From assembly GCF_013184805.1 (NCBI RefSeq), contig NZ_JAATNG010000005.1:1-64000 (forward strand): a DNA stretch of 64,000 nucleotides. Direction: 5' to 3'. The translations under genes were made by a program, and so were the position numbers. Under the pieces are notes generated by a model. It was not told the DNA's origin, ran no database searches, and saw nothing but the letters and a program-made list of their open reading frames with translations. The DNA comes from Pseudoruegeria sp. HB172150 (GTDB lineage Bacteria > Pseudomonadota > Alphaproteobacteria > Rhodobacterales > Rhodobacteraceae). Positions 1 through 64,000 of this stretch are shown one piece after another; positions within the stretch are counted from its first letter, which is position 1, and each line of letters opens with the position of its first letter.

Positions 1-1
1 G

Positions 2-91
2 GTCGCAGACCTCACAAACGTCCTCGGTATAACCCTCAATAAATGCAGATACACTCAAGGCGCTTACGGATACGAAGACGGATATTACTGA
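2..91 (+). CDS. C-terminal tail of a probable polysaccharide-biosynthesis tyrosine autokinase (partial, cut by left edge)
   Basis: A reading frame enters from the left edge at base 2 and ends with TGA at 89-91, giving 29 residues. The end reads GITLNKCRY...GAYGYEDGYY. The hydrophobic GxxLN strand followed by a tyrosine-rich tail is how bacterial tyrosine kinases of the Wzc/CpsD/CapB type usually end: the last ParA-like strand, then an autophosphorylated Tyr cluster. That assignment is inference from a short tail. The gene converges on the rhomboid gene that ends 4 bases further on. Confidence 0.45.
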   Translation, partial: VADLTNVLGITLNKCRYTQGAYGYEDGYY

Positions 92-95
92 GGCT

Positions 96-767
96 CTAGC
101 GCAAGGGGCGCGTGACCATCGACGCGGCAGCCCAGCCGGCAAGGAAGCCGCCGAGATGGGTCTGCCAGGCCAGAAGCCCCGACATCGCCACCCACAGCAC
201 CAGGTTCAACACTGCCAGCCCGCCCGCGGCTGTTACCAGGCGTTTCACCCGTCCTGCGCGGCGACCCGGATCGGCGAAGTCCCAGTACTGCCAGGCTCCG
301 GCCAGCCCGAACAGTGCACCCGAAGCGCCGACCATCGGTTGCGAGCCTGAGGCGAGAAGACCGAAAAGGGCCGCGCCCCCCAGAGCGGACAGAGCGTAGA
401 TGATCAGGAAGCCGCGTTGCCCTGCGCGCGCGCTGACAGCGGTGCCGAGCGCCAGAAGTGTCAGCATATTGCCGCCGAGATGCCCGAGCCCGCCATGCAG
501 GAAGGCGTAGGTGACGAACATCGTCACCGGTTGCAGCGCGAAGTTCGGCTCCCACCCGTGCAGCAGGCCGGGCCAGAACGCGCCGTACTGATAGGCCAGC
601 CCGCGCCACAGGCGCGAGCCGATCAGGCCGAAATCGGCCAGTTGCAGCGCCAGTTCGACCGCAATGCAGATCCCGCCGATCCAGAACAGCACCGGCGGAA
701 ATCGCCGCCGCGCCATCGCTGGCGCGGATCCATGGTGCCGGTTTCTGGGGGTTGGGTCCCGTGTCAT
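96..767 (-). CDS. Rhomboid family intramembrane serine protease
   Basis: Integral-membrane protein of 223 aa with about six hydrophobic segments. The rhomboid catalytic pair is visible: Ser in GASGALFGLAG (about residue 150) and His in WQTHLGGFLAG near the C-terminus. The HGGLGHLGGNM segment matches the conserved HxxxxHxxxN stretch. Rhomboids cleave single-span membrane proteins within the bilayer; the substrate here is unknown. The first 17 residues are hydrophilic, so a later start at Met18 (base 716) is possible. It converges on the partial kinase gene at the left edge and no operon partner is seen. Confidence 0.9.
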   Translation of the reverse strand: MTRDPTPRNRHHGSAPAMARRRFPPVLFWIGGICIAVELALQLADFGLIGSRLWRGLAYQYGAFWPGLLHGWEPNFALQPVTMFVTYAFLHGGLGHLGGNMLTLLALGTAVSARAGQRGFLIIYALSALGGAALFGLLASGSQPMVGASGALFGLAGAWQYWDFADPGRRAGRVKRLVTAAGGLAVLNLVLWVAMSGLLAWQTHLGGFLAGWAAASMVTRPLR

Positions 768-863
768 GCGAAAGCCCTGCCCACAGGGCCGGGAAATGGC
801 AAGTGCCGTTGTGAAATGCCGGGGCCGCGGCGGTTCAGCTGCACGGCGCGCTTCCGGCCGGTG

Positions 864-1169
864 TCAGCGGTCCTTGAGGCGATCCGGGCGGCGCTGGAAC
901 CCGGCGCTGCGTACCTCGTGGCTGAGAAACTCGAACTGGTCCTCGATGAAGAACTTACGCAGTTCATTGCCTCGGGCGAGGGCTTCGCGCGGGGTGGCTG
1001 CCTGCTTCGGCGCGGCCGGCCGCGGCAGCGGTGCGTCCGGCTGCGGCCGAGACGCGCCCGATGCACGAAGGATGTGGAAAATCGCGGCGCGCGAGCCGTG
1101 CAGCCCTTCGGGCAGCACGGCACTTGCGTCGGCCGATACACGGCCGTCTGGGGAGGACGGGGGCCTCAT
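864..1169 (-). CDS. Hypothetical small protein
   Basis: About 101 aa from an ATG at 1169; a TTG at 1202 would add 11 residues. The N-terminal two thirds is Pro/Ala/Ser-rich and looks disordered. The C-terminus is more protein-like and charged (ELRKFFIEDQFEFLSHEVRSAG). No family is recognised. The overlapping frame on the same strand (764-1141) is Arg/Ser/Pro-rich with little hydrophobic patterning and is taken as the shadow. Confidence 0.45.
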   Translation of the reverse strand: MRPPSSPDGRVSADASAVLPEGLHGSRAAIFHILRASGASRPQPDAPLPRPAAPKQAATPREALARGNELRKFFIEDQFEFLSHEVRSAGFQRRPDRLKDR

Positions 1170-1400
1170 CTTCGGGACTGCTCCGGTTTCTTGGTTAACC
1201 AAAAGCTACCCACACAGGATGGCGAAAAATTGTCGCCAAAACGGAACCTGTGTGGACGAAGACAGTCTATTGACCGCCCGGGAGGGCTCTTTTGGATCGG
1301 TTTTTACGGCGGGTTTGATGGCGGCCGCTTCGTATCTGAGGCGGAAACATGGCGGTGCGTCCGGTCCTGCGCGGCGGCATTGCACCAGCTTCGGACGCAA

Positions 1401-1435
1401 AACGAACGCGCCGCCCCGGATCCCCGGGGCGGCGC
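1401..1435 (-). terminator. Rho-independent terminator of the ectoine operon
   Basis: Perfect 12-bp GC stem, 1408-1419 pairing with 1424-1435, around a 4-base loop. Read on the minus strand it is followed by a T-rich tract (GTTCGTTTT). It lies about 30 bases beyond the stop of the aspartokinase gene, the last gene of the operon. Confidence 0.75.
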
Positions 1436-1466
1436 GACTCAGGTCAGGCTTGGTCGTGTCGGTGGC

Positions 1467-2900
1467 TCACGCCACCAGCGGAAAAACCTTGGCGTCGCCC
1501 TCCACCAGCGCGCCGTGCAGCGCCTTGATTGCGGGCTTCAGGTGCTCCCGCTCCAGTATGAACTGGACGTCCACGTTGCGCGGTCCCTGGCTGGCGCCGA
1601 TCGCTTCGAACCCGGCTTCGGCAATCGCCTGCAGCCCGCGCGTCAGCACCGAAAGCCCGTTCAGATCGCGCCCAACGGCCGAGGCCATGGCGAGCGTGCG
1701 CGACGACACCCGCGCCGACGGGTACAGCTTGTTCAGATCCCGCTCCACACGGCGCATCGCCTTCAGCGAGGCATCGACATAGTGGGTGATCGTGTTGGCG
1801 TTCGAGACTTTCGACACGATCCGCACGTTGTGCCGCGTCAGGACGTCGAGAATAGCGGCGTCGTAGCCCTTCACGCCGACCATATCCTGTTCGAACACTT
1901 CCAGCGCAACGATATCCAGCCCCGTCACGATCTCGACCGCCGGCGCGTCGGCCGGCTGATCGTCGATCAGCGTGCCGGGATCACCCGGCTCGAAAGCATT
2001 GGTCACGCGCAAAGGCACATCGGCTTGACGCAGCGTCTTCGCAGCCTTCGGATGGATCGCCTCCATCCCGAGGTTCGACAGCTGGTCGGCCACGTCGTAA
2101 TTCGTCCGCCCCAGCTTGCGCACGGCATCGGCGCCCACAAGGTTCGGATCCGCCGACGACAGGTGAAACTCCTTGTGGATGATCGCCTCCCGCGCGCCGG
2201 TCAATGCGGCGAGTTTCGAAAACGTCACCTCGGAGTAACCCCGGTCGAACTCGCGCATCAGCCCTTCGGCGCATTGCGCATAGCCAGTCACGATCGGCAT
2301 CTCGGCCATCGGATCGACGCCTTCCATCGCGGACATGATCCGCTCCTCAAGGCTCACGTCGCCCTCGTCGCGCCAGCCGGACAGATCGACCAGCCGCGCG
2401 CTCACCCCCGCCCGCTGCAGCAGCAGCGTGGTGACGAAGGCGGAATGCGCCTCGCCCAACCCCGACAGCAGTTCGCGGATCTGCAGCATGTGCTCGGACA
2501 GGCGGAAGTGCCCGTAGGAACACAGCCGCTGCAGGTCGATCAGGCAATTGCGCGCGCCTTCGATCCGGTCCCGGACAAAGACATGCGCCTGTTCCACGTC
2601 ACCCGGATGGGTCAGGACTTCGCGATGCGCTTCTTCCATCGCCTTGGCCACGCGGTCCAGCGCCTCGTGCCAGCCACGGTCATTGTCGGCATTGGAGAAT
2701 TGTGCATAGACGCCCGGTTCGCCGCTCTTCTTGTGCTCGAGCAGCAGGTCGGTGATCCCGCCAAAGGCGGAGACCACGAAGACCCGGCCGTAAAGGTCGT
2801 CCCTCTCGCGATCGCCGATGAACAGGGTGTCGCGCAGCTCGTTGACGCGGGACATGGACGTCCCGCCGATCTTTTCGACGGTATGGTTGCCAGTGGTCAT
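1467..2900 (-). CDS. ask_ect: Ectoine-operon aspartate kinase (Ask_Ect)
   Basis: Phosphorylates L-aspartate, the first step toward aspartate semialdehyde, the precursor that EctB transaminates. The N-terminal VEKIGGTSMSR carries the kinase KxGGTS motif, and the C-terminal half holds tandem ACT-like segments (residues about 320-470). The start at 2900 gives 477 aa, typical of the dedicated Ask_Ect form; an upstream extension to 2996 has no family character. It is the last gene of ectABC-ask, 11 bases after ectC. In known systems this isoform escapes normal feedback inhibition, letting the cell push flux into ectoine under salt stress. Confidence 0.93.
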   Translation of the reverse strand: MTTGNHTVEKIGGTSMSRVNELRDTLFIGDRERDDLYGRVFVVSAFGGITDLLLEHKKSGEPGVYAQFSNADNDRGWHEALDRVAKAMEEAHREVLTHPGDVEQAHVFVRDRIEGARNCLIDLQRLCSYGHFRLSEHMLQIRELLSGLGEAHSAFVTTLLLQRAGVSARLVDLSGWRDEGDVSLEERIMSAMEGVDPMAEMPIVTGYAQCAEGLMREFDRGYSEVTFSKLAALTGAREAIIHKEFHLSSADPNLVGADAVRKLGRTNYDVADQLSNLGMEAIHPKAAKTLRQADVPLRVTNAFEPGDPGTLIDDQPADAPAVEIVTGLDIVALEVFEQDMVGVKGYDAAILDVLTRHNVRIVSKVSNANTITHYVDASLKAMRRVERDLNKLYPSARVSSRTLAMASAVGRDLNGLSVLTRGLQAIAEAGFEAIGASQGPRNVDVQFILEREHLKPAIKALHGALVEGDAKVFPLVA

Positions 2901-2911
2901 ATCAGCCCCGC

Positions 2912-3313
2912 TCAGTCGACCAGTTCCCCGGCCGCGGCATAGGAGCCGTCCTCGCGGTGCACTTCCTTGCCGGTCACCGGCGGGTTGAAGCAGCACGCCA
3001 TGACCAGCTCTTCCTCGGCCTTGAGGATATGGCGGTCATGCTCGTTCAGCGCGTACATCACGCCCGGCTTGATCTCATGCGTCACGCCTGTGGCGATATC
3101 GGTGATCGAGCCCTTGCCCTGCATGCAGTACACGCTTTCGAAGTGGTTCTTGTACTCGAACGTGTGCTCGGATCCCGGCTCGAGGAAGGTGATGTGGAAG
3201 GAAAACCCCATCCCGTCATCAGCCAGCAGCATCCGCACGCTGGACCATTGCGCGTCCGAGACGACCCGGTCGCGCTGGTTCTTAACGATCTCGTTGAAAT
3301 CTCTGACAATCAT
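2912..3313 (-). CDS. ectC: L-ectoine synthase
   Basis: 133-aa single-domain cupin that cyclises N-gamma-acetyl-L-2,4-diaminobutyrate to ectoine, the last step of synthesis. It starts with the family-typical MIVRDFNEIV, and the cupin core carries the metal-binding residues in HTFEYKNHFESVYCMQGKGS and the downstream HILKAEEE stretch. The length matches characterised EctC proteins. It follows ectB by 5 bases and precedes ask_ect. No ectD hydroxylase is present in the window, so hydroxyectoine synthesis is not supported here. Confidence 0.97.
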   Translation of the reverse strand: MIVRDFNEIVKNQRDRVVSDAQWSSVRMLLADDGMGFSFHITFLEPGSEHTFEYKNHFESVYCMQGKGSITDIATGVTHEIKPGVMYALNEHDRHILKAEEELVMACCFNPPVTGKEVHREDGSYAAAGELVD

Positions 3314-3318
3314 TTCCG

Positions 3319-4608
3319 TTACTCCGCCGCTGTCTTCTGTTCCACCAACACGTCCCGCGCCGCATCCAGCACGATGTTCAGCCCGTGGCGGAATGTTTTC
3401 TCGGGCGTGGTCAGCGGTGCCAGCACCTTGACCACTTCGTCTTCGGGGCCGGAGGTCTCGATGACCAGGCCCTTCTGATAGGCGCGCTTGCAGATCGCGC
3501 CGGCCAGCTCGCCGGACCCCACGTCGACGCCCTGCATCAGGCCGCGGCCCTTCATGCGGGCGTTCGGCACCATGTCGGCCAGCTGTTGCAGCGCCTCGGT
3601 CAGGATCTCGGTCTTCTTGACCAGCTCCTTCTGGAACGCGTCGTCCTTCCAGAACTTCTCGATCGCCACGCGGGCGGTCACGAAGGCATGGGTGTTGCCA
3701 CGGAAGGTGCCGTTGTGCTCGGCCGGGCCCATCACGTCATGCTCGGGGCGCACCAGCACCATCGCCATCGGCAGGCCAAAGCCCGAGGCCGATTTCGCCA
3801 TAGTCACGATGTCCGGCTGGATATCCATCTTCTCGAAGGAAAAGAACGTCCCGGTCCGGCCGCATCCGGCCTGGATGTCGTCAACGATCAGCAGCGCGCC
3901 GTGCTTGCGGGCGATCTCTGCGACTTTCTTGACCCAATCGGCGCGCGCGGCGTTCAGCCCGCCTTCGCCCTGCACGGTTTCCAGCATGATCGCGGCCGGC
4001 GCATCGACGCCCGAAGACCCGTCACTCAGCGCCTTCTCAAGGTACGCGGTCGAATCCCAGTCCGCGCCCAGGTACCCGTCGTAGGGCATGCGCGTCACGC
4101 CGTTCAGCGGCGTGCCCATGCCACCCCGGTGATACCCATTCCCGGTCGCGGCCAGCGCGCCGGCGGTCACACCGTGGAACCCGTTGGTGAAGGCGATGAT
4201 GTTGGTGCGGCCGGTGGCCTTGCGGGCCAGCTTCATCGCGGCTTCGACGGCATTGGCGCCGGTCGGGCCGGTGAACATCACCCGGTGATCCATGCCGCGC
4301 GGCTTGAGGATGTGTTCCTCGAACGCGCTCAGGAAATCAGCCTTGGTCCCGGTATGCAGGTCCAGCCCGTGGGCCAGCCCGTCATTCGAGATATGCTCGA
4401 TCAGCGCCGCCTTCATGTCCGGGTCGTTATGCCCGTAGTTCAGCGACGAGCAGCCGGCGAGAAAGTCGATATAGGTCTTGCCCTCGGCATCGGTCAGCTC
4501 GGACCCGCTGCCGGACACGAAGGTCGCCGGGATGCTGCGGCAGTAGGACGCCGCCGCGGATTCGCGGCGGTCAAAGATGGTGTCGGTATGAGTCATGTCT
4601 TTCGGCAT
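3319..4608 (-). CDS. ectB: Diaminobutyrate--2-oxoglutarate transaminase
   Basis: Class III PLP aminotransferase of 429 aa that converts L-aspartate semialdehyde plus glutamate to L-2,4-diaminobutyrate. Visible signatures are FTGPTGANAVEAAMKLAR, the NGFHG cofactor loop, LIVDDIQAGCGRTG, and the PLP lysine in TMAKSASGFGLP. Length and order of motifs match EctB of known ectoine clusters. A downstream Met at residue 5 (MTHTDTIF) is an alternative start. It is the second gene of the operon, 53 bases after ectA. Confidence 0.97.
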   Translation of the reverse strand: MPKDMTHTDTIFDRRESAAASYCRSIPATFVSGSGSELTDAEGKTYIDFLAGCSSLNYGHNDPDMKAALIEHISNDGLAHGLDLHTGTKADFLSAFEEHILKPRGMDHRVMFTGPTGANAVEAAMKLARKATGRTNIIAFTNGFHGVTAGALAATGNGYHRGGMGTPLNGVTRMPYDGYLGADWDSTAYLEKALSDGSSGVDAPAAIMLETVQGEGGLNAARADWVKKVAEIARKHGALLIVDDIQAGCGRTGTFFSFEKMDIQPDIVTMAKSASGFGLPMAMVLVRPEHDVMGPAEHNGTFRGNTHAFVTARVAIEKFWKDDAFQKELVKKTEILTEALQQLADMVPNARMKGRGLMQGVDVGSGELAGAICKRAYQKGLVIETSGPEDEVVKVLAPLTTPEKTFRHGLNIVLDAARDVLVEQKTAAE

Positions 4609-4661
4609 AGGATCAGCCTCTCATGAATTCGGATTTTCGGATGGGGGGAGGAGCCCGCGGC

Positions 4662-5207
4662 TCAGGCCACGCGGGCCAGCTGCGGTTTCTGTGGCAGCTC
4701 GATCGTCACCATGTGCTCGGTGTCGTGATGGCCGTCAAAGTGCGCGTCGCTCTCGAAATGAGGTTCGTCGGTCAGCAGGCCGCCGACCGATCTGGCAAAG
4801 CTACGGAACAGGGCCCACGAGGCCTCGTTATCCTCGGTGATCGTCGTCTTCATATGGGTCGCATCCGCGCACTCCGCGCGCTGCACCAGATGACGAAGCA
4901 TCTTCTTGCCAAGCCCAAGGCCGCGCGCTTTCTCGCTGACCGCGACCTGCCAGACGAAAAGCTCGTTCTCGTTCGGAATCATGTGGCCGGAGATCCAGCC
5001 AACGACCTCGCCGTCCAGTTCGGCCACGACGCAGGTATCCGCGAAGTGATCGGCCTGAACGAGGTTGCAGTACATCGAGTTCTCGTCGAGCGGCTTGCAG
5101 CTTTTCACCAGCTCCCAGATGGCAGCCCCGTCCGTCGCTTCAGGTTTGCGCAGGACAGGCGCGCCGGTTCGCGGCGGGTTTTCGGCTGCTAGGACATCTT
5201 TCGGCAT
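4662..5207 (-). CDS. ectA: L-2,4-diaminobutyrate acetyltransferase
   Basis: GNAT-fold enzyme of 181 aa that acetylates the gamma-amino group of diaminobutyrate using acetyl-CoA. The acetyl-CoA loop is seen as VSEKARGLGLGKKML, preceded by the conserved VGWISGHMIP strand and followed by TEDNEASWALFRSFA. It is the first gene of the operon, with a purine-rich ribosome binding site (GAGGAGC) a few bases upstream. A sigma-70-like promoter and the divergent ectR gene lie beyond. Confidence 0.96.
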   Translation of the reverse strand: MPKDVLAAENPPRTGAPVLRKPEATDGAAIWELVKSCKPLDENSMYCNLVQADHFADTCVVAELDGEVVGWISGHMIPNENELFVWQVAVSEKARGLGLGKKMLRHLVQRAECADATHMKTTITEDNEASWALFRSFARSVGGLLTDEPHFESDAHFDGHHDTEHMVTIELPQKPQLARVA

Positions 5208-5240
5208 TGGCTCGCTGCTCCTCGATTTCGTTCGGGAGCC

Positions 5241-5269
5241 TAAATAGATCGCCCAGGTAACAATTTCAA
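5241..5269 (-). promoter_or_regulatory. Predicted ectA promoter
   Basis: Read on the minus strand: TTGAAA (5269-5264), a 17-base spacer, TATTTA (5246-5241). This would start transcription near 5234, about 27 bases before the ectA ATG. The hexamers are seen directly; activity is inference. Confidence 0.5.
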
Positions 5270-5361
5270 CAAGCGAAGGAGTTTTTCTGAGTATAGGGCG
5301 AAAATGCCCGATTTATCGCGAAAAATAGGCGTGTATCCGGAACCAAATGCCTTGAAAAATC

Positions 5362-5378
5362 GTTTGGTGATACTAAAC
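5362..5378. promoter_or_regulatory. Candidate EctR operator (inverted repeat)
   Basis: GTTTGGT-GAT-ACTAAAC, seven-base arms with one mismatch, located 59 bases before ectR in the ectA-ectR divergent region. The TTxGT/ACTAA core resembles the pseudopalindrome described for EctR1 of Methylomicrobium alcaliphilum. Its position favours autorepression of ectR rather than direct occlusion of the predicted ectA promoter about 100 bases away. Confidence 0.4.
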
Positions 5379-5436
5379 AATTCCACGATCGCTTCGGAGA
5401 TTGAAGGAATTCCTGTTTTCGTGGCAAAACGAATGG

Positions 5437-5943
5437 ATGAACGATGCCGTGCCCGACAGAACGGATGACAGCTTGATCGCGCTGCGCAGGATATTGCGCG
5501 CGACAGAGGCCTATGAGCGGTCTCTCGCACAGGCCGCCGGTCTGTCGCCGGCCCAGCTGCGCGTTCTGCAGATCGTCGCGGGCCGCCGGTCCGACGGCGT
5601 CACGCCCAAGGCGCTGGCCGCGCAGATGGGCGTCAGCCAGGCGACGATCACCGCGCTGGTGGACAAGCTGGTCGCCCGCAATATGGTCGCCCGCTACCGC
5701 TCGCGCACCGACGGGCGGCAGACCGACGTGGTCATCACCCAGGAAGGCCGCGAGGCGGTCGAAACCGCGCCGGACGCACTGCAGCAGAAATTCGTCCAGA
5801 AGTTCGAAGATCTCGAGGACTGGGAACAGGCGCAGCTCGTCTCTTCCCTGGAACGGATCGCCGCCATGCTCGACGCCGACGAGATCGATGCCTCGCCGGT
5901 CCTCACCATCGGCGAAATCGGCGCGGTCGGCGCGAAGCACTGA
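5437..5943 (+). CDS. ectR: MarR-family regulator of the ectoine operon
   Basis: Winged-helix repressor of 168 aa from the ATG at 5437; an upstream TTG at 5401 in the same frame has poor context. The central region reads LSPAQLRVLQIVAG...TPKALAAQMGVSQATITALVDKL, the MarR recognition helix, followed by the wing SRTDGRQTDVVIT. Length, position and divergent orientation next to ectA match EctR proteins that repress ectoine genes at low salinity. A candidate operator sits in the shared upstream region. Confidence 0.88.
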   Translation: MNDAVPDRTDDSLIALRRILRATEAYERSLAQAAGLSPAQLRVLQIVAGRRSDGVTPKALAAQMGVSQATITALVDKLVARNMVARYRSRTDGRQTDVVITQEGREAVETAPDALQQKFVQKFEDLEDWEQAQLVSSLERIAAMLDADEIDASPVLTIGEIGAVGAKH

Positions 5944-6189
5944 GCGCGGTTTGCGCGGCGGTGGGCTGGGGCGCTTCATTGGTGGCCTGCTGCCCACTTG
6001 CTCTATCCTACAGGCAACTGAAGCGCACGTAGGTGCCCTCCCGGTGTCGGGCGTCAGTTATACCGAAATTCATGTCAGATCGCTGACCCGGATATCTTGC
6101 AGGAAGGAAATGCGGTCAGGTGTGATAGTTGCAACGAGCGGCTGGATTGAGCCCTTAGTGCGGAATGCTGCATGTCGCACGAGTGGCCG

Positions 6190-7479
6190 CTATTCAATCT
6201 CTGCAGTAACCCGTTTGGCGAGGATACCGATCAGGATGACGGCAATGACAAGAAACACGGCGCCGACGATCCAAGCTGTAGGTGTGGAGTAGACCTCGGC
6301 GATCGCTCCCGCCAAAATCAGGCCCAAGGCTGCTCCGAGTTGCTGTATCAGAGACTTCAGAGACAGCATTGTGGATCGCTGGCTGTCTTCCACGCATCTG
6401 TGCAGAACACTGCTGGCCGGCGTCTCAGAAACGCCAAGGAGAGCAGAATAGAGGATGAAAATCGTCACAAAACCGAAGATGCCACCTTGTAAAGCCAAAG
6501 CGATCTGAACGCCCGCCATGCACGTAAATGCCGCCGCAAGCGTAACTGCGTGTCGCCGTCTGAAAATGCGGCTGATGCGAGGAGACAGCGACGCGCCGAA
6601 CGCGATTGAGAAGAAATAGGCGGCGGTCAGGATACCAATGGCCGTGTTTGCATAGCCTTCTTCCAACATTGGTTTTGCATGGGTCGGCCAGATCACCTCG
6701 ACTGGATTGGTCGCCATTAGGAAAAACGCCAGAGCTGCCAAAAGTACCGACAACGCCGGATGTCTCAGTGCGAGAAGACCTGCGTCTTTGATGACGATTG
6801 GTACAGTCGCAAAACCCTGTTTCAGAGCATGGGAGTCCAGCGGGCGCGGTTTTTCCACAATGAAAAACAGGGTATAGACGAACACCCCAAGCATCACTGC
6901 CAAGCTCGCCACGTAGGACACATCATAGACGCTGACACCCAGTCTCTCTGCCGCCGAGCCAAAGAGATCAGGCAAAAGGCCGCCCAATACAGCCCCTACC
7001 GCCAGGCCCATGGCATTGGCCCATTGCGCTTTTGCCAGAGCGGGCTGGACATCCACATTCGGCGCAGCGGCTTTAAAGGTTTCAACGAACCAAGCGTCCA
7101 GCGTGCCCGACCGTAGTGCACGTCCAAAACCGATGAAGGCAAATGAGAGCGCGAGGACATAGAAATCGCGCGTCGAGAGGAAGAGTGCGAGGGAGATCAC
7201 GCTGGCGACGACCGCCGCCAGAAAGACCGGCTTGCGTCCAATGTTGTCGGCCAGTCCGCCGAACGGGAGTTCCATCGCCATGGTCGTAAGTGAGTAGACC
7301 CCAAAGAGCAGCGAAATCTGGAAGAGGTCCATGCCTCGATCGGTCAGAGCCAGTGCGACAACGGCAACCGTCAAACCCATCGCAAAACGATCGAGAAACT
7401 GGTGGACCTGAAACACCCGGATGTGCCGTCTCGCCGGAACGGTCAGCGCAGCGATGGAGAACTCTAATTCGGTTGCCAT
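6190..7479 (-). CDS. MFS transporter
   Basis: Major facilitator with about 12 hydrophobic segments, 429 aa from ATG 7479; a GTG at 7512 would add 11 residues, but the ATG has an AAGG-type ribosome binding site. Cytoplasmic loop 2-3 shows GGLADNIGRKPVFL, the MFS motif A. Substrate unknown; drug or metabolite efflux is the usual role for such proteins. Its GC content and codon choice look lower than those of the flanking ect and ABC genes, and it sits between gaps of 246 and 461 bases. This suggests acquisition by transfer. Confidence 0.85.
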   Translation of the reverse strand: MATELEFSIAALTVPARRHIRVFQVHQFLDRFAMGLTVAVVALALTDRGMDLFQISLLFGVYSLTTMAMELPFGGLADNIGRKPVFLAAVVASVISLALFLSTRDFYVLALSFAFIGFGRALRSGTLDAWFVETFKAAAPNVDVQPALAKAQWANAMGLAVGAVLGGLLPDLFGSAAERLGVSVYDVSYVASLAVMLGVFVYTLFFIVEKPRPLDSHALKQGFATVPIVIKDAGLLALRHPALSVLLAALAFFLMATNPVEVIWPTHAKPMLEEGYANTAIGILTAAYFFSIAFGASLSPRISRIFRRRHAVTLAAAFTCMAGVQIALALQGGIFGFVTIFILYSALLGVSETPASSVLHRCVEDSQRSTMLSLKSLIQQLGAALGLILAGAIAEVYSTPTAWIVGAVFLVIAVILIGILAKRVTAEIE

Positions 7480-7940
7480 GCTCGCACCTTCGTCTTTGCA
7501 GGTAACTCGCACAATGTCTTGGCAGACCTGACGTCGATCCTGCGTGGATTAACGCTGTCGTTCGAACAAGCGCGGCGAATGCTCACTTTGTCCGCTCATC
7601 AGACCTTCCGAGATCTGAACCCAGGTTCCGGTTCAACTCATGAACGTTTGACGTTTGCGCCAGGATCGCTTCACGCGGGTTGCTGACGGTAGTCAGGAAC
7701 TCCGTCGGATCGAGTCAAGTTTGACGGTCATTCGACACCCGGAACCGTTGTTCCGGCTTTCTGTCGACACGAAACCGATCAGCACGAAGCGCTGATCGTC
7801 ACTTTCGGCCAGGAACAAGGTTGGCTTGACCCCCCCCAATCTCACCCAACGTAAGAAGACCCTAAAATCGAGTTAGAGTTTCTATCACACAATTTCAGTC
7901 TATTAGAGGGCGTCCCCATGGGGACACCTCCTGACCGCTC
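7480..7940. other. Gene-free interval between the MFS and ABC exporter genes
   Basis: 461 bases with no convincing reading frame. It holds a short hairpin CCGGAAC-CGTT-GTTCCGG (7739-7756), a run of C near 7830, an AT-richer segment (7860-7905) and the palindrome at 7905-7932. No transposase remnant was recognised. Confidence 0.5.
7905..7932. repeat. Palindrome GTCCCCATGGGGAC, copy 1
   Basis: A perfect 14-bp palindrome (7912-7925) with partly paired flanks, just beyond the 3' end of the ABC exporter gene. The same 14-bp core recurs at 32294-32307, also beyond a gene end. It may act as a transcription end or be a dispersed intergenic repeat. Confidence 0.55.
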
Positions 7941-9638
7941 CTATCCCGGCTCCCCGACGGCCCTGTCCGCCCCTCCGCCGGTCATCTCGTCCGCCACGAT
8001 CCGCCCGTCCTCCATGCGGATCAGCCGGTCCGCCTTGCCAAAGCAATGCTCGTCATGGGTCACCGCCACCACCGCGTACCCCTCCCGCGCCAGGCGCGGC
8101 ACCAGCACGTCATAGAAGAACGCCCGCCGCGCCGGGTCCTGATCCGCTGCGAACTCGTCCAGCACCAGGATCGGCCTCCGCTCCGCCAGCGCCACCGACA
8201 GCGCCAGCCGCCGCATCTGTCCGGTCGACAGCGCCAAGCTGGAGAACGCGTCGCCCGCCACCGACACGCCCTCGGCCAGCCCCAGCTCCTCGATATTCTC
8301 CTGCAGCCGCGCCCGCTCCGCCCCGCTCAGCCCGTAAAGCCGCCGGAACATGTAGAACTCGCTGAATACCGCACTGAAGAGCCCCCGATACTCCCCCACG
8401 CTGTCCCGCGTCACCGGCTCGCCATCCAACAGGATCTGCCCCGTATCCGCATGGCGCAGCCCGGTCAGGATCTGCAGCAGCGTCGATTTGCCGGTCCCAT
8501 TGCCGCCGGTGATGAAGACCGACTGCCCCGGACGAAGCGTCAGGTCGATCGGCCCCAGCGTGAAGCTGTCCGTCGCCCGGCTGCCCTCCGCCTGACTGGG
8601 ACGGTACAGGGTGGCGGCGATCCCCTTGAGCTCGACAGACCGGAAGCCCCCGCGCCGGTCCGGCGCCTGCCGCGCGACCTCGGACTCAGGGCTCGACGCC
8701 GCATCCGCCAGAACCTCGTTCAGCTGCTGATAGGCGACTGCCGCCCGCGCGAAGCCCGGCAGTGCGCCGATCACCGCCTCAATAGGACCGAAGGTGAACA
8801 GGACCACAGTCAGCACCTGCAGGACCACCACGCTCCCGGCTCCGGTCAGCAGCGGCAGCAGCACCACGATTGCCACCAGCAGCGCCAGCAGTGCGCCTGT
8901 CCCCGCAACCTGCCCATAGCTGAAATTCCGCTCCGACTGCACCACCGCATCGCGCACCTCGGTGCTCACCGCCTCGATCCGGTCTGAGATGTCGTGCCGC
9001 CGAGACAGCCGCAGACGCAGCTCGCGATAGCCGCGCAGAACGTCATGCACCGCCTCGTGCATCGCCACCCGCGCGTCATGCGACTGTCGCATCAGCCTGC
9101 GTGCCGGGACCTCTATCAGGGCAAACGCCACCACCCCGACGATCAGCGCGACAATCGTCGCTACGCCCGCAGGCCAGGACTGCAGGAACATGTAGCCGAG
9201 GCAGAAGATCAGCAGCAGCAGCGCCTCAATCATGCTGACCAGCTGTGCCACAGCGGCGGAGACCGCGTTGGTGTGGTCCGTCAGAACGGTGAACACTTCT
9301 CCTTGCCGCCTCCGCTCGAAAAACCCGACATCGGCGTTCAGCAGGTGCTCGGACAGATTTCGCCGCATCTTCAGCGCGAGGTTCTGAACCAGGATGTGGC
9401 TTTCCACCCGCGCAAGATGCTCCGTCGTCAGGGCGAATACGACCGAACCCAGCAGCAGGACGATCATCGACGTGTCAGGGCGACCGCGCGCGGCGGTCTC
9501 GTTGATCGCGAAGATCATCAGTGTCCGACCGAAACTGGCGCCGACGGAATACAGCAGGACCGGCGACCGCAGCATGCCGCCATCGCGGACGAGGAAGCCG
9601 ACGAATTCGCGTGTGTTTGCGAAGTAGGAGGCGCTCAC
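7941..9638 (-). CDS. Cyclic-peptide-type ABC exporter, fused membrane and ATPase domains
   Basis: 565-aa half-transporter: six-helix membrane domain (residues about 25-300), then an ABC ATPase. Walker A is GGNGTGKST, Walker B LVLDEFAADQDP, with the H-loop in VVAVTHDEH. The signature reads LSTGQMRRLALS instead of LSGGQ. The DEFAADQDPxxRxxFY stretch is characteristic of the YojI/SyrD/PvdE group that exports microcins, lipopeptides and pyoverdine precursors. The start is GTG at 9638. No peptide synthetase or modification gene is nearby, so the substrate is unknown. Confidence 0.85.
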   Translation of the reverse strand: MSASYFANTREFVGFLVRDGGMLRSPVLLYSVGASFGRTLMIFAINETAARGRPDTSMIVLLLGSVVFALTTEHLARVESHILVQNLALKMRRNLSEHLLNADVGFFERRRQGEVFTVLTDHTNAVSAAVAQLVSMIEALLLLIFCLGYMFLQSWPAGVATIVALIVGVVAFALIEVPARRLMRQSHDARVAMHEAVHDVLRGYRELRLRLSRRHDISDRIEAVSTEVRDAVVQSERNFSYGQVAGTGALLALLVAIVVLLPLLTGAGSVVVLQVLTVVLFTFGPIEAVIGALPGFARAAVAYQQLNEVLADAASSPESEVARQAPDRRGGFRSVELKGIAATLYRPSQAEGSRATDSFTLGPIDLTLRPGQSVFITGGNGTGKSTLLQILTGLRHADTGQILLDGEPVTRDSVGEYRGLFSAVFSEFYMFRRLYGLSGAERARLQENIEELGLAEGVSVAGDAFSSLALSTGQMRRLALSVALAERRPILVLDEFAADQDPARRAFFYDVLVPRLAREGYAVVAVTHDEHCFGKADRLIRMEDGRIVADEMTGGGADRAVGEPG

Positions 9639-9995
9639 GAAAAGGTCCCGGGCAGTCCAAACGTTCGGTCACCATGCATAATGCCCCGAATGCGTGAACG
9701 ACAGCCCAATGCGGTGAGGTCGCGATTGTCCACATAGCCGCGCAAGACGACAGTGGCGACTCGGCAATGGTTTCAGGTAGGATGCAGGGATCGCCAGCAT
9801 TGCCGCTCAGCGAGACGTCCCGGATGCGGACGTTCCAACGCTGCTGATTGCCTGAGCCCTGACGACCTTGGCGCACCGGGGACATCCGGAAGGCGCTCAA
9901 TTCGTGTGCGGTAGGATTTGTTACAAAACCGACGTGGGCCTGTCACTGGACCGCAGCATACCTTCCCTAGTCTCCGTCACGTCGCGGGGGGCGAC

Positions 9996-10076
9996 ATGTG
10001 CTGCCAGACGGATTTCAGCACCTATTACTTTGCGCCCGTGCCTCCCTCTGCGGTCCGCTTCGGCCCGGCCACGTGA
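9996..10076 (+). CDS. Possible 26-residue leader peptide
   Basis: ATG at 9996 preceded by a G-rich ribosome-binding-like run (GCGGGGGG, 5-12 bases upstream), stop TGA at 10074. The peptide begins MCCQTDFSTYYFAPVPP and contains a Cys pair and an aromatic cluster (F, YYF) before a Pro-rich end. It precedes a terminator hairpin by about 90 bases and the aminotransferase start by about 190. The arrangement suggests transcription attenuation, but no long run of one amino acid and no clear antiterminator pairing were found. Confidence 0.3.
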   Translation: MCCQTDFSTYYFAPVPPSAVRFGPAT

Positions 10077-10167
10077 TCGTCCCGTCCACATTGCCGGCAA
10101 CATCGTCCGGCGTAATCCGGTCACCGAAGCACGAAGGGGCGGTTCCCACCCGCCATGTACCGCCTTG

Positions 10168-10205
10168 CGCCTCCGGTCCATTACGGCCGGAGGCGTCTGT
10201 TTTTG
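10168..10205 (+). terminator. Rho-independent terminator upstream of the aminotransferase (possible attenuator)
   Basis: Nine-bp perfect stem, 10168-10176 with 10087+100 (10187-10195), a 10-base loop, then TCTGTTTTT. It lies 61 bases before the aminotransferase ATG, so transcripts from upstream would be stopped unless it is prevented from forming. Confidence 0.65.
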
Positions 10206-10266
10206 ACGGTCTGGACCTCCGGATGGGGCGCGCCTAGTGTCGCCCGGCAATCAGGGGAGGCGCGCC

Positions 10267-11130
10267 ATGGCGACCGGGACGAACATTCGCACCTATTTCG
10301 AAGGCCGCTGGCACGAGGGCGATGTGCCGATCATGCGTGCTGCGGATCATGGTTCGTGGCTGGGGACGACGGTGTTCGACGGAGCGCGGTATGTCGAGGG
10401 CATCGCGCCGGATCTCGAAGCGCACTGCGACAGGGTCAACCGCTCGGCGAAGGCTCTGATGATTGAACCGACTGTCTCGACCGAGCAGATGGTGGAAATC
10501 GTCTGGGAGGGTCTGCGCCTGTATCCCAAGGACACGGCCGTCTACATCCGGCCGATGTACTGGGCGCTGGAGGGCGATTTTCTGGGCGTAGTGCCGATGA
10601 TTGGTCCCACCGGGTTCGCCGTCTGCCTGGAAGAGATACCGATGGCGCCGCCCGAGGCGACCGCGACACTGACGACCACGCGGTTTCGTCGGCCGGTGCT
10701 GGAAAGCTCGGTAGTGAACGCCAAGGCAGGGTGCCTCTACCCCAACAACGCCCGTATGCTGGCCGAGGCGCGGTCCAAAGGATACGGCAACGCGCTGGTG
10801 GCGGATGCGCTTGGGAACGTGGCCGAGACGGCGACAGCGAACATCTTCATGGTCAAGGACGGCGAGGTGTTCACACCTGTGCCGAACGGCACCTTCCTCG
10901 CCGGGATCACCCGGGCGCGGCATATCTCGAACCTTGGCCTCGACGGTACCAAGGTTCACGAGACCGTTCTGAGCTTCGACGATTTCCGTGCCGCTGACGA
11001 GGTGTTCATGTCCGGAAATATGATGAAGGTCACTTCGGTGACCGAGTTCGACGGCACGCATTATCAGGTCGGACCCGTGACCAAGCGCGTGCGCGAACTC
11101 TACTGGGACTGGGCGCATTCCGCGGCGTGA
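10267..11130 (+). CDS. Branched-chain-type class IV aminotransferase
   Basis: Fold-type IV PLP enzyme of 287 aa. The start at ATG 10267 has a GGGGAGG ribosome binding site; a GTG 30 bases earlier has none. Motifs: the N-terminal FDGARYVEG strand, the PLP lysine in VVNAKAGCLYPNNARM, and the ADALGNVAETATANIF cofactor-phosphate segment. The family transfers amino groups between branched-chain amino acids and 2-oxoglutarate, but class IV also includes D-amino acid and 4-amino-4-deoxychorismate enzymes. The exact substrate cannot be read from the sequence. A terminator sits between any upstream promoter and this gene. Confidence 0.8.
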   Translation: MATGTNIRTYFEGRWHEGDVPIMRAADHGSWLGTTVFDGARYVEGIAPDLEAHCDRVNRSAKALMIEPTVSTEQMVEIVWEGLRLYPKDTAVYIRPMYWALEGDFLGVVPMIGPTGFAVCLEEIPMAPPEATATLTTTRFRRPVLESSVVNAKAGCLYPNNARMLAEARSKGYGNALVADALGNVAETATANIFMVKDGEVFTPVPNGTFLAGITRARHISNLGLDGTKVHETVLSFDDFRAADEVFMSGNMMKVTSVTEFDGTHYQVGPVTKRVRELYWDWAHSAA

Positions 11131-11258
11131 TACGCCATGGCTTGCAGCGAAAACCCGAGAGATTATCTGCAATGGCCGGGCCGCGGTGCGCGGCGATCTG
11201 CAGTTGTCAGGTCCTGTGCCAGCGGTCATGATCTGCCGGACAAAGGGAGGCCCCGGCC

Positions 11259-11714
11259 ATGCGCAAGTTCCTCGTGGTGCTGGACGACAGCCGAGAATGC
11301 CTGAACGCGATGCGCTTTGCTGCGATGCGGGCGGCAAAGACGGAAGGCGGCGTACTTATCCTGTCGATCATCCCGCCAGATGAGTTCCAGCACTGGATCG
11401 GGGTGGGCAACATCATGCGTGAAGAGGCTCGTGAACGGATCCATGCGCACTACGAGGTCTTTGCAAAGTGGATGCGTGACCGGCAGGGCATCGACCCGGA
11501 ACTGGTGATCCGCGAGGGCGACGCGGTGCCCGAGATCCTTGCAGTGATCAAGGAGGATCCGGATGTCGGCGTACTGGTCCTGGGTGCTTCGACGGAGAAG
11601 GGCGGGCCGGGGCCGCTGGTCAGCCAGTTGTCGAAGAACGCGGGCACATTGCCGATCCCGATTACCATAGTGCCGGGCGACATGTCCAAGGAACGCCTGG
11701 AAGCTGTAACCTGA
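11259..11714 (+). CDS. Universal stress protein (UspA family)
   Basis: 151-aa single Usp domain. The N-terminal strand FLVVLDDSRECLNAMRFA and the C-terminal LVLGASTEKGGPGPLVSQL resemble the ATP-binding Usp fold; the latter is a variant of the GxxGxxxxxxxGS nucleotide loop. Usp proteins are cytosolic and modulate survival under stress. It stands alone between the aminotransferase and an HtrA-like protease. A loose 8-bp inverted repeat (11719-11726/11743-11750) follows the stop. Confidence 0.85.
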   Translation: MRKFLVVLDDSRECLNAMRFAAMRAAKTEGGVLILSIIPPDEFQHWIGVGNIMREEARERIHAHYEVFAKWMRDRQGIDPELVIREGDAVPEILAVIKEDPDVGVLVLGASTEKGGPGPLVSQLSKNAGTLPIPITIVPGDMSKERLEAVT

Positions 11715-11791
11715 GGTCTTCCGCCGCAAGGCTTGAACTTTCCGGCGGAACGCCAAGGTAAAGTCTCCTGTAGGTAGGCGGAGACTTTCGC

Positions 11792-12883
<1,092 letters not shown>

Positions 12884-12923
12884 GGGCTGGCTTAGGCCTC
12901 CTGCTGCCGGCCTGCCTGCAGAT

Positions 12924-14882
12924 CTAGGGTCGCGTCGTTGTGCCGTCCGGCAAGGCGTAGGGCAGCCGCAGATCCTGCGCGCAGGACGTATCAATGTCCG
13001 CCTCCGGATTCTCGATGAAAGCTACGCCGATATCCCGGGCGCATTGACTGAAGGCCAGCGCGCCATGGCCGGTCTCGGGGAAGAACACCGATCGGGCATT
13101 GCCGAGATGCGATGCCGTTTCCGGACCCCAACTGCCTGCCGTTTGGGTGTCCAGCTCTCCCGAGAACACCATCGCCGGAATGTCGCTTGTCACCGGGTCG
13201 TGAAATCCGGGCCGCGGGGACATGGTGAACAGGTCGCAATTCGCAAACAGCGGTGGCGTTTCCGCTGCTTCCTTTGCCAGCGTTCCGGCCATCGCCAGCC
13301 TGTCGGTTTCGGCACGGAAGCCCTCGGGCGAGTTAATGTCCATATCCTCCTGGCAGGCATAGAGATACAGCTCGAACTGGCCCTCCATCACTTGTTCCAG
13401 CACCGCATTATCCGTGGCGATTTTTTCGAATGTCGTCGCAATTTCCGGGTTGGACATCAGGGCAAGGATCGCCTGCAGCCGCGCCGCCTCCTCACCGCGG
13501 AAATGCCCGGCGATCAGTACTCCGAACGCGGCTCGGTCCGGCTCTTCGAAGCGAAGGCGCAGGTAATCCTGTGCGAAGGCGACGCGCTGCGCCGCCTCGG
13601 GCAGCTTCTGCATCGCGCGCTCCAATTCCGCGTCGAAATAGGCGGCCAGGTCCTCGTCTGCCCGGCTTGCGGCGATATCGCCTTCGAGCTGGGTAATCGC
13701 GCGCAGCGCCGACTGTTCGGCGCCCTTCATCGTCAATGCATCGTCCAGAGCCGTCTGCGCCAGCACCGTCTCGTCCGGTGTCAGACCCTTTGCTCCGGCC
13801 ATGATCGTCTCTGCCGTCTGCTGGGGCGGCAGCCGGTGGGTCATGATCGCTTCGAGCGTGTCGGTCTTGTCTTCTTCCAGTTCGGAAACCAGCAGCGGCA
13901 GGTAGGTTGTCAGCCCGCGCAATTCCATCTTCGTCCAGTCGTTACGGTCGTCGATCATTTCGAACAGGGTTTCACCGTCGATCATTCCGGCGGATGTCTG
14001 CACGGGGCTTTCCTGCAGCTTGTCCAGCACCGCCCAGAACCGGGTCAGGATATCCGGATACGCCTCGGCACAGGCCGGGTCGGCGGCGCAGGGCGCAAAG
14101 GTGTTTTCGATCGCCTCGACATGCGGTGTGATCAGCGTGTCATAGGTCGGGATATGCGGTGGCGCCACGCTGTCCAGCACAACCGAGCGCACACCATCCG
14201 GTGCGGTCCGCATGACTTCCAGTCCCAGCTTGGTGCCGTAGGAAATGCCGTAGACGTTGTATTCCGGATATCCGAGCGCCCGCATCACCGCCTGCACATC
14301 GCGGGCATTCTGTTCCGTGTTGATCTTCGACAGGTCATAGCCGCGCTCACCCAGTTCTGCGAGGCATTCCGTGATCAGTGTGTTGTCGAGGTCGGGGGCT
14401 GCCTCTCCCATCATCCTGCGCACCACTGGTTCCACGTTCTCGGCCAGCGTGTTGAAGCAATCCATGCCGGGACCGCTGGCATCCACACCGCGCTGGTCGA
14501 AAGCGACGATGTCACGGCGGCCGCGCAAATGGTCGAAGTAATAGGTCGTGCTGGCAACCGCCCCGACGATGCCACCACCCGGGCCGCCATGCAGATGCAC
14601 GACAGCATCGGGGGCCGGGGCAAGGGAATGCGACTTGTAGACGATGAAAGACAGGTCGAGCGTCTTGCCGTCCGGGGCATCATGATCCTCCGGCACCGTT
14701 ACCGTGCCGCAAATGACGGTCTCCCCCTCGATCTCTGCCGGTGCAACCGGGCGGTGGCAGGGCGTGACCGCAACTGGATAGCGCGGATCCGCGCTGCCTC
14801 CGGTCACGTTCGGAAATGTGGATGGGTCTGGTTCGCCGGAGACTAGCGCGGCGACAAGCGCAATAATCTTTTCGGGGGTCAT
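12924..14882 (-). CDS. Alpha/beta hydrolase with TAP-like C-terminal domain
   Basis: 652 aa from ATG 14882. The open frame runs further upstream to 15464, but that part is antisense to nfu and not protein-like. The hydrolase core shows the oxyanion HGGPGGG motif (about residue 95), the nucleophile elbow YGISYGTKLGLEVM, an Asp candidate in VFSGELDTQT and the catalytic His in GHGALAFSQC. This matches the tripeptidyl-aminopeptidase/proline-iminopeptidase group. A large helical insertion of about 200 residues lies between the elbow and the C-terminal TAP-like part. No signal peptide is evident at this start. Confidence 0.85.
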   Translation of the reverse strand: MTPEKIIALVAALVSGEPDPSTFPNVTGGSADPRYPVAVTPCHRPVAPAEIEGETVICGTVTVPEDHDAPDGKTLDLSFIVYKSHSLAPAPDAVVHLHGGPGGGIVGAVASTTYYFDHLRGRRDIVAFDQRGVDASGPGMDCFNTLAENVEPVVRRMMGEAAPDLDNTLITECLAELGERGYDLSKINTEQNARDVQAVMRALGYPEYNVYGISYGTKLGLEVMRTAPDGVRSVVLDSVAPPHIPTYDTLITPHVEAIENTFAPCAADPACAEAYPDILTRFWAVLDKLQESPVQTSAGMIDGETLFEMIDDRNDWTKMELRGLTTYLPLLVSELEEDKTDTLEAIMTHRLPPQQTAETIMAGAKGLTPDETVLAQTALDDALTMKGAEQSALRAITQLEGDIAASRADEDLAAYFDAELERAMQKLPEAAQRVAFAQDYLRLRFEEPDRAAFGVLIAGHFRGEEAARLQAILALMSNPEIATTFEKIATDNAVLEQVMEGQFELYLYACQEDMDINSPEGFRAETDRLAMAGTLAKEAAETPPLFANCDLFTMSPRPGFHDPVTSDIPAMVFSGELDTQTAGSWGPETASHLGNARSVFFPETGHGALAFSQCARDIGVAFIENPEADIDTSCAQDLRLPYALPDGTTTRP

Positions 14883-15057
14883 GGCAGTACTCCTGAAATC
14901 GATACCCCGCAAATATGCATGGAAAACTGGTATTTGGGGAATCGTATCTGGCAATTCGGCCAAAATCGTGCCGATTGGCGGTTCGATTAGAATGGTTCTA
15001 ATCCTTGACTTGACCAGGGGCGGCGCGCATATCGGGGGCGAAACAAGGAAGCGCGCC

Positions 15058-15615
15058 ATGTTCATCCAGACTGAATCGACTCCGAACCCCGCAACGCTGA
15101 AATTCCTGCCCGGCCAGTCCGTTCTCGGCGCTGGCACCGCGGATTTCCCAAGCCCCGACACGGCAGGAAAATCGCCGCTGGCCAGCCGCATCTTCGGTGT
15201 GGACGGGGTGACGGGAGTGTTCCTGGGCTCGGACTTCGTGACCGTGACCAAGGAAGAAAACACCGCATGGGAGCACGTGAAGCCGGCGATCCTGGGCGCG
15301 ATCATGGAGCATTTCCAGTCCGGCGCGCCGGTCATGGAGGGCGAAGGCGCACAGCCGGCCCATGCCGAGCATGACGGCCCGGATGCGGCCATCGTCGGCC
15401 AGATCAAGGAACTGCTCGACACCCGCGTGCGCCCGGCTGTGGCGCAGGACGGTGGCGACATCACCTTCCACGGTTTCGAGCGCGGCGTCGTCTATCTGCA
15501 CATGCAGGGCGCCTGCGCCGGCTGCCCGTCCTCGACCCTGACGCTGAAGATGGGCATCGAAAACCTGCTGCGGCACTACATCCCGGAGGTTACCGAGGTC
15601 CGGCCTGTTGCCTGA
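15058..15615 (+). CDS. Nfu-type iron-sulfur cluster carrier
   Basis: 185 aa. The start at ATG 15058 gives the typical MFIQTESTPNPATLKF N-terminus of the Nfu N-terminal domain; the frame is open further upstream without homology. The C-terminal NifU-like domain ends with the CAGCPSS motif, whose CxxC binds a 4Fe-4S cluster at a dimer interface. It delivers clusters to apo-proteins. It overlaps the next gene by 8 bases, so nfu, GFA, tsaB and rimI probably form one transcript. Confidence 0.93.
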   Translation: MFIQTESTPNPATLKFLPGQSVLGAGTADFPSPDTAGKSPLASRIFGVDGVTGVFLGSDFVTVTKEENTAWEHVKPAILGAIMEHFQSGAPVMEGEGAQPAHAEHDGPDAAIVGQIKELLDTRVRPAVAQDGGDITFHGFERGVVYLHMQGACAGCPSSTLTLKMGIENLLRHYIPEVTEVRPVA

Positions 15616-16039
15616 TCCGGTTACCGGTCGATGCTATTGCGGAGCGACCCGCATCACCGCGTCGCGAAAGCCTCAGACGGTCGCCTATTGCCATTGTGAC
15701 GACTGCCGCCGGGTGACAGGTGCGCCCGTCGCGGCCTTTGCCGCATTCGCCGAAGATGACATTCGGATCGAGCCGATGCCAACGCGCGTCGTCGAGGTGA
15801 ATGCGGGGGTGCGGCGCGTGTTCTGCCCGGATTGCGGGTCACCGCTGGCAGCGTGGTTCGATTACCTGCCGGGGCAGGTCTATCTTCCCTTGGGCATCCT
15901 CGACCAGGCGGCGGAACTGCCGCCCGAAATCCATTCGCATTCGGATGCGCAACTCCCCTGGCTCAAGATCGAGGACGGGTTGGAGCGTGCAGCGAACAGC
16001 TCTGCCTGTCGGCTGCGCCAAGCGGCGCTCTGCGGCTGA
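15608..16039 (+). CDS. GFA-family (CENP-V/GFA domain) zinc protein
   Basis: 143 aa starting at a TTG that overlaps the nfu stop. Zinc-site cysteines are visible in GRCYCGATRI, YCHCDDCRR and FCPDCGSPL, the layout of the glutathione-dependent formaldehyde-activating enzyme fold. Most members are annotated only by domain; activity on S-hydroxymethylglutathione is not assured. The gene is squeezed between nfu and tsaB, which suggests translational coupling more than functional linkage. Confidence 0.8.
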   Translation: MPDPVTGRCYCGATRITASRKPQTVAYCHCDDCRRVTGAPVAAFAAFAEDDIRIEPMPTRVVEVNAGVRRVFCPDCGSPLAAWFDYLPGQVYLPLGILDQAAELPPEIHSHSDAQLPWLKIEDGLERAANSSACRLRQAALCG

Positions 16040-16041
16040 GT

Positions 16042-16641
16042 ATGTCCGGTACCACCCCCCTGATCCTGGCCTTCGACACATCGGCCGCGCATTGCGCGGC
16101 CGCTTTGCTTTGCGGTGACGATGTGCTTGCCGTCCATGCCGAGGATATGGCGAAGGGGCAGGCCGAGCGTCTGATGCCGATGCTGGAAGAGATGCTGGCG
16201 GGCGCCGGATATGGCTGGCCGGAACTGCACCGGATCGGTGTCGGCACCGGGCCGGGCAACTTCACCGGCATCCGCATCTCCGTCTCCGCCGCGCGCGGTC
16301 TGGCACTGTCCCTGGAAATTCCGGCGATCGGCGTGACCGGTTTTGAGGCAGCCGCGCTGGGACATGCGCGCCCCTGTGCCGTGCAGCTGCCTGCGATGCG
16401 CGGGCAGGTGTACAGGCAGATCTTCGAAAATGGTGGCCCGCAGGAGCCGGAAATCCTGCCCGAAGGTGCGGACTGCAAGGCTCCTATCGTCGACGGCCTG
16501 TCACCGGCCGAACTGGCGCTTTCCATCGCCCGCATTGCCGCGGCGCGTCCTGTGGCCGAGGGCGCGCGTCCCGCGCCGCTATACATCCGGCCCGCAGACG
16601 CCGCCCCGCCGCGCGAGGCGCCTCCCGTCATCCTGCCATGA
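16042..16641 (+). CDS. tsaB: tRNA N6-threonylcarbamoyladenosine biosynthesis protein TsaB
   Basis: 199 aa, ASKHA fold without the catalytic metal site of TsaD. The N-terminal ILAFDTSAAHCAAALL, the KGQAERLMPMLEEML helix and GTGPGNFTGIRISVSAARGLAL are diagnostic. TsaB partners TsaD and TsaE to install t6A at position 37 of ANN-decoding tRNAs. It starts 2 bases after the GFA stop and overlaps rimI by 4 bases (ATGA), the common tsaB-rimI coupling. Confidence 0.94.
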   Translation: MSGTTPLILAFDTSAAHCAAALLCGDDVLAVHAEDMAKGQAERLMPMLEEMLAGAGYGWPELHRIGVGTGPGNFTGIRISVSAARGLALSLEIPAIGVTGFEAAALGHARPCAVQLPAMRGQVYRQIFENGGPQEPEILPEGADCKAPIVDGLSPAELALSIARIAAARPVAEGARPAPLYIRPADAAPPREAPPVILP

Positions 16642-17057
16642 CACCGGCGGAGCTGGCAGACCTGCACGCCCGCAGTTTCACCATGCCGCGCCCGTTCACG
16701 GCCGAGGAATTCGGCGAGCTGCTGGCTGCACCGTCCTGTTTCCTGTGCACCGTGCCCGGCGGTTTCGCGCTGGGACGCGCCATCGCCGGCGAAGCGGAGC
16801 TGCTGACGCTGGCCGTCGATCCGGACTGTCGCCGGCAGGGTCTGGGGCGAAACCTTGTGCAGCTTTTCGAGGCGGAAGCGGTGCGGCGGGCGGCCGACAT
16901 CGCCTTTCTGGAAGTAGCCGATACCAACGCCGCCGCACATGCCCTGTACCTTGCCGCAGGCTATCTGGAGACCGGCCGGCGCCCCGGCTATTACCGCGCC
17001 CCCGACGGCACGCTCGTCGACGCGCTGATCATGCAGAAGGCACTGCGCCCGTTGTGA
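16638..17057 (+). CDS. rimI: Ribosomal protein S18 alanine N-acetyltransferase
   Basis: 139-aa GNAT acetyltransferase with the acetyl-CoA loop VDPDCRRQGLGRNLVQLF and the conserved EVADTNAAAHALYLAAGYLETGRRPGYY segment. RimI acetylates the N-terminal alanine of ribosomal protein S18. Its tight coupling to tsaB supports the call over other GNAT enzymes. Confidence 0.88.
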   Translation: MTPAELADLHARSFTMPRPFTAEEFGELLAAPSCFLCTVPGGFALGRAIAGEAELLTLAVDPDCRRQGLGRNLVQLFEAEAVRRAADIAFLEVADTNAAAHALYLAAGYLETGRRPGYYRAPDGTLVDALIMQKALRPL

Positions 17058-17104
17058 CGGCAGGTCATCGCTCAGCCGATTACCGATTCCCCGTGTCAAT
17101 CATG

Positions 17105-17114
17105 ACCAATTGGT
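17105..17114. promoter_or_regulatory. Palindrome ACCAATTGGT, candidate operator of the BMP operon
   Basis: Perfect 10-bp palindrome ending 10 bases before the predicted -35 box of the BMP transporter operon. Its position suits a transcription-factor site; the protein is unknown. Confidence 0.3.
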
Positions 17115-17124
17115 AAAATAGCGG

Positions 17125-17153
17125 TTGACCCTCCCGAACGGCTTGGTCCTAAT
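17125..17153 (+). promoter_or_regulatory. Predicted promoter of the BMP ABC transporter operon
   Basis: TTGACC (17125-17130), a 17-base spacer and CCTAAT (17148-17153). Transcription would begin near 17160 and leave a leader of about 70 bases before the ATG at 17230. Confidence 0.5.
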
Positions 17154-17171
17154 TCCCTTTATCGCGGGATA

Positions 17172-17215
17172 TGGTCCTGCTGACGGGGCCGCTGCCAAAA
17201 AGGCCCCAAATACCA
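17172..17215 (+). other. Structured 5' leader of the BMP operon
   Basis: An inner 6-bp stem (GGGGCC 17185-17190 with GGCCCC 17202-17207) is enclosed by a second helix (TGGT 17172-17175 with ACCA 17212-17215), leaving an asymmetric internal loop of 9 and 4 bases. It ends 14 bases before the start codon, so folding could affect ribosome access. No known RNA family was confirmed. Confidence 0.35.
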
Positions 17216-17229
17216 ACTGGGAGTTATCA

Positions 17230-18228
17230 ATGAGCCTCATGAAAACCTTTCTGAGCGCCGGTGCAGCCTTGGCGATCTCGGCCGTGGCGGCGCTGGCCGA
17301 GCCCGGCCTGATCATCGACCTCGGCGGCAAGTTCGACAAATCCTTTAACGAAAGCGCCTATAACGGGGCGAAGCGCTGGGTCGATGAGACCGGCGGCAGC
17401 TATATCGAGACCGAGCTGCAGTCCGAAGCGCAGCGCGAACAGAACATGCGCAAGATGGCCGAGCGCGACGCGAACCCGATCGTGGTTCTGGGTTTCGCCA
17501 ACGGCTCGACCCTGGAAAAGGTTGCGCCGGACTATCCGGACACCAGCTTTGCCATCGTCGACATGGTCGTCGATGCGCCGAACGTGAAATCCATCGTGTT
17601 CTCGGAACATGAGGGAAGCTATCTTGTCGGCCTGATCGCCGGCATGAAATCGGAAACCGGCACCGTGGGCTTCGTCGGCGGTATGGACGTTCCGCTGATC
17701 CGCAAATTCGCCTGCGGCTACGCCCAGGGCGTGCTGGCGGCCAACCCGGATGCCAAGGTCATCTCCTCGATGACGGGCACCACCCCGTCTGCCTGGAACG
17801 ACCCGGTGAAGGGCGGCGAACTGGCCAAGGCCCAGGTCAGCCAGGGCGCCGACGTGATCTATGCCGCCGCCGGCGGTACCGGCGTGGGGATCCTGCAGGC
17901 TGCCGCGGACGAGGGCGTGTTCTCGATCGGCGTGGACTCGAACCAGAACTACCTGCACCCGGGTTCGGTGCTGACCTCGATGCTGAAGCGCGTCGATAAC
18001 GCCGTCTACGAAGTGTTCAGTGCAGGCGCCGAGGGCTTCGAGCCGGGCATCGCCGTGCTGGACCTCGAGTCCGAAGGCGTCGGCTATGCCGTCGACGAAA
18101 ACAACGAGGCACTGATCACCGACGATATCACGGCTGCCGTGGACGAAGCGAAAGCCAAGATCATCTCGGGCGAGATCGAGGTGCACGATTACACCTCGGA
18201 CGACAGCTGCCCCGCTCTGACCTTCTGA
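17230..18228 (+). CDS. BMP-family ABC transporter substrate-binding lipoprotein-like protein
   Basis: 332 aa. N-terminal signal peptide (residues 1-21, ending in AALAE), then the Bmp/Med fold with LGGKFDKSFNESAYNGAKRW, the conserved N-terminus of nucleoside-binding BMP proteins. The VYAAAGGTGVGILQAA and GVDSNQNYLHPGSVLTSMLKRVDNAVY segments are also typical. There is no lipobox cysteine, so it is probably soluble in the periplasm. It is the first gene of an importer operon that ends in a purine nucleoside phosphorylase, which supports nucleoside or purine uptake. Confidence 0.93.
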   Translation: MSLMKTFLSAGAALAISAVAALAEPGLIIDLGGKFDKSFNESAYNGAKRWVDETGGSYIETELQSEAQREQNMRKMAERDANPIVVLGFANGSTLEKVAPDYPDTSFAIVDMVVDAPNVKSIVFSEHEGSYLVGLIAGMKSETGTVGFVGGMDVPLIRKFACGYAQGVLAANPDAKVISSMTGTTPSAWNDPVKGGELAKAQVSQGADVIYAAAGGTGVGILQAAADEGVFSIGVDSNQNYLHPGSVLTSMLKRVDNAVYEVFSAGAEGFEPGIAVLDLESEGVGYAVDENNEALITDDITAAVDEAKAKIISGEIEVHDYTSDDSCPALTF

Positions 18229-19854
18229 ATGAGCGTCGAAACGCAAGAAGCGGGGCGGTCGGAAACGGCCGCCCCAGCCATTGAGCTTCGCGGCATCTCA
18301 AAGGCCTTTGGCCCGGTGCAGGCGAACAAGGATATTTCGATCCGGGTCATGCCCGGCACGATCCACGGCATCATCGGCGAGAACGGCGCGGGCAAGTCCA
18401 CGCTGATGTCGATCCTCTACGGCTTTTACAAGGCCGATGCCGGGGAGATTTTCATCAACGGCAACAAGACGGAGATCACCGACAGCCAGGCCGCGATCAG
18501 CGCCGGCATCGGCATGGTCTTTCAGCATTTCAAGCTGGTTCAGAATTTCACGGTGCTGGAGAATGTCATTCTCGGCGCCGAAGACAGCGCGCTGCTGCGG
18601 TCGTCGAAGGCGAAGGCGCGCGGCGAGTTGCAGCGGCTGGCGAAGGATTACGAGCTGCACGTCGATCCGGACGCGATGATCGAGGAGATCGGCGTCGGCA
18701 TGCAGCAACGGGTCGAGATCCTGAAGGCGCTGTACCGGCAGGCGGATATTCTCATTCTCGACGAGCCGACCGGCGTGCTGACCCCCGCCGAGGCGGATCA
18801 CCTGTTCCGTATCCTCGAAGGGCTGAAGGATCAGGGCAAGACGATCATCCTGATCACCCACAAGCTGCGCGAGATCATGGAGGTCACCGATACCGTCAGC
18901 GTGATGCGCCGGGGCGAGATGACGGCGACGGTGAAGACGTCGGAGACCAGCCCCGAGGAACTGGCGGAACTGATGGTGGGGCGCAAGGTTCTGCTGCGGG
19001 TGGACAAGAAACCAGCGGTGCCCGGCGAGCCCGTGGTCGAGGTCGAAAACCTCCGCGTCGTCGACGAGGACGGCGTCGAGCGGCTGCGCGGCGTGTCGCT
19101 GCATGTGCGGGCGGGCGAGATCCTGGGCATCGCCGGCGTCGCCGGGAACGGGCAGTCGGAGCTGCTGGAGGTTCTGGGCGGGATCACCACGGCGACCGGA
19201 ACGGTGCGGATCAACGGCGACCCCATCGACCTGACCGGCAAGCATTCCGACGGCCAGTCGCGGCGCCGGCGCGGTATCGCCCATGTGCCGGAGGACCGGC
19301 AGCACCTAGGGTTAATCATGGATTTCTTCGCATGGGAGAATGCCATTTTCGGCTACCACCACGCGGAGGACTGCCAGAAGAACCGGCTGTTGATGGACAA
19401 TGCCGGGATCCGCGAGAAGACGGCGGGGATGATGGAGCGGTTCGACGTGCGGCCGCCGAACCCGAACCTGACTGCCAAGAGCTTTTCCGGTGGCAACCAG
19501 CAGAAGATCGTCTGCGCCCGCGAGATCGAGCAGGAGCCGGACCTGCTGCTGGTCGGGCAGCCGACCCGCGGCGTCGATATCGGCGCCATCGAGTTCATCC
19601 ACAACCAGATCGTCGCGCTGCGGGATCAGGGGAAGGCGGTGCTGCTGGTGTCGGTGGAACTCGATGAGATCATGTCGCTCAGCGACCGGATCGCGGTGAT
19701 GTTCGACGGCCGGATCATGGGCGAGCGGCTGCCGTCTGAGACTGACGAGCGCGAGCTGGGCCTGCTGATGGCGGGGATTACCGACACCGACAAGTCGCAC
19801 AGCCATGCCGAGATCGAGGCGAACCTGGCGCAGTCGCAGGGGAAGGTGGGGTAA
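18229..19854 (+). CDS. Nucleoside-type ABC importer ATPase (tandem ABC domains)
   Basis: 541 aa starting directly after the substrate-binding protein stop. It has two ATPase domains, like RbsA/YufO. The first has Walker A GENGAGKST and a degenerate signature (GVGMQQRVEIL) followed by LILDEPTGVLTP. The second has a weak nucleotide loop (GVAGNGQSELLEVL), the signature SGGNQQKIVCAREI and VGQPTRGVDIG. This asymmetry is normal for the family. It energises the two permeases encoded downstream. Confidence 0.94.
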   Translation: MSVETQEAGRSETAAPAIELRGISKAFGPVQANKDISIRVMPGTIHGIIGENGAGKSTLMSILYGFYKADAGEIFINGNKTEITDSQAAISAGIGMVFQHFKLVQNFTVLENVILGAEDSALLRSSKAKARGELQRLAKDYELHVDPDAMIEEIGVGMQQRVEILKALYRQADILILDEPTGVLTPAEADHLFRILEGLKDQGKTIILITHKLREIMEVTDTVSVMRRGEMTATVKTSETSPEELAELMVGRKVLLRVDKKPAVPGEPVVEVENLRVVDEDGVERLRGVSLHVRAGEILGIAGVAGNGQSELLEVLGGITTATGTVRINGDPIDLTGKHSDGQSRRRRGIAHVPEDRQHLGLIMDFFAWENAIFGYHHAEDCQKNRLLMDNAGIREKTAGMMERFDVRPPNPNLTAKSFSGGNQQKIVCAREIEQEPDLLLVGQPTRGVDIGAIEFIHNQIVALRDQGKAVLLVSVELDEIMSLSDRIAVMFDGRIMGERLPSETDERELGLLMAGITDTDKSHSHAEIEANLAQSQGKVG

Positions 19855-19858
19855 GACG

Positions 19859-20950
19859 ATGACCAAACTGCCACCCTGGGTCGACATCGTCGTCATCCCA
19901 CTGATCAGCCTGCTGCTGGCGCTGATCGTGTCGGGGCTGGTGATCGTCTATATCGGCGAGAACCCGTTCGAGGCGATCTCGATCATGGTCAACGGCGCCG
20001 TGGGTTCCGCCTACGGCTGGGGCTACACGCTGTATTACGCGACCAACTTCATCTTCACCGGGCTGGCCGTGGCCGTCGCCTATCAGGCGCGGTTGTTCAA
20101 TATCGGCGGCGAGGGGCAGGCGGCCATCGGCGGGCTTGGCGTGGCGCTGGTCTGCCTTGCGCTGCCCTGGCCGCACTGGACCATCGCGCTGGTGGCGGCG
20201 ACCATCGGCGGTGCGGTCTTTGGCGCGGCCTGGGCGGCGATCCCGGCCTACTTGCAGGCCAAACGCGGCAGCCACATCGTGATCACCACGATCATGTTCA
20301 ACTTCATCGCCTCGGCGCTGATGGTCTACCTGCTGGTGAACGTGCTGAAGAAGCCCGGCTCGATGTCGCCGGAAACCGCACGCTTCCCCGAAGGCGCGTT
20401 CCTGCCCAACGCCTATGACATGTTCTGGTGGCTGGGCTTTTCGCGCTCCGCGCCGCTGAACATCACCTTCTTCGTGGCAATCCTGTGCTGCGTGCTGGTC
20501 TACCTGCTGATCTGGCGCACGCGGCTGGGCTACGAGATCCGGGCCTTCGGCCAGTCGGAAAGCGCGGCGGTCTATGCCGGGATCAACCCGGTGCGGATCA
20601 CCATGATCACCATGCTGATCTCTGGCGGGCTTGCCGGCCTGATGGGGATCAACGCGGTGATGGGAGAAGCTGAGCGTCTGGTCACCGACCCGGTGCAGGG
20701 CGCCGGTTTCGTCGGCATCGCGGTGGCGCTGATGGGCCGCAACCATCCCGTAGGCGTGTTCCTCGCCGGTTTGCTGTTCGGCATGCTCTATCAGGGTGGC
20801 GGCGAGCTGGAATTCGAGATCCCTGCGGTCAGCCGCGAGATGATCCTTGTGATTCAGGCGCTGGTGATCCTGTTCACCGGCGCGCTCGACAACATGGTGC
20901 GGATGCCCTTCGAGGCGTTGTTCAGCCGTCTCCGCAAGGCAGAGGGATAG
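19859..20950 (+). CDS. Nucleoside-type ABC importer permease 1
   Basis: 363 aa, BPD_transp_2 family (YufP-like), with about eight to ten hydrophobic segments. The AYQARLFNIGGEGQAAIGG loop is the signature of this permease type. It starts 4 bases after the ATPase stop. With permease 2 (21590-22555) it should form the heteromeric channel. Confidence 0.92.
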   Translation: MTKLPPWVDIVVIPLISLLLALIVSGLVIVYIGENPFEAISIMVNGAVGSAYGWGYTLYYATNFIFTGLAVAVAYQARLFNIGGEGQAAIGGLGVALVCLALPWPHWTIALVAATIGGAVFGAAWAAIPAYLQAKRGSHIVITTIMFNFIASALMVYLLVNVLKKPGSMSPETARFPEGAFLPNAYDMFWWLGFSRSAPLNITFFVAILCCVLVYLLIWRTRLGYEIRAFGQSESAAVYAGINPVRITMITMLISGGLAGLMGINAVMGEAERLVTDPVQGAGFVGIAVALMGRNHPVGVFLAGLLFGMLYQGGGELEFEIPAVSREMILVIQALVILFTGALDNMVRMPFEALFSRLRKAEG

Positions 20951-20953
20951 GCG

Positions 20954-21586
20954 ATGGATCTGCCAAGCTACCTTCCCGGTTTTCTCGCCGCCTACGGCAT
21001 CCTGATGATCGCGGCGCTTTCGCCTGGGCCTGCGGTGGCGATGCTGCTGGGCATCTCAATGAGCCAGGGTCGCGGAGCTGCGCTGATAACGACTTTCGGC
21101 ATCGCCTGTGGCAGCGTGATGATCAATATCGCGACGCTGATCGGCGTCGGGCTGCTGCTGAGCCAGGCCGCCTGGGCGATGCAGATCCTGCGGTTCATCG
21201 GTGCGGGATATCTGCTGTACCTCGCCTGGAGTTCTTTCAAGAAGGCGGGCTCGCCGCCGCCACTGACGCCGATTGCGACCACGCGACACGGCTGGGGGCG
21301 CCTGTTCGCCGCCGGCTTCCTGCTGCAGGTCACCAACCCCAAGGCGATCGTCTTCTGGCTGGCTATTGCCAGTATCGGCGCGACCTCGGGCGGTGGCGCC
21401 GGGATCGTCCTGCTGTTCGTGCTGGGCGCGTTCCTGATCTCCTTCGGCTGTCACGGCGCCTGGGCCCTGCTGCTGTCGGCACAACCGGTCCGAGCTGCCT
21501 ATACTCGCGCCCGGCGCGGGATCGAAGCGGCGCTGGGAGCGTTCTTCTGTTTCGCCGCGTGGCGGCTGGCCACGGCCAAGGGGTAA
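20954..21586 (+). CDS. LysE/RhtB-family amino acid exporter
   Basis: 210 aa with about six hydrophobic segments and the family N-terminus ALSPGPAVAMLLGISMSQGR. LysE/RhtB proteins export amino acids or analogues. It is placed between the two permease genes of the BMP importer with 3-base spacings on both sides, so it is cotranscribed. An exporter inside an import operon is odd; overflow efflux of a catabolite is one possible reason. Confidence 0.88.
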   Translation: MDLPSYLPGFLAAYGILMIAALSPGPAVAMLLGISMSQGRGAALITTFGIACGSVMINIATLIGVGLLLSQAAWAMQILRFIGAGYLLYLAWSSFKKAGSPPPLTPIATTRHGWGRLFAAGFLLQVTNPKAIVFWLAIASIGATSGGGAGIVLLFVLGAFLISFGCHGAWALLLSAQPVRAAYTRARRGIEAALGAFFCFAAWRLATAKG

Positions 21587-21589
21587 GCC

Positions 21590-22555
21590 ATGGATCTTGC
21601 AACCATCCTTGCCATCCTCGACGCCACGATGCGCTCGGCGACGCCGCTGCTGTTTGCCTGCCTTGCGGGGCTGTTCTCGGAGCGTGCCGGGATCTTCGAC
21701 ATCGGGCTTGAGGGTAAGCTGCTGATCTCGGCCTTCTTCTCTGCCTCCATCGCCGCGACAACCGGATCGGTCTGGATCGGGCTGTTGGCCGGCATCGCCT
21801 CTTCGCTGGTGATGTCGGGGATCCACGGTGTCGCCTCGATCACCTTCCGCGGCAACCAGCTGATCTCGGGTGTCGCGCTGAACTTCCTTGCCTCTGGCAT
21901 CACCGTGGTGGTCGGCGAAAGCTGGTTCGGTCTTGGTGGCCGCACGCCGCAGCTGGAAGGCGCGGCGCGGTTCCAGCCGATCGAGCTGCCTTTCACGGGC
22001 GCGCTTTCGGGTGTGCCGGTGATCGGGCCGGTCTATGCGGAGCTGATCTCGGGCCACACGATCCTTGTCTATCTCGGCATCCTCGCGGTGGCGATGACCT
22101 GGTGGACGCTTTACCGCACGCGTTTCGGCCTGCGCCTTCGGGCGGTGGGCGAGAACCCGGAATCGGTCGACACCGCCGGCGTCTCGGTGCTTCGCCTGCG
22201 CTACACAGCTATCGTCATCACGGGCGTACTCTGCGGCCTAGGCGGCGCCTACCTGTCGACCGGCCTTGCGGCGGGTTTCGTCAAGGAAATGAGCGCGGGC
22301 CGTGGCTTTATCGCGCTGGCGGCGCTGATCTTCGCCAAGTGGCGGCCCTGGTACGCGCTTATGGCCTGCCTGCTCTTCGGCTTCCTCGAGGCGGTGGGTA
22401 ACCGTTTCCAGAACATCGAATTTCTCGGGATCAACGTGCCGACGCAGTTCATGCAGGCGCTGCCCTATATCCTGACCGTCGTGATCCTCGCCGGTTTCGT
22501 TGGAAAGGCCATCCCGCCGCGCGCGGGCGGACAGCCCTATGTCAAGGAACGCTGA
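21590..22555 (+). CDS. Nucleoside-type ABC importer permease 2
   Basis: 321 aa, YufQ-like BPD_transp_2 permease. The segment LAGLFSERAGIFDIGLEGKLLISAFF is diagnostic. About nine hydrophobic helices. It pairs with permease 1; its 3' end overlaps the purine nucleoside phosphorylase start by 17 bases. Confidence 0.92.
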   Translation: MDLATILAILDATMRSATPLLFACLAGLFSERAGIFDIGLEGKLLISAFFSASIAATTGSVWIGLLAGIASSLVMSGIHGVASITFRGNQLISGVALNFLASGITVVVGESWFGLGGRTPQLEGAARFQPIELPFTGALSGVPVIGPVYAELISGHTILVYLGILAVAMTWWTLYRTRFGLRLRAVGENPESVDTAGVSVLRLRYTAIVITGVLCGLGGAYLSTGLAAGFVKEMSAGRGFIALAALIFAKWRPWYALMACLLFGFLEAVGNRFQNIEFLGINVPTQFMQALPYILTVVILAGFVGKAIPPRAGGQPYVKER

Positions 22556-23351
22556 GGACCTTGCCGCCCTTGTCCGCGAACGGGCAGGGGACGCGCCGCC
22601 CAAGGTCGGGCTGATCCTCGGCTCCGGCCTCGGCCATCTGGCCGAGGCGGTGAACGGGGTTTCCATCGATTACACCGACCTGCCGGGCTTTCCCCATGCG
22701 GGCGTCAGCGGCCACAATCCGAAGCTGGTGATCGGCGATCTGGAGGGTCAGCGCGTCGCTGTGCTGGGCGGCAGGGCGCATTACTACGAAAGCGGGCGCG
22801 GCGATGCGATGCGGCTGCCGCTGGAGGTGCTGAAGGCGCTGGGTGCCGGGACGCTGCTGTTGACGAATGCCGCGGGCTCTTTCCGGCCGGACATTCCGCC
22901 GGGCGACCTGATGCTGATCGCTGACCACATCAACTTTTCCGGCCTCAACCCACTGATCGGCGAGCCGACGGATGCGCGGTTCGTGCCGATGATGGATGCC
23001 TACGACCCGGCGCTGCGCACGGCCCTGCTGCAGGCGGCGTCCGACGAGGGCATCGCGCTGGCGGGTGGTGTCTATGCCTGGTACTCCGGCCCCAGCTTCG
23101 AGACTCCGGCGGAGATCCGGGCGATCCGGACGCTGGGCGCCGACGCGGTCGGCATGTCGACGGTACCGGAGGTGATCCTGGCCCGTTTCCTCGGCCTGCG
23201 ATGCGCGGCGATCTCGACCATCACGAACATGGCGGCGGGCCTTAGCGAAGAGGCGATCAGCCACGAGCACACGAAGGCCATGGCACCGCTTGGCGCCGGG
23301 AAGCTGGAGCGCATCCTGCGCCGGTTCCTGAGGGAAATGCCACAGGTATAA
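22539..23351 (+). CDS. Purine-nucleoside phosphorylase (trimeric type)
   Basis: 270 aa from ATG 22539. Phosphate- and ribose-site motifs are visible: LILGSGLGHLAEAV, GHNPKLVIGD, GGRAHYYESG, TNAAGSF, and AWYSGPSFETPAEIRAIRTLGADAVGMSTVPEV (shown here in two conserved pieces by the family, AWYSGPSFETP and GADAVGMSTVPEV). It splits inosine/guanosine-type nucleosides to base plus ribose-1-phosphate. Translational overlap with the importer links uptake to salvage. Confidence 0.93.
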   Translation: MSRNAEDLAALVRERAGDAPPKVGLILGSGLGHLAEAVNGVSIDYTDLPGFPHAGVSGHNPKLVIGDLEGQRVAVLGGRAHYYESGRGDAMRLPLEVLKALGAGTLLLTNAAGSFRPDIPPGDLMLIADHINFSGLNPLIGEPTDARFVPMMDAYDPALRTALLQAASDEGIALAGGVYAWYSGPSFETPAEIRAIRTLGADAVGMSTVPEVILARFLGLRCAAISTITNMAAGLSEEAISHEHTKAMAPLGAGKLERILRRFLREMPQV

Positions 23352-23453
23352 AAAAGCTTCATACCCGGGCGCGGTTTTGTATGGGCGGGGGATTTGACTA
23401 TGCCTCCCGAAAGTGGGCATCTGGTCATCAGCCCCTGAGCCAACCGGGTGACG

Positions 23454-24365
23454 ATGCAGATTTATCTCCCCATAGCCGAGGTGTCGGTGAACGCCTTCCT
23501 CCTGTTAGGGCTGGGCGGCTTCGTGGGGATCCTCTCGGGCATGTTTGGGGTCGGCGGCGGCTTTATCCTGACGCCGCTCCTGTTCTTCATCGGTATCCCG
23601 CCGGCGATCGCCGTGGCGACACAGGCGAACCAGGTCGTGGCCTCTTCGCTGTCGGGCGTGCTGGCGCATCTGAAACGCAAGACAGTCGATTTCCGAATGG
23701 GCTATGTCCTGCTGGCCGGCGGTATCGTCGGCTCGGCGGCCGGGGTGCAGATATTCGCCCTCATGCGGCGGCTGGGGCAGGTCGATCTTCTGGTGAACCT
23801 GTTCTACGTGATCTTCCTTGGCATCATCGGTGCATTGATGTTGATCGAGGGGCTGAACGCCCTTCGCAAGTCCCGCAAGGGAGGCACTACACGGCGCAAG
23901 CATACCTGGTCGCAGGGTCTGCCGATGAAGATGAAGTTCCGGACCTCGGGGCTCTACATCTCGGTCATCCCGCCCGTGCTGGTGGGGGTGATGGTCGGAG
24001 TCCTGTCAGCGATCATGGGCGTTGGCGGCGGCTTCATCATGCTGCCGGCGATGATCTATATTCTCGGTATGCCGACCAAGGTCGTCGTCGGCACATCGCT
24101 GTTCCAGATCATCTTTGTGGCCGCCTTCACCACGATGATGCACGCGATCACCAACAACACGGTGGACCTGCTGCTGGCGCTGCTGCTGCTGATCGGTGGC
24201 GTCGTTGGCGCCCAGATCGGTACTGCGCTGGCCGTACACCTGCGCGGTGAATCGCTGCGTATCCTGTTGGCGGTCATCGTGCTAGTGGTTTGCGGCAAGC
24301 TGGCGCTCGACCTGCTTATCGAACCGGCGGAATTGTACTCGGTCGCACCGGAGGTGCCGGAATGA
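23454..24365 (+). CDS. TauE/SafE-family sulfite/sulfonate-type exporter
   Basis: Membrane protein of 303 aa from ATG 23454 (GTG 23448 possible). Two repeats of the family motif are visible: SGMFGVGGGFILTPLLF and SAIMGVGGGFIMLPAMI. TauE/SafE proteins move sulfite, sulfoacetate or other organic anions across the inner membrane. It overlaps the TIGR02186 gene by 4 bases; this pairing recurs in alphaproteobacteria. Confidence 0.88.
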   Translation: MQIYLPIAEVSVNAFLLLGLGGFVGILSGMFGVGGGFILTPLLFFIGIPPAIAVATQANQVVASSLSGVLAHLKRKTVDFRMGYVLLAGGIVGSAAGVQIFALMRRLGQVDLLVNLFYVIFLGIIGALMLIEGLNALRKSRKGGTTRRKHTWSQGLPMKMKFRTSGLYISVIPPVLVGVMVGVLSAIMGVGGGFIMLPAMIYILGMPTKVVVGTSLFQIIFVAAFTTMMHAITNNTVDLLLALLLLIGGVVGAQIGTALAVHLRGESLRILLAVIVLVVCGKLALDLLIEPAELYSVAPEVPE

Positions 24366-25129
24366 TACGGTACCTGCTGGCATGCCTTTTGTTAGTCGCA
24401 ATCGCCGCTCCGGCGGGCAGCGAAACCGTGGTCGCAGGGCTCAGCCAGAACCGTATTTCGATCACCGCGAATTTCGACGGATCGGAGATCCTGATCTTCG
24501 GCGCCGTAAAGCGTTTCGAGCCGATCCCCGAAGGCGCCGAGCCTCTGCAGATCGTGATCACTGTCGCCGGTCCCTCGGTGCCTGTCACCGTGCGCCGAAA
24601 GGAGCGCGTCGCCGGGATCTGGGTGAACACCCAATCCGTCGATGTCGACCGGGCACCGGTGTTCTACGTTGTCGCGACCTCGGATCCGTTCTACGACGTG
24701 ATGTCGAACGTTGAAGATCTGCGCCACAAGGTGTCGATCACCCGGGCGATCCGTTCCGTCGGTGCGCCCGCAGATATAGAGAACTCGACCGATTTCACCG
24801 CGGCGCTGATCCGCGTCCGAAGTCGCGAAGGCGTATACAAGCTGCAGGAAGGCACGGTGAACATCAGCGAAGAAACGCTGTTCAACACCTCCGTCGCGCT
24901 GCCCGCGAACCTGCACGAAGGTGACTACACCACGCGGATATTCCTGACCCGCGATGGCGTTGTCCTCGATCAGCTGGAGCGCGTTATCTACGTGCAGAAG
25001 GTTGGGCTGGAGCGCTGGCTGTTCAACCTGTCGACCGAGCAGCCATTCTACTATGGTATCCTGTCGCTGATCATTGCTGCCGCGGCGGGCTGGGGCGCCT
25101 CCGCCGTGTTCCGTTACCTCAAGAGCTGA
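24362..25129 (+). CDS. TIGR02186 family (Alph_Pro_TM) membrane-anchored periplasmic protein
   Basis: 255 aa: signal peptide (residues 1-20), a beta-rich periplasmic part containing RISITANFDGSEILIFGAVKR, and a C-terminal membrane helix (about 232-252). The family is defined in alphaproteobacteria and usually lies next to a TauE/SafE exporter, with which it probably acts. Its biochemical role is unknown. ATGA overlap with the upstream gene indicates coupled translation. Confidence 0.85.
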   Translation: MIRYLLACLLLVAIAAPAGSETVVAGLSQNRISITANFDGSEILIFGAVKRFEPIPEGAEPLQIVITVAGPSVPVTVRRKERVAGIWVNTQSVDVDRAPVFYVVATSDPFYDVMSNVEDLRHKVSITRAIRSVGAPADIENSTDFTAALIRVRSREGVYKLQEGTVNISEETLFNTSVALPANLHEGDYTTRIFLTRDGVVLDQLERVIYVQKVGLERWLFNLSTEQPFYYGILSLIIAAAAGWGASAVFRYLKS

Positions 25130-25135
25130 CCCGCG

Positions 25136-26095
25136 TCAGGCCAGACCTTTGGATCCCATCGCCAGGAACTTCTTGCGGCGGTCGTTGATAAGGGCCTTGC
25201 GATTCTTGCCGGACATCTCTTCCAGAAGCCCCTTGATCGTCTTGCGGACGTTTGTGGTGACCGACGGGCGATCCCGGTGCGCGCCGCCCAGCGGTTCGGG
25301 AATGATGCGGTCGATCACGCCCAGTTTCGAAAGGTCCTGCGCGGTCAGCCGAAGTGCCTCTGCCGCCTCGCGCATCTTCTCGGAGTCCTTCCAGAGGATC
25401 GAGGCGCAGCCCTCGGGAGAGATCACCGAGTAAATCGAATGCTCAAGCATGGCGATACGGTTTGCGGTGGCAAAGGCCACTGCTCCGCCGGAGCCACCCT
25501 CGCCGATGATCACGGACACCATCGGCACGCCCAGCCGCAGACAGGTCTGGGTCGACCGCGCGATCGCTTCAGACTGGCCGCGCTCCTCGGCGCCTTTTCC
25601 GGGATAGGCGCCGGGCGTATCGACCAGCGTGATCACCGGCAGGCCGAACTTGTCGGCCATCTCCATCAGGCGGATCGCTTTGCGGTACCCTTCGGGCCGG
25701 GCCATGCCGAAATTGCGCTCAATACGCGTCTTGGTGTCATGCCCTTTCTCGTGGCCAATCACCATCACCGGCGCGTCCTCGAACCGGGCCAGCCCGCCCA
25801 TTACGGCGTGGTCGTCGGCAAAGTTTCGATCGCCCGCGAGCGGCGTGTACTCGGTGAACAGCGCCTCGATGTAATCCTTGCAATGCGGCCGGTCTGGATG
25901 CCGTGCAACCTGACACTTCCTCCAGGGATCGAGCCCCTTGTACAGGTCTTTGAGCATCGAGGCGGCTTTCTTGTCCAGCGCCTCGGCCTCCTTGCCCACG
26001 TCCATTTCCTCGTTGCCGCGCGCCAGCGCGCGCAGCTCTTCCGCCTTGCCTTCGATTTCGGCCAGCGCCTTTTCGAATTCGAGGTAGTGGGTCAT
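25136..26095 (-). CDS. accA: Acetyl-CoA carboxylase carboxyltransferase subunit alpha
   Basis: 319 aa, the usual length. N-terminal [21 protein letters not shown], the crotonase-fold core with [27 protein letters not shown] (family-conserved) and [18 protein letters not shown], and the C-terminal [15 protein letters not shown]. With AccD it transfers CO2 from biotin to acetyl-CoA, making malonyl-CoA for fatty acids. It converges on TIGR02186 with only 6 bases between stops. Confidence 0.96.
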
Positions 26096-26153
26096 TCGGG
26101 GTCCTTGAGTGGCTTCGCGGGCTATATGAGGCCGTTAAGGTCACAATGCAACG

Positions 26154-26858
26154 TCAGACCGAGCGCGTGATACCCCCATCGATACGGAAGTTCTGCCCGG
26201 CGATATAACTCGCTTCGTCCGAGGCGAGGAAGGCAATCAGCGCCGCGACCTCTCCGGACTTGCCGACACGGTTCAGAGGCACGGTCGACAGGCGGTCCTC
26301 TGACTGCGGCAGCGAATCGATGAATCCGGGCAGTACGTTGTTCATGCGGATGTTGTCCTTGCCGTATCGGTCGGAGACCATCTTGGCGAAGCCGCCCAGC
26401 CCGGCGCGGAACACGGCGGAGGTGGGAAATCGCAGATCGGGTTCGAACGCCGCGAAGGTCGAGATGTTGACGATCGCGCCGCCGCCATTCGCGGCCATGA
26501 TGGGCACAACGATCCGCGTCGGACGGATCACGTTCATCAGGTAGACATCCATCGCGAGGTGCCAGTCCTCGTCGGGGATCTCCAGCAGATCGCCCTTGGG
26601 CCCGTGACCGGCGGAGTTGACCAGCACGTCGATGCGGCCCCATTCCGCCATCGCCCTGTCGGCCAGTTCCTGATGCGACGCGGTTTCGAGGTTTGAGCCG
26701 GTCACGCCGATGCCGCCCAGTTCCTTCGCCAGCGCCTCGCCCTTTCCCGAACGGGACAGGATCGCGACGTGGAAGCCGTCGGCGTGCAGGCGGCGTGCGG
26801 CGTCGGCGCCCATGCCGCTGCCGCCGGCGGTGATCAGGGCGACTTTCTGGTCGGTCAT
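26154..26858 (-). CDS. Atypical short-chain dehydrogenase/reductase-like protein
   Basis: 234 aa with a Rossmann nucleotide loop (TAGGSGMGADAARRL) and the NSAG strand (VNSAGHGPKGD). The catalytic region is unusual: where the family has YxxxK this protein reads SAVFR (in PTSAVFRAGLGGFAKM), so Tyr becomes Ser and Lys becomes Arg; the upstream catalytic Ser position appears to be Thr. The fold and NAD(P) binding are supported; normal SDR catalysis is not. It is divergent from the AraC/GyrI regulator 122 bases away. Confidence 0.8.
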   Translation of the reverse strand: MTDQKVALITAGGSGMGADAARRLHADGFHVAILSRSGKGEALAKELGGIGVTGSNLETASHQELADRAMAEWGRIDVLVNSAGHGPKGDLLEIPDEDWHLAMDVYLMNVIRPTRIVVPIMAANGGGAIVNISTFAAFEPDLRFPTSAVFRAGLGGFAKMVSDRYGKDNIRMNNVLPGFIDSLPQSEDRLSTVPLNRVGKSGEVAALIAFLASDEASYIAGQNFRIDGGITRSV

Positions 26859-26980
26859 GTGGTGTCTCCTTGGGATGGTGCCGGGAAACTGGCACCGTGG
26901 CGCCGGGGCTGCAAGTCGGCAAGATTTGTGAATGCGGGGTCCGGCAAGAAGGGGCCGGAACGAAACGGAGGTCGGCGCGG

Positions 26981-27817
26981 ATGGCGGCGGATTACGAGAA
27001 ACGGTTGCTGCGGGTGCTGGATTACATCCATGAGCATCCCGACGGCGACCTGTCGCTGGACGCGCTGGCGGAGGTGGCGGCGATGTCGCGGTTTCACTGG
27101 CACCGCGTGTTTCACGCGGTCACCGGGGAAACGTGTCTGCGCGCGGTGCGCAGGCTGCGGCTGAACCGTGCGGCGGGCTGGCTGGTGCAGACAGACTGGC
27201 CCATCGCCGAGGTGGCAAAGCGGGCGGGATATCCGAACGTGCAGAGCTTCACCCGCATCTTTGCCGAGGCTTATGGGCTGACCCCCGGTGCGTTCCGGAA
27301 CCGCGGCGAGCTGCGCTTGCCGCTTCTGAAACCGGAAAAAGGAACTTACCCCGTGTACCCCATCGACATTCAGACCCAGCCTGCGCGGCGGCTGGCCGCG
27401 CTGCCCCACAGGGGCGATTTCATGAACGTCTCGAATGCCTTCGAGAAAGTGATGGCGATCTTCAACTCGCGCGGGCTTTGGCCGCATGCGCAGGGCATGG
27501 TCGGCGTCTATTACGACGATCCCGAGGCCGTGCCGGAGCCCGAACTGCGCAGCCACGCAGGGCTGGCCGTGGACGAGGCGGCGGAACTGGGCGAGCCGCT
27601 GGAAGAGGTACGGCTGCCCGAGGGGCGCTATGCCGTCATGCACTACAAGGGGCCGTACCCCGGGCTGAAGGCGGCGTACAAGCACCTCTACGGGGTCTGG
27701 GTGCCCGAGAGCGGCGAGGAGCTGGGGGATCACCCGCCGATCGAGCTGTACCTCAACTCCCCCGCCGAGGTGGCGCCGGAGGACCTGCTCACCGATGTCT
27801 GCGTTCCGCTGAAGTAG
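26981..27817 (+). CDS. AraC-family regulator with GyrI-like effector domain
   Basis: 278 aa. The N-terminal part (residues 5-105) has two HTHs: LDALAEVAAMSRFHWHRVF and IAEVAKRAGYPNVQSFTRIFAEAYGLTPGAFR. The C-terminal GyrI/Rob-like domain (about 125-278) has a YPVYPIDIQTQPARRLAAL start and PEGRYAVMHYKGPYPGL. This SbmC-like module binds small or amphipathic molecules. It is divergent from the SDR-like gene, a likely target. The start has a CGGAGG-type site upstream. Confidence 0.9.
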   Translation: MAADYEKRLLRVLDYIHEHPDGDLSLDALAEVAAMSRFHWHRVFHAVTGETCLRAVRRLRLNRAAGWLVQTDWPIAEVAKRAGYPNVQSFTRIFAEAYGLTPGAFRNRGELRLPLLKPEKGTYPVYPIDIQTQPARRLAALPHRGDFMNVSNAFEKVMAIFNSRGLWPHAQGMVGVYYDDPEAVPEPELRSHAGLAVDEAAELGEPLEEVRLPEGRYAVMHYKGPYPGLKAAYKHLYGVWVPESGEELGDHPPIELYLNSPAEVAPEDLLTDVCVPLK

Positions 27818-28411
27818 TCAGTGCAGCAGCACCGGCACCAGAGACAGCACCAAAAGCCCCGCCATCGTCCAGTTGAACGTGCGGATGCGGGCGGGGTTGC
27901 TGAGAAGGCGGCGGGCCTGCTGGCCTGCCGCCGTCCACACGCTGATGACCGGGATCGAGATCAGGAAGAAGGTCGCGATCACGATGCCGACCGCCGTGAG
28001 GTCCCGGCCCGGTGCGTAGAGCGTGATCGCCGCCAGCACCATCGACCATGCCTTCGGGTTGACCCATTGGAATAGTGCTGCCTGCAGAAGGGTCATCGGC
28101 CTGCCGGTGGTGTCGCGGCCTTCCGGCGGCGCGGCGTGCGCGATCTTCCAGGCCAGCCACAGGAGGTAGGTCACGCTCGCCGCTTTCAGCACGGTGTAGA
28201 GCACCGGAACCGCGTCGAAGGCCCGCATCAGGCCCATGCCGACCAGCAGGATCATCACCGCCATCCCGCAGGCGATGCCCAAGATATGCGGCACCGTGCG
28301 CCGGTAGCCGAAATTGGCGCCCGAAGCGAGAAGCATCAGGTTGTTCGGCCCAGGTGTGCCGGTCTGCACCAGCGAGAACAGGGCGAGGGCGGGAAGGTAC
28401 TGCATGTCCAT
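27818..28411 (-). CDS. LysE-family translocator
   Basis: 197 aa, six hydrophobic helices, family start FSLVQTGTPGPNNLMLLASGANFGYRR. It probably exports an amino acid. It is divergent from an Lrp/AsnC regulator (72 bases between starts), the standard layout for an exporter induced by its own substrate. Its stop is directly adjacent to the AraC/GyrI gene stop (convergent). Confidence 0.9.
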   Translation of the reverse strand: MDMQYLPALALFSLVQTGTPGPNNLMLLASGANFGYRRTVPHILGIACGMAVMILLVGMGLMRAFDAVPVLYTVLKAASVTYLLWLAWKIAHAAPPEGRDTTGRPMTLLQAALFQWVNPKAWSMVLAAITLYAPGRDLTAVGIVIATFFLISIPVISVWTAAGQQARRLLSNPARIRTFNWTMAGLLVLSLVPVLLH

Positions 28412-28483
28412 GCGCGCAATGTTTCACGGTTCTAGCCGTATGTTGTTGCAGATTGCGCGGATTGGGGGCTATTTCTGCAATCC

Positions 28484-28936
28484 ATGGCGAAACTCGACCG
28501 TATCGACGATCATATATTGCAAGTTCTGACTCGCGACGGCCGGATCAGCAACCTGCACCTTGCCGCGCAGGTCGGCCTGTCGCCGTCGGCCTGCCTGCGC
28601 CGGGTACAGGAACTGGAACGCTCCGGCGTGATCAAGGGCTACCGTGCGGTGCTGGACCGGGCGCGGCTGGGCCACGGCTTCGTCGCCTATGTCGGTGTCG
28701 GCCTGTCGGACCACGGAAGCGCGGCGCTCGATGCCTTCGAGCGCGCCATCGCGGCCGCGCCGGAAGTGCGTGAGATGCACAACACCACCGGCACCATCGA
28801 ATACCTGCTGCGGATCGAATGCGCCGACCTTGCCACCTATCAGCGCTTTCACCGCGAAGTACTGGGCGCGCAGCCGATGGTCAGCGCCATCACCACCTAT
28901 GTCATCATGGACAGTCCGAAGGACGAGCGGGCCTAG
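28484..28936 (+). CDS. Lrp/AsnC-family transcriptional regulator
   Basis: 150 aa. N-terminal HTH (LDRIDDHILQVLTRDGRISNLHLAAQVGLSPSACLRRV is conserved; recognition helix LSPSACLRRVQEL) and a C-terminal RAM effector domain ending in TYVIMDSPKD. Predicted amino-acid-responsive control of the divergent LysE gene. Its 3' end overlaps the mcl1 stop by 4 bases in opposite orientation. Confidence 0.92.
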   Translation: MAKLDRIDDHILQVLTRDGRISNLHLAAQVGLSPSACLRRVQELERSGVIKGYRAVLDRARLGHGFVAYVGVGLSDHGSAALDAFERAIAAAPEVREMHNTTGTIEYLLRIECADLATYQRFHREVLGAQPMVSAITTYVIMDSPKDERA

Positions 28937-29889
28937 GCCTGCAGCATCTCCGCCTGCCGCACGATCACCTCGGCCTGCTTGATCGACGCGATGTCGACCA
29001 GCCGGCCCTTGTAAACGGTCGCGCCGGCGCCGCTGGCCTTGGCCTCTTCCATCGCGGCGAGGATCTCGCGTGCCTCCGTTACCGCCGCTTCCGACGGAGT
29101 GAAGACCTGGTTCGCAAGCGCCACCTGCTTCGGATGGATCGCCCATTTGCCGACCATCCCGAGCGTCGCAGATCGCTTCGCCTGCGCGATGAAGCCGTCG
29201 TCGTCGGAAAAGTCGCCGAACGGTCCATCCACCGGCAAAACGCCATGGGTCCGGCACGCTGCGACGATGGCCGCCTGCGCCCAGTGCCACGGGTCGGGCC
29301 AGTATTTCTGGCCCTCGCGGATCATGTAGTAATCCTCCTGCGTGCCGCCGATGCCGGTCGTCTGCATCCCCATGGAAGCGGCGAAATCGGCCGCGCCGAG
29401 GCTCATGGCCTCAAGGCGCGGGGAGCCGGCGGCAATCTCCTCCACATGCGCTATGCCGGCTGCTGTCTCTATGATGACTTCGAATTTGATCGGTTTTCTG
29501 CGCCCCTTCGCCCGCTCGACCGCGGTCACCAGCGCGTCGACGGCATAGAGATCGGAGGCGCAGCCGACCTTGGGGATCATGATCTGATCCAGCCGGTCGG
29601 AGGCATTCTCCAGCAACTCCACCACGTCGCGGTACCAGTAGGGTGTATCGAGCCCGTTGATGCGGACTGAAAGCGTCTTGCTGCCCCAGTCGACATCGCC
29701 AATCGCTTGGATGATGTTCTGCCGCGCCGCGTTCTTGTCGTCGGGCGCGACCGAATCCTCCAGATCGAGGTTGATCACGTCCGCCGCGCTGGCCGCCATC
29801 TTTTCGAAGATCGCGGGCCGCGAGCCGGGGCCGAACAGCTGGCAGCGGTTCGGGCGGGCCGGGGCGGCGGGCTGGACGCGGAAGGACAT
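28933..29889 (-). CDS. mcl1: L-malyl-CoA/beta-methylmalyl-CoA lyase
   Basis: 318 aa, the length of Rhodobacter Mcl1. CitE-like TIM barrel with FGPGSRPAIFEKMAASAADVINLDLEDSV at the N-terminus, Mg-site acidic residues in INLDLEDSV and EVIIETAAGI, and MVGKWAIHPKQV near the end. It cleaves beta-methylmalyl-CoA to glyoxylate and propionyl-CoA and condenses or cleaves malyl-CoA, central to the ethylmalonyl-CoA pathway for acetate and C2 assimilation. No other pathway genes are in the window. An alternative is a related CitE-like lyase, but overall similarity to Mcl1 is strong. Confidence 0.9.
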   Translation of the reverse strand: MSFRVQPAAPARPNRCQLFGPGSRPAIFEKMAASAADVINLDLEDSVAPDDKNAARQNIIQAIGDVDWGSKTLSVRINGLDTPYWYRDVVELLENASDRLDQIMIPKVGCASDLYAVDALVTAVERAKGRRKPIKFEVIIETAAGIAHVEEIAAGSPRLEAMSLGAADFAASMGMQTTGIGGTQEDYYMIREGQKYWPDPWHWAQAAIVAACRTHGVLPVDGPFGDFSDDDGFIAQAKRSATLGMVGKWAIHPKQVALANQVFTPSEAAVTEAREILAAMEEAKASGAGATVYKGRLVDIASIKQAEVIVRQAEMLQA

Positions 29890-30206
29890 GCGAATCTTTC
29901 GGTAACAACGTTTCGTATTCTGCCTGACCGTCGATATATTCTTGCTTTGCGGCCTGCAACCCGGTTTCTGCGCCGCGCCAGCCTTCTGATCCGGCTCGAC
30001 AATATCGCCATCGGGCTAGGTGAGGTTACACGCACCGGACTCCGCCCGCGACATGCGGCGCGTCCTTGCGCAGGCGTGGGAAGATTTTGTGCAAATGGCG
30101 ACGGGATGAGCGATTTCTTCGACGATTTCCGCCATTCTCCCGTGGGTTTCGGCAGCAATTCGTGCCGCCGGTAACGATACTCGGCCGGATCAAAGGAGAT
30201 TCGTAA
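29890..30206. other. Divergent control region between mcl1 and dgcN
   Basis: 317 bases with no gene of normal size. A 22-codon frame (30105-30173, MSDFFDDFRHSP...) is present but has no visible ribosome binding site and is not called. A ribosome binding site for dgcN (AAAGGAGA) sits at 30192-30199. Confidence 0.5.
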
Positions 30207-31208
30207 ATGATTGAGACCCCCTATCTGCTGTTCCTCGGCGATGCGCCGGACCAACTGGCCGCCAAGGTGGCGCAGGGCATCAAGGACTGGCGCCCGCAAT
30301 ATGCGCTGGGACAGTTCCGGATGGAGGGCTGCAAGGCCGATCTGAAGATCGCCGATATGTCGCTGGCGCAGGCGAAGGAAGCCGGCGCCAAGACGCTGGT
30401 GATCGGTGTCGCGAACCGGGGCGGCGTGATTTCTCAGGCCTGGAAGAAGGTACTGGTGGCGGCGTTGGAGGAAGGTTTCGACCTCGCCTCCGGTCTGCAC
30501 AACCTGCTACGCGACGAGCCGGATCTGGTAGCCGTGGCCGAATCTTGCGGCCGCAAGCTGCACGACGTGCGCGTGCCGTCGGTCAAATACCCGATCGCGA
30601 ACGGCCTGAAACGCTCCGGCAAGCGCTGCCTCGCTGTGGGCACCGACTGTTCCGTAGGCAAGATGTACACCTCGCTTGCGATGGACAAGGTGATGAAGGC
30701 GCGCGGCCTGAAATCCTCGTTCCGCGCCACCGGCCAGACCGGTATTCTGATCACTGGTGACGGTGTGCCTCTCGACGCGGTGGTCGCCGATTTCATGGCT
30801 GGATCTATCGAGTACCTGACGCCCGACACCGACGACGATCACTGGGACATGATCGAGGGGCAGGGCAGCCTGTTTCACGTTTCCTATTCGGGCGTGACCA
30901 TGGCGCTGGTCCATGGCGGCCAGCCCGATGCGCTGGTCCTGTCGCACGAGCCGACCCGTCCGCACATGCGCGGGCTGCCGGGATATGAATTGCCGTCGCT
31001 CGAGGCGCTGCGCGACACGGCGCTGCCGCTGGCGCGGGTAGCGAACCCGGCCTGTGAGGTCATTGGCATTTCGGTCAACACCGCCGCTATGAGCGAAGAT
31101 GAAGCGCTGTCCTACCTTGAAGGTGTCGAGAAGCGGATGGGCCTGCCCACGGTCGATCCGTTCCGCCAGGGCGCCGACCGCCTATGCGACGCGCTGCTGG
31201 CAGTTTGA
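30207..31208 (+). CDS. dgcN: D-glutamate N-acetyltransferase (DUF1611 family)
   Basis: 333 aa DUF1611 protein: an N-terminal Rossmann-like half (residues 1-125) and a C-terminal P-loop half with GTDCSVGKMYTSLAM (about 150-163) and the GQGSLFHVSYSGVTMALVHG segment. DgcN of marine proteobacteria N-acetylates D-glutamate; DgcA then racemises the product so it enters L-glutamate metabolism. The gene is followed 55 bases later by an enolase-superfamily racemase, reproducing the dgcN-dgcA pair. The function rests on family and neighbour. Confidence 0.85.
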   Translation: MIETPYLLFLGDAPDQLAAKVAQGIKDWRPQYALGQFRMEGCKADLKIADMSLAQAKEAGAKTLVIGVANRGGVISQAWKKVLVAALEEGFDLASGLHNLLRDEPDLVAVAESCGRKLHDVRVPSVKYPIANGLKRSGKRCLAVGTDCSVGKMYTSLAMDKVMKARGLKSSFRATGQTGILITGDGVPLDAVVADFMAGSIEYLTPDTDDDHWDMIEGQGSLFHVSYSGVTMALVHGGQPDALVLSHEPTRPHMRGLPGYELPSLEALRDTALPLARVANPACEVIGISVNTAAMSEDEALSYLEGVEKRMGLPTVDPFRQGADRLCDALLAV

Positions 31209-31263
31209 ATATTCATGCCTCCGGCGGAGGTATTTCCGACGAGAAGAAGCAGGGGGACGGGGC

Positions 31264-32229
31264 ATGAAACTGACCGTTAGCCGCGACACGTTCAGGCTGG
31301 CCGAGGCCTTTACCATCAGCCGCGGATCGCGCACCGAGGCCAAGGTTCTTTCGGTGAAGATCACCGAGGGCGGCGTGACCGGCTGGGGTGAATGTGTCCC
31401 CTATGCCCGCTATGACGAGACGCTGGACAGCGTCGCGACGGAGATCGGGGCGCTGCCGGAGCGGTTCACGCGGGCAGAGCTGCAGGAGCTGATGGAGCCG
31501 GGCGCGGCGCGGAATGCCGTTGACTGTGCTTTGTGGGATCTGGAGGCGAAGGCAGCCGGGAAACGTGCTTGGGAGCTGGCGGGACTGGCGGCGCCGGGGC
31601 CTGTGATCACCGCCTATACGCTTTCGCTCGACACGCCGGAGCGGATGATGGCGTCGGCGGCGAAGCACGCCTGGCGGCCGCTGCTGAAGATCAAGCTGGG
31701 GACCGAGGACGACATGGCGCGGCTGGAGGCGGTGCGCGCGGGGGCGCCGAAGTCGCGGATCATCGTCGATGCCAACGAGGGCTGGACGGCGGAGGTCTAC
31801 ACCGAGCTCGCGCCGCATATCCTGCGGCTGGGCGTCGAGATGGTGGAACAGCCGCTGCCATCGGGCGCGGACGACATGCTGGCCGAGATCGAGCGGCCGC
31901 TGCCGGTCTGCGCCGACGAGAGTGCCCATGCCCGCGACACGCTGGCGGGGCTGAAGGGCAAGTACGACATGGTCAACGTCAAGCTCGACAAGACCGGCGG
32001 GCTTACCGAGGCGCTGGCGATGCGGGACGAGGCGGAGCGGATGGGCTTCTCGATCTTCGTCGGCTGCATGGTCGGCTCCAGTCTGGCAATGGCGCCGGCG
32101 GTGCTGGTCGCGCAGGGGGCGCAGGTGGTCGACCTGGACGCGCCGCTGCTGCTGGCCGAGGACCGCGACGTGCCGCTGGTTTATGACGATGCCGGGGTGC
32201 ATCCGTCGGACGCGGCCTTGTGGGGGTGA
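31264..32229 (+). CDS. dgcA: N-acetyl-D-glutamate racemase (dipeptide-epimerase-like enolase superfamily)
   Basis: 321 aa from ATG 31264 with a purine-rich site upstream. Muconate-lactonising barrel: catalytic lysine in LLKIKLG, metal ligands in IVDANEGW, EQPLP and CADES, second catalytic lysine in NVKLDKTGG. This set is shared with Ala-Glu epimerases; the DgcN neighbour points to N-acetylglutamate racemisation in D-glutamate catabolism. The stop is followed by the large palindrome at 32284-32317. Confidence 0.85.
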   Translation: MKLTVSRDTFRLAEAFTISRGSRTEAKVLSVKITEGGVTGWGECVPYARYDETLDSVATEIGALPERFTRAELQELMEPGAARNAVDCALWDLEAKAAGKRAWELAGLAAPGPVITAYTLSLDTPERMMASAAKHAWRPLLKIKLGTEDDMARLEAVRAGAPKSRIIVDANEGWTAEVYTELAPHILRLGVEMVEQPLPSGADDMLAEIERPLPVCADESAHARDTLAGLKGKYDMVNVKLDKTGGLTEALAMRDEAERMGFSIFVGCMVGSSLAMAPAVLVAQGAQVVDLDAPLLLAEDRDVPLVYDDAGVHPSDAALWG

Positions 32230-32283
32230 CGGGCGTCCCGAAGCCGGCTCGGTGGGCCGTTTTCAGGGGGCTGACGAGGACCG

Positions 32284-32317
32284 CTTGAAAAGCGTCCCCA
32301 TGGGGACGCCTTTCAAG
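32284..32317. repeat. 34-bp near-perfect palindrome containing GTCCCCATGGGGAC, copy 2
   Basis: Arms of 17 bases (32284-32300 and 32301-32317) with one mismatch, centred on CCATGG. It lies between the dgcA stop and the end of the small secreted protein gene on the other strand, so it may end transcription from both sides. The 14-bp core is identical to that at 7912-7925. Confidence 0.65.
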
Positions 32318-32373
32318 TCATTGATTTCAGGCGTGTTAGCGCAAACGTCTGGTGAGGACGGTGCGAGCGCGGC

Positions 32374-32678
32374 CTAGTTCCCGCCGATGCTGACCCGGTC
32401 GCACCTGGTGCGATCCGGAAGGCAGATAGGTTCAGGCGGGCCTTGTGCACGTTCTTGCAGACCTGGCCCTTGTTGTTCGGGTCCGTGCTGTTGCATTCAG
32501 CTTTCAGGTTATCGTCGATGAAGTCGCAGATGATGTCGGTGCCGGGGATGCCTTCGACCTCGTAGCAATAGACGTCATTGCCGTGGCTTCCCGCCGCCCG
32601 GGCAGGCGCGGAAACGGCGAGGCTGCCGAAAATCGCGGCGGTGCAGAGGGCGGGGAGGGAAAGGAAGGAGCCACGCAT
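32374..32678 (-). pseudogene. Small secreted Cys-rich protein, probably frameshifted near its C-terminus
   Basis: Start ATG 32678 with a GAGGAAAG site upstream. A signal peptide (residues 1-28, ending SAPARA) precedes a short domain with paired cysteines (VYCYEVEG, DIICDF, LKAECN, GQVCKN). After HKA (near 32435) the open frame turns low-complexity and runs on to 32313 within the palindrome. Shifting by one base restores a Cys-containing end (PICLPDRTRCDRVSIGGN) with a stop at 32374. So a one-base deletion or sequencing error is likely. Product unknown. Confidence 0.55.
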
Positions 32679-32809
32679 GGTTGGTGTCTTTCCTCATAAG
32701 GGTCAGACACCGTTGAGTCGGGCATGGCAATCGGACGGTTCGATTCAGAGGCTGAGGCCGCACCGGTCGTGCAGACGAAGCGGTCAAATCCACGGGTGCG
32801 GGCTTTTCG

Positions 32810-33346
32810 TCAGACGCTCAGCCCGACCGCCTTGCCGATCTGCCAGCCGGTATCGACCGCCTGATACAGGGGACGCGGCGGATGCATCTCTACATTCACC
32901 TCTCGCTGCATCCAGCTCTGCTCCTGCAGCCGCATCAGGGAATGGGACAGCGCGCGGTCGGTGACCGACGGAAGCTTTCGCTTGATGTCGGAGAAGTACA
33001 TCGGCGTGGTCGTCACGCCCAGCACCGGAACGGTCCACACCCGGCGGAGAAGGTCGGATCCCTCGGTGTCCGGCACGAGCGCGTCGATCGTCTGCGCCGT
33101 CACCGCCAGTGCAGTCCCTTTTTCGGTCAGCCGGAATTCGGGCCGGAGCGGATGGCCGTGCCCGGGATTCCGTTCCAGCAAGCCTAGATCCACCAGGTGT
33201 TGCAGGCTCTGTGCAAAGCCCGTCCGGTTCGCACCGGCAGCGGCCAGAAGTGGCGCCTGCCGGCCCGGAACGCCCTGCTGCATCAGGGCGAGGATTTTCA
33301 GCGACCAGGCTCTGGACGTCAGCTTGACAAGAATTCTTATGTCCAT
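32810..33346 (-). CDS. HxlR-like winged-helix regulator, duplicated domain
   Basis: 178 aa made of two similar winged-helix halves. The first (residues about 8-85) has the HTH ...LAAAGANRTGFAQSLQHLVDLGLLERNPGHGHPLRPEFRLTEKG in HxlR style; the second (about 98-170) has DIKRKLPSVTDRALSHSLMRLQEQSWMQRE. Such proteins usually sense oxidants or aldehydes. It is divergent from a VOC protein gene with only 40 bases between, including an AT-rich stretch (33347-33370), and probably controls it. Confidence 0.75.
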   Translation of the reverse strand: MDIRILVKLTSRAWSLKILALMQQGVPGRQAPLLAAAGANRTGFAQSLQHLVDLGLLERNPGHGHPLRPEFRLTEKGTALAVTAQTIDALVPDTEGSDLLRRVWTVPVLGVTTTPMYFSDIKRKLPSVTDRALSHSLMRLQEQSWMQREVNVEMHPPRPLYQAVDTGWQIGKAVGLSV

Positions 33347-33386
33347 AATGTATATTATATATAGATTCTAAAACAGAGGAAGTGCG

Positions 33387-33764
33387 ATGTCAGTCATCAC
33401 ACTCGAAAAGACGATTACCCTCGCCTTGTCGGTGAGCGACAGGCACGCCAGCGCGGACTGGTATTCCGATCATCTGGGGTTTGACCTTCTCTACCACGCC
33501 GACGAGGCGGGATGGTCGGAACTGCAGACCAAGACCGAGGGCGTGACCCTGGGACTCGGCGAACAGGCCAGCCCGACGCCCGGTAATACGGTGCCGGTCT
33601 TCGGTGTGGCCGACATCGCCGACGCGCGCAGCGCGCTGGAAGCGGTGGGCGTCCGTTTCGATGGCCCGACCGAGACGATCGAGGGCATGGTCAGCACGGC
33701 GACGTTCTATGATCCCGATGGCAATGCCTTGATGCTGGCGGAGGATCTGACGGGGCAGAGCTGA
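33387..33764 (+). CDS. VOC (glyoxalase/bleomycin-resistance) family protein
   Basis: 125 aa, two beta-alpha-beta-beta-beta modules. SVSDRHASADWYSDHLGFDLLY is the first module and YDPDGNALMLAEDL the final strands with a metal-ligand-position Asp/Glu. Substrate unknown: glyoxalase, dioxygenase or antibiotic-binding roles all occur. It is paired divergently with the HxlR-like gene; a GAGGA-type site lies upstream of the ATG. Confidence 0.82.
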   Translation: MSVITLEKTITLALSVSDRHASADWYSDHLGFDLLYHADEAGWSELQTKTEGVTLGLGEQASPTPGNTVPVFGVADIADARSALEAVGVRFDGPTETIEGMVSTATFYDPDGNALMLAEDLTGQS

Positions 33765-34338
33765 AATGCCTGGCGGCACCAAGCCTAATGGTGAACACGA
33801 GCCCGCCAGATATCCGCGAGACTGTATACGTTAAGGCAGATCGGATGCGGTGCTCTTTCTTCGAGAGCTTCAACCGGACAACAGAGGGTCACTTTCGGAT
33901 GAGCAGGAGGCCATTCTCGTCGCGATGCCGTAACTGGCTGAGGAGCGCGACGAACTGCTCATCTGTGCGATAAAAGCTACCGTGAGTCTGTGGCGTGTGG
34001 AGCTGGCTGGCTCGGTGCTGCCTGCCATACGCCCGGACGTGCCGATGACGGGCTGGCGAGAAGCTCGACCCTACCTGTATCTGCTTTGGCCCGTTACTAC
34101 AGAAACAACCAGATCTACGTTGACATCTGCCAATCCAAGTTAGAACAGTCGGTGACTGCTGTTCGCTCTCTTGGGCCCCAGGATCCCACCGGAGGCCAGT
34201 TGCCAGTGTAACCTGTTGTTCCATTGCGCAAATGGGTCATTCCCAAGGGGTTCAGGGCCGCAGAACTTGTAATGTTTCCTTTGTTATCAAGAGCCCAGCA
34301 AAATTCGGCTTACACCTCTGACCTGATACAGTTTTGAC
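33765..34338. other. 574-base AT-richer interval without a convincing gene
   Basis: Short frames on both strands (for example 33889-34224 minus) have no recognisable domain, signal or ribosome binding site. The base composition drops here and stays lower through the pyruvyl-transferase gene, as expected of laterally acquired or decaying DNA. No transposase motif was recognised. Confidence 0.45.
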
Positions 34339-35418
34339 ATGCTTAAGATGAATGGCCGAAGAGCTTTCCAGGTTCGCCACAGACTAAGATTTGCAGGTCA
34401 GATGTTCTGCCCGCCCTCTGCAGCTATAGTCGGTGCATATCACTACGAAAATGTGGGAGATATGGCTCTTGCGGCTGCTGGGCGGCAGCAATACTTTTCT
34501 GCGCTGGGAACAAGTTCACCCAATCCGGCCCTCCAGACCTGTGCAAATATCGACGCGTGGCCAGGCAGACCAAGGACATATGTCTGTGGTGGCGCAATCC
34601 TAACCGAAACCTTCATTCAGAAACTCCGAAAACGATTCTCTGACAATGCGCACCTGGTGGCTCTGATCGGCGTGGAAGTCGCGCGACAGGGTCCCGATTT
34701 GTCTGCCGAAAGCGTCGCTTTCCTGGAGAAGGCCCCGTATGTTTCCTTGCGAAACCGGGCCCAGTTGTCGGCAACGCGCTTGTCGGAGATTGCCGACAAT
34801 GTGCGAACTCATCCCGATATCGTCTTCGCATTCCGGCATAACGAACGATTTGTGCCCGTGCCCAATGAGAATTCGGTCGCGGGAGTGAACATCGTAGGAG
34901 GAGCGGGATACGATAATGTCCGGACCGAAGCAGAAAGCATGGCCGTCCGTTCCGCACAGAGACGTTTTTTCAGAACTTTTGTAGAGAACGCATTGGACGA
35001 TGGGCTGAAAGTCGTACACGTGCCATTTGCATTGAACGATGATATGGCTGCCCGAAAAATGCTGGATGGCCTGCCGGTTCAATTCGTGCCGTTCTCTGCG
35101 AACCCCGAACGGGTGTTACGAATGGTCAGCGGGTTTTCCAGATTTGCCCCAAGCCGATATCACGCGTTGATCTTTGGATTGTTGAGCGACTTGCCTCTTT
35201 CGCCGTTTCTCTATGCGCGGAAGAACTATTGGCTGTTTGAAGATTTTGTCGGCTCAGAAGTTCCACTCGGGTTTCGTGAGGCAATGCAAGGGCTGTCGGA
35301 TGCTGAAATCGATACCTTTGCCGGGCGAAGGTACCAAATCGGCCCGGATACTACGGACCACCTGAAAGCGGCTGCTGCTGCGGAGCTCGAAACAGCATTC
35401 AGGTCAATGCAACAGTGA
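34339..35418 (+). CDS. Polysaccharide pyruvyl transferase family protein
   Basis: 359 aa (a second ATG at 34348 is possible). N-terminal VGAYHYENVGDMALAAAGRQ is the family glycine/asparagine loop; the C-terminal SRYHALIFGLLSDLPLSPFLYARK is the other conserved block. CsaB-like members add ketal pyruvate to exopolysaccharide sugars. No glycosyltransferase or polysaccharide genes are nearby. Codon use is AT-richer than the flanking genes, supporting horizontal acquisition as a single cargo gene. Confidence 0.82.
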   Translation: MLKMNGRRAFQVRHRLRFAGQMFCPPSAAIVGAYHYENVGDMALAAAGRQQYFSALGTSSPNPALQTCANIDAWPGRPRTYVCGGAILTETFIQKLRKRFSDNAHLVALIGVEVARQGPDLSAESVAFLEKAPYVSLRNRAQLSATRLSEIADNVRTHPDIVFAFRHNERFVPVPNENSVAGVNIVGGAGYDNVRTEAESMAVRSAQRRFFRTFVENALDDGLKVVHVPFALNDDMAARKMLDGLPVQFVPFSANPERVLRMVSGFSRFAPSRYHALIFGLLSDLPLSPFLYARKNYWLFEDFVGSEVPLGFREAMQGLSDAEIDTFAGRRYQIGPDTTDHLKAAAAAELETAFRSMQQ

Positions 35419-35740
35419 CGATTTGCAGATATGTCCGGCTTTTTCCCTTCCGGCCATCGCTTGCTGTCGCAGCTTCGCTGCAATCGCCAGAAAGGCGAAT
35501 GACTACGGTTAGCCGGTCATCGACCAAAGTGCCGCATATCGGAAGCGCCTGAAGCAGGTCTGCGGCGTTGGGCTCGGAGTCCTTCCTGGCTTGCGGTGTC
35601 CGATTTCCCGCTGTTCCGCCTTCGCTCGCCGTTGCACTGCTGCTCCCGGAAGGGTTTAGTTGCGGCGTTCATTACCTGAGTCCGCGACACGTTTCACGCT
35701 CGGCGGAACCGCGCACGAATGGAAGCTAGGAGGCCAGAGC
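35419..35740. other. Interval between pyruvyl transferase and phaC
   Basis: 322 bases. The frame of phaC is open upstream to 35660 but lacks family character there. Nothing else identifiable; an AGGAGG ribosome binding site for phaC lies at 35729-35734. Confidence 0.5.
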
Positions 35741-37492
35741 GTGACAGAATCCCGGACCGAAGACGCGCACCAACCTGCGGCGGGGGAACTGTCTCGCAGC
35801 TATGGCACACTCAACCGAACCGCGCGGGCGATGCAGGCCAGGATGACCATGGGCGTTTCGCCCTACTCTGTCGCCAAAGCGTGGATGGACTGGTGGAACG
35901 ATCTCGCAACGGCGCCGGGCCTTCAGGCAGAACTGGCACAGCGGGCGTGGGAGGGCCAGATCAAGGTGCTGAAGGGCCTCGCCGAGGACGAGGACGGCGT
36001 CTCTGCCGAAGACGGCGACCACCGTTTCGACGACGACGCGTGGGATGCCCTGCCGTACCGGCTGTGGAAGCACGCCTTCCTGGCAACGGAAGATTTCTGG
36101 GAGCGCGCCTCGCAGGGGACCGGGCGGCTTAGCCAGCATTCCGCGAGCCGGGTCGAATTCATGATGCGGCAGATGCTGGATGCGATGTCGCCGTCGAACA
36201 ACCTGCTGCTGAACCCTGTCACGCTGAAGAAAACCGTCGAGACGGCGGGGATGAACCTGGTCCACGGCGCGCAGCTCTTTGCCAGCGATACTGTGGAGGA
36301 CCTGTCCGAAGACGCGGAACTGAGCGAGGCGTTCCACGTCGGAGGCAACATCGCCTGCACCCCCGGAAAGGTGGTTTACCGCAACGAGCTGTTCGAACTG
36401 ATCCAGTATGAACCGGTGACGGAAAAGGTGCACGCCGAGCCGATCCTGATCGTTCCGGCATGGATCATGAAGTACTACATTCTGGATCTCAGCCCGAGGA
36501 ACTCTCTGGTCCGGCACCTTGTCGGGCAGGGTTACACCGTATTCTGCATTTCGTGGGTCAACCCGACGGCGGAGCATCGCGACCTGTCGATGGACGATTA
36601 CCGCCGCCGCGGCGTGCTGGAGGCGCTGGACGCGGTCGGACGGATCTGCCCGGATAGCCGCGTCCATGCCTGTGGTTACTGCCTTGGCGGCACGATCCTG
36701 GCGATCGCTGCCGCGGCGATGGCGGGCAGGGGCGACGACCGGCTGGCGTCTGTCACCCTGATTGCGGCGCAGACGGATTTCTCGGAAGCCGGCGAGTTGA
36801 TGCTGTTCGTCGACGAGACGCAGGTCGGATACCTGGAAGACCTGATGTGGGCGCAGGGCTATCTGGATCAGAGCCAGATGGCGGGGACTTTCCAGCTGCT
36901 GAAGGCGCGCGATCTGGTCTGGTCGCGGGTGATCCACCGCTACCTGATGGGCGAGAACGGACGCGAGTTCGACATAGGTGTCTGGGCCAAGGACGCGACG
37001 CGGATGCCCTACCGGATGCATTCGGAATACCTGCGCGGGCTTTTCCTTGAAAACCGGCTGACCGCGGGACGGTTCGCGGTCGAGGGCCGGGTGATCGCGC
37101 TGAAGGACATCAGCGCGCCGTTCTTCGTGCTGGGAACCGAGGAGGATCACATCGCACCGTGGCGGTCGGTCTACAAGGCGGCGCTGTTCACGGACGGCGA
37201 CCTGACCTTCGTGCTGACCAGCGGCGGCCATAATGGCGGGGTGCTGAGCGAACCGGGGCATCGCGGACGCAGCTACCGGCTCGGCCACCGGGCGCCGGGC
37301 GTGACCTACATGGATCCGGATAGCTGGCTGCATTACCACGACCCGGCCGAAGGCTCTTGGTGGGAGGCGTGGACCGACTGGCTTCATGCGCGCAGTCCGG
37401 CGGAAATGACCGATCCGCCGGGGTTGGGCGCGCCCGACAAGGGCCTGCCGGTGCTCGATGAGGCGCCGGGAACATACGTTCGGCAGCGCTAG
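35741..37492 (+). CDS. phaC: Class I poly(R)-hydroxyalkanoic acid synthase
   Basis: 583 aa from a GTG at 35741, chosen for its AGGAGG site. It polymerises (R)-3-hydroxyacyl-CoA into storage granules. The lipase-like box GYCLGGT places the nucleophile at Cys314. The general-base Asp is in TEEDHIAPW and the His in SGGHNGGV. The WMKYYILDLSPRNSLVRHL stretch and length fit class I (PhaC alone). No phaA/B/R/P/Z genes are adjacent, unlike many rhodobacters where phaC neighbours phaZ or phaP. Confidence 0.93.
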   Translation: MTESRTEDAHQPAAGELSRSYGTLNRTARAMQARMTMGVSPYSVAKAWMDWWNDLATAPGLQAELAQRAWEGQIKVLKGLAEDEDGVSAEDGDHRFDDDAWDALPYRLWKHAFLATEDFWERASQGTGRLSQHSASRVEFMMRQMLDAMSPSNNLLLNPVTLKKTVETAGMNLVHGAQLFASDTVEDLSEDAELSEAFHVGGNIACTPGKVVYRNELFELIQYEPVTEKVHAEPILIVPAWIMKYYILDLSPRNSLVRHLVGQGYTVFCISWVNPTAEHRDLSMDDYRRRGVLEALDAVGRICPDSRVHACGYCLGGTILAIAAAAMAGRGDDRLASVTLIAAQTDFSEAGELMLFVDETQVGYLEDLMWAQGYLDQSQMAGTFQLLKARDLVWSRVIHRYLMGENGREFDIGVWAKDATRMPYRMHSEYLRGLFLENRLTAGRFAVEGRVIALKDISAPFFVLGTEEDHIAPWRSVYKAALFTDGDLTFVLTSGGHNGGVLSEPGHRGRSYRLGHRAPGVTYMDPDSWLHYHDPAEGSWWEAWTDWLHARSPAEMTDPPGLGAPDKGLPVLDEAPGTYVRQR

Positions 37493-37617
37493 GCGCCCGT
37501 GCGCGGTTTCGTGGGAGGTGTACCGGACGATCCGCCCGGATAGCTGCCATGCACCTTGCCTTATGGCGCTTTGCGCAGTTCTGCGTTAGGACAGGTCCGC
37601 TTATCGGAGGTTAGCAG

Positions 37618-39447
37618 ATGCCATACTACCGTTCCCGCACGACGACTCACGGGCGCAACATGGCCGGGGCGCGCGGCCTTTGGCGCGCGACGGGCATGAA
37701 GGACGAGGATTTCGGCAAGCCGATTATCGCCATCGTGAACTCGTTCACCCAGTTCGTACCGGGGCACGTACATCTGAAGGACCTTGGCCAGATGGTCGCC
37801 CGCGAGGTCGAGGCGGCCGGTGGCGTGGCGAAGGAATTCAACACTATCGCCGTAGATGACGGTATCGCGATGGGCCATGACGGCATGCTGTATTCGCTGC
37901 CGTCGCGCGAGATTATCGCGGACAGCGTCGAGTACATGGTCAACGCCCATTGCGCCGACGCGATGGTCTGTATCTCGAACTGCGACAAGATCACGCCCGG
38001 CATGCTGATGGCGGCGCTGCGGCTGAACATTCCGGTGGTGTTCGTTTCAGGCGGCCCGATGGAGGCCGGGAAGGTCACCTGGGAAGGCAAGGAAACCGCG
38101 CTGGACCTCGTCGACGCGATGGTCGCGGCGGCGGATGACAAGTATTCAGACGCGCAGGTAGAGGCGATCGAGCAGGCGGCCTGTCCGACCTGCGGGTCAT
38201 GCTCGGGCATGTTCACCGCGAACTCAATGAACTGTTTAACCGAGGCGCTGGGCCTGTCCTTGCCGGGGAACGGATCGACCCTGGCGACGCATGCGGACCG
38301 GAAGCGGCTGTTCGTGGAAGCCGGACACCTGATCGTGGATCTGGCGCGGCGCTATTACGAGGGCGAGGACGCGTCGGTCCTGCCGCGCAACATCGCCACC
38401 TTCTCGGCCTTCGAGAATGCCATGTCGCTGGACATCGCGATGGGCGGGTCGACCAACACGGTGCTGCACCTGCTGGCCGCCGCGCATGAGGGCGAGGTGG
38501 ATTTCACCATGGCCGATATCGACCGGCTGTCGCGCAAGGTGCCGTGCCTGTGCAAGGTCGCGCCCGCCAAGAACGACGTGCATATGGAAGACGTCCACCG
38601 CGCCGGCGGGATCATGGCCATTCTGGGTGAACTGGACCGGGCCGGGCTGCTGGATACATCCGTCAGTACGGTGCATGCGGGCTCGATGGCCGAGGCGCTG
38701 GAGCGCTGGGACGTCAAGCAGACCAAGGCGAATTCGGTGCACGAATTCTTCTCTGCCGCGCCGGGCGGTGTGCCGACGCAGGTCGCCTTCAGCCAGGACC
38801 GGCGTTACCCGAATGTCGATCTGGACCGCGAGACGGGTGTGATCCGCAATCGCGAGCATGCGTTCAGCCAGGATGGCGGATTGGCCGTGCTTTACGGCAA
38901 CCTCGCCGAGGATGGCTGTATCGTGAAGACGGCGGGTGTCGACGAGTCGATCCTGAAATTCTCCGGCGCCGCGGTGATCTTCGAGTCGCAGGACGATGCG
39001 GTCAGCGGCATCCTCACCGGGAAGGTGAAAGAAGGCGAGGTCGTGCTGATCCGCTACGAGGGGCCGCGCGGCGGGCCGGGGATGCAGGAGATGCTGTACC
39101 CGACGTCCTATCTGAAATCGAAGGGGCTGGGGAAAGCCTGCGCGCTGGTGACGGATGGCCGGTTCTCGGGCGGGTCGTCGGGGCTGTCGATCGGTCACGT
39201 CTCGCCGGAGGCCGCCGAGGGCGGCACCATCGGGCTGGTGGAGCAGGGCGACATTATCGAGATCGACATCCCGAACCGGGTGATCAACCTTGCCGTGGAT
39301 GACGCGGTTCTGGCGGATCGGCGCGCGGCGCAGGAGGCGAAGGGCTGGACGCCCGCGCAGCCGCGCAAGCGCAAGGTGACGACGGCGCTGAAAGCCTATG
39401 CGGCGCTGACGACCAGCGCGGCGAAAGGGGCCGTGCGGCAGGTCTGA
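37618..39447 (+). CDS. ilvD: Dihydroxy-acid dehydratase
   Basis: 609 aa. It dehydrates 2,3-dihydroxy-isovalerate/methylvalerate to the 2-oxo acids of valine and isoleucine synthesis. Fe-S cluster cysteines are in [11 protein letters not shown] and [19 protein letters not shown]; the KMG-like C-terminal block [20 protein letters not shown] is present. CGGAGG ribosome binding site before the ATG. Monocistronic, followed about 90 bases later by a terminator hairpin. Confidence 0.96.
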
Positions 39448-39536
39448 GGAGGGGCCGCCGCCCTACACTTTTGCCATTTCGACCCACAATTGAACGAAGC
39501 GCTGCAGCCCGGAATAGCCGCGGAGCGGCCCGGGCA

Positions 39537-39570
39537 GCGCACGGCCGCCCCTACGGCCGGGCGCTTTGTT
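39537..39570 (+). terminator. Probable terminator downstream of ilvD
   Basis: Stem GCGCACGGCCG (39537-39547) with CGGCCGGGCGC (39554-39564), one A-G mismatch, followed by TTTGTT. The 230-base interval to the MFS gene holds nothing else clear. Confidence 0.5.
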
Positions 39571-39679
39571 GACGTTTGCGCGGGGATTGTGGTCGTCCGG
39601 GGTGGCCTGGATAAAGTGAGGACCTCCCGGGAAAGAGCGCCCGCCCGCGGCCGTACGTTGCACTCGGGTGCTCGTAGGC

Positions 39680-40888
39680 TCATCGCCTTGGCCACAGAAG
39701 CGCTGCTGCGGTCAGGCCTGCAAACACCAGCGCTCCGGCCTGGTAGGCCCCGGTCCATCCCCAGCCAACGATCGCCGGCTGGCTGACGAAGGGCGAGGCA
39801 ACCTGACCGAGATACAGCCCGGTGGTCAGCATGCCGGTGGCGAGGCCCCGGCGGGCCACCGGTGCGGTGCCGAGGACGAGGGCGATCAGGCTGGGCATCA
39901 CGAGGCCGTAGCCGGAGGCGAGGCAGGCACCGGCCAGCATCAGCATCGGCAGGCCCGTGGCGAAACGGAAACTGGCGAAGCCCACCGCCATCAGGGCGAA
40001 GGCCAGCGCCAGCACGCGGGCGCGGCCGAGCCGGGCGGTGAGGGGGGCGAAGCTGAGCGCCAGGAACCCGCCGCAGAGCATCGCCGCGCCGAGGGTCCAG
40101 CTGGTTGCCATCGCCGGAGAAAGGCCGAGATGCTGGGCGTAGAACGGTGTCTGCGTCGGCAGGAAGAAGAACAGGATCGTGACGCCAAGCTGCAGGGCGG
40201 AGGCGGCGAGAACAGGGATCAGCCAGGGTGTGCCGGGTGCGGTTTCGGGCAGGGCGGCTGTGCCACTGGCGGCGGAGTTTCGGTCGCTCGTGCGTCCGAA
40301 GGCGACCCAGATCAGCGGCAGGACCAGGAACGCGGCGCCGTAGATCGCGAAAGGCAGGCGAGGTGACAGGCTCGCCAACCAGCCCGACAGCAGGATGAAC
40401 ACCAGCCCGCCGAAGTTCCGCACCGAGGTTTGTAGCCCCATGAAGGCGCTGCGTCGCGCGCCGTCGAAGCAGTCGCCGATCAAGGCGGACTGCGCCGTCA
40501 TGATCGTTGCCACGCCGATGCCCATCAGCAGGCGCGCAGCGAGGGTCGCCTCGAGGCTGGGCAGCAGGGCGCCGGCGCCGCCGGTGATGGCGAAGAGCGC
40601 CACGCCACCGAGGAACATCGGTGCGCGGCCGATGCGGTCGCCCAGCCAGCCGGTGAACGGGGCGAAAAGTACCACCGCGAAGGATGGCGCCGGGACCAGC
40701 AGGCGGACGAGGAAATCGGCGTTCGGTGTGTCGGCGAACCGCGCAGCGAGGCCCGGCAGGGCGGGGCTGATCGTGTTGTTGGCGGTGATCACCAGCACTG
40801 CCGCGAGCAGCAATGACAGGGCGGCGGGGTCGGTCAGGAAGGAGTTGCGGTCGGATGCCTGTGCGGCGGGATCTGAAACTTGGGTCAT
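39680..40888 (-). CDS. MFS transporter controlled by a MerR-type regulator
   Basis: 402 aa, 12 hydrophobic segments. Motif A is seen as TGWLGDRIGRAPMFLGG and the C-terminal half has the repeat LTARLGRARVL. Probably a drug or metabolite efflux pump. Its promoter is a MerR-type 19-bp-spacer element immediately upstream (40924-40954), shared with the divergent regulator. This pair predicts inducible efflux. Confidence 0.9.
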   Translation of the reverse strand: MTQVSDPAAQASDRNSFLTDPAALSLLLAAVLVITANNTISPALPGLAARFADTPNADFLVRLLVPAPSFAVVLFAPFTGWLGDRIGRAPMFLGGVALFAITGGAGALLPSLEATLAARLLMGIGVATIMTAQSALIGDCFDGARRSAFMGLQTSVRNFGGLVFILLSGWLASLSPRLPFAIYGAAFLVLPLIWVAFGRTSDRNSAASGTAALPETAPGTPWLIPVLAASALQLGVTILFFFLPTQTPFYAQHLGLSPAMATSWTLGAAMLCGGFLALSFAPLTARLGRARVLALAFALMAVGFASFRFATGLPMLMLAGACLASGYGLVMPSLIALVLGTAPVARRGLATGMLTTGLYLGQVASPFVSQPAIVGWGWTGAYQAGALVFAGLTAAALLWPRR

Positions 40889-40923
40889 GGTGTGCCAGCG
40901 GTTGATTCTTTGAGCTGGCAGGC

Positions 40924-40954
40924 ATAATGCAAGTTAAAGTGAACTTGAGGTCAA
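40924..40954 (-). promoter_or_regulatory. MerR-type promoter with 19-bp spacer and operator dyad
   Basis: On the minus strand: TTGACC (40954-40949), 19-base spacer, CATTAT (40929-40924). The spacer carries the dyad CAAGTT-N6-AACTTG (plus-strand 40930-40935 and 40942-40947). An over-long spacer with a central dyad is the hallmark of promoters untwisted by MerR-family activators; the CCTCAAGTT half resembles SoxR boxes. Transcription would start near 40917, 29 bases before the MFS ATG. Confidence 0.7.
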
Positions 40955-40956
40955 GC

Positions 40957-41364
40957 ATGAAAGACCTGGATATCTCCGAAGTCGCGAAACAGACCGGAAT
41001 TCCGGCCTCGACCCTGCGCTATTACGACGAGAAGGGGCTAATCCGCTCGATCGGGCGGCGCGGCGCGAAACGGCTCTATGACCCGTCGGTGCTGGACTAT
41101 CTGGCGCTGATTCAGCTTGGGCAGACGGCCGGGTTCAAGCTGACCGAGATCGCGGGCATCTTCGGGCCGGACGGGCCGCAGATTCCGCGCGATGCGCTAC
41201 GAGACAAGGCGGCCGGGATCGAGCGGCAGATCAGGGAGCTGGAGGTGGTGCGCGACGGGCTGCGCCATGTCGCGGAGTGTTCGGCGCCAAGCCACCTGGA
41301 ATGCCCGACCTTCCGCCGCATGATGCGGCTGGCGGCCGATCACCGGCGCCGGCACGGAGAGTAG
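40957..41364 (+). CDS. MerR-family transcriptional regulator
   Basis: 135 aa from ATG 40957; an in-frame ATG at 40927 would place the operator within the coding sequence and is disfavoured. The N-terminal HTH is ISEVAKQTGIPASTLRYYDEKGLI. A coiled-coil helix (about 75-105) follows, and two cysteines close to the end (AECSAPSHLECPTF) could bind metal or sense oxidants. It is divergent from the MFS gene and its operator lies directly before its own start codon. Confidence 0.88.
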   Translation: MKDLDISEVAKQTGIPASTLRYYDEKGLIRSIGRRGAKRLYDPSVLDYLALIQLGQTAGFKLTEIAGIFGPDGPQIPRDALRDKAAGIERQIRELEVVRDGLRHVAECSAPSHLECPTFRRMMRLAADHRRRHGE

Positions 41365-41366
41365 CG

Positions 41367-42194
41367 TCAGGCCGGGTCGACGCCCGAAACGATCAGCGCC
41401 AGCGCCGAGATCAGGGCGATTGCCTCGGCATGGGTCTCGGTATCATAGGCGACGGTCAGCGCGTCCTCGCGCTTTGCTCTCGGGATCAGGGCCGCGCCGT
41501 CGGCATGGACCTGGCGGACGAAGCGGATGCGGGTCTCGAACGGGGCGGGGCAGGGCTGTTCCGGCTGACGGTCGGCGGCGCCGCGCACGGCCTCGGCCAC
41601 CTCGGCCTCGATCAGGTCTCGGGAGGATTGCGGCGACAGGGCGTTGGCCGCCCCGGCGCCGATGGCCTTTTTGACCACGATGCGGCGTGTAGACGGGAAC
41701 TGTTCCGCCATCTCTTCCGCCAGCCGGTCGTCGCCGCTGACGGCCAGCAGCGGTACGCCGATTGCCGCGGCATGCCCGGCGAACAGCGTCGGTTCGCCTG
41801 CGGTAACGCCGCCGATCTCGATCTTGGAAAACGCCTTGCCGCTGACCGTGTGGGACAGCACGCCGAACCGGCTGGCTGCGCCGTGCCAGCCGATCAGCAC
41901 CATGCCGTCATGGTCCGGCTCGATCCCCTGCGCCATCGACAGGGGACGCGGCTTGCCCTGCACGATGCGCACGCGCGGATCGAGATCCTCGGCGATCAGA
42001 TTGCGCATGGGCCCGTGGGAATCGGTCACCGTGATCTCGGTCGCGCCGCCGGCGAATGCGCCGCGGATCGCGGCATTCGCCTCTTCGGTCATCAGTCGGC
42101 GCGCGCGTTCGTATTCCGCGTTGCCGGGGCGGCCGTGGATGCCGTCGACGACGCCCGCGACCCCTTCGATATCGACCGAGATGAAAATGCGCAT
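41367..42194 (-). CDS. M55-family D-aminopeptidase (DppA-like)
   Basis: 275 aa from ATG 42194. Metal-binding motifs of DppA are visible: ISVDIEGVAGV (Asp and Glu ligands), TVTDSHGPM, and GWHGAA and VLSHTVSG histidines. DppA is a zinc decamer releasing D-Ala from short D-peptides, probably from peptidoglycan. It is divergent from a D-amino acid transaminase gene 194 bases away, which supports a role in D-amino acid use. Its stop abuts the merR stop (convergent). Confidence 0.85.
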   Translation of the reverse strand: MRIFISVDIEGVAGVVDGIHGRPGNAEYERARRLMTEEANAAIRGAFAGGATEITVTDSHGPMRNLIAEDLDPRVRIVQGKPRPLSMAQGIEPDHDGMVLIGWHGAASRFGVLSHTVSGKAFSKIEIGGVTAGEPTLFAGHAAAIGVPLLAVSGDDRLAEEMAEQFPSTRRIVVKKAIGAGAANALSPQSSRDLIEAEVAEAVRGAADRQPEQPCPAPFETRIRFVRQVHADGAALIPRAKREDALTVAYDTETHAEAIALISALALIVSGVDPA

Positions 42195-42388
42195 GGGAAG
42201 CCTCCGGCTGGGATCTATGACGCAATCAGGTATCTGCCTCCGTCCCGGTCGCGTCAACTGCGGGACCGCGTTGTAATTGCCGGAAAAAATGGCGGCCCAA
42301 AAACCCGACGTTGCGACCCGGCCGCTTTCCCCTTGACCCTGTGGCGGGAGTTGGACAGGACAGCTTGGGTCACAAGGAGTTTCCAGGC

Positions 42389-43249
42389 ATGCGCACCGTC
42401 TACGTCAACGGCGAATATCTTCCCGAGGATGAAGCCAAGGTTTCCATTTTCGACCGGGGCTTCGTGTTCGCGGATGGCGTTTACGAGGTGACCTCGGTGC
42501 TCGACGGCAAGCTGATCGCCTTCGACGGCCATGCCGAGCGGCTGAAGCGGTCGCTGTCGGAGCTGGACATGCAGGAACCGATGACCACTGAGGACCTGCT
42601 GGAGATCCACCGGGAGCTGGTGGCGCGGAACGAGATCACCGACGGGCTGGTCTATCTGCAGGTCACGCGCGGCAATCCGGGCGACCGCGACTTTGCCTTC
42701 CCGGACCCCAATACGGTCAAGCCGACCGTGGTGCTATTCACCCAGTCGAAACCCGGGATGGCGGAGTCGCCGGCGGCGAAGGTCGGGATGAAGGTGATTT
42801 CGATCCCCGACATCCGCTGGCACCGCCGCGATATCAAGACGGTGCAGTTGCTGTACCCGTCGATGGGCAAGATGATGGCCAAGGCCGCGGGTGCCGACGA
42901 CGCATGGATGGTCGAGGACGGCAAAGTGACCGAGGGCACCTCGAACAACGCGTATATCGTGAAGGGCGGCAAGATCATCACGCGGGAGCTGTCGGAGGAC
43001 ATCCTGCACGGCATCACCCGTGCCGCGGTTCTGGCCTATGCCAAAGAGGCGCAGATGGTGGTCGAGGAACGTGCCTTCACGGTCGACGAGGCGAAAGGGG
43101 CTGACGAGGCGTTCATCACGTCGGCTTCGGCCTTCGTGATGCCGGTGGTGGAGATTGACGGTGTGACGCTGGGCGACGGCAAGCCGGGCCGTGTGGCGAC
43201 GCGGCTGCGCGAGTTGTATCTTGAGGAAAGTCTGAAGGCGGCTGTCTGA
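42389..43249 (+). CDS. dat: D-amino-acid transaminase
   Basis: 286 aa from ATG 42389 (AAGGAG site upstream). Fold-type IV PLP enzyme. N-terminal VYVNGEYLPEDEAKVSIFDRGFVFADGVYE, PLP lysine in RWHRRDIKTVQLLYPSMGK, and the DGKVTEGTSNNAYIV phosphate loop align with Bacillus Dat (DIKS-NLL). It transfers the amino group between D-alanine and 2-oxoglutarate, giving D-glutamate plus pyruvate. With the M55 peptidase and dgcNA it outlines D-amino acid recycling. A BCAT-like activity is the alternative. Confidence 0.86.
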   Translation: MRTVYVNGEYLPEDEAKVSIFDRGFVFADGVYEVTSVLDGKLIAFDGHAERLKRSLSELDMQEPMTTEDLLEIHRELVARNEITDGLVYLQVTRGNPGDRDFAFPDPNTVKPTVVLFTQSKPGMAESPAAKVGMKVISIPDIRWHRRDIKTVQLLYPSMGKMMAKAAGADDAWMVEDGKVTEGTSNNAYIVKGGKIITRELSEDILHGITRAAVLAYAKEAQMVVEERAFTVDEAKGADEAFITSASAFVMPVVEIDGVTLGDGKPGRVATRLRELYLEESLKAAV

Positions 43250-43262
43250 ACCGACAGCTGCG

Positions 43263-43670
43263 TCAGGCAGGTTGGGCGCAAAACTCCCGACTCGCTACGC
43301 GCTTGCGCCCACTGGTGCGCCCGCAATGTGCGGCAAGGGCACGCAGTTCGTCCAGGGCAACGGGCTTCTGCAGGCGGTAGGCCACGTCCGATACGGCGAA
43401 ATGCATTTCGCCGTTCGGGAACAGCGAGCTGCCGGTGACCAGAATGATCTCGGCCTCAGGGCGGAAGAAGCGGCTGAAATCCAGCACAGGGATCGAGGTC
43501 TCTCCTTCGATCATCAGGTCTGCGATGAGAAGGTCGAACTTCTCGCGGCTCAGCGCGTTCACCGCGTCTTCGCAAGTCAGGGCCAGTTCAAGCACATGGC
43601 CGTCTTCTTCCAGTGACTGCTGAAAAAGCTCTCCCAAGCTCGCGTCGTCCTCCAGAACAAGTATCTTCAC
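43263..43670 (-). CDS. Stand-alone response regulator receiver domain
   Basis: 135 aa from a GTG at 43670. CheY-like fold: acidic pocket LVLEDDAS, phospho-Asp in LLIADLMIEG, Thr/Ser switch in ILVTGSS, Lys in YRLQKPV. No DNA-binding output, and a basic tail (SGRKRV). No kinase is adjacent, so the partner is unknown. It converges with the dat gene (13 bases apart). Confidence 0.85.
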   Translation of the reverse strand: MKILVLEDDASLGELFQQSLEEDGHVLELALTCEDAVNALSREKFDLLIADLMIEGETSIPVLDFSRFFRPEAEIILVTGSSLFPNGEMHFAVSDVAYRLQKPVALDELRALAAHCGRTSGRKRVASREFCAQPA

Positions 43671-43780
43671 TGCGCCGCCGCTCCCCGTCGGACCTTTGCG
43701 ATTGCCAACGGGTAAGCTTAGCGGGTTAACAGTTGGTTAAGTGTGGAGTTGCGCCGTTTACCTCGGCGAATACTCGCCTA

Positions 43781-44044
43781 TCAGTTGAAAATGAGCGAAC
43801 GCAACGAGTAACCGCCGCCGACCATCGAACGGATCATTCGACGCTTTCGCGACTCGCTCGCACTGGAGTGGATCGTCGCGTAGATCGCGCCAAGCTGATG
43901 AGTGCTTAAATCCTCGGGATTCACGCCGTTGACATAGCGATGCAGGTCGCGGGAAACGTTTTCCAACAGTTGCGTGCGACCGTCTGCCTGTGCTCCCCCG
44001 GTAGCCAGAGCAAGCGCGACAGATAAGATCAACGTGCGGATCAT
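43781..44044 (-). CDS. Small secreted hypothetical protein B (paralogue of the upstream gene)
   Basis: 87 aa with a signal peptide (residues 1-20, GGAQA end). The mature part LLENVSRDLHRYVNGVNPEDLSTHQLGAIYATIHS has the same plan as the preceding gene's product (LVENKMRKYDVQADVSRYDSATVARLYSILQ in that protein), suggesting tandem duplication. Overlaps that gene by 4 bases (ATGA). The mature region is helical and the C-terminus basic. No function recognised. Confidence 0.7.
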   Translation of the reverse strand: MIRTLILSVALALATGGAQADGRTQLLENVSRDLHRYVNGVNPEDLSTHQLGAIYATIHSSASESRKRRMIRSMVGGGYSLRSLIFN

Positions 44045-44307
44045 TGCTTAATCTCCGTTCCTGTGGCCAGCGCGGCCTCGGCCTTCTCGATTTGCGTCCG
44101 CAATTGCAGGTTGACCTGATAATAATCGTCATCCGCCTGAAGAATCGAGTAGAGCCGGGCAACCGTGGCGCTGTCGTACCGCGACACATCGGCCTGGACG
44201 TCGTACTTTCGCATCTTGTTTTCCACCAGCGTGACAAGCTGCGAACTGGGCTCGGCGACTGCGGGAAGGGCCACCGCAATCAGGACCATTGTCAGCAGTG
44301 CTTTCAT
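44041..44307 (-). CDS. Small secreted hypothetical protein A
   Basis: 88 aa with a signal peptide (residues 1-18, cleavage after AVA). The mature 70 residues are helical: a conserved-looking VENKMRKYDVQADVS segment, then ATVARLYSILQ, then an amphipathic helix rich in Glu/Ala. First gene of a two-gene unit with its overlapping paralogue. No known domain. Confidence 0.7.
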   Translation of the reverse strand: MKALLTMVLIAVALPAVAEPSSQLVTLVENKMRKYDVQADVSRYDSATVARLYSILQADDDYYQVNLQLRTQIEKAEAALATGTEIKQ

Positions 44308-44380
44308 CTCAAACTCCTTGCCGGGAGTCTAACGCCCGGCCCTTTCTTGCGGCAATTCACGATTTCCGGCGGCACCGGCA

Positions 44381-44698
44381 TCAGGCCTTCGGATCGCCGA
44401 CATTCTTGCGAAACGCTTTCTCGAAGGCGGCCTGTTTCTCCGGCCCCGCTTCGGTCTGGTTCAGGGATTTCCAGTAGTCATAGGGCATGCCGTAGAAGAC
44501 TTCGCGCCCCTCGTCCTTGCTCATCTCGATGCCACGTTCGTTCGCGGCTTCCTGATACCAGCGCGACAGGCAGTTGCGGCAGAAACCGGCCAGGTTCATC
44601 AGGTCGATGTTCTGCACGTCCGTCCTGTCCTGCATCAGGTGCTGGCGCAGGCGGCGGAAGGCGGCGGCCTCAAGCTCGATACGGGTCTGGTCGTCCAT
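44381..44698 (-). CDS. DUF1244 family protein
   Basis: 105 aa from ATG 44698. The stretch LMNLAGFCRNCLSRWYQEAANERG with its CxxC, and the DEGREVFYGMPYDYWK block, define DUF1244, common in alphaproteobacteria. Function unknown; the CxxC could bind metal. It follows the N-formylglutamate amidohydrolase gene by 16 bases and is likely cotranscribed. Confidence 0.88.
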   Translation of the reverse strand: MDDQTRIELEAAAFRRLRQHLMQDRTDVQNIDLMNLAGFCRNCLSRWYQEAANERGIEMSKDEGREVFYGMPYDYWKSLNQTEAGPEKQAAFEKAFRKNVGDPKA

Positions 44699-44714
44699 GG
44701 CTGTCCTCCTGCTC

Positions 44715-45455
44715 TCAGACTTGGGCGCGGTGAAGCGCCTCTTCAAGGATCGGGGCGAGCCGTTCGGCCCATGCGGCCTGTTGCTCGGGTGTTTCGATCA
44801 GGTCGTGCCGGATCTCGATCAGAGCGTTCGGCCGGCCGTGATGCAGCGCGTGGCGGTCGACGCTGTCCCCGGCCAGCGACCCGGAATACGGCTCGTTCTC
44901 GCCCACGAACAGGTCCGGTTCCTCGCGCAGCCGGTCGATCAGCGTCCGCCCCAGCCGCGCGTCGTAGCCGTAGAGGATACCGACCTGCCACGGACGCATC
45001 GCGCGTCCATTCAGCCGCGGGGTAAAGGAATGCACCGCGCAGTAGGCGGTGTTCTCCTGCCGCGCCGACAGCCGCTCCACCGCCTCGTGATAGGGCCGGT
45101 AGCACAGGTTCAGGCGTTTCTCGCGCTCTGCCTCGTCCAGCACCCGGTTTCCCGGAATGACCGTTCCGTCGTACAGCTGCATCAGCAGCGTCGGGTCGTC
45201 CTCGCCGCGGTTCGGGTCGATTACGAGGCGCGAGAAGGTCGACAGCACTGCGGGTGAATTCAGGTGCTCTGCCAGATGGCGCGTCACCCCCGCGGCCCCG
45301 ATGTCGTAGGCGATGTGGCGGCCCATCTCGCGCTCTGGCAGGCCCAGATCTCCGCCGGCGATCATCGGCGGCACGGCGTTGGAGGCATGGTCGCAGGTAA
45401 CAAGCCAGCGGCCCGGGCGGTCCTCGCCCAGAACCTCAAAGGCGGAAAAGCTCAT
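44715..45455 (-). CDS. N-formylglutamate amidohydrolase family protein
   Basis: 246 aa from ATG 45455. FGase fold with VTCDHASNAVPP at the N-terminus, SRLVIDPNRGEDDPTL, and AVHSFTP; the central His/Asp residues bind zinc. The family cleaves N-formyl-L-glutamate in histidine breakdown, but no hut genes are nearby. Some members have other N-acyl substrates. Frames reading further upstream (to 47156) are antisense to pyk and rejected. Divergent from pyk with 141 bases between. Confidence 0.85.
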   Translation of the reverse strand: MSFSAFEVLGEDRPGRWLVTCDHASNAVPPMIAGGDLGLPEREMGRHIAYDIGAAGVTRHLAEHLNSPAVLSTFSRLVIDPNRGEDDPTLLMQLYDGTVIPGNRVLDEAEREKRLNLCYRPYHEAVERLSARQENTAYCAVHSFTPRLNGRAMRPWQVGILYGYDARLGRTLIDRLREEPDLFVGENEPYSGSLAGDSVDRHALHHGRPNALIEIRHDLIETPEQQAAWAERLAPILEEALHRAQV

Positions 45456-45596
45456 AGAAACGGCATCCTTTGTATCAGGCGTTTGAATAAGCTGCCTGTC
45501 CGGGAAGCGCCAGTTGTCAGTTTGGGGCTTTTCCGCCATAGGATGGGCCAAGCCGAGTGAGACCGCTAACAGACTGGCCAGGGGACATTTCAGCGT

Positions 45597-47042
<1,446 letters not shown>

Positions 47043-47046
47043 CGTG

Positions 47047-47268
47047 ATGACGACGGCCGATCTGTATCTGGTGGTCGGCCTGATCCTGATAGCGTTTGCG
47101 GTTCCCTCAATTCTGGGCGCTTTCGCCGACCGGCGCGCGCCCCGAGCGGCGGCCATCGTTCTGCTGATCGGCGGCGGGCTGTTTGCGCTGGCGATGAATC
47201 AGCGGCCCTATACGCTGCAGGAGATCCCCGGCGCCTTCGTGCGCGTGGTGGCGTATTTCGTTCGGTAG
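47047..47268 (+). CDS. Small two-helix membrane protein
   Basis: 73 aa from ATG 47047, starting just after the pyk stop. Two hydrophobic helices (residues 6-24 and 34-50) separated by ADRRAPRA, and a short tail. Small membrane proteins of this kind follow pyk in other Rhodobacterales, from general knowledge. Function unknown. Confidence 0.7.
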   Translation: MTTADLYLVVGLILIAFAVPSILGAFADRRAPRAAAIVLLIGGGLFALAMNQRPYTLQEIPGAFVRVVAYFVR

Positions 47269-47286
47269 GCCGAAGCTGCGGCGCGG

Positions 47287-47949
47287 TCAGGCGCCGCAGG
47301 CTGTCAGCTGATCGTCGTACTTCGCGGCCCGTGCCGCGACCCCGTCAGATACCTGCAGCAGCCAGCTCTTCTTTTTGTGGCTGCCGCGCCGGTACCCGGT
47401 TCGCCCCTCGTGATAGGCGAGATAAGACCGCTTGGCGTCCGAATTCGAGATGCCCAGCGAGGCGTTGGCCTCGCTCACGTACCAGCCCATGAAGTCGGTC
47501 GCGTCGAAGATATTGTCCCGCGTCGCACCGTTCCGCGCCGGTCCTTTCAGGTAATCGCCCCAGGCCCCGTCCAGTGCCTGCGCATAGCCGTAGGCAGAGG
47601 AGGGACGCTCGCCGGGGAAAAAGCCAAACGATTTCCCGCGCGGCGGGCGGATGTTGGATCGGAAAGTCGACTCCTGAAAAATCATCGCCATCTGAACGTT
47701 CATCGGCACGCCCCACCGGTCGCGCGATGCGGTCAGGGCCTTGTAATAGTGAGGCCGTTCCAGAAGCACGGCGCACGCGTTTTCGGGGTCGGCTGGCGGC
47801 GGTGCGATCTTGTCGGAGGACGAGGAACAACCGGCCAGCGCCGCGGCGGCGAGAATCGCCGCCACCGGCGCCAGCCGTCGCAAGCGTTGGGGGCCATTGC
47901 GAAACGGCACGGCAAACCGCGTTCCGCGGTGCGGACAGGGGGAGTACAT
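47287..47949 (-). CDS. Lytic-transglycosylase (SLT-like) lipoprotein
   Basis: 220 aa. Basic N-terminus, a hydrophobic stretch and the lipobox LAGC (Cys41) indicate an outer-membrane lipoprotein. The catalytic Glu is in [11 protein letters not shown], followed by [14 protein letters not shown] and the YLAYHEG block of family-1-type transglycosylases. It cleaves peptidoglycan glycan strands to make 1,6-anhydro products. It converges on the small membrane gene (18 bases). Confidence 0.85.
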
Positions 47950-48085
47950 GGTCTACTGCTCGATTTGTTTTTTCTTGGTGGCAATATAGCCCATTCGCGG
48001 CGCGGGCTGAACTGTCTGAACCGCATCGGCATGTCTCTGCCGCTGCATTGCAACAAGCGCGGCCCGGCGCGGCTGCAATCGGGGC

Positions 48086-48114
48086 TTGCCACAGAGGTCG
48101 CCTCCCCTTATACG
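48086..48114 (+). promoter_or_regulatory. Predicted rpmI-rplT promoter
   Basis: TTGCCA (48086-48091), 17-base spacer, TATACG (48109-48114), giving a leader of about 65 bases before rpmI. The infC gene usually found upstream is absent, so the pair needs its own promoter. Confidence 0.5.
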
Positions 48115-48186
48115 GCGCCACTCGAATGTCTGCGTGGCCGGCCAATGGCATGCCGAGTCGCGCTTGAAAACCGCAAGGAGACGGAA

Positions 48187-48387
48187 ATGCCGAAGATGAA
48201 GACCAAGTCGAGCGCGAAAAAGCGCTTCAAGGTGACGGCCACCGGCAAGGTGGTAACGGCCCAGGCCGGTAAGCGGCACGGGATGATCAAGCGCCACAAG
48301 AAATTCATCCGCAACGCGCGTGGCACGACCACGCTGTCTGCCCCTGACGCGAAGATCGTCAAGGGCTACATGCCATACGACCGCTGA
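48187..48387 (+). CDS. rpmI: 50S ribosomal protein L35
   Basis: 66 aa, strongly basic: [21 protein letters not shown] and the [19 protein letters not shown] core. Start ATG 48187 with AAGGAGACGG upstream. It is followed 17 bases later by rplT, the conserved L35-L20 order. Confidence 0.97.
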
Positions 48388-48404
48388 TCGGAGGGATTTG
48401 AGAG

Positions 48405-48770
48405 ATGCCACGCGTTAAAGGCGGTACCGTCACCCACGCCCGCCACAAAAAGGTGATCAAGGCCGCGAAAGGCTACTATGCCGCCCGGTCGACCAACTTC
48501 AAAACCGCGACCCAGGCCGTCGACAAGGCGAACCAGTACGCGACCCGTGACCGCAAGGCCCGCAAGCGGAACTTCCGCGCGCTGTGGATCCAGCGGATCA
48601 ACGCCGCTGTCCGTTCGCACGACGAGTCGCTGACCTATTCGCGCTTTATCAACGGTCTGGCGAAAGCCGGGATCGAGGTGGACCGCAAGGTGCTTGCCGA
48701 CCTCGCCGTGAACGAGCCGGCCGCGTTCAACTCGATCGTCGACAAGGCCAAGGCCGCCCTGGCCGCCTGA
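48405..48770 (+). CDS. rplT: 50S ribosomal protein L20
   Basis: 121 aa. [25 protein letters not shown] at the N-terminus and [26 protein letters not shown] are diagnostic. L20 binds 23S rRNA early in assembly and in enterobacteria represses its own operon. A GGAGGG site precedes the ATG; a strong terminator follows. Confidence 0.98.
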
Positions 48771-48796
48771 TTTCGACATCGGGTTTCCGAGATTGA

Positions 48797-48830
48797 CCGC
48801 GGGTCCGGAAATGGGCCCGCGGTTTTTCTT
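48797..48830 (+). terminator. Rho-independent terminator of rpmI-rplT
   Basis: Ten-base-pair stem CCGCGGGTCC (48797-48806) with GGGCCCGCGG (48813-48822), 6-base loop, then TTTTTCTTT. It lies 26 bases after the rplT stop. Confidence 0.88.
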
Positions 48831-49034
48831 TGCCGGGTGGCATGTGCAAGCCTCAGCTTCCGGTGAACCGGTCCGGCCACTCGCGTATCAGGGTGATATC
48901 CTGCGGCACCAGTGACGCGGCGACATTTCCGCCCCTCGCCTCATTTTCGATCCCTTTGCTCCCAAGTCCCGACAGCTTTGGCCGTCAGGGATCGGGTGCG
49001 CAATCCACGGCAGAACGCTGAGGAAACACCACAG

Positions 49035-50234
49035 ATGCGAATTGGCATCCTAGACGGCTTTCGCGGCTGGTTCCTGGTCTGCATGACCATGGGCCACCTT
49101 GCGCTGCTCATCGGATCGTCGTTTGGCCGGAAGCTCAACCATCAATTCGGCTTTCCGGATGTGGCGCAGGGCTTTGTCCTGCTCTCGGGCCTGATCATCG
49201 GCATCGTCTATGGCCGCCGCCTGCTGTACCGCTCTGAACAGACGATGCGGCAAAGCCTGTTTGCCCGCATCCGCACCGTCTACAAGTGGCACGCCCTGCT
49301 TCTTGTCGCCATCTTCGTCAGCACGTTGCTGATCCCCAATGGACCCGTCCATTTCATTTGGGGTGACCGTCCGGCGCTGTCGCTTGCAATGGGGCTGACG
49401 CTGCTCTCCGGGCCGATGTTCATCAACATCCTGCCCATGTACATCGTCTTCATGGCATTGACGCCGCTCGCCCTGCGGGCGCTGCGCGACGGTCGGGAGA
49501 TCACGGTTGTCGTCCTTTCCGTGCTCGCCTGGCTGGCGGTGCAGGTCGGCCTCGTCGACTGGGTCCAGTCCGGCATCGCCGCACTGACCGGGCTGGCCGG
49601 CCAGGACGTGGACCTCGGCCTCTACCTCGACCGTTTTGCCTGGCAGATCCTCTATTTCGGTGGCCTGATTGTCGGCATGCGCATCGCGCAGGACCGGCTC
49701 GACCTGTCCTTCCTGAAGACCCGCACGGCCACCGCCGCATTCGCCCTGTGCCTCATCATCGCGGCGGCCATCCTGACGCTGACCATCCTGCGAAACGAAG
49801 GTCGCTTCCCGCTGGAAACCGCCGAATGGCTCGACCAGATCTTCGAGCGCCGGACGCTGACTCCGCTGGCCCTGATCGAGTTCCTCGCGGTTGCGTACAT
49901 CTTCGTCTGGCTGCTGACGGTCGGCAATGCTTCGAGCCTCTGGCCAGTTCGTCAGCTGACCAAAGGCATCCGCATGGTCATGGAATGGCGGCCGATGGTG
50001 TTCCTCGGGCAGCACTCGCTTCAGGTCTACACATGGCATGTCGGGCTTTGCTATCTGGTGATGCTTGGTGGCTGGCCCTGGATCCGTGAACTGCCGGTCT
50101 GGCCGCGAGAGGCGATCACGGTGGCGCTGATGCTGACCTTGTTCGTTGCCGCGTGGCTGAACGCCCGACAGTCCAAGCCGAAACCGGCTAACACCAAGGC
50201 CCGGTCCGCGGAACAGCCGGTTCCTTCGCAGTAA
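49035..50234 (+). CDS. opgC: OpgC-type membrane acyltransferase
   Basis: 399 aa from ATG 49035, ten or so hydrophobic helices, OpgC family (LDGFRGWFLVCMTMGHLALL, DVAQGFVLLSGLIIGIVYG, and the C-terminal LGQHSLQVYTWHVGLCYLV). OpgC proteins succinylate osmoregulated periplasmic glucans in rhodobacters. No opgG/opgH synthesis genes are in the window. Frames open upstream to 48912 lack family character. Ends in a Lys/Pro-rich cytoplasmic tail. Confidence 0.85.
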   Translation: MRIGILDGFRGWFLVCMTMGHLALLIGSSFGRKLNHQFGFPDVAQGFVLLSGLIIGIVYGRRLLYRSEQTMRQSLFARIRTVYKWHALLLVAIFVSTLLIPNGPVHFIWGDRPALSLAMGLTLLSGPMFINILPMYIVFMALTPLALRALRDGREITVVVLSVLAWLAVQVGLVDWVQSGIAALTGLAGQDVDLGLYLDRFAWQILYFGGLIVGMRIAQDRLDLSFLKTRTATAAFALCLIIAAAILTLTILRNEGRFPLETAEWLDQIFERRTLTPLALIEFLAVAYIFVWLLTVGNASSLWPVRQLTKGIRMVMEWRPMVFLGQHSLQVYTWHVGLCYLVMLGGWPWIRELPVWPREAITVALMLTLFVAAWLNARQSKPKPANTKARSAEQPVPSQ

Positions 50235-50289
50235 GACTGCCCGAACCCGGCCGCTTGCTTTTCCCGGGAATAGGCCGAGGATGGGCGTC

Positions 50290-51174
50290 ATGACCGATCC
50301 CACCGCCTACATGCAGCGCACGCGGGACTACTACGTCGCGCTGGGCTATGGCCCGCCCTACCGCTGGGCGCATTTTGACGTGACGCCCTTTGCCCCGTTG
50401 AAAAGGCCGCTTGCCGAAACAGCTGTCGCTATCGTCACCACCGCCGCGCCCTATCAGCCCGGCAAGGGCGATCAGGGGCCGGGCGCGCCCTACAACGCCG
50501 CGGTGAAGTTCTTCGATGTCTATGACGGCCCGACCGACACGATGCCGGATCTGCGGATATCTCACATCGGCATCGACCGGGATCACACCACGGCGGAGGA
50601 TATCGGCAGCTACTTCCCGCTCGCGGCCCTCTGGCGCGCGGCAGAAGCGGGGCGCGTGCAGGTGGCGCAGCGATACTACGGGCTGCCGACCAACCGCTCA
50701 CAGCGCGTGACGATGGACGAGTACTGTCCCGACCTCATGGCGCGCTGCCACCGCGACGGAGCGGATGCCGTGGTTCTGGTGCCGAACTGCCCGGTCTGCC
50801 ACCAGTCGGTTACGCTGGCCGCCCGCGCCCTGGAACAGGCCGGTATTCCCAGCGTCGTCATGGGCTGCGCCAAGGACATCGTGGAATATGTCGGCGCGCC
50901 GCGCTTCGTTTTCTCGGACTTCCCGCTCGGCAACTCGGCCGGCCGTCCGAACGACCCCGACGGGCAGGACCTGACGCTCGGTCTGGCGCTGGACCTGCTG
51001 GAGCAAGCGACAACGCCCAACACCACGACGGTTTCGCCGTTGGAGTGGCCCGGTGATCCTGCCTGGAAACAGGACTATTCCAACCCGGCCAAGCTGTCGG
51101 CAGAGCAGATCGCGGCGCGGCGAGCCGAATTCGATGCCGGCAAGGCGAAGGCGCGTGAACTGCGCGAAGCTTGA
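50290..51174 (+). CDS. Glycine/sarcosine/betaine/D-proline reductase selenoprotein-B-like protein (Cys form)
   Basis: 294 aa from ATG 50290 (GAGG 9 bases upstream; ATG 50281 is too close to it). The family core GADAVVLVPNCPVCHQSV places Cys167 and Cys170 where related Stickland reductases use Sec/Cys; both are TGC/TGT here, not TGA. The DLRISHIGIDRDHTTAEDIGSYFP stretch is also shared. Proteobacterial homologues occur without the rest of the reductase, and none of the grdA/E/C/D or prdA partners are present. Actual reaction unknown; a redox role for the CxxC pair is inference. Confidence 0.7.
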   Translation: MTDPTAYMQRTRDYYVALGYGPPYRWAHFDVTPFAPLKRPLAETAVAIVTTAAPYQPGKGDQGPGAPYNAAVKFFDVYDGPTDTMPDLRISHIGIDRDHTTAEDIGSYFPLAALWRAAEAGRVQVAQRYYGLPTNRSQRVTMDEYCPDLMARCHRDGADAVVLVPNCPVCHQSVTLAARALEQAGIPSVVMGCAKDIVEYVGAPRFVFSDFPLGNSAGRPNDPDGQDLTLGLALDLLEQATTPNTTTVSPLEWPGDPAWKQDYSNPAKLSAEQIAARRAEFDAGKAKARELREA

Positions 51175-51176
51175 AG

Positions 51177-51599
51177 CTAAAGCCAGTCGGCGCTGAATGC
51201 GTTGCCGCAGGGCTGGTCATACCGGTCGCCGATCCCGAGATAGACAAGTTCGCCCCCGGTTTCGTAGGCACGCACCGCGTTGGTGCTCTGCAGAAAGCCG
51301 AGGATGATCGTTTCCTCCAGCGCCGCACGTTCGTCCCGCTGGTCCTCCAGCACCGGGCTCAGCATCCAGAGCGTCGGTTTGACAATCCGGTCGCGCTGGC
51401 TGCTGACGCCGTTCCAGATAGCGGCAACCTCTTCGATGAAATCGTCGGCTGCCGGCGCATCGGCGATGCGACGGCCGAAATTGACCCGCAGGATGTGGCG
51501 CAGTTCGTGCTCGACCCGGCGGGTCAGGAAGGGGGCCGCCGCCAGTGCCGCAGTGCCGGCAAGGGCGCCCAGCAAAATGGTGCGGCGTGAGGCGGCCAT
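51177..51599 (-). CDS. Tat-signal small subunit of a GMC-type dehydrogenase
   Basis: 140 aa with twin-arginine signal ASRRTILLGALAGTAALAAAPF. The mature part (helical, with FIEEVAAIWNG) resembles gluconate-2-dehydrogenase/sorbitol-type small subunits by organisation. It starts at the stop codon of the flavoprotein gene (TGATG overlap), so they are translated together. In such enzymes the small subunit carries the folded flavoprotein through the Tat pore. The family call is inference; the Tat signal and coupling are seen. Confidence 0.65.
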   Translation of the reverse strand: MAASRRTILLGALAGTAALAAAPFLTRRVEHELRHILRVNFGRRIADAPAADDFIEEVAAIWNGVSSQRDRIVKPTLWMLSPVLEDQRDERAALEETIILGFLQSTNAVRAYETGGELVYLGIGDRYDQPCGNAFSADWL

Positions 51600-53017
51600 C
51601 AGGCGGACCGCCCGGCGCGCAGGGCAAGCGCGGATAGTGTCAGCGTGGGGTTCACCGGAGAAGACGTCGGATAGCCGCCGGCGCCGAGCGCGTAGAGCCC
51701 GCTGACCTCGTGCGTGCGCATGTAGCCGTCGGTGACGGAGGCCGCCGGATCGTCGCCCATCCGGTGCGTGCCCTGAATATGCGCCTCGGTGATCGACAGG
51801 ACCTGACGCACGATCCGCTCCACCGGGAAGGGCAGGATATCGGGCAGGCTCTCGATGGCGTGGTCCAGCCCGCGCATGGCATAATCGGAATGACCCTGCC
51901 AGTGGATATGCGGCTCGCCGTCTGCATCCAGTTCCACCCGGTTTTCCGCCTGAGGAATGTCCTCGGCGATCAGCTTAATGCTGATCCGATCGGTCCAGCG
52001 CCCGGGCTCGGTGCGCAGCGAATAGGGGCTGTTGTAATTCTCGACCAGCACCGCAGCCCGGTCGCGGCGGTGCGGCCCGTCGTAAAGCGCGTAGCAATGG
52101 CCGGTAATCGAGGTGCCGCCATAGTAATTCGGCGCGCCGATATCCGCCTCTATCTCGTATGACGCCTGCTCGTGCAGATAGCGCCCGAGTGCCGGAGAGG
52201 TCAGACCGGAGCGCAGCAGGATTGTGGCATTGTTGATCGCGTTGGCACCCAGCGCGACGAGATCGGCGTGCAGCGTGACCTCGGTGCCGTCCACGCCGCG
52301 AACGACAAGGCCGTCCGCCGCGCCGGCGGCGATCCCGACATGCCGGGCCTCGGCCTGCAGCAGGAGCGAGACGCCGTCGCGGGAGAAGCTGTCGACGCTG
52401 TTCAGGATCGTGAATTTCGACTCGATCGGGCACAGGTCGCAGACCCCATTGGCGCAACACGTCGGGCGTGACCCGCCGTTGGACCGGGCGCTGGGCGCGT
52501 GAAACCAGCTTTGGGGCATCGCCTTCATGCAGGCGATATCCGTGCGTGCGGGGATGTGCGGCGGGTAGGGGTAGGGTGCCGAACGCGGAAAGATCGCCTC
52601 TGTCCCGCCGCCCGCGATCTCCATCAGCTCTTCTACTTCTGTGTAGAACGGCTCCAGCGTGTCGTAGTCCAGCGGCCAGGGTGCGCCGACACCATACAAC
52701 TCTGCCAACCGGAAATCATTGGGATGAAACCGCGGCGTCTGGCCCCACCAGCAGTTGGAATTGCCGCCGAAAAGGCGATGCGCGAACCAGTCCTTGCGGT
52801 GGCCCGACGTGTTGGTCATCGCGTAGTCGTCCTTGGCCCGGTCGTCGCGCTGCTCGATCTGGGTCGCGTGGTCGACCAGTTCACCCTTTTCGACGATCAG
52901 CACCCGTGAGTCTGGCGGCAGGCCCCGCAGGAAGAACATGGCGGAAAAAGAGGAACCCGCGATGACCACATCCCATCGCACCTTTGCCGCGTCGGCCAGG
53001 GTCGTGGTGGCGAACAT
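51599..53017 (-). CDS. GMC-family FAD-dependent dehydrogenase, large subunit
   Basis: 472 aa from ATG 53017. FAD-binding N-terminus WDVVIAGSSFSAMFFLRG (GxxxSA variant of the usual GxGxxG), substrate-domain blocks GGNSNCWWGQTPRF, and the C-terminal THRMG...GAGGYPTSSPVNPTLTLSALALRAG of GMC enzymes. A cysteine cluster, C187-C188-x4-C193-x2-C196 followed by PI, resembles the 3Fe-4S-binding segment of bacterial FAD glucose dehydrogenases. It has no signal peptide itself; export with the Tat partner is likely. No cytochrome c subunit adjacent. Substrate (sugar, alcohol or sterol) unknown. Confidence 0.82.
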   Translation of the reverse strand: MFATTTLADAAKVRWDVVIAGSSFSAMFFLRGLPPDSRVLIVEKGELVDHATQIEQRDDRAKDDYAMTNTSGHRKDWFAHRLFGGNSNCWWGQTPRFHPNDFRLAELYGVGAPWPLDYDTLEPFYTEVEELMEIAGGGTEAIFPRSAPYPYPPHIPARTDIACMKAMPQSWFHAPSARSNGGSRPTCCANGVCDLCPIESKFTILNSVDSFSRDGVSLLLQAEARHVGIAAGAADGLVVRGVDGTEVTLHADLVALGANAINNATILLRSGLTSPALGRYLHEQASYEIEADIGAPNYYGGTSITGHCYALYDGPHRRDRAAVLVENYNSPYSLRTEPGRWTDRISIKLIAEDIPQAENRVELDADGEPHIHWQGHSDYAMRGLDHAIESLPDILPFPVERIVRQVLSITEAHIQGTHRMGDDPAASVTDGYMRTHEVSGLYALGAGGYPTSSPVNPTLTLSALALRAGRSA

Positions 53018-53152
53018 AGGCTGTGGCTGCTCCTGCCTCTTTGATTGGCCGGAATCATACCGGCACCCGGCGCTATGGCAAGGCACGCGGCCTTGCATTC
53101 GGACGGCCCGCTTTGTAGCAGATGCCGCGACCCTGCCACACGAGGCCCCGCG

Positions 53153-54226
53153 ATGGACGACCTGAGAACGAAATACCTTGAAGCGATCTCTTCCGCAGCC
53201 GACGAGGCCGCGCTGGAGGACCTGCGCGTGCAGGCGGTCGGCAAGAAGGGCGAGGTCGCGCTGCAGATGCGTGAGCTGGGCAAGATGACCCCGGAAGAGC
53301 GTCAGGTCATGGGCCCGAAGCTGAACGCGCTGAAGGACGAGATCAACGCCGCGCTGGCGGCCAAGAAGTCGGCGCTGGCCGACGCCGCGCTGGATGAGCG
53401 CCTGCGAACCGAATGGCTCGACGTCACCCTGCCGTCGCGGCCGCGGCGCCAGGGCACCATCCACCCGGTCAGCCAGGTGACCGAGGAGGTCACGACCATC
53501 CTCGCCGATATGGGTTTCACCGTCGCCGAGGGGCCGCAGATCGAAACCGACTGGTACAACTTCGACGCCCTGAACATCCCGGCCGAGCATCCGACCCGGA
53601 CCGAGATGGACACCTTCTACATGCACCGGAAAGAGGGCGACAACCGCGTGCCGCACGTGCTGCGCACCCACACCTCGCCGGTGCAGATCCGCGCGATGCA
53701 GGCTCATGGCGCGCCGATCCGCGTGATCGCGCCCGGCCGCGTCTACCGCGCCGACTACGACCAGACCCACACGCCGATGTTCCACCAGATCGAGGGGCTG
53801 GCGATCGACCGCGACATCTCGATGGCGAACCTGAAATGGACGCTGGAGGAATTCTTCTCGGCCTTTTTCGAGATCGACGGCATCAAGACCCGTTTCCGCG
53901 CGTCGCACTTCCCCTTCACCGAGCCTTCGGCAGAGGTCGACATCCAGTGTTCCTGGGTCGACGGACAGCTGCGGATTGGCGAGGGCGATGACTGGATGGA
54001 GGTGCTCGGCTCTGGCATGGTTCACCCCAAGGTGCTTCAGGCCGGGAACATCGACCCGGACCAGTGGCAGGGCTTTGCCTTCGGCATGGGCATCGACCGG
54101 CTGGCGATGCTGAAATACGGCATCCCGGACCTGCGCGCGTTCTTCGACAGTGACCTGCGCTGGCTGCGGCACTACGGGTTCTCGGCGCTAGACGTGCCGT
54201 CGCTGGTGAGCGGGTTGAGTCGATGA
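53153..54226 (+). CDS. pheS: Phenylalanine--tRNA ligase alpha subunit
   Basis: 357 aa from ATG 53153. N-terminal coiled coil (residues 1-85), then class II catalytic core: motif 2 [25 protein letters not shown] and motif 3 [22 protein letters not shown]. It aminoacylates tRNA-Phe together with PheT, whose gene lies 1.3 kb downstream rather than directly adjacent. Its stop overlaps the DUF2513 gene by 4 bases. Confidence 0.97.
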
Positions 54227-54585
54227 AACGCAACATGGATCTCGTTCGTGAGATCCTTTTGGAAGTCGAAGCCAAGGACGACGGGAAGGCAAAGCAGTAC
54301 GACTTCAAACAGTTGGGTCCCGAAAAGGCCCACCATGTAAACTTGTTGATACAGGCCGGGCTACTGAATTGGGTGGGAGCTGTACGCTCTCAAGAGCGGA
54401 AAAAGGTTCACCTAACTTGGGAAGGTCACGATTTTCTCGATTCCGTTCGCGATGTCGGAATTTGGGAGAAGACAAAGGAAACGGTTGCAGAGACCGGTGG
54501 AAGTGCGGCGATTGAGATCATCAAAGCGGTTGCCATTGGCTTTGCGAAAAAGAAAATCGAACAGCACACCGGGATAGACATCTGA
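54223..54585 (+). CDS. DUF2513-family protein inserted after pheS
   Basis: 120 aa. Start [21 protein letters not shown] is the DUF2513 signature, followed by a winged-helix-like stretch ([15 protein letters not shown]...[25 protein letters not shown]). DUF2513 genes are scattered and often sit in mobile or accessory DNA. The GC content is clearly below that of pheS and pheT, so recent insertion is likely, yet its ATGA coupling to pheS means it is translated with it. The C-terminal [14 protein letters not shown] helix is short. Function unknown. Confidence 0.78.
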
Positions 54586-54730
54586 CAGGAGTTCATTAGG
54601 CCAACTCTTTTCAGGTCCAAGTCCTAGTGTCTCACCTAACAAGACAGCAAGACACCACTTCGGGTCTTACCACTTGACCCCACGTCGCTCTGCCGCGACC
54701 CTGCGCCGGCCCCCAAAATCAGGAGCCCCT

Positions 54731-55135
54731 ATGCGCACCGCTTTCTTACTTTCCGCCCTTCTCCTGGCCGGTCCTGCTTTCGCCAAGGACACGTATCCGC
54801 CGGTCGAGACGCTGTTGTCCTCAAAGGAAACGGTGATCGGGCAGGATTTCACCTATCCAGAGGGCGACGCCAAGATCACCGCGGCCATCGTCACGATGCA
54901 GCCTGGCGCCTCTACCGGCTGGCATGTGCATGACGCGCCGCTTTTCGCCTATATCCTCGAGGGCGAGATCACCGTGGATTATGGGCCGGACGGCAAGAAC
55001 ACCTATCGCGAGGGCGACAGCCTGATCGAGGCGTTCGAGACTCGTCACAACGGCACCAATACCGGCGACGGTATCGTGCGGATCCTGGCGGTCTTTGCCG
55101 GGGCGGAGAACACGCCGAACACCGTCTCGGAATGA
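54731..55135 (+). CDS. Periplasmic cupin-domain protein
   Basis: 134 aa with a signal peptide (residues 1-18, AFA end). Cupin 2 domain with WHVHDAPLFAYILEGEITVDYG (His metal ligands) and the second motif GDSLIEAFETRHNGTN. It probably binds a metal and a small ligand in the periplasm; reaction unknown. AGGAGC ribosome binding site. It lies within the pheS-pheT interval, same strand. Confidence 0.88.
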   Translation: MRTAFLLSALLLAGPAFAKDTYPPVETLLSSKETVIGQDFTYPEGDAKITAAIVTMQPGASTGWHVHDAPLFAYILEGEITVDYGPDGKNTYREGDSLIEAFETRHNGTNTGDGIVRILAVFAGAENTPNTVSE

Positions 55136-55201
55136 CGCCGCGGTTTGCCTGACGGCGCTGGGCCTCTAGAACGTGGCGCGACGCCACAGAAAGGAGAGCC
55201 C

Positions 55202-55483
55202 ATGCGCCTGTTCCGCCACGAGAACCGCGACCGCAACGAAGACACGCGCCGGATCTATGCCGCGTTCGAGCTGGTTCATACCTTCGTCGATTTCTCGGCG
55301 GCGGTCTGCTTTACCATCGGCTCGGTGCTGTTCTTCTGGGACAGTACCCAGACGCCCGCGACCTGGCTGTTTCTGATCGGTTCGATCCTGTTCGCCGCCA
55401 AACCGTCGCTGCGCCTGGCGCGGGAGATTAAGCTGGCGCGGATGGGAGAGCTGGACAAGCTGGCAAAGCGCGCCGAAGCCTAA
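55202..55483 (+). CDS. YrhK-domain small membrane protein
   Basis: 93 aa. A charged N-terminus (RHENRDRNEDTRRIYAAFE) precedes two hydrophobic helices (about 28-48 and 55-70) characteristic of YrhK proteins, then a basic tail. Function unknown. AAAGGAGAG site upstream of ATG 55202. It precedes pheT by 70 bases. Confidence 0.8.
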   Translation: MRLFRHENRDRNEDTRRIYAAFELVHTFVDFSAAVCFTIGSVLFFWDSTQTPATWLFLIGSILFAAKPSLRLAREIKLARMGELDKLAKRAEA

Positions 55484-55553
55484 CCCCTTCCGGTCCCGCG
55501 GTCATTGGGCTAGAGAGCCCCGGCGACCGAAGACGAGGCAAAGGGCCAAACCG

Positions 55554-57953
55554 ATGAAATTCACGATGTCCTGGCTGAAGGACCATCTCGACACCGACGC
55601 ATCGGTGGCCGAGATCGCCGAGACACTGACCGACCTGGGGCTGGAAGTCGAGGAGGTGGTGAACCCGCTCGATTCGCTCAAGGGCTTCACGGTCGGGTTC
55701 GTGAAACAGGCGGTGCAGCACCCCGATGCCGACCGCTTGCGCGTCTGCGTGGTCGAGACCGACGAGGGCGACAAGCAGATCATCTGCGGCGCGCCCAATG
55801 CCCGGCAGGGTATCCGCGTAGTGGTGGCCAAACCCGGGATGTACGTGCCCGGCATCGATACCACGATCCAGGTCGGCAAGATCCGCGGCGTCGAGAGCCA
55901 CGGCATGATGTGTTCCGAGCGCGAGATGGAGCTGTCCGAAGAGCATGACGGCATCATCGAATTGCCGGGCGAGCCGCCTGTGGGTATGGAATTCGCCGAC
56001 TGGCTGGCCACCAACGATCCGGCGAAGGTCGACCCGATGATCGAGATCGCGATCACGCCGAACCGGCAGGATGCGCTGGGCGTGCACGGCATCGCCCGCG
56101 ACCTTGCGGCGCGCGGTCTGGGGACGCTGAAGCCCTACGTGGTCGAGCCTGTGCCGGGTGCGTTCGAGAGCCCGATCAAGGTGACCATCGCCGACGACGT
56201 GAAGGCCAAGGACTGCCCGCATTTCACCGGCAGAGTGATCCGGGGCGTGAAGAACGGGCCGAGCCCCGCCTGGCTGCAGGCGCGGCTGAAGGCGATCGGG
56301 CTGCGGCCGATCTCTGCGCTGGTCGATATCACCAACTTCTTCACCTACGACATGAACCGCCCGCTGCACGTCTTTGACGCCGATATCGTCAAGGGTGACC
56401 TGACCGTGCGCTATGTCGACGAGCCGACCGAGTACGAGGGACTCGACGACAAGACCTACACCGTCGAACCGGGGATGATGGGCATCTACGACGCCGAAGC
56501 GCTGGAAAGCATCGGTGGTTGTCTGGGCGGCGCGCATTCGGGATGTACCGAAGCGACGGTGAACGTCTTCGTCGAAAGCGCCTACTGGGATCCGGTGACT
56601 ATCGCCGCCACGGGCCGCAAGCTGAAACTGAATTCGGACGCCAAATACCGGTTCGAGCGTGGCGTGGACCCCGAATTCACCCTGCCCGGGCTGGAAGCGG
56701 CGACGAAGATGATCCTCGACCTGTGCGGCGGTGAGCCGTCCGAAGTAGTGCAGGACGGTGCGCCGTTGGAATCGGACCGCGCGTACAAGCTCGACACCGA
56801 CCGTGTGGAGTCGCTCGTCGGCATGGAGATCCCGGCAGAGACGCAGCGCGCGACGCTGGAGGCGCTTGGTTTCCGCCTCGACGGCGACATGGCGCATCCG
56901 CCCTCCTGGCGGCCGGACGTGCAAGGCTCGGCGGACCTAGTCGAAGAGGTCGCACGGATCGCCTCGCTGACGAAACTCGAAGGCCGCCCGATGAAGCGCC
57001 CGCAGGTCGGTGTGCCGAAACCCATCGCGACGCCGAAGCAGAAGCGCGAGCATGCTGCGCGGCGCACGATGGCGGCGCTGGGTTACAATGAATGCGTGAC
57101 CTATTCCTTCATCGACGCGGCGTCGGCGGCGCTGTTCGGCGGCGAAGATTCGACGAAGCTGGAAAACCCGATCTCGTCCGAGATGACCCATATGCGACCG
57201 TCTTTGCTGCCGGGGCTGCTTCAGGCTGCGGCGCGCAATCAGGCGCGCGGGTTCATGGATCTGGCGTTTTTCGAGTGCGGCTGGGCTTTCCACGGCGCAG
57301 AACCGGAAGAGCAGCACCTGCAGGCAACCGGCCTGTTGATCGGCCATAGCGGTCCGCGCGATGTCCACGGCGCGCGCCGCCCGGTCGACGTGTTCGACGT
57401 GAAGGCGGATGCCGAGGCCGTGCTGGCCGCAATCGGTGCGCCCGCCAAGGTCCAGATCCTGCGCGGCGCCAAGGGCTGGTGGCACCCCGGACGGCAGGGC
57501 AAGATCTGTCTCGGCCCGAAAAAGGTGCTGGGCGTCTTCGGCGAGCTGCACCCCAAGGTGTTACGCGAAATGGACGTGAAGGGACCGGCGATGGCCTTCA
57601 CCATCTGGCCCGAGGAAGTGCCGGAGAAACGCTCTGGAGCGACGACCCGGATGGCGATGGAAATCAGCGATCTGCAGGCGGTGGAACGCGACTTTGCCTT
57701 TGTTGTCGATGCCGATGTCGAGGCGCTGACCCTCGTCAACGCTGCCGCCGGCGCAGACAAGGCGCTGATCGAGGACGTCCGCGTTTTCGACGAGTTCATT
57801 GGCGGTGCGCTGGGTGAAGGCAAGAAATCCCTGGCCATCACAGTGCGCCTACAGCCCACCGGCGCGACGCTCACCGACGAGCAGATCGAGGCAGTTGGTG
57901 CCAAGATCGTCGATAAAGTGACCAAAGCTACCGGCGGTGTGCTGCGCGGCTAA
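55554..57953 (+). CDS. pheT: Phenylalanine--tRNA ligase beta subunit
   Basis: 799 aa, full length. N-terminal tRNA-binding (EMAP-like) domain at residues about 38-150 (GFVKQAVQHPDADRLRVC), editing B3/B4 domain (about 210-390), B5 domain, a catalytic-like core and the C-terminal anticodon-binding FDX-ACB domain (about 705-799, with ERDFAFVVDADV). It partners PheS. A stem-loop follows the stop by 110 bases. Confidence 0.97.
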   Translation: MKFTMSWLKDHLDTDASVAEIAETLTDLGLEVEEVVNPLDSLKGFTVGFVKQAVQHPDADRLRVCVVETDEGDKQIICGAPNARQGIRVVVAKPGMYVPGIDTTIQVGKIRGVESHGMMCSEREMELSEEHDGIIELPGEPPVGMEFADWLATNDPAKVDPMIEIAITPNRQDALGVHGIARDLAARGLGTLKPYVVEPVPGAFESPIKVTIADDVKAKDCPHFTGRVIRGVKNGPSPAWLQARLKAIGLRPISALVDITNFFTYDMNRPLHVFDADIVKGDLTVRYVDEPTEYEGLDDKTYTVEPGMMGIYDAEALESIGGCLGGAHSGCTEATVNVFVESAYWDPVTIAATGRKLKLNSDAKYRFERGVDPEFTLPGLEAATKMILDLCGGEPSEVVQDGAPLESDRAYKLDTDRVESLVGMEIPAETQRATLEALGFRLDGDMAHPPSWRPDVQGSADLVEEVARIASLTKLEGRPMKRPQVGVPKPIATPKQKREHAARRTMAALGYNECVTYSFIDAASAALFGGEDSTKLENPISSEMTHMRPSLLPGLLQAAARNQARGFMDLAFFECGWAFHGAEPEEQHLQATGLLIGHSGPRDVHGARRPVDVFDVKADAEAVLAAIGAPAKVQILRGAKGWWHPGRQGKICLGPKKVLGVFGELHPKVLREMDVKGPAMAFTIWPEEVPEKRSGATTRMAMEISDLQAVERDFAFVVDADVEALTLVNAAAGADKALIEDVRVFDEFIGGALGEGKKSLAITVRLQPTGATLTDEQIEAVGAKIVDKVTKATGGVLRG

Positions 57954-58062
57954 ATTGGCGTCGATTTGGTTTCGCGGGCCGTGACGGACCCGCATGGTCA
58001 TTGTCCCGGTTCCGGCATTTCCGCCGGGGCGGGTTGTTCTGCGTTTAGTGAGTCCGCTTTAA

Positions 58063-58098
58063 GGCTGTTTTCCGATTGGACAGATCGGCGAAACAGCC
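58063..58098. terminator. Stem-loop between convergent pheT and the chemoreceptor gene
   Basis: GGCTGTTTTCCGAT (58063-58076) pairs with ATCGGCGAAACAGCC (58084-58098), 14 bp with one bulge and one G-T pair, loop of 7. Neither side has a clean T-tract, so a bidirectional end signal is only probable. Confidence 0.45.
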
Positions 58099-58119
58099 CA
58101 AGGTCTGAGAGCCCGACGC

Positions 58120-60204
58120 TCAAGCGGCGCCGCGATGGGCCTGCTCTATTGTTGGGCCAGGGTCGTCGGCCAGTGCGAATTGGGACACGGCGCCGTTCAG
58201 CGTCTCGCATTCCGTTACCAGCAGGCGTGTGGCAGCGGTCGTCTCCTCGAACATCGCCGCATTCTTCTGGGTCAGCTGGTCGAGTTGCCCGACTGCGCTG
58301 TTGATCTCGCCCAGTCCCTGTGATTGCTCCACCATCTTGGCGGTGATGGTAGACACCCGTTCGGCCACGAGGCCGACGGTGCTCACGATGCCTTCAAGCG
58401 CGCTGCGCACCTCGCCGACCTGGCCGGTCCCGGCCCGGACTTGCTCGTCGCTGCGGGCGATCAGGGTGTTGATGTCATGTGCTGCCTCAGAGGCGCGTTG
58501 CGCGAGTGCGCGGACTTCCGAGGCGACGACCGCGAAGCCACGCCCCGCTTCACCGGCGCGGGCGGCCTCTACCCCCGCATTCAGCGCCAACAGGTTGGTC
58601 TGAAACGCGATATCGTCGATCAAACTGACGATTTTGCCGGTTTCCTGCGAGGATCTGCTGATGCCCTCGATTGCATCCACCATCAAGGTGACGGCCTCCT
58701 GGCTGTGTTCGGCCGAATCGCGGGCTTCGCGTACGAAAGCGTCGACTTCGGCCGAGCTGTCGACCGCGCTCTTCACGGATGTGGTCAGGACCTCCAGCGC
58801 CGCCGAGGTTTCCTCGAGCGATGCTGCCTGGCTTTCTGTCCGCTGTGCCAGAGCGTCCGAAGCGCTTGCGATCTGGTCGACTTCGTTGCGGATCGTTTCG
58901 GCGGATACGAGAATGTGCCCCATGGTCCTGGTCAGGTTGGCCACCGCTTCGTTGAAATCCACGCGCAGCTTGTCGTAGCCCTCGGCCAGTTCGCGGTCGA
59001 TGGTCTCCGACAGGTCCCCAGCGGCCAGCCGGCCCAGTGCGTTCGCCAGTTCCGTAACCACCTGGCTCTGCTCTGCCAGCCGTTCCTGGCGCTCGGTCTC
59101 CGCGGCCTGCCGGGCCGCCTCCCGGGCTTCCTGTTCTTCCTGTTTGCGCCGCGCGTCCTCGATTTCACGCTGGCGGTCCGCTTCCTGTCGTGCCGCTTCC
59201 TCTGCCTGCCGCTCTCGTTCCGTTGCTTTCGCCGCCCGGCGCGCGGTTTCCTCTTCTTCTTCCAGCCGCAGCTTTTCAATCGCGTTGGCGCGGAAGACCT
59301 CGACCGAACGCGCCATGGCGCCAAGCTCGTCCCGGCGCTTCGCGTCCGGCAGTTCTGTATCGAGTGCGCCGCCCGCGATGGCCAGCATCTGACCATTCAG
59401 GCGCCCAAGCGGCCGGATGACAGATCCGCGCACAGACAGGAACGACCCGCCGCCGGCGACAAGGGCGATGAAGGCTAGGATGACATAGGAGATTTTCTGG
59501 CTCCTCACTTCGTCGGCGTGATCTTCCGCCGCGCTCTGGCGGCTCGCTTCGGCCAGCAGCCTGCCGACATCGGCGGTCACTTCGCTGAACTTCAGGCTCG
59601 TGCTGTCAAGCTTGTTGCGGATCGCCTCGATGCGGTGCGTCTCCTCGAACAGGAAATTATTGCGCGCGCGCTCGAAATTTCCGTCTCTTGCCATCCGCAA
59701 CGTGCGGCTGTTCGATACCAGGTAGAGTGACATCAGCCGTTCGATCTGGGCGGCCGTCCTGGTCAGGAAAACGACACTTCGGTCAAGTTCGGGCTGGGAT
59801 ATGCTGCCTTTCCCCAGCACTGCAGATAGCTGCATAATCGCCGAAAAATATGTTCCGATCTCGGTGTCGAGCCTGTCGCGCAACACCACTTCGGGAGCTG
59901 GGTCAAAAACCTTTGCGTCGAGGTTCGCCCGGCGCAATGTTTCCATCCCGACAAGCAGGCTGTTGATCTCAAGCAAGGACGAGGTCATCGCGGCGCTGGT
60001 CTGGCTAATATCCTCGTTGGTGGCCAGCGCGGCATCATGATGCTCGAGCGACTGTTCGGAACGTCGCGACGCCAGCTCGAGTGTGACGGTGTTGAGAATG
60101 GCGAGCACACCAATCGGCACCAGAACCCACACCATGATGCGGGCTCCAATGCCGAATTTGCTGGGCTTCGGCAGTTCGGCCCCTGGCGAAGTGATCTCTT
60201 TCAT
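58120..60204 (-). CDS. Methyl-accepting chemotaxis protein
   Basis: 694 aa. TM1 about residues 22-44; a periplasmic helical sensor domain of about 190 residues; TM2 about 236-258; a HAMP domain; then a long Glu/Arg/Ala-rich coiled coil (about 310-390, [22 protein letters not shown] in part); a second HAMP-like segment ([17 protein letters not shown]); and the signalling domain with the hairpin tip [22 protein letters not shown]. No CheR/CheB tail pentapeptide is seen. It lies 16 bases after a gene for a secreted repeat protein and is cotranscribed with it. Confidence 0.93.
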
Positions 60205-60220
60205 GGTTTGACCTTCCGCC

Positions 60221-61138
60221 TCAGAACAGGCTGGACTCTTCGCCGGACAGGGCCGCGACGATGATCCGTGACTGCTTGATTACGAAAAACACGTCCGAGG
60301 GCGTCCTGCCGCCTTCAGGCGGCGCCAACCGCGTTGGTGTACCGACACCTGCCGCTGTCTTGATCGCGTGGGCATCTGCCATCGCGCGGGACAGCACAAG
60401 GATTACATCCGATGGCGTGATCCCCTCTTTCTTCGCTTCTGGCACGGCAATGCCGTCGACGGCGAAACGGCTGTCCTTCTCTGCCAATGCGTACAGGTCC
60501 GAGATCAGGCTGATAGCAGCCGAATAGACATTGGCCGGGGTCCGGCCGGATTCCGGCCAGAGCCCCTCGATCTTATAGGACGCGCCCGCCGCGTCCGCGA
60601 TCTCCTGCAGCGTCAGGCGCAGTGTCATCGCGATCCGGTGCACATCATTGGGGACAGTGGCCGGTACGCCGAGCGCATCGAGCTGTGCCGAGATCCGCAG
60701 CAGGTTGCCGTAGACATCCGCCGGTGTCTTGCCGCTGGGCATCGCGGGTACCGCGATCTCCTCTTCGATACCGTAGGCACTGTGCAGTTCCAGCACGTCA
60801 GCCTGGATCTGGTCGACAACGTGTTTCACATCCGAGGGCGTCACTTCCTGCGACGGCAACGGCGCCAGGGCCCGTGTGTCAAGACCATTCATGTATCGCA
60901 GAAGTTGAAGCTTGCGCCACACATCGCGCGCATTCTGCAATACATGCCGTGGGCGTGTCGGGTCTGCCGGAACCGAGACTTCCGGCACCTCGGAGAAATT
61001 GGCCGCGTTCAGCAATTCCAACTCCAGGCGCACGGTCTCGGTTGTCTGGAAGACGTGGTCAGGCGTAGCCTCCTGCGGAATAGCCGGTGCGGCCAGACAG
61101 GTTAAAAAGAACATGGATTGGATTAGAATTCTGCGCAT
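60221..61138 (-). CDS. Secreted protein of eight TPxDV repeats, cotranscribed with a chemoreceptor
   Basis: 305 aa from ATG 61138. Signal peptide (residues 1-22). The mature chain carries the motif (T/R/V)-P-x-x-V eight times, at residues 25, 62, 100, 138, 162, 200, 241 and 279, with spacings of 37, 38, 38, 24, 38, 41 and 38, each followed by a 15-residue amphipathic helix. Examples: [57 protein letters not shown]. Repeat 4 is shortened. No family was recognised. Its position as the first gene before the chemoreceptor suggests a periplasmic sensory partner; that is inference. Confidence 0.85.
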
Positions 61139-61832
61139 CGGCGGACTCCCCAGGGCGAATGTCCGGAGCAGGCCGGGATGACCGCACGGACGGGCAAAAG
61201 AGCACCTATCGCGACCGGGTTGATACCGCGTAAACGACCGCTGGTCCTGAGGGGCGGAGCGTGTCCGAAGTCTTCCGACAAGAACCGCGATCGGCGGCGA
61301 AAAGGGAAAACAGTGTTCATGGATGCCATGCCGATCTTGAATGGGCATCGGCGCTTAGCACCTGCGCAAACAAACTGGCAGCGTGCGTTCGTACCGTGGC
61401 GTTTCATTCGTTGAATGACCCGACTCTTTACGAGTCGCAGCGAAGCGTCCGGCCCTGGTCAAGGAATCACCCGTCTCCGTTCGGCGCCATTCGAACCGAA
61501 CATGGATATCCCATGCGCCAGATCGACCCAAATGAACTGTCAGACCAGGCGCTCCGGTGGCACACAACGGGAATGGTCGACGTAAGTTTTTAAGCGCGAG
61601 AACATATTGATGCGTAAGACAAAGTTCCTTGTTTGTAGCGGATTAAGTGTGGCAATATTTGCGGTCACCTGACAGCAGGCATGTGGTGCCGAAAGCTCGG
61701 GGTTTGATATACTTCCGACCGATCACGGATTACAGTAACAGGGCGGTTGCAGGAGGGCGGGGAAACACCTAAATGTCGAATTCCGTGTTGGGTGTGCACG
61801 GGCAACACTTGTCCACTAGGGAGAAATCAACC
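61139..61832. other. 694-base interval, mostly non-coding
   Basis: Short frames here are unconvincing except for the interrupted small secreted frame at 61610-61738, listed separately. The segment 61590-61760 is AT-richer. A 26-codon frame at 61513-61593 has no ribosome binding site. Confidence 0.45.
61610..61738 (+). pseudogene. Small secreted-protein-like frame interrupted by TGA
   Basis: MRKTKFLVCSGLSVAIFAVT is a clear signal-peptide-like start, then TGA (61670-61672), then in the same frame QQACGAESSGFDILPTDHGLQ up to TAA at 61736. Reading the TGA as a former TGG would give a 42-residue preprotein with a probable cleavage near QACGA. No database check was possible. Confidence 0.3.
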
Positions 61833-62255
61833 ATGAACACCCCCCCTCGAATGCTCGCGGCAGGACTCCTGCTTTTTTCGCTGACCGCGGCCGCCGTCCC
61901 GGCCGTAGCTCAGGAGCCGATCACGCCTCCGGAAGAAGGCGATCCCGTAATCGTCTATACCCACAAGTTCAAACCCGCCGAGTTCGAGGCCGGTAAAAAA
62001 CTGGTCATCGAGGGTTTCAGCGACGCGATTGTCGACCATGGTCATGACAGGCTGACATTCTTCATGGTTGACGAACACGCGACGGAAGTGGTGGTCGTAT
62101 CGGTCTTTCCGGACGAGGCGACCATGAAGGATTGGCAGGCGGCCGGCGTGCGGCACGAGGTGCTGGAAAAGCTTGAACCCATGCGCAGGCAACCCCTGAT
62201 CTTTCAGACATTCACGTTGGAATCTCTGCACACCACCATGGATAACGGGCAGTAG
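61833..62255 (+). CDS. Secreted hypothetical protein, possible ferredoxin-like/ABM fold
   Basis: 140 aa from ATG 61833 with an AGGGAGA site; the frame is open upstream to 61773. Signal peptide (residues 1-27, AVAQ end). The mature part VIVYTHKFKPAEFEAGKKLVIEGFSDAI ... LTFFMVDEHATEVVVVSVF ... KLEPMRRQPLIFQTFTLES alternates strands and helices in the manner of dimeric alpha/beta-barrel (ABM-like) domains. That fold call is inference; no function assigned. Confidence 0.7.
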   Translation: MNTPPRMLAAGLLLFSLTAAAVPAVAQEPITPPEEGDPVIVYTHKFKPAEFEAGKKLVIEGFSDAIVDHGHDRLTFFMVDEHATEVVVVSVFPDEATMKDWQAAGVRHEVLEKLEPMRRQPLIFQTFTLESLHTTMDNGQ

Positions 62256-62753
62256 TTCCAGGGATCAGAGCCGCGGCAGAACTACGTGACGATCTTCACC
62301 TGTGAGGTGGTTTTGTCGGCCGCACCATCGCAATAGAAAAAGCTGGGCCGTTGTTTCATAATCAGCGGCCCACGCTTGGGCGCAGAAAAGCTCTGCGGTC
62401 CGGTATATTGCTGCGTTGGCAAGCCGATCCCGATGGAGGGGGGCGAGTAGCCGGTCGCTCAACAACTTCGAGAGCCGCTCGCGGCTTGATGTCCTGCAGC
62501 ACAAACAACGAAGGCCGCACCTTCCTGAGTGGATCATTGTCACACAGGTCGCCGCCAGATGCTCAGACCGCAAACCGTTATCAGGTCTAACTTCATTGCG
62601 ATAATTACATAGTGCTGCAGGTAATAGCACGCCGCCGCTCTGATAATCAAAAGTACGCTTGCAATTCGGACGTGATTCTCGTGGCGCCCCAACGAATTAG
62701 AGCGCACAGAGAGCGGTCGATCACTTTTTGAAAGGTTCGGAAAAGGGGGCGTA
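62256..62753. other. 498-base interval without a convincing gene
   Basis: The minus-strand frame 62265-62630 and overlapping plus-strand frames look random (Cys/Arg-rich, no start context). AT-richer between 62590 and 62680. It may contain the upstream DNA or decayed remains of an accessory gene. Confidence 0.4.
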
Positions 62754-63185
62754 CTATGCCGCCTTTTTCCGTCCCAGTCCGATTTTCTTCGCGGTCTTCG
62801 AACGCTTGGCAGAGTAGTTCGGTGCGACCATCGGATAGTCTTTGGAAAGACCCCAACGCTCGCGATACTCCTCGGGCGACATGTCATAGGAGGTGCGCAG
62901 GTGACGCTTGAGCGTCTTGAAGGGCTTGCCGTTCTCGAGGCAGATGATCGCGTCCGGGGTGACGGAGGCGTCGATCGGAACAGCGGGAACAAGGGGTGCG
63001 ACAGGCTCTTCCACCAATTCGGGCGCGCCGCCGGCCAAATTAGCGAGAGTTGCATGGACAGATTGGATCATGCCGGACAGTTCGTCGGATGCCATCTGGT
63101 TGCGCGAGGCATAGGCAGCGACAATCTCGGTCGTAAGTGAAAGGAGGTCGTCCGTACTTTCAGTGGATTCTATGATGTCTTTCAT
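62754..63185 (-). CDS. MucR/Ros-family zinc-finger transcriptional regulator
   Basis: 143 aa. The C-terminal half carries the prokaryotic zinc finger (IICLENGKPFKTLKRHLRTSYDMSPEEYRERWGL) with Cys and His ligands, then KDYPMVAPNYSAKRSKTAKKIGLGRKKA. MucR/Ros proteins are H-NS-like silencers of exopolysaccharide, motility and virulence genes in alphaproteobacteria. Only the second Cys of the classical CxxC is visible, as in MucR itself. The long upstream interval suggests autoregulation. Confidence 0.9.
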   Translation of the reverse strand: MKDIIESTESTDDLLSLTTEIVAAYASRNQMASDELSGMIQSVHATLANLAGGAPELVEEPVAPLVPAVPIDASVTPDAIICLENGKPFKTLKRHLRTSYDMSPEEYRERWGLSKDYPMVAPNYSAKRSKTAKKIGLGRKKAA

Positions 63186-63623
63186 GGACTTGTTCTCGTC
63201 TTTGGGATTCTGCGCGTCTGACTACGCTTGATCACTGTGTTTTACCAGCCCCGCGCCATTCACATTGTAGAAACGGGCGGCAAGTATTTGCCGAACTCCA
63301 TATCCGAATGTTTTTATTGGAACGTTTTTATTAAGATATGCTTAAGCTCTACTCAGTTTACTTCCAGGTCGGCTTCGAGCTGCAAGGAGCGAGTCAAGAG
63401 AGCCACGGCAGTTCGTCTTTCGCTCCGGGTCCAATTGCGGGGAAGCACGGCGTCAAGCCAGCGCCGGACCGCGTCACCACCCGCAGAGTCGAACCATGGC
63501 CCAACAAGGATCAGCAGGCCCATAAATCTACCGGCTGCCGCAAATATCCAACCGCATGTCAACAAGACTGGTGCTTTGACATACGCTGCCGGTCCGGGAA
63601 ATCTGGCCCGGCAGGAGGATCTC
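63186..63623. other. Interval between mucR-type gene and phosphoribosyltransferase gene
   Basis: 438 bases. The first part (63230-63345) is AT-rich, consistent with the mucR-type promoter. The minus strand carries the small frame 63353-63523 listed separately. Confidence 0.45.
63353..63523 (-). CDS. Possible small membrane protein
   Basis: 56 codons from ATG 63523, or about 70 from upstream TTG codons. It encodes a hydrophobic helix (GLLILVGPWF, extended upstream by GWIFAAAGRF) followed by a charged amphipathic tail (RRWLDAVLPRNWTRSERRTAVALLTRS). The pattern is protein-like, but no family or ribosome binding site supports it. Confidence 0.3.
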   Translation of the reverse strand: MGLLILVGPWFDSAGGDAVRRWLDAVLPRNWTRSERRTAVALLTRSLQLEADLEVN

Positions 63624-64000
63624 ATGCAGCGATTCCGCAACCGCACCGACGCGGGCGAGACGCTGGCCGAGCGCGTTGCGGCGCTGGGTCTGGCGGACCC
63701 GGTCGTGCTGGCTCTGCCGCGCGGTGGTGTCCCCGTCGCCGCACCGGTTGCGAAAAAGCTGAACGCGCCGCTCGATCTTATCCTTGTTCGCAAGATTGGC
63801 GCGCCCGGAAATCCCGAATTCGCCGCCGGTGCCGTCGCCGACGGACCGAAGCCGCAGGTGGTCTGGAATGACAGCGTCCTTAACGGTCTCGGCATTGGAG
63901 AAGATGACCTGCAGGAGACTTACGAACACGAGCTGGAAACCCTTAAGACCCGCCGCGAGATCTATCTCAAGGGCCGCGCCCGCGTGCCACTGGCCGGGCG
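63624..64000 (+). CDS. Phosphoribosyltransferase-domain protein (truncated by right edge)
   Basis: ATG 63624 with a CAGGAGG site 7 bases upstream; the frame is open to the window end (125 residues visible). MQRFRNRTDAGETLAERVAAL, then LALPRGGVPVAAPVAKKL and LILVRKIGAPGNPEFAAGAVADG, are typical of predicted phosphoribosyltransferases often linked to alpha/beta hydrolase or dienelactone-hydrolase domains. The PRPP-binding acidic loop lies beyond the edge. Substrate unknown. Confidence 0.85.
   Translation, partial: MQRFRNRTDAGETLAERVAALGLADPVVLALPRGGVPVAAPVAKKLNAPLDLILVRKIGAPGNPEFAAGAVADGPKPQVVWNDSVLNGLGIGEDDLQETYEHELETLKTRREIYLKGRARVPLAG

Follow-up and report, generated by a model that had tools for sequence, protein, structure and literature searches.

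Transport-type binding proteins have a two-lobed fold, and CpxP is a small periplasmic helical accessory of the histidine kinase CpxA. In the sections available of one review, TorT-TorS, LuxP-LuxQ, PstS-CtpL and LsrB-Tsr stand as established pairs of a periplasmic partner and a receptor (PMC6321045), and indirect sensing by way of binding proteins is described there, and in the accessible part of a second review, with four-helix, HBM, sCache and tandem-PDC sensors (PMC6321045, PMC8534201). Because these parts of the reviews describe sensors of such different kinds (PMC6321045, PMC8534201), partner proteins that act on several sensor folds have precedent.

In the window, by which we mean the whole stretch of 64,000 nucleotides that was analysed, a repeat protein of 305 residues (60221..61138, minus strand; open reading frame and homologues) is encoded first in a two-gene cluster, followed by a chemoreceptor (MCP) of 694 residues (58120..60204, minus strand; open reading frame and Pfam). 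The stop codon of the repeat gene and the ATG of the chemoreceptor gene, both on the minus strand, are separated by 16 bases (60205..60220), as the earlier note had stated, and this gap, as read from the sequence, holds a GGAAGG resembling a ribosome-binding site. The chemoreceptor has the domain order of an MCP, with a periplasmic sensor at residues ~46–236 (59497..60069, minus strand), predicted to be a four-helix bundle from AlphaFold2 and its Foldseek neighbours, then a HAMP domain at residues 259–307 (59284..59430, minus strand; PF00672, 4.6e-10) and an MCP signalling domain at residues 491–645 (58270..58734, minus strand; PF00015, 1.5e-41). A long charged linker rich in Glu, Arg and Ala (residues ~310–395) lies between HAMP and the signalling domain, and is missing in the Epibacterium, Tritonibacter and Shimia receptors. 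Elsewhere in the window, an open reading frame at 62754-63185 (minus strand) reads like a MucR/Ros-type zinc-finger regulator.

The repeat protein begins with a predicted signal peptide region (residues ~1–22, 61073..61138, minus strand), assigned from the hydropathy of the N-terminus. A hydrophobic stretch ahead of repeat 1 is present in 38/38 family members that have their N-terminus, with a best 12-residue mean hydropathy of 1.53–3.19; the 39th aligned member, L023, begins at a contig end and has no N-terminus. Outside the signal region, the 39 aligned members contain 0–2 Cys per protein. The array consists of eight (T/R/V)PxxV motifs at residues 25, 62, 100, 138, 162, 200, 241 and 279, with the prolines at 26, 63, 101, 139, 163, 201, 242 and 280 spaced by 37, 38, 38, 24, 38, 41 and 38 residues. 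Each repeat is assigned from shuffles, an AlphaFold2 helix and a leave-one-repeat-out HMM, and all lie on the minus strand: repeat 1 (TPDHV, residues 25–61, 60956..61066), repeat 2 (RPRHV, 62–99, 60842..60955), repeat 3 (TPSDV, 100–137, 60728..60841), the short repeat 4 (TPADV, 138–161, 60656..60727), repeat 5 (VPNDV, 162–199, 60542..60655), repeat 6 (TPANV, 200–240, 60419..60541), repeat 7 (TPSDV, 241–278, 60305..60418) and repeat 8 (TPSDV, 279–305, 60224..60304).

PxxV occurs nine times in the repeat protein, at the eight repeat starts and at P159 within VPATVPNDV. None of 20,000 shuffles of residues 23–305 reached nine; they averaged 1.9, and the highest count was 8. Six PxxV pairs are spaced by 37–41 residues, where the 20,000 shuffles gave at most three. 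With HMMs that left out the repeat under test and were built on the seven remaining positions in the 39 family members, 8/8 window repeats score above all 50 of their own shuffles, repeat 4 being scored with a 27-residue window that reaches three residues into repeat 5. Shuffles and HMMs agree with the earlier note, in which eight PxxV repeats, of period 37–41 except for one of 24, had been described after a signal peptide. Across the members, repeat 2 is recognised least (25/39 above the 99% shuffle level), and repeat 8 is recognised in 11/11, just 11 members being long enough for the test. In repeat 2, P63 is conserved in 38/39 and R64 in 36/39 homologues; in repeat 4, P139 and V142 are conserved in 37/39 and D141 in 36/39. 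The most conserved residues include P63, R64, H65, K76, P101, P139, D141, V142, V245, A254 and D/E255, and these are the first places to look for a contact or ligand site, or may simply maintain the fold. At the DNA level, a pattern search in the window's own genome gave 73 matches versus 45 for the control, a difference that says little on its own.

The AlphaFold2 model of the repeat protein (mean pLDDT 94.3, pTM 0.89, from the 39-sequence alignment A4) has eight helices past the signal region, starting at residues 26, 63, 101, 139, 163, 201, 242 and 280. The helix starts coincide with the motif prolines, one helix per repeat, so that the helix proposed earlier to follow each motif appears in the model at all eight positions, and the T-P-x-D form of the motif looks like a helix N-cap. 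Foldseek found no fold match, either in the PDB, where 36 matches up to E 10 had a best value of 0.98 and probabilities of 0.05 or less, or among viral models (49 matches, best E 1.4). Our claim for the model is the absence of a match among solved structures, not a unique fold.

The window protein has no Pfam match up to E 10 and no NCBIfam match up to E 1. Other members, scanned with Pfam (eight from the A2 alignment and six more) and with NCBIfam (ten), gave weak and scattered matches only, the best at E 0.041, and in the Pfam scans of the window protein and the 14 members none of the known alpha-helical repeat families (TPR, SEL1, HEAT, ARM and others) matched. The CpxP/Spy (LTXXQ) family likewise has no Pfam match in the window protein or the scanned members. 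Sequence searches of the PDB gave no credible match, with a best E of 0.26 in the first search and 0.57 with the 39-row profile A4; the artificial protein 7rgr, which appeared with the A2 profile at E 0.0065, was absent with the deeper A4 profile and was rejected as a relative. Literature searches, one of them with four motif strings, gave no description of such a repeat family among the papers listed. The family and its architecture thus appear not to have been described in Pfam, NCBIfam or the PDB, the libraries searched, in line with the earlier note, whose author recognised no described repeat family; a profile match to a known repeat family of unrelated role, which that note had named as counting against its reading, did not arise in any of the three.

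Relatives of the repeat protein are patchily distributed. At E 0.01 or better, 34/398 sampled genomes of the phylum matched, and with two false matches removed 32 remain, including the window's own. Within the window's class, a first, small profile gave 3/385 genomes, one of them false; in its family the protein was found in 2/394 genomes, own included, and a search of close relatives gave 4/101, own included, with 2/4 of the other genomes of the same genus positive. Because the system is this patchy (2/394 in the family, 2/4 in the genus), it is not essential. Matches were found in 4/78 genomes of the class of genome G783 and in 22/48 of the class of G781, and seven loci come from named genomes (Maritimibacter twice, Epibacterium, Tritonibacter, Shimia and two alphaproteobacterial MAGs). 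A single-protein scan of genome contigs gave no relative, and plasmid searches with three members gave no match. Three candidate homologues were rejected and excluded from the counts: L017 in G199 (E 7e-4), where the gene reads as a phage capsid-like protein, and L082 (E 0.004) and L083 (E 0.007), which by Pfam are OmpA and T2SSE proteins. Repeat proteins of double length are encoded at L051:6993-8840, L052:3632-5527, L055:501-2399 and L058:6672-8570 (615–632 residues); in L051, L052 and L058, where the contig extends far enough, genes for two hybrid kinases and then a receiver protein come next, and these overlap or abut.

Forty-six homologous genes were examined, of which 45 adjoin a receptor on the same strand (18 MCPs and 27 kinases) and one, in L050, is cut off by a contig end inside the repeat gene; the loci are not independent, in that four pairs of repeat proteins are 81–94% identical. 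Among the tabulated loci, a receptor on the same strand is found in 39/43, with gaps of -89 to +33 nt, and these partners are 17 MCPs and 22 hybrid histidine kinases, as assigned by purpose-built profiles and, for eight partners, also by a check of the whole protein with Pfam. The contigs of L055 and L062 end inside a protein 83% and 76% identical, respectively, to kinase partners elsewhere. The L060 contig ends inside the repeat gene, and its last 99 bases are identical with those of L124 from the same genome, which carries the remainder of the gene; the next protein there is 45% identical to a kinase partner, directly after the repeat gene, and L060 and L124 were counted as one gene. In L123 a kinase lies next to the repeat gene, followed by genes that read as CheR and CheB, and in L125 a kinase lies next to a partial repeat gene. 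L125 was considered as the continuation of L050, from the same genome, and was counted separately, the contig ends having no exact overlap of at least 20 bases.

Few genes would be expected beside a receptor by chance, given that the 5.06 Mb of the window's genome contain 8 matches to MCPsignal and 25 to HisKA; the receptor-rich genome G781 has 35 and 85, respectively, in 4.7 Mb. The four loci in which the receptor gene comes first, L068, L075, L077 and L079, form a single clade. At the level of gene neighbourhoods, the comparison demonstrates the pairing of repeat protein and receptor, and it lends good support to the earlier guess that the protein works as a partner to a receptor. The pairing with chemoreceptors that had been proposed holds across families and classes as far as adjacency to a receptor is concerned, but the partners are not only chemoreceptors, 27/45 being kinases. 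A loss of the pairing among relatives, set down beforehand as evidence against the proposal, is not what we find, given that 45/46 genes adjoin a receptor and the remaining one is cut off.

Apart from CheB/CheR genes at some kinase loci, the other neighbouring genes vary between the loci read, and no conserved metabolic neighbour that would hint at a ligand was found among them. A CheB-CheR fusion protein (Pfam) is encoded directly behind the partner kinase at L053:12660-14339, genes of similar size follow in L056, L063, L066 and L067, and L059 has CheB/CheR genes by reading. Some partner kinases may thus adapt by methylation, as the fusion behind the L053 kinase suggests, and the CheB/CheR genes at kinase loci fit an adapting chemosensory-type system, naming no ligand. 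At L053:6608-7654 and L063:5715-7574 the gene immediately ahead of the repeat gene, overlapping it by 4 nt, codes for a CHASE3 sensor protein. At its C-terminus, the partner chemoreceptor at L078:4492-7473 (minus strand) has, in addition to 4HB_MCP_1 and HAMP, a hemerythrin domain (E 6.2e-9), which suggests an oxygen or redox input.

As for the partners' sensor domains, a scan of 40 N-termini gave 21 matches to PF21623 (HK_sensor_dom_bact), 21 to dCache_1 and five to 4HB_MCP_1, the last all in MCPs (L068, L075, L077, L078 and L079). PF21623 is above cut-off in 15/15 kinases read (from the 21 kinases other than L023), and dCache_1 is mostly below its own cut-off. The sensors of L023, L046 and L080 have no credible Pfam match, the partners in L049 and L081 have MCP signalling domains without a recognised sensor family, and for the window's sensor type Pfam gives only HAMP and no sensor family. 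The window sensor, modelled with AlphaFold2 as part of receptor residues 1–271 (pLDDT 82.4, pTM 0.62), forms a four-helix bundle, and the solved structures nearest to it are the ligand-binding domains of MCP2201, Tar and Tsr and other bundles, including designed ones, with a best E of 5.2e-3 and none at or below 1e-3. Partner sensor domains are thus of at least two kinds, helical bundles and PF21623/dCache-like domains. Alignment of 12 relatives of the window's sensor domain gave R167, T168, A180, N183, F186, E187 and E188 as invariant. In 289 alphaproteobacterial genomes, with up to eight first-look candidates scored per genome among the matches listed, the sensor profile gave no full-length match beyond the window's genome and G094, both of which are in the profile. 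Because both of these have the repeat protein, the sensor was not seen without it. G074 and G207 were rejected as sensor relatives, as their matches span only profile positions 193–271, next to the membrane.

In the tree of the repeat proteins, where several inner nodes have modest support and the sensor-type labels are our own, the members fall by the type of sensor in the partner. In L023 the partner is a hybrid kinase, with a sensor region akin to that of the window's receptor (tblastn, 26% over residues 146–380, E 1e-17), and the repeat protein groups with the window's type despite the kinase partner. Sensor type is confounded with taxonomy, the window's type being seen in alphaproteobacteria only, and because the two overlap, most of the grouping could reflect descent. 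The main exception to such an account is provided by genomes G781 and G787, each with two systems, where the repeat proteins group by sensor type and not by genome: those of L057 and L056, with PF21623 kinase partners, cluster together, as do those of L077 and L079, with 4HB_MCP_1 partners. The partial distance correlation between repeat protein and sensor, given the cytoplasmic domain, is 0.78 for kinases (n = 17 of 18 loci, L054 being left out as near-identical to L053) and 0.75 for MCPs (n = 11), with a permutation p of 0.0005 each, and that between repeat protein and cytoplasmic domain, given the sensor, is 0.33 (p 0.014) and 0.51 (p 0.001), respectively, values that saturated distances and a slower cytoplasmic domain can inflate. 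In these correlations the repeat-protein distances are tied more closely to the sensor than to the cytoplasmic domain.

We consider it likely that the repeat protein serves the adjoining receptor as a dedicated periplasmic co-receptor and acts through that receptor's sensor domain. The protein is predicted to be exported to the periplasm and to fold into an all-helical array with one proline-capped helix per repeat; it would bind the neighbouring receptor at its periplasmic sensor domain and would itself detect an extracytoplasmic cue, either a ligand or a state of the envelope, upon which receptor signalling would be altered. Such a co-receptor system probably senses a signal from outside the cell. 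An unlikely alternative is a ligand-free modulator, which would sit on the sensor domain and keep the receptor in a single state until it is titrated away, in the manner proposed for CpxP and CpxA. It would suit a small, all-helical protein that has a signal region but no ligand-binding fold of a known kind, and partners with different sensor folds could be explained by protein–protein contact in place of a shared ligand, but the proteins scanned have no Pfam match to a CpxP-type family.

Less probable still is that the repeat protein carries no signal and serves assembly or structure, stabilising the receptor, clustering it or tying it to the envelope. The repeat architecture, the constant linkage and the existence of double-length versions of 615–632 residues fit a scaffold, but for a general scaffold it would be unexpected that the type of repeat protein follows the type of sensor, with distances closest to those of the sensor. 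We give very little weight to the reading that the protein is secreted for some unrelated purpose and has no more than an operon in common with the receptors. Short gaps by themselves only suggest co-transcription, but receptors adjoin 45/46 genes, in several classes and with either gene first, the 46th being cut off, and the other neighbours differ between the loci read, so that this explanation is already disfavoured. Returning to the dedicated co-receptor, we see about an even chance for a wider form of the proposal, in which the undescribed helical-repeat family would be a general plug-in co-receptor, fitted in the course of evolution to two or more sensor folds that are unrelated and to two kinds of output, and would provide Gram-negative bacteria with a second route of indirect sensing that does not use binding proteins, in a fold not among solved structures.

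The sequence mark of eight PxxV-opened helices beside a receptor flags candidate systems in 32/398 sampled genomes of the phylum, names the receptor partner at each locus and opens the way to a direct binding test. If the model is correct, the family also brings an architecture for which Foldseek gives no counterpart in solved structures. As for Tar, Tsr and MCP2201, the window receptor combines a predicted four-helix-bundle sensor with HAMP and an MCP signalling domain, but its sensor differs in having no Pfam match and invariant residues of its own among the 12 relatives. CpxP resembles the repeat protein as a small periplasmic helical accessory, but the repeat protein has no Pfam match to it, and we know of no eight-repeat array in CpxP. 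TorT-TorS, LuxP-LuxQ, PstS-CtpL and LsrB-Tsr, as presented in the sections available, are alike in that a periplasmic partner acts via the sensor domain of a kinase or chemoreceptor, a mode of action that we infer for the repeat protein. TorT, LuxP, PstS and LsrB are transport-type binding proteins, whereas the repeat protein is predicted to be all-helical and built from repeats; a two-lobed alpha/beta binding-protein fold was not found in it, the model being all-helical and without a family or PDB fold match. Hydrophobic N-termini in 38/38 members and receptor linkage in 45/46 genes are shared with the partners of the binding-protein kind. The system can thus be placed, as far as our searches went, with the receptor-associated periplasmic partners, a known kind, to which it would bring a helical-repeat architecture without precedent in the searches made.
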